A DNA stretch of 29,952 nucleotides, from IMG/VR virus record IMGVR_UViG_3300034403_000277, positions 1 through 29,952 of that record. One strand, 5' to 3'. This document shows positions 1 to 29,952 of this stretch, piece after piece (the stretch's first letter is position 1; every line of letters starts with the position of its first letter). A program made the position numbers and the translations under genes. The stretch comes from a virus. The notes below the pieces were generated by a model. It saw only the letters and a program-made list of their open reading frames with translations. It was not told where the DNA came from and searched no databases.

Positions 1-534
1 ACGTTCCATTGCTTTAATAACTGGACCTTTAAAGAACTTCGTTTCGCCATTAACTAGACGGAAACCACCAATCAGATCATCTTCGTCCGTTTCAACAGTA
101 AAGTTGACACGAATAACTTCACGCTTGGCGGTAGAACACTCTTGTTCGACACCAAAGGTTTTACCGTTACCAGAAAGTCCAGTAATATAGATCGGGTAAA
201 ACATCTTAGACTTAATAATTTCACGAACCATTTTTGCATTACCAAACGCTACATATAATGGATCTTTTTCAGGAATAAGATTTTCACTAAAACCACCATT
301 ATCCATTTCAAATGAAAATGATGATTTTACCTTCTCAGGTTTAATTTGAGTCATGGGAACTACTTGAGCATTAATTGCGTAAACCCCACGACCAACTCGA
401 TTGTCCGGAGAAAATAACTTACTCAACCCAGCTGATGTACCCTGTTCTTTAGCCAAAGTCTGCAACTCTTTTTTAGTGGCAGAAGCACCAAATCGCCCTG
501 CCGCAATTTTCAAAAATTCTTCACTATTCATCAT
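1..534 (-). CDS. cobS: CobS/MoxR-type AAA+ ATPase, partial (C-terminus outside window)
   Basis: The frame is open from the ATG at 534 to the window edge, giving 178 residues of an incomplete protein. Residues 119-126 (GLSGNGKT) form a Walker A P-loop. The following DEDDLIGGFRL (150-160) matches the segment after Walker A in CobS/MoxR ATPases, where the motor remodels a partner carrying a VWA domain. The roughly 110 residues before the P-loop are a phage-type N-terminal region. ATG codons at 534 and 531 are both possible; GATAGGT lies about 10 bases upstream. The adjacent upstream gene encodes the expected VWA partner. Homologues in marine T4-like phages are annotated as the cobaltochelatase subunit CobS, but a general chaperone-like MoxR role is equally possible. 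A cobalamin role is not shown here. Confidence 0.85.
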   Translation of the reverse strand, partial: MMNSEEFLKIAAGRFGASATKKELQTLAKEQGTSAGLSKLFSPDNRVGRGVYAINAQVVPMTQIKPEKVKSSFSFEMDNGGFSENLIPEKDPLYVAFGNAKMVREIIKSKMFYPIYITGLSGNGKTFGVEQECSTAKREVIRVNFTVETDEDDLIGGFRLVNGETKFFKGPVIKAMER

Positions 535-616
535 ATAAATACCTATCAATTAACTAACTTACAATACAATTATAAACGAACTTGAACCAAAAGTAAAGGT
601 TTATTTTAACTTTTTT
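529..616 (-). promoter_or_regulatory. cobS leader: sigma70-like promoter and RBS, nearly identical to the VWA-gene leader
   Basis: On the minus strand TTTACT (592-597) is followed after exactly 17 bases by TATAAT (569-574). The block 589-616 is identical over 28 bases to 2798-2825, and 21 bases around the RBS and ATG match those at 2737-2757 with one difference. The block overlaps the stop codon of the upstream VWA gene. Confidence 0.8.
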
Positions 617-2742
617 CAGGCAATTTCCTTAATAAATTCATTCAGCATAGTACGAGAAACCAATTTCGATTTATTAGCCTTCTTAAAAGCGTTACTGATT
701 TGCCCTTTTTTAGCATCACTAGCAACTTCGAAAACACCATTAGAGGTTTTCAACCCAGCACCACCTTTAATTGCGAAGAACTTATCATATCCTTGCCCAG
801 GAATATTCGTATAATTTTCTTTTTTCAACCCAGTCAACAATCTATACACCTCGTCGGTGGTGATAGACAATCCGCTTAAGATATGGACCATTTGGTTTCT
901 TTGCGCTGGCATGATACGGAACCCAATCACATTTGACCCAGTACGATCAGAATACATTTCTAACAAGGTCTTAGTAACTTTGCCACCAAACACCCGATAA
1001 CGTTTTTTGGTTACTGAATCAGTAATACTTACGATGTTCTCTTCTCCAGTAAAGTAAGTGCAGAGTATCCGGCTCAAGGTCCAAGGCATATTCCCATCAT
1101 TATCTTTACTGGGGTGTTTTGTTAAGAAGTGTGAACTGTGGGAATCGCCATCAGTCAAGAAAATAGTATTGACGATATCAACACGATTTTCCTTTTGAAA
1201 CATATCATAGACTGCCGGAGCCATCCCAAGAGTGTCATCCAAAGGAGTACCACCCAAATTGTAATTATTCCTAACATTATTCATATAAGCCGCAAGAGTC
1301 AACAGAACCTTTGTCATACGATTAATTTGTTGACCATTCATCTTGCTGTTGAAGAACTCGAGTAGACGAAAACGTGATTCCGGAAATAAATTATACGTTT
1401 CAGTAGAATTGGCCAACTCCCTATAATTAACAGTTTCCTCATAACGATTAGTAAAAGCATACACACGAAACGGAATTTGTACTTGGCGGCAAAAATGGAC
1501 AAGATTAAGAGTTTGCTCAACAGTATTATACAGATCCCGAGCCATCGAACCCGACCAATCAAGATACATAATCATACCATGATCTTTTCCTTCAGGCAAG
1601 TTGGTAACTTTCTTAAAAATATCATCATTGTAACGATAGGTATTTAAAAGAACCGGATCGATCACTCCAGTTTTAGAAGTAGTTGCCCGAGAGTAAGCAG
1701 AGGCAGACTTCTTCATTTCAAATTCTTTAACAAGGTAGTTGATGGTCTTTTTATTATTTCTCTTAAAGGACTCATAATGAAAATTCCCTTTTTCTTCCCA
1801 ATCATACATTCGCCCAAAAACGCTTTGATCATTCATATCAGCAAAGTCCTCAAGGACTTTTTTATAACCGACAATAGAATCAGAAACAGTCTTAGGATTA
1901 TAGTAATTGTTGGTCAGATTATAAACAGCACCATTAACATCATCACCCATCTCTTTTTTGATTCGATTGCGAAGCGACTCATCAGTTTTAGATATAAGAT
2001 CATCACCGATGACCTCATCATCATCGCCATCAAGAATGTCGCCAAGACTCTCGCCCCAACCACCAGTTTCACCATCATGATCTTCATCCCCATCTTCATC
2101 CTCAGTATCAAGGGGAGATCCCATACCTTCGGTGGGTTCTGAATCACTTTCTTCAGCAACTAATTCCTGGAGATGTTGTTCTTGGTTTTCAGCATCTTCC
2201 TGGGCTTTTGAATACATACGGTTAGCAATATCAACAACTTGTTCCCAAGTTGTAGCGGAACCAATTTCGTTAACCCAGACCAATTCTTCAGGTTCAATGC
2301 GAACGCCAGAACTTCGGCCAAGCTTGAAATAAGTGTTAATTCGGTCAATTAACCCAAGACGGTTAATCCCTTCGATATCATCACCGAAGAAACCGTCCTT
2401 GAGCATTTTTTTATAGGATTTGATAAACTCCCGACGCAAACCAGGATACTTGCGTTGAATAAGTTTTTCAATGCGAGCATCTTCAATAACGTTTACATAT
2501 GATTTGTAGGCAGGATCGTTTTCAGAAACGATATCCTGCCAACCTTCTTCGGGAGTATATAATGCATGACCCACCTCGTGACCAACAAGGTGATCATAGG
2601 TAAAACTCTCCATATTGTCCCAAATAGGGAGAGTCAGGACACGCTGCTTAACATCGAACGATGCAGTGCTAACCTTATCATGGTTTACAGTCAAATTCTC
2701 TGTAGCCAAGAGCTTAGCAAGAATATCTTTAGAACTCATCAT
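616..2742 (-). CDS. CobT-like VWA-domain protein with HEXXH metallopeptidase motif
   Basis: The protein has 708 residues when started at the ATG pair at 2742/2739. GAGAGGT sits about 10 bases upstream; a longer frame starting at 2772 would read through the RBS. Residues 55-59 are HEVGH, the HEXXH signature of zinc metallopeptidases. A strongly acidic linker spans about 210-250. A von Willebrand A domain starts near 390, with MIDAS elements DWSGS (395-399), a conserved threonine in GGTP (497-500) and TDGD (530-533). VWA proteins of this kind pair with MoxR/CobS ATPases, and a CobS-like gene follows directly. The pair probably acts as a metal-dependent AAA+/VWA remodelling complex. Proteolytic activity is inferred from the motif alone. 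The name CobT fits only the VWA half. Confidence 0.8.
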   Translation of the reverse strand: MMSSKDILAKLLATENLTVNHDKVSTASFDVKQRVLTLPIWDNMESFTYDHLVGHEVGHALYTPEEGWQDIVSENDPAYKSYVNVIEDARIEKLIQRKYPGLRREFIKSYKKMLKDGFFGDDIEGINRLGLIDRINTYFKLGRSSGVRIEPEELVWVNEIGSATTWEQVVDIANRMYSKAQEDAENQEQHLQELVAEESDSEPTEGMGSPLDTEDEDGDEDHDGETGGWGESLGDILDGDDDEVIGDDLISKTDESLRNRIKKEMGDDVNGAVYNLTNNYYNPKTVSDSIVGYKKVLEDFADMNDQSVFGRMYDWEEKGNFHYESFKRNNKKTINYLVKEFEMKKSASAYSRATTSKTGVIDPVLLNTYRYNDDIFKKVTNLPEGKDHGMIMYLDWSGSMARDLYNTVEQTLNLVHFCRQVQIPFRVYAFTNRYEETVNYRELANSTETYNLFPESRFRLLEFFNSKMNGQQINRMTKVLLTLAAYMNNVRNNYNLGGTPLDDTLGMAPAVYDMFQKENRVDIVNTIFLTDGDSHSSHFLTKHPSKDNDGNMPWTLSRILCTYFTGEENIVSITDSVTKKRYRVFGGKVTKTLLEMYSDRTGSNVIGFRIMPAQRNQMVHILSGLSITTDEVYRLLTGLKKENYTNIPGQGYDKFFAIKGGAGLKTSNGVFEVASDAKKGQISNAFKKANKSKLVSRTMLNEFIKEIA

Positions 2743-2825
2743 ATAAATACCTCTCAAAAACTTCAACTTCAAGTTATATTGTACTCTTGTTTTTCAAAAA
2801 AGTAAAGGTTTATTTTAACTTTTTT
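2737..2825 (-). promoter_or_regulatory. VWA-gene leader: sigma70-like promoter and RBS (copy 2 of the shared leader)
   Basis: TTTACT (2801-2806) and TACAAT (2778-2783) are separated by 17 bases on the minus strand. Both the AT-rich block upstream of the -35 and the RBS/ATG block match the cobS leader, while the DNA between them differs except for the -10. Confidence 0.75.
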
Positions 2826-3640
2826 TAAAAAAATGATTCTAGACTATTATATTGCGAGAGCATATATGCTTTTTTCCATGAGACTCTAACTTCCATTCTG
2901 GTCTTAGAACCTTCTTCCGCAACCCATGAAGGATTTGCTTTTAAATACTGAGCGACAATGGTAGGAAAGTGTTTCATCAATTGTTTTTGGCTTTGCTCTT
3001 GAACTGAGTTATCTCTAGAAATAGAGTTGCCACCTTTAGTGCCGTGTTTGTGATCGAACACCCAATCATGTAACATCAAATTCTTATACCCTTTACTGAA
3101 CATCGACAACAACATATAAAAGTCTTCAAGAACCTTTGCTTGAGAGTTCTCATCTTCAAGAGTAGTAAATCGCACACCTTCCTTTTGTATCATTTTAGAA
3201 TTAATCCCGTAACATGAATACGATCGGATAATCTCAGAACGAGATTCTTTATGTAATGTATTACTAGACTTAGGGGAAGGTCCAACCCAAAAATAATTGT
3301 CGAGTTCCTTTTCAATTTCATCAAACATTGCAATGTATTCAGAAGCTTCTGATAGTTTAACATGTTTAACTTTATCCTCTTCATAAACTCTTTTCATAAA
3401 GACGCATTGGTCGTCTATGATCAAGACCTTATCACCAAGTTCCATGCATGATTGCCTGACTTCGGGAATGAAAAGTTCTCCCTCAAACTCATGGACATTC
3501 GCAGTAGGATTTGCTTGTTTTAGCAAATCCCCTCTACCACTATGAGTTGCTAAAATTACTTTCTTTTGGATTTCAGGCGGAAGAAGATTATATGCTTTTT
3601 GGTTATCTTCTCTTTTAAACGTGGGTATAACTATTATCAT
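2825..3640 (-). CDS. GT-A-like glycosyltransferase, possibly TET-associated (TAGT-like)
   Basis: This 271-residue protein begins IVIPTFKR, the N-terminal strand of GT-A-fold glycosyltransferases. It has VRQS (61-64) followed by LIIDDQ (73-78), a likely metal/sugar-nucleotide site in place of a DxD motif. A later LEDF...L segment and a GG-S-SRD stretch are also typical of small phage glycosyltransferases. Its ATG overlaps the previous stop as TAATG, so translation is coupled to the GDPD-like gene. It ends a set that begins with a sugar nucleotidyltransferase, and a TET/JBP-like dioxygenase lies just upstream, so transfer of a sugar onto an oxidised DNA base is an attractive role. Glycosylation of host surface or virion protein is the main alternative. 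The family assignment is from memory of motifs, not a search. Confidence 0.6.
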   Translation of the reverse strand: MIIVIPTFKREDNQKAYNLLPPEIQKKVILATHSGRGDLLKQANPTANVHEFEGELFIPEVRQSCMELGDKVLIIDDQCVFMKRVYEEDKVKHVKLSEASEYIAMFDEIEKELDNYFWVGPSPKSSNTLHKESRSEIIRSYSCYGINSKMIQKEGVRFTTLEDENSQAKVLEDFYMLLSMFSKGYKNLMLHDWVFDHKHGTKGGNSISRDNSVQEQSQKQLMKHFPTIVAQYLKANPSWVAEEGSKTRMEVRVSWKKAYMLSQYNSLESFF

Positions 3641-4068
3641 TAATACTCTCCTACTCGGTCAGAACAAATCCCAAAACAATAATCATTGAAATTATGATTA
3701 GAAATTTCAGGCATCACTTGAATACTTCTAGTTGTAAGTTCTTTTCCCGGAAAGGTCCAAAGATATCCACTAGAAGTGAGAACTACATCATCCCGATCAT
3801 GAAAGAACACATTAGGGAATCCATGCATCATACACTCGTGAAGAGTGATTATATCCTTTGCGTGGATCCATGTATCTGTTCTTTGTAGAATTGCAATTGA
3901 ACATTCCTCTTGGGGAATATCATGTCCGAGATAAAACTTATTGCTCATAAATCGTATGTCGATTTCAACATCATATCCCTCAAAAAGTGCGGCTACAATA
4001 TATTCTACGGTGTTCTCCTTTTCTGGATTGGGACCATAGATATTACCACGATGAGCAATTAATCTCAT
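3640..4068 (-). CDS. Short GDPD/PI-PLC-like phosphodiesterase-fold protein
   Basis: The protein has 142 residues. The glycerophosphodiester phosphodiesterase catalytic pattern is visible: H6-R7 (AHRGN), E18-N19, E35 and D37 (VEIDI), and H49 (LGHD). WIHAKD (67-72) and a C-terminal ICSD segment resemble later barrel strands. It is much shorter than usual GDPDs (about 240 residues or more) yet ends at a normal stop coupled to the next gene, so it looks like a compact family member and not a broken gene. It overlaps the cupin gene by ATGA. Its neighbours suggest a role in a phosphodiester-linked or sugar-phosphate modification; the substrate is unknown. Confidence 0.65.
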   Translation of the reverse strand: MRLIAHRGNIYGPNPEKENTVEYIVAALFEGYDVEIDIRFMSNKFYLGHDIPQEECSIAILQRTDTWIHAKDIITLHECMMHGFPNVFFHDRDDVVLTSSGYLWTFPGKELTTRSIQVMPEISNHNFNDYCFGICSDRVGEY

Positions 4069-4400
4069 TGTCTTTTAACCACATACTTGTCACCGATTAC
4101 ACAAGGAGTTTTCACACACATAATCGTACAATCTTCTTTAAAATTTGGGTCTACCACAAAATCCGGATGTATTACGAAAATATCCCCCTTTACATATTCA
4201 ACACCATCAATCTCAACGATGCCTTCAAATACATAATTGTATTCAGTTGCCAATTTATGATAATGCTTTTCCCAAATTTCCCCTTTACGGTGCATTTTAA
4301 CAGAAACTTCAAACTCATCCGTCTGAAGCAGAGATGGCTGAAAGTTCCCTATAAACCACCCACCAGTAAAATCTTCAATTCTATATTTGTCTATTAACAT
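4065..4400 (-). CDS. Small cupin-domain protein
   Basis: The protein has 111 residues when started at the ATG at 4400, which overlaps the end of the upstream gene and has GAGGA about 9 bases upstream. A longer frame from 4424 would start well inside the upstream gene and is less likely. KHYHK followed by a glutamate and YVFEG is a cupin motif 1 with candidate metal ligands; VKGDIFVIHP is the motif 2 region. Single-domain cupins next to sugar nucleotidyltransferases are often sugar isomerases or binding proteins, but no specific reaction can be read here. It is the second gene of a four-gene overlapping set. Confidence 0.75.
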   Translation of the reverse strand: MLIDKYRIEDFTGGWFIGNFQPSLLQTDEFEVSVKMHRKGEIWEKHYHKLATEYNYVFEGIVEIDGVEYVKGDIFVIHPDFVVDPNFKEDCTIMCVKTPCVIGDKYVVKRQ

Positions 4401-5482
4401 TTCAATAATTCCTCGGAAGTCCATCCTTTATCAGTTATAACATCCACGCAACTCGAACGAGGTTCACTCAAAGATGATATCATGTCATTCACAACTACTC
4501 GTTTCCCTTGAGAAACTCCTAGAATGAGTTGATCATAGGGAATTCCCAATCTTGCTAAGTTCTTTTCAGTAAATCTGCGGGAGGATTCCTTTCTAGCAGA
4601 CACTAATATAATCTTGTGGCCAAGGGAATCTATCTCATCTAATGCTGCGATAACTCCTGGACATGCTTCTTGTCCTTCTTTATTTAAATTGGAGTATCTA
4701 TGCCCATGTAACAACACTGTACCGTCCAGATCAATAAAAAAGGTTCTTGGTTTCGGCATATGGAACTCTGCCAAATAACCTTTAAATATATAGAAATCTT
4801 CAGGAGTTCCCAAAGACCAATACTTACCTTTGATCGGGATAGCTTTTACGATTCCACCTTTACCAATAAGATAAGAGTATGTCTCAGAAATGTAAGTCTC
4901 TCTATCTTCAGGGCAATCATTTACCAATCTCTCAGCAGTGGCTATGAAATCTTTACCGTATCTCCACCAATGCAAACCTACCAAAGCCTGATCAGAAATA
5001 GGATCTTTTTCAACAATTTCAAGTATTTTACCACTACTATCTGAACGGCAGAATGAATTTTTTGGATTGGTCGACTTATAAGTTAAAACTGAACCAACAA
5101 TATCCTCTTCTTCTCTACTGCGGGACAGAAAGTCAGCTACATCCCAATCAAGATACTGATCACAATTAGTTACAATCAGTTCTTCTTCTGGATCGATTAA
5201 GGCTGAAGCAAATAACGCAGTTTCAGTAGCACCACTAGTCATTTCATTAATCCAAATGAACTCTGCTTCAGGAACTTCTGCCTCAACTTCTTCCTTATAT
5301 CCTTCACCCAAGTCCCTAGCAATTAAAACAACTTTCCACGATGACAGGACTAGATTTAATGAATCTATAGAACGTCGAATAAGTTTAATTCCATCGAGCT
5401 CGATCAAAGGTTTATGGGTAGTGAATCCGGCTTTAGTAAACCTCGATCCAAGACCAGCCATAGGTATAACCAATGTTTTCAT
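4394..5482 (-). CDS. Sugar-phosphate nucleotidyltransferase fused to a HAD phosphatase domain
   Basis: The 362-residue protein has two domains. Residues 1-240 form an NTP_transferase (GT-A-type nucleotidyltransferase) fold: MAGLGSRF (8-15) binds the nucleotide, KP (24-25) follows, and NCDQ (106-109) holds the metal-binding aspartate. Residues 245-362 form a HAD domain with DLDGT (251-255), VSAR (294-297), a lysine at 328 and VND (331-333). Such fusions make NDP-sugars and remove or process a phosphate on the precursor. It heads the four-gene set and sits behind its own sigma70-like promoter at 5517-5545. It would supply the activated sugar for the glycosyltransferase three genes downstream; the sugar identity is not visible. 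Confidence 0.85.
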   Translation of the reverse strand: MKTLVIPMAGLGSRFTKAGFTTHKPLIELDGIKLIRRSIDSLNLVLSSWKVVLIARDLGEGYKEEVEAEVPEAEFIWINEMTSGATETALFASALIDPEEELIVTNCDQYLDWDVADFLSRSREEEDIVGSVLTYKSTNPKNSFCRSDSSGKILEIVEKDPISDQALVGLHWWRYGKDFIATAERLVNDCPEDRETYISETYSYLIGKGGIVKAIPIKGKYWSLGTPEDFYIFKGYLAEFHMPKPRTFFIDLDGTVLLHGHRYSNLNKEGQEACPGVIAALDEIDSLGHKIILVSARKESSRRFTEKNLARLGIPYDQLILGVSQGKRVVVNDMISSLSEPRSSCVDVITDKGWTSEELLKC

Positions 5483-5516
5483 TTTCTCACCTCTTAATAA
5501 TTATATTCTTATTGAT

Positions 5517-5545
5517 ATAATAACCTATTTATCCTGTTAAGTAAA
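5517..5545 (-). promoter_or_regulatory. Sigma70-like promoter of the nucleotidyltransferase-to-glycosyltransferase set
   Basis: TTTACT (5540-5545), a 17-base spacer and TATTAT (5517-5522) on the minus strand, 35 bases before the ATG at 5482. AT-rich DNA lies upstream of the -35. Confidence 0.7.
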
Positions 5546-5549
5546 GTTT

Positions 5550-6950
5550 TTAGAAAAAAGAATCAAGCGTAGGAACTATTTCATATGCTTTAGGATGATA
5601 CTTCCACACCATCTCTTTGCCGCCTTCGTCTTCTAAGAATTCGTACCACTCTGAACTTTCCCACATTTTAGGGGAAACGCCATTCCATAAGTGCCGCCAA
5701 AATTCGTGTTTTTTATTCTTACGTCTAGTATCTACGAATTTTCTTCTAAGGTTTTCATATTCCCACGAACCAAGTGCCGCCATATCTTCACGAAAGTAGT
5801 AAACTAAAGACATACGCAACATATCATCTTTCCCCGATTCAGGAGGTTCGATAGGAGTATTGCCATGTATTATTCTCATGTTATCGATAAACAAGAGATC
5901 TCCTGGTCTTACATTAATAGCTGCTCTCACTTCTGGCACAACCAAATATCCACCTTCCCACCCTTTACCATCTTTAGTGACAACAGTAAGGTTAGAGAAT
6001 CCAGAATTGAGTGAACCTGCATCGCGATGGCATGCCATACGAGCATTTCTATCGGCAGTGGTTGTGTTCACTGTAATTGTAGTAAATGTAGTATCCTCAC
6101 CAATTAAGAATTTCTTATCCATTTTGGCAGCATATTCGTTTTGCCTTGCCCAACGTTCTGGCATTAACCGCTTAAACTCAGCTTCAAGTTTACGAGCATA
6201 TGGATAACTCTTCTTGAACTTCTCCAAGTTATATTCAACATAGCTTGTAGCACGACCATAGGGGATACGAGGATATCGCCCATAAAACCCTGCGATTCCC
6301 GACCAAAGAGGTGCAGCATATGAAGTGTCAGAAATGTAAGTTGCGCTAACATTCTTAGCAACTGCACGTGCCTCTTCTAAATCCATTGTCGCTAATTCTT
6401 CCATTAATGTAGGGAAGAATTTGGAATATTCTCCGTAGGAACTTTCAACTTTATTCCTCAACCAAACCCCACCACGAGTTTGATGTTTTGCCGTTTCATG
6501 TTTCTTTTTAATATCATCGATGGGGATAGAACCGTCGACGGTTCTAGGTTGACCTTTAATATAATATTCCAAAATATCAATTTGATAAGGTGTTACCCAA
6601 TCACGTGTCCCACTTTTTTCTGTTCTTGGACCAGCAGCCATACCACGATTATTAGACTCGCCAGCAGCATCAAATAAACCATCATACGCACCATGTTGCT
6701 CTTCTTGACTAAAGGCATTTTTGCGAAATTTGAATGCTACATCATTTTCGCTTAAACGATCATCAGTCGCTAGATTTGACGGTAGATAAAAATCAGCATC
6801 ATTATCTATGAGAATGTCGTAAGAAGTATGGTCAGCATAATTGCCTAGTAAGGTATTTTGATCAATTAAAAACTTAGCAATATAAACGTCTTGCCCCTCA
6901 TCACCCTTATACTTCTGCCAAATGTATCTTCCAAACTTAATTTCTTCCAT
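5550..6950 (-). CDS. 2OG-Fe(II) dioxygenase, probably TET/JBP family
   Basis: The protein has 466 residues from the ATG at 6950, which is preceded by GGAGAAGATA; the in-frame ATG at 6962 lies upstream of that Shine-Dalgarno sequence and is unlikely to be used. The C-terminal half shows a double-stranded beta-helix dioxygenase: iron ligands H308 and D310 (CHRDAGS), a GGYLVVPE strand, NVRPGDLLFID, distal H362 (RIIHGNTP) and the 2OG-binding R379 (MLRMSLVYYF). The spacing and the GGYL/PGD/HG pattern resemble the TET/JBP family, which oxidises 5-methylpyrimidines in DNA. An N-terminal region of about 230 residues is unassigned. A glycosyltransferase cluster follows, as in known phage hypermodification loci. 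No cytosine methyltransferase is visible in the window. Another 2OG oxygenase subfamily is the alternative. Confidence 0.7.
   Translation of the reverse strand: MEEIKFGRYIWQKYKGDEGQDVYIAKFLIDQNTLLGNYADHTSYDILIDNDADFYLPSNLATDDRLSENDVAFKFRKNAFSQEEQHGAYDGLFDAAGESNNRGMAAGPRTEKSGTRDWVTPYQIDILEYYIKGQPRTVDGSIPIDDIKKKHETAKHQTRGGVWLRNKVESSYGEYSKFFPTLMEELATMDLEEARAVAKNVSATYISDTSYAAPLWSGIAGFYGRYPRIPYGRATSYVEYNLEKFKKSYPYARKLEAEFKRLMPERWARQNEYAAKMDKKFLIGEDTTFTTITVNTTTADRNARMACHRDAGSLNSGFSNLTVVTKDGKGWEGGYLVVPEVRAAINVRPGDLLFIDNMRIIHGNTPIEPPESGKDDMLRMSLVYYFREDMAALGSWEYENLRRKFVDTRRKNKKHEFWRHLWNGVSPKMWESSEWYEFLEDEGGKEMVWKYHPKAYEIVPTLDSFF
6527..6546. repeat. 20-bp perfect palindrome inside the dioxygenase gene
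   Basis: TAGAACCGTCGACGGTTCTA reads the same on both strands with no loop. It lies in the coding sequence around the residues PRTVDGS. Confidence 0.9.
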
Positions 6951-6982
6951 TATCTTCTCCATTAATACTTGTTACATAAGGA

Positions 6983-7011
6983 ATTATACCCTATATTTAT
7001 GGAATTGTAAA
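6983..7011 (-). promoter_or_regulatory. Consensus-like sigma70 promoter of the dioxygenase gene
   Basis: TTTACA (7006-7011), 17 bases, TATAAT (6983-6988) on the minus strand, 33 bases before the ATG at 6950. It overlaps the end of the deformylase gene. Confidence 0.8.
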
Positions 7012-7535
7012 GGCATATTCTTCGCCGTCCCTTTAGCAATTCTATCAAGTTTTCTTTTTTGTTTTTTCGCACGTTCAAGTTGGAAATGGCTTGCTCTTTT
7101 ATCGAAGGTCATTCCATGTAAATGATCAAACTGATTCTGGAATATCCTAGCGGTGAGTCCCTCCATGGGCATGGTGCCTACCTTTCCATCATGCCCACTA
7201 AAGCGAACACGAATTTTATGCGGTCTTTTCATCTTAATAAAGAGACCAGGAAAGGTGAGACAACTTTCTTGCATAAGAACATATCCAGTAGAATTTACGA
7301 TAAGCGGATTGAATACAGAAAATACTGAATCCGCTTGATGGGGATCACCTATAACAAATGCTTGATATGGTATGCCCACTTGAGGTGCAGATAAACCCAC
7401 CCCAAGATTAGCAATCATAGTTTCTTTTAGATTCTCAAACAGTTCTATTGGATCCAATGGGGGATTATTGAAGTCAAATTTGTCTGCTGGTTGTCCATGT
7501 AATGCGGGATCGTTACTTAAAATTTTATATATCAT
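6984..7535 (-). CDS. def: Peptide deformylase homologue with degenerate metal site
   Basis: The protein has 183 residues, a normal deformylase length. Motif 1 is GVGLSAPQVG (45-54) and motif 2 is ESCLTFPG (90-97, cysteine ligand C92), both clear. Motif 3, normally HEFDHL with two histidine ligands and the catalytic glutamate, reads N134-Q135-F-D-H138-L. One metal-ligand histidine and the catalytic glutamate are therefore replaced by their amide look-alikes. The reading was checked against the codons (AAT CAG TTT GAT CAT). Active phage deformylases remove the formyl group from nascent host or phage proteins; this copy is predicted to be inactive or altered. It overlaps gp46 by ATGA at the end of the gp46 transcription unit. 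Confidence 0.88.
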   Translation of the reverse strand: MIYKILSNDPALHGQPADKFDFNNPPLDPIELFENLKETMIANLGVGLSAPQVGIPYQAFVIGDPHQADSVFSVFNPLIVNSTGYVLMQESCLTFPGLFIKMKRPHKIRVRFSGHDGKVGTMPMEGLTARIFQNQFDHLHGMTFDKRASHFQLERAKKQKRKLDRIAKGTAKNMPLQFHKYRV

Positions 7536-9244
7536 GTCGCTATTCTCGAAAAACTTTTAATTTTTTCAAATTTAATTATACTTCTGAATTTATCTACCAA
7601 TTGGTCACCTTTATGACTGATTACAAAAATATTAGTGTCGTGGAGTTCGTTAAATAACCCCATAAGAATATCACTGCCGTTACTGTCAACCGAACCATCA
7701 AATACTTCATCGAGTATAAGTAGATTCGTATTAACGCTGTTCTTTAATTTGGCCACTGCTCTCCAAGTCAACATAAGACTAATATCAATCCTCGCCTTTT
7801 CTCCCTCGCTAAATGAAGCGTAAGAAAATGCGTCACGATACCGAGACTTTATTACTTCATTAAACTCATCATCAAGTTCAAAATTAACAAAGAAATCTAA
7901 TGCTGCAAGATATTTGTTTACAAGTTTGTTAATGATTGGAATGTATTGCCGAATAATTTTAGCCTTAATTCCACCATCTTTTAATATTTGCCCTGCATAC
8001 TTGAACACTTCTGATTCATCACTCAATTCTTCAGCCCTATGATGATAGGTAACAAGTTCCTTTGATAATTCACTTATCTTGTCAGAAGGATTTTCTTCAA
8101 CTGGGGTTTCTGTAAGCAAGTGTTCAATTTTAGTTTTAGCACGATTAAGATTATCACCACAAAGTTTCTTTTCAAATGATATATTAGTTAACGCAGATTG
8201 GTGGTCGGTTATTTTGATTTGGGTATTAAATATTTGTTGTAGAGATGTCTCTAATCTATCTTGTTCAACTTTCAACTGACCAATTGCTTTACTGGTATCC
8301 CTCACGCTATCAGAATACTTTTTCAACTGTTCAGTTTTACTACCTAATTCAATGATTTGCTCACAGGTTGGGCAATGATTATTCACTTGATAAAACCGCA
8401 TTCGCCTTTCAGCAGTCGCTACTTTATCCTGCAACTTTGTCAACAAGTCAGAAACCTTATTTGACTTTTTAGAGATTTTATCTGAGTTAGTAATTGAACT
8501 GATCAATTCGCTGATCGTATCTGCAATGTCGTGTTCTCTTATATTAGCTTCAGATATATCTTTATTCCAATCATCGATTTCCTCTTCAAGATCTTTAATT
8601 TGTTTATCAGTTTGTTCTTGTAGTTTTTTTAGATATTCTTCCTGAACCGAGATTTTATCTTCAACTAATCCGATCTGATTTTCAGTATCTAGCCTTTCGG
8701 ACTTATTTTTTGAGGCACGGTCTTTGAGCAATTGGTTCATACCGCTGAAGATTTGAATATCCAGCAAATCTTCAATGACTGTCCGACGATCATTATTACT
8801 CAATTGCATAAAAGGTGTAAACGTCGCAGAACCGAGAATGACTACTTGGGTGAAAGATTTATAGTTTAGTTTTAGGATGGTGTCTTCTAGAATCGCCTGA
8901 TAATCTTTAGATAATCCTGGCTGGTCTATTAATTCACCATTCTTAAAGATTTCAAACACCGTGGGATATATACCACGACGAATCTTGTATTGATTAGATC
9001 CATACTTGAATTCAATTTCAGTAAGGCAATCACGCTTGTTTACACTATTTGCTAATTGTCCCTTCTTAATATTACGAAACGGTTTATTGAATAATACAAA
9101 GGTTAGTGCATCTAGCATGGTTGACTTTCCAGCACCATTTTCCCCAACAACGACTGTACTTGGAGATCGGTTCAATTGTATCTCAGTGAACACGTTGCCT
9201 GTTGAGAGGAAATTCTTCCACCTGATCTTTTCAAAATATAACAT
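7532..9244 (-). CDS. gp46: gp46 recombination endonuclease ATPase subunit (SbcC/Rad50-like)
   Basis: The 570-residue protein has an SMC/Rad50 layout. Walker A is GENGAGKST (34-42), followed by a coiled coil broken by the zinc hook CPTC (291-294). The ABC signature is FSEGEKARI (478-486) and Walker B is LLILDEVFDG (508-517). With gp47 it forms the Mre11-Rad50-type complex that resects DNA ends for recombination-dependent replication and host DNA degradation. Its ATG overlaps the previous stop as TGATG. In T4, genes 47 and 46 are nearly adjacent; here two other genes lie between them. Confidence 0.97.
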   Translation of the reverse strand: MLYFEKIRWKNFLSTGNVFTEIQLNRSPSTVVVGENGAGKSTMLDALTFVLFNKPFRNIKKGQLANSVNKRDCLTEIEFKYGSNQYKIRRGIYPTVFEIFKNGELIDQPGLSKDYQAILEDTILKLNYKSFTQVVILGSATFTPFMQLSNNDRRTVIEDLLDIQIFSGMNQLLKDRASKNKSERLDTENQIGLVEDKISVQEEYLKKLQEQTDKQIKDLEEEIDDWNKDISEANIREHDIADTISELISSITNSDKISKKSNKVSDLLTKLQDKVATAERRMRFYQVNNHCPTCEQIIELGSKTEQLKKYSDSVRDTSKAIGQLKVEQDRLETSLQQIFNTQIKITDHQSALTNISFEKKLCGDNLNRAKTKIEHLLTETPVEENPSDKISELSKELVTYHHRAEELSDESEVFKYAGQILKDGGIKAKIIRQYIPIINKLVNKYLAALDFFVNFELDDEFNEVIKSRYRDAFSYASFSEGEKARIDISLMLTWRAVAKLKNSVNTNLLILDEVFDGSVDSNGSDILMGLFNELHDTNIFVISHKGDQLVDKFRSIIKFEKIKSFSRIAT

Positions 9245-9843
9245 CAGTTAACTACTTTCAAGTATGCATTACATGATATCACTGTCCTTCCTAAACCACC
9301 TGCGATTGCACTATAGCTAGTGTTATGCTGGATCCATCCTGGGAAAATGACCCAACCGCCACTACATACTGCCATCGATTGTTCTGACGAATGGTTATGC
9401 ATAAGATTACAAGGATTGTATAATGTGGTTCCATCACATCCAGGATTATCTAGATAATATACCCCAACAACCTGTGAGGGAAAATGATTGTGAACAGGGT
9501 TATTATCATATGTATTATTTCGGTTTTCCATATCCTTACGATAAAACCATGCCTCAGTATAGGCAATTGTATACAATTCTGGAGGACCATATGATTCTCT
9601 CGCCATCGATAAATATGTGTCCACATGGCTTTTAAAGGAATTCATCAAGTTTTCCCAATTCACAGACCAATGTTTTTGCCAATGTTGAAACAATATTTTT
9701 TGACATTGGTACGAAGGCGCACACATATGTTTCCCATCAAGTATAATATCATCAATATCTTTCATCATTTCTTGTTTATTGATATCTAACTTTGGGTTTT
9801 CGTTTACCAACACCTTGGTCGGGAATATATCATGAATTTCCAT
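9244..9843 (-). CDS. 2OG-Fe(II) oxygenase, small phage/cyanophage type
   Basis: The protein has 199 residues from the ATG at 9843, preceded by AGAGGTGATT; an in-frame GTG at 9849 overlaps that Shine-Dalgarno sequence and is rejected. The fold signature is NPVHNHFPSQVVGVYYL, with candidate iron ligands among H118 and H120, distal H173 (FPGWIQH) and 2OG-binding R186 (GRTVISCNAYL). This matches the putative 2OG-Fe(II) oxygenase family common in cyanophages and other marine T4-like phages, whose substrate is unknown. It is distinct from the larger dioxygenase at 5550-6950. It sits between the Fe-S carrier gene and gp46. Confidence 0.85.
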   Translation of the reverse strand: MEIHDIFPTKVLVNENPKLDINKQEMMKDIDDIILDGKHMCAPSYQCQKILFQHWQKHWSVNWENLMNSFKSHVDTYLSMARESYGPPELYTIAYTEAWFYRKDMENRNNTYDNNPVHNHFPSQVVGVYYLDNPGCDGTTLYNPCNLMHNHSSEQSMAVCSGGWVIFPGWIQHNTSYSAIAGGLGRTVISCNAYLKVVN

Positions 9844-9851
9844 AATCACCT

Positions 9852-10205
9852 CTATTCTGTAAGCATAAAAGATTCACCGCAACCGCAAGACCCCATCGAT
9901 GGGACATCTATCTTAAATGCAGGAGAAAAAGGACCTCCGGTATAATCAATGGTTGCATCTTTCATATAATTTAAAGTAAATTCATCCATAATAAATATAA
10001 TAAGGCATTCTTCTTGTTCCGCAGCTTCACCGCCCATCGTTCCTGGTTTGCATGCTCGCCATACTATAACATCAATTTTATTGTCGATCTTATCAACAGT
10101 TTCCCATTTTCCAATAAGACCAGAACACCCTCCACCATGTAAAGAATATCGTATAATACCACCAATTTCTTTAAATTGCGCCTTTGCAGATTCTGTAACT
10201 ATCAT
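9852..10205 (-). CDS. A-type Fe-S carrier (IscA/HesB-like)
   Basis: The protein has 117 residues. The three cysteines of A-type carriers are present: C27 in GGGCSG and C107/C109 in GSCGCG. FKIDVPSMGSCGCGESF is the usual family C-terminus. An extra segment around 50-68 (WRACKPG...EEC) with two more cysteines is unusual. Such proteins deliver iron-sulfur clusters or iron; HesB-like genes are known auxiliary genes of marine phages. It overlaps gp47 by ATGA and has its own promoter inside the end of gp47, next to an iron-dependent oxygenase gene. Confidence 0.88.
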   Translation of the reverse strand: MIVTESAKAQFKEIGGIIRYSLHGGGCSGLIGKWETVDKIDNKIDVIVWRACKPGTMGGEAAEQEECLIIFIMDEFTLNYMKDATIDYTGGPFSPAFKIDVPSMGSCGCGESFMLTE

Positions 10206-11266
10206 AAATTTAATGTTATAGCTTCATTATATAACGATCTCATCAAAAAGTCAAGCTTTTTTTTGGGAATATTTCCAGACATCTTATCGATATACTTGCT
10301 CATAATAGTCAAGGTGTCCTCAGCTTCATCGACAAGTTCATCTTCACTTTTCAAATTAAGATTCAAATTATCATCGACAACCTGAATCTGCACTGGGTTT
10401 GATTTATAGAGTTTATCCATGAATAAATCAAACCAGTAAGGGTTGTCACAGTTAATTTTTATAACTTTGACATATACATTAGCATATATATCGACATCAA
10501 CATCATCGACAAGTTCTTTAACGGTTTTGTCAGCATCATTATAAAATATTTTATGGAAGATGGAGTATGGGTTACGAACAAACTCAACTTCACGAGTTTC
10601 GGTATCATAGATGTGAAATCCTTTAGTATCTTGATAATCGATCCATGTCATTTCATAAGGAGCACCCAAGTATTGCACATTACCTATTTTGTTCTTATGG
10701 TGGAAATGCCCCGAATATACCGTCTCGAATCTTTTAAATGTATCAACATCCATGCCATGTTCGCTCTTAGTTCCACGATCCATAAAAGCACCACACACTT
10801 CTAAATGCGACATCATAACTTGGGCTGGGGTGTCATCCATGGTAGATACAGCTGTATCATAATTCTGTGCGTTAATCCATGGCATAAGTAATATTGGTTG
10901 TCCACCAAAATCAACGGTAGTTGGTTCGGAATAGTAGTTTACATGAGAGCCATTGAATAACTCATTCATACTATTAACATCATTGGTGTTCTTATAGGGA
11001 ACATCATGGTTGCCGATAAGGACATGAAGACTAATGCCATGTTCGTTGCATTTGTCGATGAACATGTCCTTCATTCGCCGTAATGTTATATAAGAAATAT
11101 ATTTCCGGCGATCGACAATATCACCCAAATGAATAATAGTGTCAATCCTTTCTGATATGAGTGTAGGGAAGAAAATTTCATTGTAAAACCTCTCAAAATA
11201 ATTTAAAAAATCAATATTATCATTTCTAGCACCGAAATGCGTATCTGTAATTAAAGCAATTTTCAT
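10202..11266 (-). CDS. gp47: gp47 recombination nuclease subunit (SbcD/Mre11-like)
   Basis: The 354-residue protein shows metallophosphoesterase motifs in order: DTHFG (8-12), GDIVDRR (48-54), GNHDVP, MSHLE and GHFHHK. These bind two metal ions in Mre11-type nucleases. It works with gp46 in DNA end processing. Its ATG overlaps the gp55 stop by ATGA, so sigma factor and nuclease are co-translated. Confidence 0.97.
   Translation of the reverse strand: MKIALITDTHFGARNDNIDFLNYFERFYNEIFFPTLISERIDTIIHLGDIVDRRKYISYITLRRMKDMFIDKCNEHGISLHVLIGNHDVPYKNTNDVNSMNELFNGSHVNYYSEPTTVDFGGQPILLMPWINAQNYDTAVSTMDDTPAQVMMSHLEVCGAFMDRGTKSEHGMDVDTFKRFETVYSGHFHHKNKIGNVQYLGAPYEMTWIDYQDTKGFHIYDTETREVEFVRNPYSIFHKIFYNDADKTVKELVDDVDVDIYANVYVKVIKINCDNPYWFDLFMDKLYKSNPVQIQVVDDNLNLNLKSEDELVDEAEDTLTIMSKYIDKMSGNIPKKKLDFLMRSLYNEAITLNL
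10226..10254 (-). promoter_or_regulatory. Consensus-like sigma70 promoter inside gp47, serving the Fe-S carrier/gp46/deformylase unit
   Basis: TTGACT (10249-10254), 17 bases, TATAAT (10226-10231), 20 bases before the ATG at 10205. Confidence 0.75.
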
Positions 11267-11808
11267 TCTTCACTAACCACTTTACACTTCTTTTTACGGA
11301 GAATAGTGTCCTCATAATTTTGGATAAATTCATTCATATATTCTTGCGACCCTGCACTTTGTTTAATTTCATCTCCATATGCTGCAGATGTATCATGATT
11401 TTGTCGATCAGAAGTTTGCCCTAAAAGATTAGCTCGTTCTGTTGCTTTGTACTTCACATAAAGGTATTTCTTTTCCTTCTGTATTCTACGCAAAAAAGCA
11501 TAGTAGATAATTTGAGTAAAATATGCGAAAGGGTTGCTAGATTTCTCAGGATTAAAATTGTCGATATATTGAAGACAATTTTCTATCCCATCACACACCA
11601 TTTCATCACGAAAGGTGTAATTCACAAAATTTGGTCTATAAGATAGCCGAGTTGCTATACTCATTATACATTCAGCTATGTATACCGGAACTACAGGTCG
11701 ATCTTCAATACGTTCCTTTGCTTCAATAACAGAAGTTCTGAATTCTGTCATTGCTTCCAAGAACTTTTTATTGTTCACATAATGTGGCGTGGTACTTTTT
11801 TTAGTCAT
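11263..11808 (-). CDS. gp55: gp55 late-transcription sigma factor
   Basis: The 181-residue protein has the sigma region 2-like segment YRPNFVNYTFRDEMVCDG followed by FNPEKSSNPFAYFTQIIYYAFLRR, typical of T4 gp55. This sigma directs host RNA polymerase to TATAAATA late promoters together with a sliding-clamp co-activator. Candidate sites of that kind occur throughout the structural block of this window. The start at 11808 has GAGGTG about 6 bases upstream. It overlaps gp47 by ATGA. Confidence 0.95.
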   Translation of the reverse strand: MTKKSTTPHYVNNKKFLEAMTEFRTSVIEAKERIEDRPVVPVYIAECIMSIATRLSYRPNFVNYTFRDEMVCDGIENCLQYIDNFNPEKSSNPFAYFTQIIYYAFLRRIQKEKKYLYVKYKATERANLLGQTSDRQNHDTSAAYGDEIKQSAGSQEYMNEFIQNYEDTILRKKKCKVVSEE

Positions 11809-11818
11809 TTACTTCACC

Positions 11819-12181
11819 TCAATGGTATATTACTTCATTATTTGATAGATCTTCATATTCTTCTAATATTTCTTTCATTTGCTGTGCCTGCACCTTTTCT
11901 GGAAATATTATTCCGTCCACAGACTCTTTGTAGTAGTCCACCATATAATTGGATGCATGCGAAATAGCAATTATGTGTGATTCGCTAATATACATTAGAT
12001 TTTTACCCTTAACCATAGGTAACCATTGGTATGCAATCATATTGATCCTATTGCTGGGTTTAGGTGTAGGTTCTAATTTGAGTTCCACTGGATTCAATAA
12101 TGTAACCACTTTATCTACAACATCAACTACATCAGCCATAACAGTTTCACCATTTGTAAGTTTGAGTATTTGTACTGGCAT
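11819..12181 (-). CDS. Conserved phage protein between uvsW and gp55, unknown function
   Basis: The protein has 120 residues. The N-terminus VQILKLTNGETVMADVVDV resembles the small beta-barrel opening of Sm-like proteins, followed by a WLP segment and a helical acidic C-terminus (about 95-115). No catalytic motif is visible. Proteins of this kind occur at this place, between uvsW and gp55, in marine T4-like phages. A nucleic-acid-binding role is a guess only. It lies 3 bases after uvsW and 10 bases before gp55. Confidence 0.8.
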   Translation of the reverse strand: MPVQILKLTNGETVMADVVDVVDKVVTLLNPVELKLEPTPKPSNRINMIAYQWLPMVKGKNLMYISESHIIAISHASNYMVDYYKESVDGIIFPEKVQAQQMKEILEEYEDLSNNEVIYH

Positions 12182-12184
12182 ATG

Positions 12185-13654
12185 TTATTTCCTTAGCTTG
12201 ATGTTATATATTTTGTAATCAAACTCTTCTTCATTATACATCTTAATTCTTATCGCAAAATGTTTTAGTGTATAATTACTTTTAGACTTATAGCTAAGAT
12301 CATCGGCTATGTCGTAGAGTGTTGCGGTTGACTTGTTGTCACCTTTGCGTAAACCACGTCCGATACTTTGTAGGTTACGTATCCTAGACTTAGAAGGACT
12401 CCCAAATATAACGTTATGAAGATTGCGTATATTGACCCCAGTACTGAACGTTCCGTACGATGCGATGATAATGGCATCCCGCTCTCCTTCAGTAATTTTT
12501 CTAATTTCTTCTCGGTGATCAGCATCGATGCCACCGTGGACAAAAAAGACATGTCTATTCTCCTCTACTTCATTTTTTATTATGTCGTATAAGATACGAC
12601 CGTGCTTTTCTACCATTTGGAATAGTAATAGTATATTACCTTTTCGGCTCAAAGTCAAGTTTTTTATGAAGTTATTTCTTGTTTTGTTGCTCACTAGATA
12701 GTCCATTTCATCTTGGTAGTTCAACTTAACTATTTCTCTGCAGACTTCTGGTGGATATTTTAAAACAAGTGCCTTTATCCTGAAGTCAGCGAGATGACCA
12801 GAATCAATCAATTCTTTGGTTTGTATGACTCTCATAACAGGACCAAATAGACCCTCAAGTACAAGCTTGTTGGTCTGAATATCATCTAACGTTCCTGTAA
12901 ACCCGAATCTATATTTACAGTTGGGCAACTTTTCCATAATTTTGGTTAGAGAATTTGCCTTAAACAAGTGAGCTTCATCCCCTATAATCAAATCGAAATT
13001 GTCGAAGTAAGAACTTGGCATCTTGTAAATAGATTGCCATGTTGAGATAATTATTTTCGCTTCAGGGATAAATTTTGCTTTACCTGCTACAACTAACAGA
13101 GTATAATAGAACTGTGGCTCTGATGAATATGAATGGAAGTCAGTATTCATCTGTTGTACCAAAGATGTAGTTGGTACAATAATTAACGCTCTCCTAATAA
13201 GTTTTCTATCTAAATAATATTTAAGCAGAGAATATATAATAAAGGATTTACCACTAGCTGTAGGTGATAAGATAAGAGCACGATGATTGCGGATGGCGTG
13301 AGCGACTGCTCTAGTTTGATAGTCGCGTGGAGTGTAGTCTTTTTCTTTAAGGAACTTTTCTAATACATTAGTAGATATATCTTCAGTATCAAGTATCCCA
13401 TCATGAATATTGAGTTTATAATTACGTTCCTTGGCAAACCCTCTTATATGTTCAATTAATCCAACATAGACTTGACGAGTATTTATATTGAAAAGGCGTA
13501 TCTTCCCATCCCACATTCGGTTGCGGTATGCGGGCATAAACTTAGCACCAGGAACATCAAACTCAAAATATTGTGATAGTTCCATGGATATTCCCCTATC
13601 ACAATCTATTCTTAGGTAAATTTCATCCTTTTTATATACGTCAATAGTTTCCAT
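12185..13654 (-). CDS. uvsW: UvsW ATP-dependent helicase
   Basis: The protein has 489 residues from the ATG at 13654, which overlaps the uvsY stop as TAATG; a frame from 13690 would run into uvsY. Superfamily 2 motifs are visible: YTPRDYQ (108-114), Walker A SPTASGKS (130-137), GDEAH, FGFTGTL, FVHGGID and QSIGRGLRKG. UvsW remodels recombination intermediates and R-loops and helps switch T4 from origin-dependent to recombination-dependent replication. Its pairing with uvsY supports the call. The interior also carries promoter-like and RBS-like signals for an alternate-frame ORF (12307-12552). Confidence 0.97.
   Translation of the reverse strand: METIDVYKKDEIYLRIDCDRGISMELSQYFEFDVPGAKFMPAYRNRMWDGKIRLFNINTRQVYVGLIEHIRGFAKERNYKLNIHDGILDTEDISTNVLEKFLKEKDYTPRDYQTRAVAHAIRNHRALILSPTASGKSFIIYSLLKYYLDRKLIRRALIIVPTTSLVQQMNTDFHSYSSEPQFYYTLLVVAGKAKFIPEAKIIISTWQSIYKMPSSYFDNFDLIIGDEAHLFKANSLTKIMEKLPNCKYRFGFTGTLDDIQTNKLVLEGLFGPVMRVIQTKELIDSGHLADFRIKALVLKYPPEVCREIVKLNYQDEMDYLVSNKTRNNFIKNLTLSRKGNILLLFQMVEKHGRILYDIIKNEVEENRHVFFVHGGIDADHREEIRKITEGERDAIIIASYGTFSTGVNIRNLHNVIFGSPSKSRIRNLQSIGRGLRKGDNKSTATLYDIADDLSYKSKSNYTLKHFAIRIKMYNEEEFDYKIYNIKLRK
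12630..12658 (-). promoter_or_regulatory. Sigma70-like promoter sequence inside uvsW
   Basis: TTGACT (12653-12658), 17 bases, TATACT (12630-12635), the same geometry as the intergenic promoters of this window. It is inside coding sequence, so it may be fortuitous, or it may drive the distal uvsW/gp55 region. Confidence 0.4.
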
Positions 13655-14097
13655 TATGATATCATATTCCCTTGAGTGAAACGCAACCAATCTAATGCTG
13701 ATTTTATTTGAAAATTTCTACTGTTAAGACTTTTTATTATAGAATCCAAATAATCAACCTTTTCTTGTTGCATCGCCACCTTTAAATTTGTTTCGATATA
13801 AAGATCATCAGATTCAATATAATTTTCTACTTCGTTTTTAAGAAGCTTCTTATAAAATGGATCTCTATCCAATTCTTCCAATTCATCTCTATCTAATTCC
13901 CCCAAATAATACTCAACCAGAACTTTCTTGAGTTTATTTCTCCTACCTTTCATCTTAAAAAGAGATACACGTTCTCCCATATATATTTTAAGATATTTGT
14001 TGTGGAGTTTTGGAATTTTTATTGCTTCTCCACCCAATTCTGTTTCATCAATTTTCGAATCTTTATCCCAATAGGAAACAATTTCTTCTATGTTCAT
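13654..14097 (-). CDS. uvsY: UvsY recombination mediator
   Basis: The protein has 147 residues from the ATG at 14097; the frame extends to a TTG at 14106, but the ATG is preferred. It is a basic, helical protein with YWDKDSKID near the start, KLHNKYLKIY in the middle and a C-terminal helix ending in SALDWLRFTQG, all as in T4 UvsY. UvsY loads the UvsX recombinase on ssDNA coated with gp32. It precedes uvsW with a TAATG overlap and has a consensus-like promoter directly upstream. Confidence 0.9.
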   Translation of the reverse strand: MNIEEIVSYWDKDSKIDETELGGEAIKIPKLHNKYLKIYMGERVSLFKMKGRRNKLKKVLVEYYLGELDRDELEELDRDPFYKKLLKNEVENYIESDDLYIETNLKVAMQQEKVDYLDSIIKSLNSRNFQIKSALDWLRFTQGNMIS

Positions 14098-14132
14098 AAT
14101 TAACAACCATCATATACATTAATATCACTACT

Positions 14133-14161
14133 ATTATACTATATTATGTGATTGTAGTCAA
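14133..14161 (-). promoter_or_regulatory. Consensus-like sigma70 promoter of the uvsY-uvsW-gp55-gp47 unit
   Basis: TTGACT (14156-14161), 17 bases, TATAAT (14133-14138), overlapping the end of the upstream tube-like gene and 35 bases before the uvsY ATG. Confidence 0.8.
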
Positions 14162-14671
14162 GTTATACTTTCTATATTTAAAAGAAACTTCTCCCTGTAA
14201 ATATTCAACATCAGTCTGACCAATATTAAATTCAAGAGATGATAGTGTATTAGGAAACATGTCGATAAACTTAACTTCAATATTTGGTTTGTATTGATTT
14301 GTCATTATAATTAATGACGCATCCGAAAACATAGTTTCACCCTCAGTGAAACTCGCTCTTTGCAATCCTACACGTTGACCAAAGTTATCAGGATACCCAA
14401 TGCTAGTCATCCAATCGTAGATTTCACGATAGTTCTTTAAATCTTCATCAATACGAAAATTTAATGTCAGATCACCAAAAGTTAGCTTATCTCCTGGTTC
14501 TGGTGTAAGGCTAAATGGTGTGTTCAGAGTATCAACTGTACTCAGAGACATATCGGGAACAGATGCGGTAGTGCAGAAATAATTGACATGCGGAAGTTTC
14601 TGTAGCGAGAATTGGAATCCAATAGGTGACAGAAAATTCTTATTATCCGGTTCGGTGGTTCTTTGTGACAT
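14144..14671 (-). CDS. Tail-tube-fold structural protein (gp19-like paralogue)
   Basis: The protein has 175 residues. Its pattern, FQFSLQ then ASVPDMSLSTVDTLNTPF, LTFGDLTLNF, DEDLKNYREIYDWM and late beta strands, parallels gp19 of this phage (20441-20989), which has ATIPASTLGVIDMPYFG, DEDFSVRNAMEQW and so on. I infer a shared tail-tube fold. Candidate roles are a baseplate tube initiator (gp54/gp48-like) or a tube cap. AGGAGG precedes the ATG. It lies after the gp23 terminator, so it needs its own promoter; CCTAAATA at 14693-14700 is a weak late-promoter candidate. Confidence 0.75.
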   Translation of the reverse strand: MSQRTTEPDNKNFLSPIGFQFSLQKLPHVNYFCTTASVPDMSLSTVDTLNTPFSLTPEPGDKLTFGDLTLNFRIDEDLKNYREIYDWMTSIGYPDNFGQRVGLQRASFTEGETMFSDASLIIMTNQYKPNIEVKFIDMFPNTLSSLEFNIGQTDVEYLQGEVSFKYRKYNLTTIT

Positions 14672-14692
14672 ATTATACCCTCCTGTATTACA

Positions 14693-14700
14693 TATTTAGG
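14693..14700 (-). promoter_or_regulatory. Weak late-promoter variant before the tube-like gene
   Basis: CCTAAATA on the minus strand, 21 bases before the ATG at 14671 and just after the gp23 terminator. Confidence 0.35.
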
Positions 14701-14701
14701 G

Positions 14702-14730
14702 CAAAAAAAAGGGCACCGAAGTGCCCTTTA
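14702..14730 (-). terminator. Rho-independent terminator after gp23
   Basis: On the minus strand the stem GGGCAC/GTGCCC closes a UUCG tetraloop (14711-14726), extended by AAA/TTT pairs, and is followed by eight T residues (14703-14710). A second small inverted repeat, ATGGG/CCCAT, lies at 14734-14748, between it and the gp23 stop. Confidence 0.92.
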
Positions 14731-14765
14731 AAATGATGGGTTAACCCCATTCTTTTTCTTTAATA

Positions 14766-16124
14766 CTACATTAAGTTTGAAACTTTAACTAAACGATAGT
14801 ATTGGTTAGCCGTTTGACCATTCAAACCAACTCCTACACTACCATCAGCAGCAGATGTAGCAAATGGGTTCGCAGCTATGCCATAGCGAGTTTTGAAACC
14901 AATTTTAGGTTGGAAAGTTTGTTCGCCAACAGCACGCACCATTTGTAATGGAACATATGGGCAATAGAACAAGCCAGCATCAAAAGCAGACGAACCTTTA
15001 TAACCAATTGTATAATATTGGTTAGATGCGTCAGAGAAATATGGATCAATATAAACTTTAATCCGACCATTCAATACACCAGCAAAGGTGTTACCAGAAT
15101 CATCAATTTGCAAGTTGTTAGACAATGCAGGAGTATAATCAAGAACACCACACATCTGTAGAGCCGAAGCTACGTCAGAAGAAGTGATCATGATATTACC
15201 TTTACCACGACGAGTTACCTTGGCAATTGCATTTGCATCACGTTCGATTTGGAACATCAATCCTTTGAATTTCTCAACAGACCAACGACCATTAGAATCA
15301 GTATCTAAATCAAAAGTTCCAGCAGTTGTTGTATTTGTTTGAGCACCAGGAGCAGCAGTATAGTTAATAGTACGAACTACTTCACGGTTAATCTCAGCAA
15401 GAATTTCTGAAGAAAGAATATTAGACAATTCGTTTTCAGCATCTAAGCCATGGATTGCTTTAAGATCTTGAGCAAGTTCCATAGTGTATTCAGCTTTTAA
15501 TGCACGAGAAACGGCAGTTACAGAAAGTTTCTCAATTGAGAATGCCATTTCTTGGAATGCGTTAGCAGCATCAGAACCTAATCCTTCAGCAGAAGAAGTG
15601 GCCATACCAGTAGATACTGAGTAACCAGAACCTGATGCACGGTCAGCAGGATCAGTTCCAGATTGAGCAGTTCCAGCAGCACCGTTTGCAACGAAAGACG
15701 ACACATTGTTACCAGCAGCAGAACTACTCCATGAAGTGTTAGCTTCATCGAACATTGACTCTGTACCAGACTGAGAACCATAACGTGAACGCATTGCGAA
15801 GATAAGACCAGTAGGACCAGTCATAGGTTGAACGCCACAAATATCGTAAGCGATCAAGTTAGGCATAGAGCGACGAACTAATGAAATTAGTACTGGATCG
15901 AAAGTATCGATCGCACCACCTGTTGCATTAGTAGGTGCAGCTTCACCTAATAGAGTTGGGGCATTATAACCACCAGAACCTGCACCTTGCGCACGTGCAT
16001 CGAGTTCTTGGTTTTCTAATAATTGAGCAACAGTTGAACGCTTGTGGGCATCATTAATCTTTTCTAGATCGGGATGCTCAAGCACTGGTTGCCACTTAGT
16101 GATAAGACTATCAGTGTTTGACAT
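14766..16124 (-). CDS. gp23: gp23 major capsid protein
   Basis: The protein has 452 residues. The N-terminus up to about residue 61 is the propeptide: LLE (35-37) and LGE (59-61) match the (L/I)-x-E consensus of the T4 prohead protease, and cleavage after E61 would leave AAPTNATGG. The body has the T4 capsid pattern: LVRRSMPNLIAYDICGVQPMTGP, IEKLSVTAVSRALKAEYT and MITSSDVASALQMCG. It forms the hexamers of the head. It has GGAG before the ATG, a consensus late promoter upstream and a strong terminator downstream, as expected for the most abundant late protein. Confidence 0.97.
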   Translation of the reverse strand: MSNTDSLITKWQPVLEHPDLEKINDAHKRSTVAQLLENQELDARAQGAGSGGYNAPTLLGEAAPTNATGGAIDTFDPVLISLVRRSMPNLIAYDICGVQPMTGPTGLIFAMRSRYGSQSGTESMFDEANTSWSSSAAGNNVSSFVANGAAGTAQSGTDPADRASGSGYSVSTGMATSSAEGLGSDAANAFQEMAFSIEKLSVTAVSRALKAEYTMELAQDLKAIHGLDAENELSNILSSEILAEINREVVRTINYTAAPGAQTNTTTAGTFDLDTDSNGRWSVEKFKGLMFQIERDANAIAKVTRRGKGNIMITSSDVASALQMCGVLDYTPALSNNLQIDDSGNTFAGVLNGRIKVYIDPYFSDASNQYYTIGYKGSSAFDAGLFYCPYVPLQMVRAVGEQTFQPKIGFKTRYGIAANPFATSAADGSVGVGLNGQTANQYYRLVKVSNLM

Positions 16125-16160
16125 TTTTTTGGACTCCTTTAGGTTAATCCTAATGTTGAT

Positions 16161-16168
16161 TATTTATA
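16161..16168 (-). promoter_or_regulatory. T4-type late promoter of gp23
   Basis: TATAAATA on the minus strand, in the gap between gp22 and gp23, 36 bases before the ATG. Confidence 0.85.
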
Positions 16169-16172
16169 ATAT

Positions 16173-17210
16173 TTACTTTTTTATACTTTTAGAAATGGCA
16201 GTTATGTATGAAGCCATTCCAGGATCAATCTGCACTTCAGCATCCTCTTTGATCTCAAGAGGTTCGTTATCAAAGTCTGTATCTTCTACAAGAGGTTTAT
16301 CTTCTACAAAATAGTTTTCTTTAATAGTCTCAAGTTTTTCAGCGAAGGATTCTTCATTTTCAAACTCTACACCATCTGATAATGAAGTCAACTTAATTGC
16401 TTGAGATTCGGTTAATCCTTCAGAAACTCTGCTGAGTACGATCGCAGATTTTGCTTCTGAAAGCTCTTTCTTCAGATCAATATTTTTATCTAATTCCTCA
16501 TTGACGTCAGTTTGTAGTTCTTCAACCTTAGCAACTAATTCATCAACAAGGTCGACTTTTTCTTCAGGAACATCGATGTAATTTTCAGTGAAAAGGTTTC
16601 TCAATCCCTGCATGAAATTTTCTTGGATTTCTGATGTAATGCCTTGCTCGACAGCAAGTACATTGTCGGTCATCCACTGTTCAACAACATATTCAAGATA
16701 ATTATCTAATTTGTCTGCCATTTCTGACACCATAGACTCTTTACCAGCTTCGATCTCTGATTCCAAATCAATTGCAACAGTCTCTAAAAGTTCATTAACT
16801 TTAGAAACAACTGCCGCTTCAAAAATAGTAGTCGCTTTAGAAGTAAAATCTTCAGAAAGGCTCTCACCTTTGAACATTGCTGTAACATCTTCGGAAACGT
16901 CAACATCTTCAACTGAAACTCTTGGAAGTGACTTAGGTGTAACTGTTTCAGTTACGACCTCGCTAACTTCGTCATTTTCAGTTAATGCTGCCATAATCTT
17001 AGGCATAACCACTTCAAGTTGTTCTTGTGTTATCCCTTTAACTGCCTTTGAGATATCTTGGATAGCCGAAACTTTATTTAGCTTTGCCTTTGAACTTTCT
17101 GTTAGCGGAAGTTCATCAGGCGTGATGCCCTCAGGCGTTTGTTCTTCCGTAGAAGTAACGGATATTTCGTCTACGTCCTTCTCTTCATCGAGTAATGCGT
17201 TATCAGACAT
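16173..17210 (-). CDS. gp22: gp22 prohead core scaffold
   Basis: The 345-residue protein is very acidic and almost wholly helical/coiled-coil, with long runs of E, D, S, V and K and few aromatic residues. It lies between the prohead protease and the capsid gene, the T4 position of the main scaffold protein. The scaffold is cleaved by gp21 and expelled before DNA packaging. The middle (about 215-260) has heptad-like VDLVDELVAKVEELQTDV. Assignment rests on composition, length and position. Confidence 0.9.
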   Translation of the reverse strand: MSDNALLDEEKDVDEISVTSTEEQTPEGITPDELPLTESSKAKLNKVSAIQDISKAVKGITQEQLEVVMPKIMAALTENDEVSEVVTETVTPKSLPRVSVEDVDVSEDVTAMFKGESLSEDFTSKATTIFEAAVVSKVNELLETVAIDLESEIEAGKESMVSEMADKLDNYLEYVVEQWMTDNVLAVEQGITSEIQENFMQGLRNLFTENYIDVPEEKVDLVDELVAKVEELQTDVNEELDKNIDLKKELSEAKSAIVLSRVSEGLTESQAIKLTSLSDGVEFENEESFAEKLETIKENYFVEDKPLVEDTDFDNEPLEIKEDAEVQIDPGMASYITAISKSIKK

Positions 17211-17252
17211 TTGGATTTCTCCCTTTATTTGAGGTTTGAATCAATTTTAAGT

Positions 17253-17260
17253 TATTTATA
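17253..17260 (-). promoter_or_regulatory. T4-type late promoter of gp22
   Basis: TATAAATA on the minus strand in the gp21-gp22 gap, 42 bases before the ATG. Confidence 0.85.
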
Positions 17261-17272
17261 TAAACGTAAGTT

Positions 17273-17941
17273 TTACTTAAGAACAAGAGATTTTAGGAAG
17301 ATTTCGAACAAATCGAACTTCTTATTCTCGATATCCTTAGCGGTCATGCTGTTCATCGATGATTGCAGTTTTTCTGCCTCAATTACTTGCCATTCGTTTA
17401 TTGTAGGATTAAACACCCATTCGGCACCTTCCATGATGCCTTCAACAAAGGCATTAGGTGCAGATGGGTCGGCGACAATGTCCCCTGCAGTGGCAAGATA
17501 AAAATCACCTTGTACCTCAGAAACACCTTTAGAATTCTGTTTCAATGAACCCATACCTCTAGAAGATACGCCTAAAGTGGCACCCTCATCCATTAAAGAT
17601 TTCACTATCTTACCATATGGGGTTTCGGTCATAATTTTCGCACGACCAACATAATTGTCGCCATCACGCTCCAATTTTGTAATCATGTGAGAAACACGTT
17701 CTAAATTTATAGTTGGTCCTTGAGGATGACCCAATTCACCATATGCACGATTCTTTTTAATATAGTTCTCACTATACCGTTGAACTTCTTTATCTAGAAC
17801 TTCAGTTGGGTAAACACGACCATTACGGTTTTTAATGTTACCCTGCATAAAAATGCCTTCGATAAAATAATTTTTGGTGCCATTTTCCTTTGCTTCTGTT
17901 AAGCACGTGACATCTTCGTTAATTTCTGTAATGAGTTTCAT
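17273..17941 (-). CDS. gp21: gp21 prohead maturation protease
   Basis: The 222-residue protein shows the herpesvirus-assemblin-like serine protease pattern of T4 gp21: NRNGRVYP (38-45), ELGHP with H72, TLGVSSRGMG with serines 126-127, and DIVADPSAPNAFVEGI (154-169). It cleaves scaffold and capsid propeptides at (L/I)-x-E sites. AAAGGA stands about 6 bases before the ATG. It follows directly on the 72-residue small protein. Confidence 0.96.
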   Translation of the reverse strand: MKLITEINEDVTCLTEAKENGTKNYFIEGIFMQGNIKNRNGRVYPTEVLDKEVQRYSENYIKKNRAYGELGHPQGPTINLERVSHMITKLERDGDNYVGRAKIMTETPYGKIVKSLMDEGATLGVSSRGMGSLKQNSKGVSEVQGDFYLATAGDIVADPSAPNAFVEGIMEGAEWVFNPTINEWQVIEAEKLQSSMNSMTAKDIENKKFDLFEIFLKSLVLK

Positions 17942-17951
17942 CTTTTATCCT

Positions 17952-18170
17952 TTAAGGTTTTGCGTCATAATAGTCTTTACTCAACTCATCACGAATTACC
18001 GTCTCTCCGGTCTTACGAACTGAAACGTAAGTTAGTTGAGAATTTCCGCCAGCAAAGGTGAATGTACGAATACCGGAAGCAACTATTCCTGGTGCATCAG
18101 TATATCCTGAAACGCCAGCTGTATCATACTCCCAAATACTATTTGATTTTGGAACAGCGACCCAAGCCAT
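17952..18170 (-). CDS. Small conserved structural-block protein, unknown
   Basis: The protein has 72 residues, rich in beta-prone residues (WVAVPKSNSIWEYD, RTFTFAGGN, QLTYVSVRKTGE). I do not recognise a family. The ATG overlaps the preceding stop as TAATG, so it is co-translated with the gp67/68-like gene and stands just before the protease. A minor virion or prohead component is plausible from position only. Confidence 0.75.
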   Translation of the reverse strand: MAWVAVPKSNSIWEYDTAGVSGYTDAPGIVASGIRTFTFAGGNSQLTYVSVRKTGETVIRDELSKDYYDAKP

Positions 18171-18349
18171 TATGTACCATCTTGAGTTTGTTCGGGTTCA
18201 GACATGAAATTTTGGGCAAGTTCTGCTTTTTTTATTTCAATCGCATCATGAACTTTATCCATAAGCATGGCATTAACCCCAGCTTTAAATTCCGATGCCT
18301 TTCCGTCAACTACCATATTTATTGCGTCTTTTGATGATATAACATCCAT
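18170..18349 (-). CDS. Small prohead core-like protein (gp67/gp68-like)
   Basis: The protein has 59 residues from the ATG at 18349, with AGAGGTG upstream; the ATG at 18352 is the alternative. It is helical, with the pattern ISSKDAINMVVDGKASEF and VHDAIEIKKAELAQNFM, which resembles small prohead core proteins between portal and protease in T4-like phages. In T4, genes 67 and 68 occupy this place. Function is inferred from position and helical composition. Confidence 0.65.
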   Translation of the reverse strand: MDVISSKDAINMVVDGKASEFKAGVNAMLMDKVHDAIEIKKAELAQNFMSEPEQTQDGT

Positions 18350-18837
18350 CATGTCACCTCTGTCAAATTAATCTTATACGTTTTACCGCTAATGTTGTTT
18401 AATAAGAACAATTCATTTTCACCTTCCTCAAATGTCCAAGAACCGGAAGTTCCGTCGACACTATTTCCATCACGATGTGTATTATCTAAATGAAGATCTC
18501 CAGTTTTTAGATCCTGTACAACTATTGCTGTGCCTTCTGATCTAATGGTTGCTTCATCACCCATATAAATTGTGTTGTCTGATATATACGCATCTCGTAT
18601 TTTAAATTCAGCAGAACCAATATCGTATGTATCATTAGTATCTGGAAGGATATGAGTAGTCATTGTGCCGCCCATCTCGCCATTTACAGAAATTCCACCT
18701 GCCGTCGAACCGTCTGATAATTTTAATACTGGATTAGCTTGATCTGGATCAAAAAACAAATCGCCTTTATTTCCTACAAAATCTGCAGCAATCGAATTGC
18801 CCAATTTTTCTAAAAATGTTCTATATACAGTTGCCAT
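18349..18837 (-). CDS. Virion structural protein with tail-fibre-type repeat
   Basis: The protein has 162 residues. It contains LPDTNDTYDIGSAEFKIRDA followed by YISDNTIYMGD, a repeat seen in phage fibres and decoration proteins (DIGS...W/IRDaY). The N-terminus has VGNKGDLFFDPD. It lies between portal and prohead genes in place of a T4 counterpart. I suggest a head- or neck-associated fibre or decoration protein; no enzyme motif is visible. Confidence 0.7.
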   Translation of the reverse strand: MATVYRTFLEKLGNSIAADFVGNKGDLFFDPDQANPVLKLSDGSTAGGISVNGEMGGTMTTHILPDTNDTYDIGSAEFKIRDAYISDNTIYMGDEATIRSEGTAIVVQDLKTGDLHLDNTHRDGNSVDGTSGSWTFEEGENELFLLNNISGKTYKINLTEVT

Positions 18838-18859
18838 TTTATTTTCTCATTTCTTGATA

Positions 18860-20365
18860 TTAATCTTCTTCGTCATCACCAAATTCGTCATCACCAGAAT
18901 TTTTTTCTATTTCAATTTGGTCATCAATTGACTGAATTTCATCTTCTGTCAACATTAAGACATTTTTCTTAATCCATTCCTTTGAATAATAATCCGAAGA
19001 AAATTGCTCGATATCTTGAAGAATGGATAAGCGATTTTGTAAAATTTCAGCTTGTTTCAACTCAGCAAAATGGTTGTCTTCAAGGAAATCATAAAAAATT
19101 TGAGAACGTATATTACTCCACTCTGTTTTAGTTACGATGCCTTTAAGTAATAATTGTCGTTCAAGCAACGTGCTAAACAATTCGGAAAACCGATTGCGTA
19201 ACCGTGTGACGAACCTTGCGAATTTGATTTCATCGCGAGTGATCTCAGAGGAACGTCCTACATTAAATGCGTTGTCTGCTTCTAATCTAGCAACAGGAAC
19301 ATTTAATGCTTCATAAAGTTTTCTTCTAAAATACTCAACATCATCAAGTTCACCTAGATTTTGACCTCCAGGCAATGTTGTTATTTCAGTTGACCGACCA
19401 CCCTCGCGACGAGGCAACCAGAAGTCTTCGAGCATGGTCATATGCTTACGATCATCACGAACATCGCCCGTTGTTGCATCGTAAACTAATTTATTCTTAT
19501 GTTTTGCCATCATGTCACGAAGATATTGCTCAGCCTTCGCTTTGGGCAAGTTACCGACATCAATATAAAAAATACGACGCTCTGGTGCTCTTGCTAAACG
19601 ATAAATGACCGTGGCATCTTCAAGCATGCGTAATTGATTAAGAGGTTTAATCGCCTTATGAAGATAAGAGAGTATAGCGGTATTGTTCTCATCATTTATA
19701 CCAGAGTGCACATGACAGATAGAATCTGGTGCAATCTTTAACCCTTGATTTCCAACAGCAACCCCCTTGTCAGCATAAATATAATATTCCTGATATTCTT
19801 TAGGAATAAACATATTACCACTGCTTTGTATTTTAGGTGTCTTATCAGACTTCTTCTCACTGCGAACTTTTTTGATTCGTCGAGGATCAATATATCGCAA
19901 TTCTTTTATTCCAGCACGTGGATTATTGCTATCGATCATGACATGATAAAATAAACGCCCATCAACATACCAATTACGGAATATATCATAACCTTTATTT
20001 TCAAATCGTAAAAGACCCAAAATAGAATCAAATTCGTTCCGAATCAATTCCCGAATCTTTTCTGGCATTTCTACATTATCAACTACAACGGAAACAGGTA
20101 ATTGAGATTTATCAGCAATAATCGCTTCATTGATTATATCATCAATTGCACGCTCGCACTCGGGTTGTTGTGATATATGACGATAACGTGAAATGAGTGA
20201 CTGTTCATTTTTTATAGAACCGTCTTGATCAATAGCTGTTCCGTAGAATCCACCATCTACGACATCAACTGCTGCATCATCATTTTCAGGTGGCGAGAAA
20301 CTTTCTACCGAATCCGGCAGTTCTTCTTGCTTCTTTCGCCCTATTTGAAATCCGAACATTTCCAT
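18860..20365 (-). CDS. gp20: gp20 portal protein
   Basis: The 501-residue protein matches T4 gp20 features: LISRYRHISQQPECERAIDD, YIDPRRIKKV, PERRIFYIDVGNLPKAKAEQYL, EDFWLPRREGGRSTEITTLPGG and EITRDEIKFARF. It forms the dodecameric ring through which DNA is packaged and to which the tail joins. The acidic C-terminus (GDDEFGDDEED) is typical. AGGA lies 8 bases before the ATG. Confidence 0.97.
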   Translation of the reverse strand: MEMFGFQIGRKKQEELPDSVESFSPPENDDAAVDVVDGGFYGTAIDQDGSIKNEQSLISRYRHISQQPECERAIDDIINEAIIADKSQLPVSVVVDNVEMPEKIRELIRNEFDSILGLLRFENKGYDIFRNWYVDGRLFYHVMIDSNNPRAGIKELRYIDPRRIKKVRSEKKSDKTPKIQSSGNMFIPKEYQEYYIYADKGVAVGNQGLKIAPDSICHVHSGINDENNTAILSYLHKAIKPLNQLRMLEDATVIYRLARAPERRIFYIDVGNLPKAKAEQYLRDMMAKHKNKLVYDATTGDVRDDRKHMTMLEDFWLPRREGGRSTEITTLPGGQNLGELDDVEYFRRKLYEALNVPVARLEADNAFNVGRSSEITRDEIKFARFVTRLRNRFSELFSTLLERQLLLKGIVTKTEWSNIRSQIFYDFLEDNHFAELKQAEILQNRLSILQDIEQFSSDYYSKEWIKKNVLMLTEDEIQSIDDQIEIEKNSGDDEFGDDEED

Positions 20366-20406
20366 GAATTTTTTCCTATATTGAAGTAATGGGGAGGAAT
20401 AAAACT

Positions 20407-20414
20407 TATTTATT
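20407..20414 (-). promoter_or_regulatory. Late-promoter variant of gp20
   Basis: AATAAATA on the minus strand in the gp19-gp20 gap, 41 bases before the ATG; one base differs from the T4 consensus. Confidence 0.6.
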
Positions 20415-20440
20415 GCCTCCCTATTGAATCACTATTTCAT

Positions 20441-20989
20441 CTAAATTCCGCCAGCATTACCAGTGTTGCCGCCACTTACTTCCCAATAATCCATTTGGAA
20501 TTCAACAGTAAATTCTTCAATACCGTCGGTTTCCCATGCAAGATCAATAGTGGATACGGAAGTTGGGAAAATACCAACCATGTTATACACTCTCAGAATG
20601 TCTCCGGTTTTACCGAATTGTGTTACTTGGGCATTACCTTTATACAGATTTGGTGCTGATCCGCCTGCTTGATTCAAATTTCCTTGAGCGGAATTGATTG
20701 CATGCGACCATTGTTCCATCGCATTGCGGACACTAAAGTCCTCATCATTAATGATGGTTGGTGTCCATGGTTCATATGTACGGTTTCCGGCAAGTTTAAC
20801 TTGACGACCAAAATACGGCATATCAATCACACCTAATGTAGATGCTGGTATCGTTGCCGATTTACACATGAAAGGGACTATTGGATCTGCTGCGCCATTA
20901 ATTGGATTGGTGATTTGGACTTGGAATAAAGAATTCCTTGCCCCACCTTGCTTTAATGCTCCAGCAAATTCGTTAATATTAAAAGCCAT
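20441..20989 (-). CDS. gp19: gp19 tail tube protein
   Basis: The 182-residue protein has the T4 gp19 pattern: MAFNINEFAGAL at the start, CKSATIPASTLGVIDMPYFGR, YEPWTPTIINDEDFSVRNAMEQW and VEFQMDYWEV at the end. It polymerises into the inner tube of the contractile tail, directly after the sheath gene. It shares fold features with the protein at 14144-14671. Confidence 0.95.
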   Translation of the reverse strand: MAFNINEFAGALKQGGARNSLFQVQITNPINGAADPIVPFMCKSATIPASTLGVIDMPYFGRQVKLAGNRTYEPWTPTIINDEDFSVRNAMEQWSHAINSAQGNLNQAGGSAPNLYKGNAQVTQFGKTGDILRVYNMVGIFPTSVSTIDLAWETDGIEEFTVEFQMDYWEVSGGNTGNAGGI

Positions 20990-21007
20990 TATGGTTCTCC
21001 TTTATTT

Positions 21008-21015
21008 TATTTATT
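21008..21015 (-). promoter_or_regulatory. Late-promoter variant of gp19
   Basis: AATAAATA on the minus strand at the gp18 stop, 18 bases before the gp19 ATG. Confidence 0.5.
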
Positions 21016-22954
21016 AACCAAATTTGCCGACAACTTCAGAGAACTCAACGCCAGTTCGCACTGCAACAAAGTTCAATTGAATAAAGTTAATTGAACGAGC
21101 AGGTTTAATGTATATATCGCCAATGAATTCATTGCTGTCAATAACTTCACCAGTATTATTGGTGTTGTCACAAACTACACGGAAGTCGGTTATACCACGT
21201 CTTCCCTGAACATCACGTAAGAACGGTTCAACCATATTACGGAACTGCGAGCGAGTAAATTCATCATTGAATTCAAATAGTGTGAATTTCGATGCAGTTG
21301 AAATAGCTTTTTCAAGCACAATAAACAATCTACGAACATTAATTCTATCAAAGGCACTCGGTTTAGCCAACATAGTCTTATCACCAAACAATACAGTACC
21401 TTGTCCTGGAAATGTAACTACAGGGTTAACACCTTTCTTGTACAATTGATCACGATCTGCTTTACTTGGATTATATGCCAACTTGATAGAATTTTTAATA
21501 TTACCACGATTGAATCCTGCAGGAGACCACCATGGATCTCTTGTATTATCCGTTTGGACCATTAATCCAGCAGTGTCACCATTTAATGGGACATATCGAT
21601 AAAGGTCATTATACTTGTCATATTGATATTTCCAGCCAGAATCCATTACAGCATAAGAAGAACTTGGTAACGTATTACGATATTCAATAATATCATCACG
21701 CTCTTTACCTGAATATGCTTTATTTTCGACTACGGAATCACGTTCAGGCGATATGACTGCGATACAGTCTTTTCGACTTTCAGCAATGTTGGTGATCAGA
21801 TGTTTAGCAAGAGTTATATCAGATTCACCACCCAATAGAAACGATATATCTACATCTTCAGCTGACTTAAACAAATCGTAAAAAGGAACTTTTTGAGCTG
21901 CCGACACTTTGGCGCCATCATGTCCAAATTTAAGTCTTGTTGTTTGTGCGCTTGAGGTAGTATCAGAAAATGAAGCGTTTCCGACAACAATAGAACCTCC
22001 ACTAGTTGTATGTGCCTTGTCGTTCCACCATATATAAGGAGATCTTTGATTGATAACTTCTTTATAGTAGTTACCAGCTCCTTGTTCAGTTTTCCCGTCA
22101 ACTGCTAAAGATAACGTATCATATTTTTCAATAACAGTTCCTGGTGCGCCAGTAAATTCTCCACCCTCATCAACAACTACTATATGAATAGCATCATTGG
22201 CAGAATCATGGGCAGTGGCATATGCAGTGGATAACGGACTATTGTCAAATAAATCCGCATATTCCCAAGTACGAACTAACCCATTATTTGCCAGTGCCAC
22301 GTGGTATGGCACTGGAGTGGTCATCGTAAGTGAGGTATTACTTATAGATTTTACAGTAAATGTTCCGCTATTAGCTTCCATTTCTCCATTTACTTTTAAT
22401 CCTAGCGTTACTGTATCTCCCACTACAAACTCATCAAGCATCGCTGCGGTGTCAAATGTTACCGACGCATCGCCAAGATTGGTAGTATATACCATAGTAT
22501 TGCTAAAATCTGTGGACCAACCGTGTTCATTAAAACATGTTGAAACTTTTAAAGAGTTCCCCATTTTGCCTGGATATTTTGCAATCCAATCCCCAGCAGA
22601 GGTATTAGCATTTAAAATATAATCTTCGTTATAGTGATCTTCATTCTTAACTCGAATTTCTGAGTCGGTTCCCGCTGTCGCATTAAATGCATTAGCTGAA
22701 ACTGCTCTATTAACATATAAAGCGTTTCCGTAAGAAAGAAAGTTTGCTGCAGTAAAAAAATCAGTCGCAGTGTTTGAGTTTGGTTTATGGTAAATGTTAA
22801 TTAATCGATCTTCACTATCAACAAGGACACGTTGATCTACTGGTCCCCATGATGCATTTATTGCAATTGCTCCTTCGGTGGTGCTAACTGCAGGGACAAT
22901 TGTTGTGAGATCGATCTCGCTAACATTTACTCCTGGTGATACTTGGAAAGGCAT
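21014..22954 (-). CDS. gp18: gp18 contractile tail sheath protein
   Basis: The 646-residue protein begins PFQVSPGVNVSEIDLT, the standard T4-like sheath start. Its C-terminal domain has DRINVRRLFIVLEKAI, RSQFRNMVEPFLRDVQGRRG and FIQLNFVAVRTGVEFSEVVGKFG, which form the conserved sheath core. A variable region with many beta strands lies between about 90 and 320. It has its own consensus late promoter. Confidence 0.97.
   Translation of the reverse strand: MPFQVSPGVNVSEIDLTTIVPAVSTTEGAIAINASWGPVDQRVLVDSEDRLINIYHKPNSNTATDFFTAANFLSYGNALYVNRAVSANAFNATAGTDSEIRVKNEDHYNEDYILNANTSAGDWIAKYPGKMGNSLKVSTCFNEHGWSTDFSNTMVYTTNLGDASVTFDTAAMLDEFVVGDTVTLGLKVNGEMEANSGTFTVKSISNTSLTMTTPVPYHVALANNGLVRTWEYADLFDNSPLSTAYATAHDSANDAIHIVVVDEGGEFTGAPGTVIEKYDTLSLAVDGKTEQGAGNYYKEVINQRSPYIWWNDKAHTTSGGSIVVGNASFSDTTSSAQTTRLKFGHDGAKVSAAQKVPFYDLFKSAEDVDISFLLGGESDITLAKHLITNIAESRKDCIAVISPERDSVVENKAYSGKERDDIIEYRNTLPSSSYAVMDSGWKYQYDKYNDLYRYVPLNGDTAGLMVQTDNTRDPWWSPAGFNRGNIKNSIKLAYNPSKADRDQLYKKGVNPVVTFPGQGTVLFGDKTMLAKPSAFDRINVRRLFIVLEKAISTASKFTLFEFNDEFTRSQFRNMVEPFLRDVQGRRGITDFRVVCDNTNNTGEVIDSNEFIGDIYIKPARSINFIQLNFVAVRTGVEFSEVVGKFG
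22291..22315. repeat. Inverted repeat within gp18 (9-bp arms, 7-base loop)
   Basis: CCAGTGCCA (22291-22299) and TGGCACTGG (22307-22315) are perfect complements separated by 7 bases, in the variable part of the sheath gene. No T-tract follows, so it is not a terminator. Confidence 0.7.
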
Positions 22955-22996
22955 CTTTTTATCTCCTTTTATCTAAAGGTCAAATCATTTAAAACT

Positions 22997-23004
22997 TATT
23001 TATA
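22997..23004 (-). promoter_or_regulatory. T4-type late promoter of gp18
   Basis: TATAAATA on the minus strand in the gp17-gp18 gap, 42 bases before the ATG. Confidence 0.85.
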
Positions 23005-23015
23005 AAAAACAACAC

Positions 23016-24671
23016 CTAGAACCTGCGATTTACCAACTCACCATTAGCGAAATCGTGATCTCCACCCCAGTCCTCAGGTCGACCTGGACTGGTATCCCAT
23101 TCATTTGATCCATCGTCAATGAACCCGAAAGGAAGTAGATCATCTTCTAATTCCTTTCTTGTCCTATCTCTTAAATGCTGAATAGTATTGATATCAGTCA
23201 AATGTTTAAAATATTGTTGATCAGACAGCCAACCAAATAATACTAATCCCATCACTAAATCGTCATGGCATCCTGGTTCTGCTTCGTATGATATTCCTTT
23301 TCTTGAGAATGTTGATAATTCTGCGATAGTGTTGAAATCATTCACTATCAATTGATCTTGCTCTATCAACAACTTTAGTACTGAACAACCAATAGATTTT
23401 ACTTGTTTGGTTGTTCGGATTCCTTTATCGGCTTTCTTTGATCCGAATCCGGATGATATTCTTTTACCTGCTCTTCCTGCAGATTCAGTATAAAGAATAG
23501 ACTCATATTCATATTCATGGAGCAATAAATCAGGTATTTGCCCACCAATATCATTAATCTCAGTTAATACTTGTGCATCATTGTACTTTTTACATAATGT
23601 ATGTATAATTTCAGTGTATTCGATCGGCACTATCATATTATCTCTAAACGTACAAACTTGCCTATAAGGCATCTCTGTAGCATCGATGATATGCATTGCT
23701 GAATAGTCTAAACCTTTTCCTCTAGAAACGTCGATAACAGCAAAGTACATGTGCCCCTCAATCGCCTGCTCATAAACTGATATTCCGTTGGATTCTTGTA
23801 ACGGTTTATGATGAACTAAAGATTTCAATTTACTGCCTTCGATTAACGTTCCTGATGAGCCTATAAATTCACATTCGAATTCTTGAGCAAATTTCCGTAA
23901 ATCAAAGTCCATTGAAGCTAGTGTATCCTGTTTCCATTCTGCATCCCGACCAGGAACTTTTTGCCATTCGACTTCAATATACTGATATCCATTCTTCCCT
24001 TCTTTAGCACCCTCACATGTCTTGTAAAAATGATTAAGACCATTAGGAGTTGAAGTGAATAATATTTTAGTGGTCGTACCTGAGGATATAGTGGGGAATA
24101 CTGAAGCAAAGAATTCATCCCATCCTTCTACGAATGCTGCTTCATCGATGTATAAAAATGAAACTGATTTGCCTCGAATACCGTTTGATGATGTTGCTGC
24201 AGCAATAATTTTACTTCCATTTTCAAATTCAACAGAACCTTTATTCCATTCAATAACGCCTTGTTGAATCCACTTAGGTAGTGCTTCATAGGCAATTTTA
24301 ATGCGATCTAGAATTTCCCTAGCAGCATCGCCTTTATTCGCAAGGAGTGCCACGGTCTTGTAGTCATTAAATAACACATAATGTAAAATAGTTGCAACAG
24401 CTGTTGTAGTTTTTCCAGCTTGCCTAGAAGTTACAACAGTGACACGACGATTGTTTGTTATTTTCTCTATGATGTCTTTTTGATAATCATACAGCTCAAT
24501 TGGTATAAGCCCATGATCAACATGAACTATTTGTAAATACCTTTCAGCAAAATAAATTGGATCCTTTGAGCATTTGATAAATTCTTTAAGTCTATCCTCA
24601 CCCCATTCTACTGATACTCGTGCACGTTTAAGATTTACGTTACCGAGATATCCACGACCATCATTTTCCAT
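23016..24671 (-). CDS. gp17: gp17 terminase large subunit
   Basis: The protein has 551 residues from the ATG at 24671; the ATG at 24674 is the alternative, and AAGGAT lies just upstream. ATPase motifs: Walker A SRQAGKTT (82-89) and Walker B LYIDEA (173-178), followed by a LFTSTPNG coupling motif. The RNase H-like nuclease domain shows VIDVSRGKGLDYS, LTEINDIGG and CHDDLVMG, the usual acidic residues. The protein cuts concatemeric DNA and drives packaging through the portal. Its start lies inside the end of gp16. Confidence 0.97.
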   Translation of the reverse strand: MENDGRGYLGNVNLKRARVSVEWGEDRLKEFIKCSKDPIYFAERYLQIVHVDHGLIPIELYDYQKDIIEKITNNRRVTVVTSRQAGKTTTAVATILHYVLFNDYKTVALLANKGDAAREILDRIKIAYEALPKWIQQGVIEWNKGSVEFENGSKIIAAATSSNGIRGKSVSFLYIDEAAFVEGWDEFFASVFPTISSGTTTKILFTSTPNGLNHFYKTCEGAKEGKNGYQYIEVEWQKVPGRDAEWKQDTLASMDFDLRKFAQEFECEFIGSSGTLIEGSKLKSLVHHKPLQESNGISVYEQAIEGHMYFAVIDVSRGKGLDYSAMHIIDATEMPYRQVCTFRDNMIVPIEYTEIIHTLCKKYNDAQVLTEINDIGGQIPDLLLHEYEYESILYTESAGRAGKRISSGFGSKKADKGIRTTKQVKSIGCSVLKLLIEQDQLIVNDFNTIAELSTFSRKGISYEAEPGCHDDLVMGLVLFGWLSDQQYFKHLTDINTIQHLRDRTRKELEDDLLPFGFIDDGSNEWDTSPGRPEDWGGDHDFANGELVNRRF

Positions 24672-25071
24672 CATTATCCTTTATCATCTTTAATAAATCT
24701 GCAGTTGAACCTACAAACAAATTGTTATTTGTCACGTCACCATCCGTCTTATCTTGATCCTTAAGTTCTTTAACTTGCTTTTGAATAGAAATAAGATCTT
24801 TATTTGCATCAACTAATGTTTTAGTTAGTTGCGATACAACTTCGAAGGCACGAGGATGTTCACTTGCCTTTGCTAACTCAAGTAAGGAATTGAGTGCATC
24901 TGAACCCTGTTCAATAATTCCGTATAAATTGCCACGAGCATATTCATAATCGGTTTGTATATCCTTTTCTTGCCCATTAGATTTTGGAATTATTACAGGT
25001 CTACTTTCTTGCGGAATTAATTCCCCCTCAATTCCCAATATAGTATTCATATTTTCGTGTAAATTTTTCAT
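24661..25071 (-). CDS. gp16: gp16 terminase small subunit
   Basis: The 136-residue protein has a central coiled-coil region: DYEYARGNLYGIIEQGSDAL, then LAKASEHPRAFEVVSQL and a helix with LISIQKQVKELKD. This matches T4 gp16, which recognises DNA and regulates gp17. It overlaps gp17 at its 3' end and starts at the gp15 stop. Confidence 0.93.
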   Translation of the reverse strand: MKNLHENMNTILGIEGELIPQESRPVIIPKSNGQEKDIQTDYEYARGNLYGIIEQGSDALNSLLELAKASEHPRAFEVVSQLTKTLVDANKDLISIQKQVKELKDQDKTDGDVTNNNLFVGSTADLLKMIKDNDGK

Positions 25072-25904
25072 TAATGTTCATGCCTATTCTTTCCATCAAA
25101 ATAATCATAATTGTCGAATGCATAGTCCCAAGTGCTATTAGCTGTAATTGTATCATATGCGACAGATGCGGACGAGTTTGCAGTCGGAGAACCGTTAGCA
25201 TATTGCCCTGGAGTCAGAACAATTTTCTTATGTGGTCCAATTTCAGTTGTGATAGGGTTGGCGGTATCTTGCGCAATCATATCAACAACACTCCGATTAA
25301 TAATACCACGATTACGAATTGGTCCCCAAAGATAACCTTTCATCGTGAAATTGAATGTATAAATTATTGCACGACGTGAAGAAAAGTCAGCTTCATAGGA
25401 ATCTTCTATAGACATATCATGCATGATAGTAGGCACGTCAAAATATTCATCAAGTTCATCAATTAGCTTGACGCTTGCTGTCCATTCTGGTCTAAAAAAT
25501 GGAATAATTTGCTCTACGACTTGAACCGCATCTTCATTATTTGCAAACATACCATACAACGACATGTTAAAGTTGTACGGAACAGGAGTATATTGGCTGG
25601 TCAACTTTTTAACATTACTATTCATCGCAGTTATTTTATGCATCTTATTTAGAGCACGAGTCTGGTCTGCTTCCATTCCAGTAAGTTCAAAGGAAAGACG
25701 TGGCAATTGAATTGCTACCCCCTTCGCATCAACAGAATCCTGCCTTAGACGTGCCAACCAATGTTCCCGTGGTCCATATGCTATAGGGACTCGAAGATTT
25801 TGATTTGTTGTGCCAACATTACGTATGACGTCAATATCATTGAACATACGACCAAACAGAATAATAAATTTACGGATTGTGCCGTTATAAAAATATGGAA
25901 CCAT
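25071..25904 (-). CDS. gp15: gp15 tail completion / sheath terminator protein
   Basis: The 277-residue protein has VPYFYNGTIRKFIILFGRMFNDI at the start, LPRLSFELTGMEAD, YTPVPYNFNMSLYGM and VEQIIPFFRPEWT, all characteristic of T4 gp15. gp15 caps the tail tube and sheath and joins the tail to the neck. It lies between gp14 and gp16 as in T4. Confidence 0.94.
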   Translation of the reverse strand: MVPYFYNGTIRKFIILFGRMFNDIDVIRNVGTTNQNLRVPIAYGPREHWLARLRQDSVDAKGVAIQLPRLSFELTGMEADQTRALNKMHKITAMNSNVKKLTSQYTPVPYNFNMSLYGMFANNEDAVQVVEQIIPFFRPEWTASVKLIDELDEYFDVPTIMHDMSIEDSYEADFSSRRAIIYTFNFTMKGYLWGPIRNRGIINRSVVDMIAQDTANPITTEIGPHKKIVLTPGQYANGSPTANSSASVAYDTITANSTWDYAFDNYDYFDGKNRHEH

Positions 25905-26638
25905 TATAAGTCCCCAAAAGGATTAGACTCAGACCAATCGACAAAGTTTGTTGATATGTTTGTTGTCTGTGAAGTGAAATATTCATTGGTTGCTGCGGCA
26001 TCAGTATTTTCAATTTTATAACTTTCAAGGACAATTTCTGATCCATCTTCCATAGTGAAGTTGAATCCCAATTCAGATTTAAGGTTATAGAAGTTTTTGT
26101 CGCCAGAATAATCTTCTTCAATTTTATCAATAACTTGGATTCCAGTATCAATTCTTTGATGACTGTATTCAAATAATTCACATGTTAGGTCGTAAGTTTG
26201 GATAGACCCCATCTGATAAAAAATTGATTCATGCCCAACATATTTAATTTCAAATATTTTTTTATTTAAAGGGAAATATATTATATCACCTTCTTCTGGT
26301 TCGCCAGTGCTTTTAGTAGACGCAATAACTTCTTCAGAAAATCTACGTTGGGACACAGTAAGAGTCATTTCATCTCTAATTTCTAGCCCAAATTTAGAAA
26401 GAAATTTCCCATCACCCTCAAACCCATCGACATTTTTTACATACATCTCAATAGGATAGGCATTATCAAATTTTGATAGAGTGTCTTCTCCAAACAATAA
26501 ATCTTCTTTCACTAAAGTTCTAGGAAGATAAAAGCATTCAACACCATAAATCTGGATTGATTCTGTTACAAGATCCTCAATGAGCCTTTGCTCCATTGAG
26601 TTATTGAAATTATTGAAATAGTGGTTAACTGTTGGCAT
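25904..26638 (-). CDS. gp14: gp14 neck protein
   Basis: The 244-residue protein begins with VNHYFNN, then EQRLIEDLVTESIQIYGVEC, YLPRTLV and DEMTLTVSQRRF, matching T4 gp14, part of the head completion/neck complex. It starts 4 bases after gp13 and its stop overlaps the gp15 start. Confidence 0.92.
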   Translation of the reverse strand: MPTVNHYFNNFNNSMEQRLIEDLVTESIQIYGVECFYLPRTLVKEDLLFGEDTLSKFDNAYPIEMYVKNVDGFEGDGKFLSKFGLEIRDEMTLTVSQRRFSEEVIASTKSTGEPEEGDIIYFPLNKKIFEIKYVGHESIFYQMGSIQTYDLTCELFEYSHQRIDTGIQVIDKIEEDYSGDKNFYNLKSELGFNFTMEDGSEIVLESYKIENTDAAATNEYFTSQTTNISTNFVDWSESNPFGDL

Positions 26639-26642
26639 AATA

Positions 26643-27386
26643 CTAACCCATTAAGTCATAAGTCGGAAGGCTATAGGTATTTACCATTTCCTCTTCGAGC
26701 CGTTTGATCTCTTCTTCTGCTTCTTGGTAGATTTCTTGTCCGTTGAATTGTACTCCACCAGGAAGTTGCATTCCAGTAAACTTCTTCATATTAGTCCCCC
26801 ACTGACGTTTGATGAGCTGAGTAGCATATTTGCGTAACCAACGATCACCCCAAACATCCGCATACGAAGATGCATCAACGGTTTTATAACATTCAACTAC
26901 AATATATTCACCAGCACTGACGGTAGTCTTCCAATCCATATCGATGTATAATCGATTAGTGTGGCGATTATATCTAACTAATTGTTTGCCAACAAAAAGT
27001 TCCTGCATTAAAGCGATGCGTTCCATAGACATAGTGTAATTAGCAAAAGAACCACTCGCCCAATCATCTATATCAGTCATTGCCATCTGATACTTGACAT
27101 TGAATAAGCTGCTTGAAGATATACTAGACCCGAAGGGCATAATACCAACGACCCCATTGATCGTTTCAGGGAGAGTAGTGTATCCATTAGCAATATCGGT
27201 AGATTCAACTAATATTTTATAATAATCATGTTCCATGCCATCATAATGAAAGTCTCTATAGTATTCTAGTGCGTCATCGATTCGATCATCAACTTGATCT
27301 TCGTCTACATTGATCTCGATAACTGGTGCACCAAGTTCCCGAAGACAATATTTTTTAAATTCTATGCGAGTTTTAGGAGTTGCCAT
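26643..27386 (-). CDS. gp13: gp13 neck protein
   Basis: The 247-residue protein has KTRIEFKKYCLRELGAPVIE, then DRIDDALEYYRDFHYDG, VGKQLVRYNRHTNRLYIDMDW, and WGTNMKKFTG with NGQEIYQEAEEEIKRLEEEM near the end. This is the T4 gp13 head completion/neck pattern. It opens the neck-terminase-tail gene run. Confidence 0.94.
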   Translation of the reverse strand: MATPKTRIEFKKYCLRELGAPVIEINVDEDQVDDRIDDALEYYRDFHYDGMEHDYYKILVESTDIANGYTTLPETINGVVGIMPFGSSISSSSLFNVKYQMAMTDIDDWASGSFANYTMSMERIALMQELFVGKQLVRYNRHTNRLYIDMDWKTTVSAGEYIVVECYKTVDASSYADVWGDRWLRKYATQLIKRQWGTNMKKFTGMQLPGGVQFNGQEIYQEAEEEIKRLEEEMVNTYSLPTYDLMG

Positions 27387-27420
27387 AATAGTCCCAGCGG
27401 TTTTTAATTTCTATTGAAAC

Positions 27421-27428
27421 TATTTAGT
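27421..27428 (-). promoter_or_regulatory. Weak late-promoter variant before gp13
   Basis: ACTAAATA on the minus strand in the only gap upstream of gp13, 34 bases before its ATG. It keeps the TAAATA core. Confidence 0.35.
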
Positions 27429-27430
27429 TT

Positions 27431-27892
27431 CTATGATTTGCCCAGATAAAATGATCCGGCTGCTAAAATACTAATCTTCAGCCATTCGAAATGAACCACT
27501 GCATTGTCAAATCTTAAGTATTCTGTTATAGTCTTAGACGTATCAAATGCCCCAAAGAAGTAAGAGCCACCAACTTGAGTTTGGACAGGAACTACAACAT
27601 CAAGACCTGCAAGTCCGGCAAGCATTGCCCAAGCACCCATTGCAACCATAGACAAAACGAATATCCGTCTCGTCAGTTTTGCGAAGGGATCGTTTGAATT
27701 TCTATTTGCTGCTGCGTCTGCCGATTTGGATGCTGATTCTCGGTCCGCCACCCGATGCTCGTGTTCTTGTTGATTTTTCTTCATCAACAATTCCATTTGC
27801 GCTGCTTTGTTTTTCTGAGCCTGATCCATGAATTTGAACAGACCGCCCATTGCTGCGCCCCCTGCCATTGTTATCAACTCTACTGGTATCAT
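27431..27892 (-). CDS. Membrane protein, candidate holin or lysis-associated protein
   Basis: The 153-residue protein has a charged coiled-coil segment at about 24-58 (KNKAAQMELLMKKNQQEHEHR). A hydrophobic stretch follows at about 76-97 (IFVLSMVAMGAWAMLAGLAG), and a second hydrophobic C-terminal stretch (WLKISILAAGSFYLG) at about 136-150. I do not recognise a family. Its position next to a spanin-like lipoprotein suggests a lysis role, but this is inferred. Its start is inside the A7 tract of the upstream gene, with which it overlaps by up to 191 bases in a different frame. Confidence 0.7.
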   Translation of the reverse strand: MIPVELITMAGGAAMGGLFKFMDQAQKNKAAQMELLMKKNQQEHEHRVADRESASKSADAAANRNSNDPFAKLTRRIFVLSMVAMGAWAMLAGLAGLDVVVPVQTQVGGSYFFGAFDTSKTITEYLRFDNAVVHFEWLKISILAAGSFYLGKS

Positions 27893-28280
27893 TTTTTTCG
27901 CCCCTTTTCTTTATAAATCTAAATTGCCTAACGCTATTTATAAAGAATATTGTTCCGGATAAGACCCAAACAACAATTAACCAAAGTGGTATGGCTGTAA
28001 ATCCTTTTATGAGATCAAATTTTGGTTCTAAAAGTGGATCAACAACAGAAACGTTATTGACTATAGAAGAGTGTTCAGGACTAGATGATTCGACCACCAC
28101 CTTGCCATCTTTTTTAGTGATGGCAGTTTCAATGGTGGTCGGAATCTTATCTACTTTTAATTTAGAGTGCGTTGCTTCAACCAATTCAATCGCAAGTGGA
28201 ATAACACTCTCGCAACTATTAAGTGAAAGGCAACATAATATTATTACAATTAATTTAACATTTCTGTACTTACATAACAC
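27702..28280 (-). CDS. Lipoprotein with C-terminal membrane segment: candidate unimolecular spanin
   Basis: Started at GTG 28280, with AGGTGA upstream; TTG at 28283 is the alternative and no in-frame ATG exists nearby. The N-terminus (KYRNVK then LIVIILCCLSLNSC) is a lipoprotein signal with a lipobox ending at about Cys23. About 70 polar residues follow, then a transmembrane helix (AIPLWLIVVWVLSGTIFFI) near 97-115 and basic residues. This outer-membrane anchor plus inner-membrane helix is the layout of u-spanins such as T1 gp11. The last 62 residues are serine/arginine/glycine-rich and overlap the next gene out of frame. They begin at an A7 tract (27892-27898) where one added A, or a -1 slip, would end the protein at about 130 residues. 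The natural end is therefore uncertain. Confidence 0.65.
   Translation of the reverse strand: MLCKYRNVKLIVIILCCLSLNSCESVIPLAIELVEATHSKLKVDKIPTTIETAITKKDGKVVVESSSPEHSSIVNNVSVVDPLLEPKFDLIKGFTAIPLWLIVVWVLSGTIFFINSVRQFRFIKKRGEKNDTSRVDNNGRGRSNGRSVQIHGSGSEKQSSANGIVDEEKSTRTRASGGGPRISIQIGRRSSK
27935..27942 (-). promoter_or_regulatory. T4-type late promoter of the membrane protein gene
   Basis: TATAAATA on the minus strand, 42 bases before the ATG at 27892, inside the spanin-like gene. Confidence 0.65.
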
Positions 28281-28284
28281 CAAA

Positions 28285-28359
28285 TCACCTGTTGCTTATA
28301 TAAAGAGTCACTTCAAATCCAAATCGTAAATCATTATATTCTGGTTTTTTCCATTTCAT
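28285..28359 (-). CDS. pqqA: PqqA-like 24-residue peptide (PQQ precursor)
   Basis: A complete 24-codon gene lies between 28359 and the TGA at 28285, with the strong Shine-Dalgarno GGAGG 7 bases before the ATG. The peptide MKWKKPEYNDLRFGFEVTLY plus ISNR has every PqqA landmark: the W-x-K-P start, DLR-x-G-x-EVT-x-Y in the middle and a basic C-terminus. Glu16 and Tyr20 have the E-x-x-x-Y spacing of the two residues that the PqqE radical-SAM enzyme links to make pyrroloquinoline quinone. The C-terminal half is nearly the same as my recollection of Klebsiella PqqA. It lies 4 bases before the spanin-like gene and 15 bases after the 71-residue gene. No pqqB, C, D or E is visible in the window. Confidence 0.82.
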   Translation of the reverse strand: MKWKKPEYNDLRFGFEVTLYISNR

Positions 28360-28374
28360 ATAATTTCCTCCATA

Positions 28375-28590
28375 TTAATCTAACACGTCAAAATCGTAAG
28401 CAAACCCACCATAATTATTTTCCCTAACATATATTGGAATATATCCATTTAGATTTGTTTTTATTATTGGGTTCGCTGAAAGTTTATCTCTACAATAATC
28501 ATCATATTGCAGCATATCAGGTGTTACATGGAAATGTAACATTATATGTTTTCTTACCATATTGTGAGTCAAAATATCATTTTTGTTCAC
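28375..28590 (-). CDS. Small unknown protein upstream of the PqqA-like gene
   Basis: The protein has 71 residues from GTG 28590, with AAGGAG 9 bases upstream; the nearby ATG is out of frame. It is mixed and mildly polar, with HNMVRKHIMLHFHVTPDML and a tyrosine-rich C-terminus (YIPIYVRENNYGGFAYDF). No signal peptide, membrane helix or known motif is visible. It is the gene just before pqqA, but I do not recognise it as any PQQ maturation protein (it lacks the length and motifs of PqqD). Confidence 0.6.
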   Translation of the reverse strand: MNKNDILTHNMVRKHIMLHFHVTPDMLQYDDYCRDKLSANPIIKTNLNGYIPIYVRENNYGGFAYDFDVLD

Positions 28591-28620
28591 AAACAGAAAC
28601 TCCTTTCTCAGAAAGAAAAT

Positions 28621-28788
28621 TTATCTTTGGTGTTTTATTTTAGTTAATCCAATCAATTTAAAAACTTTTTGGCAATGAGGGCAAACAGCACAGTCCTTTG
28701 AATATAATTTAACAAATGACCCCACTCGTCCTTGTCCGCAAGGGCACTTGAATTGGTTGATTTCAATTTCAGAAACCACTTCATCCAT
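28621..28788 (-). CDS. Small zinc-ribbon protein
   Basis: This 55-residue protein starts at the ATG at 28788, directly after the TAA of the upstream gene (TAAATG). Cysteines 15 and 17 (FKCPCGQG) and 33, 36, 39 (CAVCPHC) form a probable zinc ribbon. The tail is basic (KIKHQR). It may bind nucleic acid or protein; the family is unknown. It is translationally coupled to the upstream gene. Confidence 0.7.
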   Translation of the reverse strand: MDEVVSEIEINQFKCPCGQGRVGSFVKLYSKDCAVCPHCQKVFKLIGLTKIKHQR

Positions 28789-29079
28789 TTAAATTATATT
28801 GCCTTTCATATCATTATATAATGCCATATATGAATTGTATCGCAATCTTTCTTCAAACATTTTAATACATTTATCCCTCCACTGGATTAGCGTTCCTTGA
28901 GGGAGACTGTGTTGGGTGTGAAAAGCATCTGTTCCAGGATATATTGCAAGAGGCATATAAATTGGCGATTTTAGATCAAAGAATCCATAGTGATTTTTAG
29001 ACTTCTGGAGAATGGGATTTGGTATTAGTCCAGGTTCGATCAGTTCGATTTTCCATAAATCACTTTCCCATAATGTCAT
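28789..29079 (-). CDS. Small unknown protein
   Basis: The protein has 96 residues, with many tryptophan, proline and tyrosine residues and no evident signal peptide or membrane helix. A helical C-terminal part (WRDKCIKMFEERLRYNSYMALYNDM) follows a proline-rich first half. The ATG overlaps the preceding stop by ATGA, and the stop abuts the zinc-ribbon start, so it is part of a coupled small-gene string. No family recognised. Confidence 0.65.
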   Translation of the reverse strand: MTLWESDLWKIELIEPGLIPNPILQKSKNHYGFFDLKSPIYMPLAIYPGTDAFHTQHSLPQGTLIQWRDKCIKMFEERLRYNSYMALYNDMKGNII

Positions 29080-29372
29080 TTAAATCCACCATCCAAGAAA
29101 AATGAATCATATCCATCCACTTCTTTCACTTTCTTTGGATATTCTAGGCAAACCACCTTTGCATCAGCATCATTTATTTCGCCACTAATTTGAGTACAGA
29201 ATTGCAATGTATATGTTTTATTATTATACACCCAACCTGAATTGCCTAACGGAGATTTGGCGGTTGCGTCTTGTCCAGCATGTACACTAACAGGTTGAAG
29301 TAACAACCATACAGCACACATGATCCATGCAACCGCCAATACCCATTCTGATATTTCACGATTATTTCTCAT
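29076..29372 (-). CDS. Small secreted or periplasmic protein with signal peptide
   Basis: The protein has 98 residues from the ATG at 29372; a TTG at 29384 would add four residues. The N-terminus has a basic start (MRNNR), a hydrophobic segment (WVLAVAWIMCAVWLLL, about 10-25) and a probable cleavage site VHA-GQ near 33-35. The mature part has two cysteines (FCTQ and VCLEY) that could form a disulfide. A periplasmic role is likely; the function is unknown. No strong RBS is visible before the ATG. Confidence 0.65.
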   Translation of the reverse strand: MRNNREISEWVLAVAWIMCAVWLLLQPVSVHAGQDATAKSPLGNSGWVYNNKTYTLQFCTQISGEINDADAKVVCLEYPKKVKEVDGYDSFFLDGGFK

Positions 29373-29388
29373 TATAAAATTCAACTTG

Positions 29389-29613
29389 CTAGTCTTTTTC
29401 TGGCAATGGCTCTGGTAGCAAACTATCCTTTAAAGCAGTCATGAAGGCATTTCTACCGAATAACAGTTGATCTAAATTAAATTTACTGTTACCAATTTTT
29501 CTATCAAGGTCAGAAACATGATTAATCATTTGTTGCTGCTCCTCACTCATGTCTTCTAAGATATATTCATTATCATCAATCGTGATTGGCGTTTCTTTTT
29601 TTGTTTCGCTCAT
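29389..29613 (-). CDS. Small acidic coiled-coil phage protein, unknown
   Basis: The protein has 74 residues: a short N-terminal ITIDDNEYILEDMSEEQQQM segment followed by a heptad-like helix (HVSDLDRKIGNSKFNLDQLL) and a proline-rich end. Similar small proteins (idgxeY-type start, then a helix) are common in marine T4-like phages with no known role. GGAG lies 8 bases before the ATG. It is the first gene after the promoter at 29760-29788. Confidence 0.75.
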   Translation of the reverse strand: MSETKKETPITIDDNEYILEDMSEEQQQMINHVSDLDRKIGNSKFNLDQLLFGRNAFMTALKDSLLPEPLPEKD

Positions 29614-29759
29614 CGTCTTTTCTCCATTTTAGGGTAAAGTTTAAAGGTTCGCAGTAATTGCGATATTACAGAATCCATTGCTGCACTATATTAGCTAGCA
29701 ATTTCTTTTGCATTTGGTATACCTACTCTAACGGTAGGAATTAATATTACTTAGTATAT
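29614..29759 (-). promoter_or_regulatory. Long 5' leader (about 140 bases) of the small-gene operon
   Basis: From the promoter at 29760-29788 to the ATG at 29613 the leader has a small inverted repeat (CCTAC/GTAGG, about 29729-29745) and GTAAT/ATTAC near 29654-29669. A 22-codon ORF (29610-29678) ends in an ATGA overlap with the next gene but lacks a clear Shine-Dalgarno sequence. No known riboswitch or terminator is seen. Confidence 0.3.
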
Positions 29760-29788
29760 AGTATAACTAATATCAAGTTAAAAGTAAA
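29760..29788 (-). promoter_or_regulatory. Sigma70-like promoter of the small accessory-gene operon
   Basis: TTTACT (29783-29788), 17 bases, TATACT (29760-29765) on the minus strand, right after the partial gene at the window end. AT-rich DNA lies upstream of the -35. Confidence 0.7.
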
Positions 29789-29796
29789 GTTATTTT

Positions 29797-29952
29797 TTAA
29801 TTTTCTTGATCCAAATTTGGCCAACCTAGGTTGAACGGATCTTCCTGATTTGATATATCACGTAATGCTTGTATATATGTATCTAGTTCAGTAATATCAT
29901 CTGTTGGTGTTAAATCTAACCGAACTTCGCTGTTATACCTATGAACTCTCCA
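29797..29952 (-). CDS. C-terminal fragment of a tail-fibre assembly chaperone-like protein
   Basis: Only the last 51 residues are in the window (open at 29952, TAA at 29797-29799). LDTYIQALRDIS...DPFNLGWPNL resembles the end of phage tail assembly chaperones (Y-x-Q-ALRDi ... WP), which help fold or attach tail fibres. The N-terminal part is outside the window, so the assignment is tentative. Confidence 0.5.
   Translation of the reverse strand, partial: WRVHRYNSEVRLDLTPTDDITELDTYIQALRDISNQEDPFNLGWPNLDQEN

Follow-up and report, generated by a model that had tools for sequence, protein, structure and literature searches.

PqqA precursor genes in methylotroph phages: a 24-codon gene in a T4-like viral contig and its counterparts in other phages

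PqqA is the peptide that bacteria convert into the redox cofactor pyrroloquinoline quinone (PQQ). The first point of comparison for the gene described here, found in an IMG/VR virus record of 29,952 bases and 36.7% G+C (IMGVR_UViG_3300034403_000277, analysed as one stretch and called the window below), is the PqqA of bacterial operons (TIGR02107, PF08042): the two have the same length, a Trp/Pro N-terminus, a Glu-x-x-x-Tyr core and a C-terminal Asn-Arg, whereas the neighbours of the window gene are late phage genes and do not include pqqBCDE. Single-gene precursor copies are also known in methylotroph genomes, as extra stand-alone pqqA genes that share a single set of maturation enzymes, but these are chromosomal and not viral.

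As for viruses, PqqA was reported in 2020 in T4-like Methylophilaceae phages of Lake Baikal (PMC7678222), and pqqA is listed, with no detail, among the viral genes of a reservoir sediment (PMC13188868). By its published description, the Baikal phage population VP_266 is, like the window, a T4-like sequence with pqqA, a peptide deformylase on the same contig and a low G+C content (35%), but the window fragment has no methanol dehydrogenase (PMC7678222). The OM43/LD28 phages Melnitz, Venkman, MEP301, MEP401/402 and P19250A share with the window a stand-alone short gene with a ribosome site and no PqqE in the record, and Melnitz is T4-like as well; in contrast to the window, their peptides are of the Methylophilaceae type (mostly EVTMYVMNK-like) and the genes occupy other genomic positions. 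Phage PqqA as a kind is already known (PMC7678222); what is new here is its extent across lineages and contigs.

The window gene runs from ATG to TGA on the minus strand and its 24-residue product ends in EVTLYISNR (Table 1); the preliminary description had the interval right and gave no strand, and the plus strand was rejected as the coding one. The 24 codons with a ribosome site, Glu16, Tyr20 and the EVT-x-Y-x-S-N-R ending were also as it claimed. Glu16 and Tyr20, which we take to be the pair crosslinked into PQQ in the known pathway, provide the Glu-x-x-x-Tyr arrangement within a peptide of PqqA size (~22–30 residues). The identification as PqqA was borne out by both family profiles, TIGR02107 (PqqA, equivalog) with 45.1 bits, E 6e-12 and a cut-off of 20, and Pfam PF08042 with 38.8 bits, E 8.8e-10 and a cut-off of 21.1. 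Because these scores are far above the curated cut-offs and no PqqA match was obtained in 14 control genomes, the match is not due to chance, and on these sequence data the gene is assigned as a genuine PqqA gene. The start codon and ribosome site are those of a translated gene, while constraint was seen in the other viral copies instead. Regarding further searches, the window peptide found no family in PHROGs (best E 0.22) and nothing meaningful among solved structures, and RNA fold, promoter and terminator scans at the gene gave nothing exceeding shuffles.

Table 1. Features of the window discussed in the text (coordinates on the 29,952-base stretch)
Feature	Coordinates	Strand	Basis or remark
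pqqA-like gene, 24 aa, MKWKKPEYNDLRFGFEVTLYISNR	28285..28359 (including stop)	minus	translation; family matches above curated cut-offs
Codons Glu16 to Tyr20	28300..28314	minus	translation
Ribosome binding site GGAGG, 7 nt before ATG	28367..28371	minus	sequence
Upstream small ORF, 71 aa, co-directional	28375..28590	minus	no family match; absent from fetched relatives
Downstream ORF, 193 aa, lipoprotein-like N-terminus (by eye)	27702..28283	minus	kept in T4-like relatives
Holin-like protein, 153 aa	27431..27892	minus	weak GTA_holin_3TM match, below cut-off; kept in relatives
Phage peptide deformylase	6984..7535	minus	PF01327
NTP-transferase/HAD protein	5550..6962	minus	
TET-associated glycosyltransferase	4394..5482	minus	weak match
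Tet/JBP oxygenase	2825..3640	minus	

Regarding its surroundings, pqqA shares its strand with the T4-type terminase, the major capsid protein and other core genes of the window. The terminase is closest to those of the Sinorhizobium phages phiN3/phiM12 (~58%), and the capsid protein to those of Pelagibacter phage Mosig and Methylophilales phage Melnitz (65–67%); therefore, the window represents a T4-like phage that has no close relative among isolates. As is asked of an auxiliary metabolic gene (AMG), pqqA lies among phage genes on a viral contig, between small ORFs of no known family and the conserved lipoprotein-like and holin-like pair, and no host-like flank was seen around it. Elsewhere in the window, the Tet/JBP oxygenase, glycosyltransferase and NTP-transferase/HAD genes are clustered, which suggests that this phage may have hypermodified DNA bases.

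In the syntenic T4-like relatives of the window that cover the site, pqqA is absent, their best matches being equal to those of shuffled controls, and the relatives of the lipoprotein-like/holin-like pair that extend past the site also have no small ORFs there. The content of this site thus varies, and these comparisons place the acquisition of pqqA in or close to the window lineage, as a recent or a sporadic event. The sequence of the nearest relative, L260, stops at this position, and its first nine bases, AAT AGG TGA, are those of the final Asn-Arg-stop of pqqA, which hints that the gene may be present there too. Conservation in related phages, by which the preliminary description wished its reading to be judged, is therefore divided: the syntenic T4-like relatives lack the gene, whereas distant methylotroph phages of several lineages keep it under purifying constraint.

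Among annotated phages, a tblastn search of 50,697 phage records with the window peptide gave PqqA in 12, with MEP431-434 and HIM624-A left out of the individual pqqA checks. Nine of these records are Melnitz (four variants), Venkman, MEP301, MEP401, MEP402 and P19250A, and one is an unassigned spring-water phage that shares Venkman's lineage; the named hosts of the true pqqA phages are all Methylophilales methylotrophs, in support of the earlier proposal of a PQQ-making host. The other two records, filed as Acinetobacter phage (MD-2021a), were rejected as phage evidence: the one opened is bacterial, with full pqqABCDE and host genes (L003, CAKLQF020000010.1, an Acinetobacter-like chromosomal contig), and CAKLQH020000055.1 gives the same match. 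The SAR11 phages Mosig and HTVC008M, close to Melnitz, had no PqqA match by tblastn.

The guess that the gene is widely missed proved right: viral pqqA is skipped in annotation because it is 23–25 codons long; Melnitz has an opposite-strand ORF annotated in its place, and Venkman, MEP301, MEP401, MEP402 and P19250A have no annotated feature at the site. In P19250A, the unannotated gene is at KX815270.1:28085-28153 (L008), and its peptide is identical to one in Methylotenera genomes; its presence is at odds with the Lake Baikal paper, according to which the AMGs of that study are all missing from P19250A (PMC7678222).

In IMG/VR, viral copies were found with degenerate DNA patterns, which fix the core residues, so conservation was judged only outside them. 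The FGFEVT-x-Y pattern matched at least 120 contigs and, together with a wider pattern, gave 125 viral peptides; all 125 are 23–25 residues long, have a ribosome site, and keep Trp and Pro invariant at positions not in the pattern. With a pN/pS of 0.34 at positions outside the search motif, the copies of several methylotroph phage lineages are, as judged from their codons, under purifying constraint. As for abundance, the pattern with Thr as ACG matched at least 120 contigs, and 118 of the 120 matches listed passed the W..P check; with Gly as GGG in addition, the complete list had 15 contigs, 6 of them in the ACG matches listed. This overlap of 6/15 implies ~300 ACG contigs. ACG was the Thr codon in 5 of the first 120 matches listed, so the IMG/VR contigs carrying pqqA are estimated at ~7,000; the small counts leave this order of magnitude uncertain by a factor of about three, and the database is also redundant.

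The RFGFEVT motif of the window is mainly of the methylotroph PqqA type, and its peptide differs from others in combining EVTLY with RFGF. RIGFEVT, the typical motif of Pseudomonas and Acinetobacter PqqA and seen here in an Acinetobacter copy, occurred in just two viral contigs. As probably chromosomal, two stretches from the EVTLY scan, L417 and L431, were left out of the phage count. One contig of 229,675 bases (L584, IMGVR_UViG_3300013093_000017) carries a T4-like gene 23 and two matches to the pqqA motif, separated by 134 bases.

Protein sharing among 263 stretches, a crude grouping by single linkage on short stretches, placed Venkman, MEP301 and P19250A in one group, Melnitz and the window (T4-like) in a second, MEP401/402 in a third, and eleven enterobacterial contigs of lambda-like type, which carry tail and tail fibre genes, in a fourth (L416, L418, L422, L423, L424, L426, L428, L430, L432, L435, L437). 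By this measure, no fewer than four unrelated lineages of phages, clearly distinct in type, carry stand-alone pqqA. It is opposite in strand to both neighbours, that is, a stand-alone unit, in 43 of 105 loci; in T4-like stretches with both genes, it adjoins the 3' end of the major capsid gene 23 in 10/10 and is co-directional with it in 8/10, although some of these ten loci are near-identical and the independent cases are fewer. The pqqA-free relatives of the window, and the many pqqA copies on offer in host genomes, would also suit a host gene picked up by chance and useless to the phage; the pN/pS value, the conserved ribosome sites, the recurrence in unrelated lineages and the placement beside gene 23 argue against such a passenger, which we regard as unlikely, even if a motif-based search misses decayed copies and loss is thus under-counted.

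In the lambda-like contigs, pqqA follows the tail fibre genes as a stand-alone gene and converges on a UmuD-like neighbour; it has a ribosome site and a terminator-like hairpin. This unit, absent from E. coli genomes, is likely a lysogenic conversion gene. Methanol oxidation is not at issue in these eleven contigs, and they would fit with PQQ from the phage peptide serving another need, such as redox protection in the infected cell or, where the phage is temperate, a lasting benefit to the lysogen through raised glucose dehydrogenase activity. Such a role leaves the strong link to methylotroph phages unexplained, and it is given little credence as the general explanation.

As for the maturation genes, they are out of view, as the preliminary description had it: pqqBCDE were not recognised among the window ORFs, and pqqB, C, D or E lay near viral pqqA in 0/134 loci, against pqqB near 52/118 bacterial loci; PqqE did not exceed its cut-off in any of 49 viral records, many of them fragments. 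The usual company of pqqBCDE in the same operon is thus missing for the window and for the other viral copies, but it is not strictly required, because hosts also hold stand-alone pqqA copies. Likewise, PQQ alcohol dehydrogenases were not found near viral pqqA, apart from one contig (L046/L553, IMGVR_UViG_3300025120_009955) that was set aside, since the genes around its methanol dehydrogenase (formate dehydrogenase-like, SoxYZ and CHASE2-cyclase) look bacterial; it is a caution for claims of viral methanol dehydrogenase.

A viral pqqA without adjacent maturation genes makes a peptide that must meet host enzymes, and could there compete with host PqqA. As a decoy for host PqqD/PqqE, which was suggested earlier, or as an inhibitor, it would occupy these proteins unproductively, lower PQQ, and divert resources or block a host function. 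This idea found no support and is very improbable: the crosslinkable Glu and Tyr are kept in every recovered viral copy, though the search motif required both, and 59/262 viral peptides, that of P19250A among them, are letter-identical to host PqqA, so that they cannot inhibit in a way the host's own peptide does not.

Regarding the hosts, Methylophilaceae and Methylophaga genomes had 2–10 pqqA copies each, and published Methylophilaceae genomes have 3–12, usually with a single pqqBCDE set (PMC4109929); with so many copies for one maturation set, precursor dosage appears to matter. The host peptides closest to the window PqqA are from Methylococcales (20/24 residues), others in the class sample reaching at most 75%, and none of those recovered is identical to it. 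Viral copies are thus identical or close to host PqqA, as expected for a host-derived metabolic gene, and the window host was probably a methanotroph or other methylotroph, an assignment made from 24 residues.

Taken together, it is likely that the window gene encodes a true PqqA precursor working as an auxiliary metabolic gene, a reading already put forward in the preliminary description and supported by the related phages. During infection, the phage would make only PqqA, the substrate that the pathway consumes. This peptide would be bound by host PqqD/PqqE and its Glu16 crosslinked to Tyr20, and the host protease, PqqB and PqqC would complete PQQ. The cofactor would then load new periplasmic PQQ dehydrogenase, in methylotrophs the XoxF/Mxa methanol dehydrogenase, and the active enzyme would keep energy and C1 supply going as host transcription falls; in a coastal OM43 isolate, xoxF is the top transcript (PMC5120137). 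Each PQQ formed costs one PqqA and the enzymes are catalytic, so a 72-bp gene would suffice, and precursor supply would be the natural control point for a virus with little room. In Acetobacter, overexpression of pqqAB raised PQQ by 29%, and that of the whole cluster eightfold (PMC7936290), which suggests that PqqA alone may give a limited gain and that the effect would be modest but positive.

In conclusion, we lean towards the view that pqqA belongs to the smallest and most widespread AMGs of methylotroph viruses, gained independently by at least four phage lineages and largely overlooked by gene callers, and that it serves a strategy in which the phage supplies only the consumable, in T4-like phages often from a position beside the capsid gene that would favour strong late expression, and all catalysis is left to the host. 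PQQ-dependent methanol oxidation is a major step of the aquatic carbon cycle; if the proposed role is true, viruses would routinely act on it, given the thousands of contigs estimated here and the several unrelated groups of isolates. The cultured phage-host systems of Melnitz, Venkman, MEP401 and P19250A make the idea directly testable.
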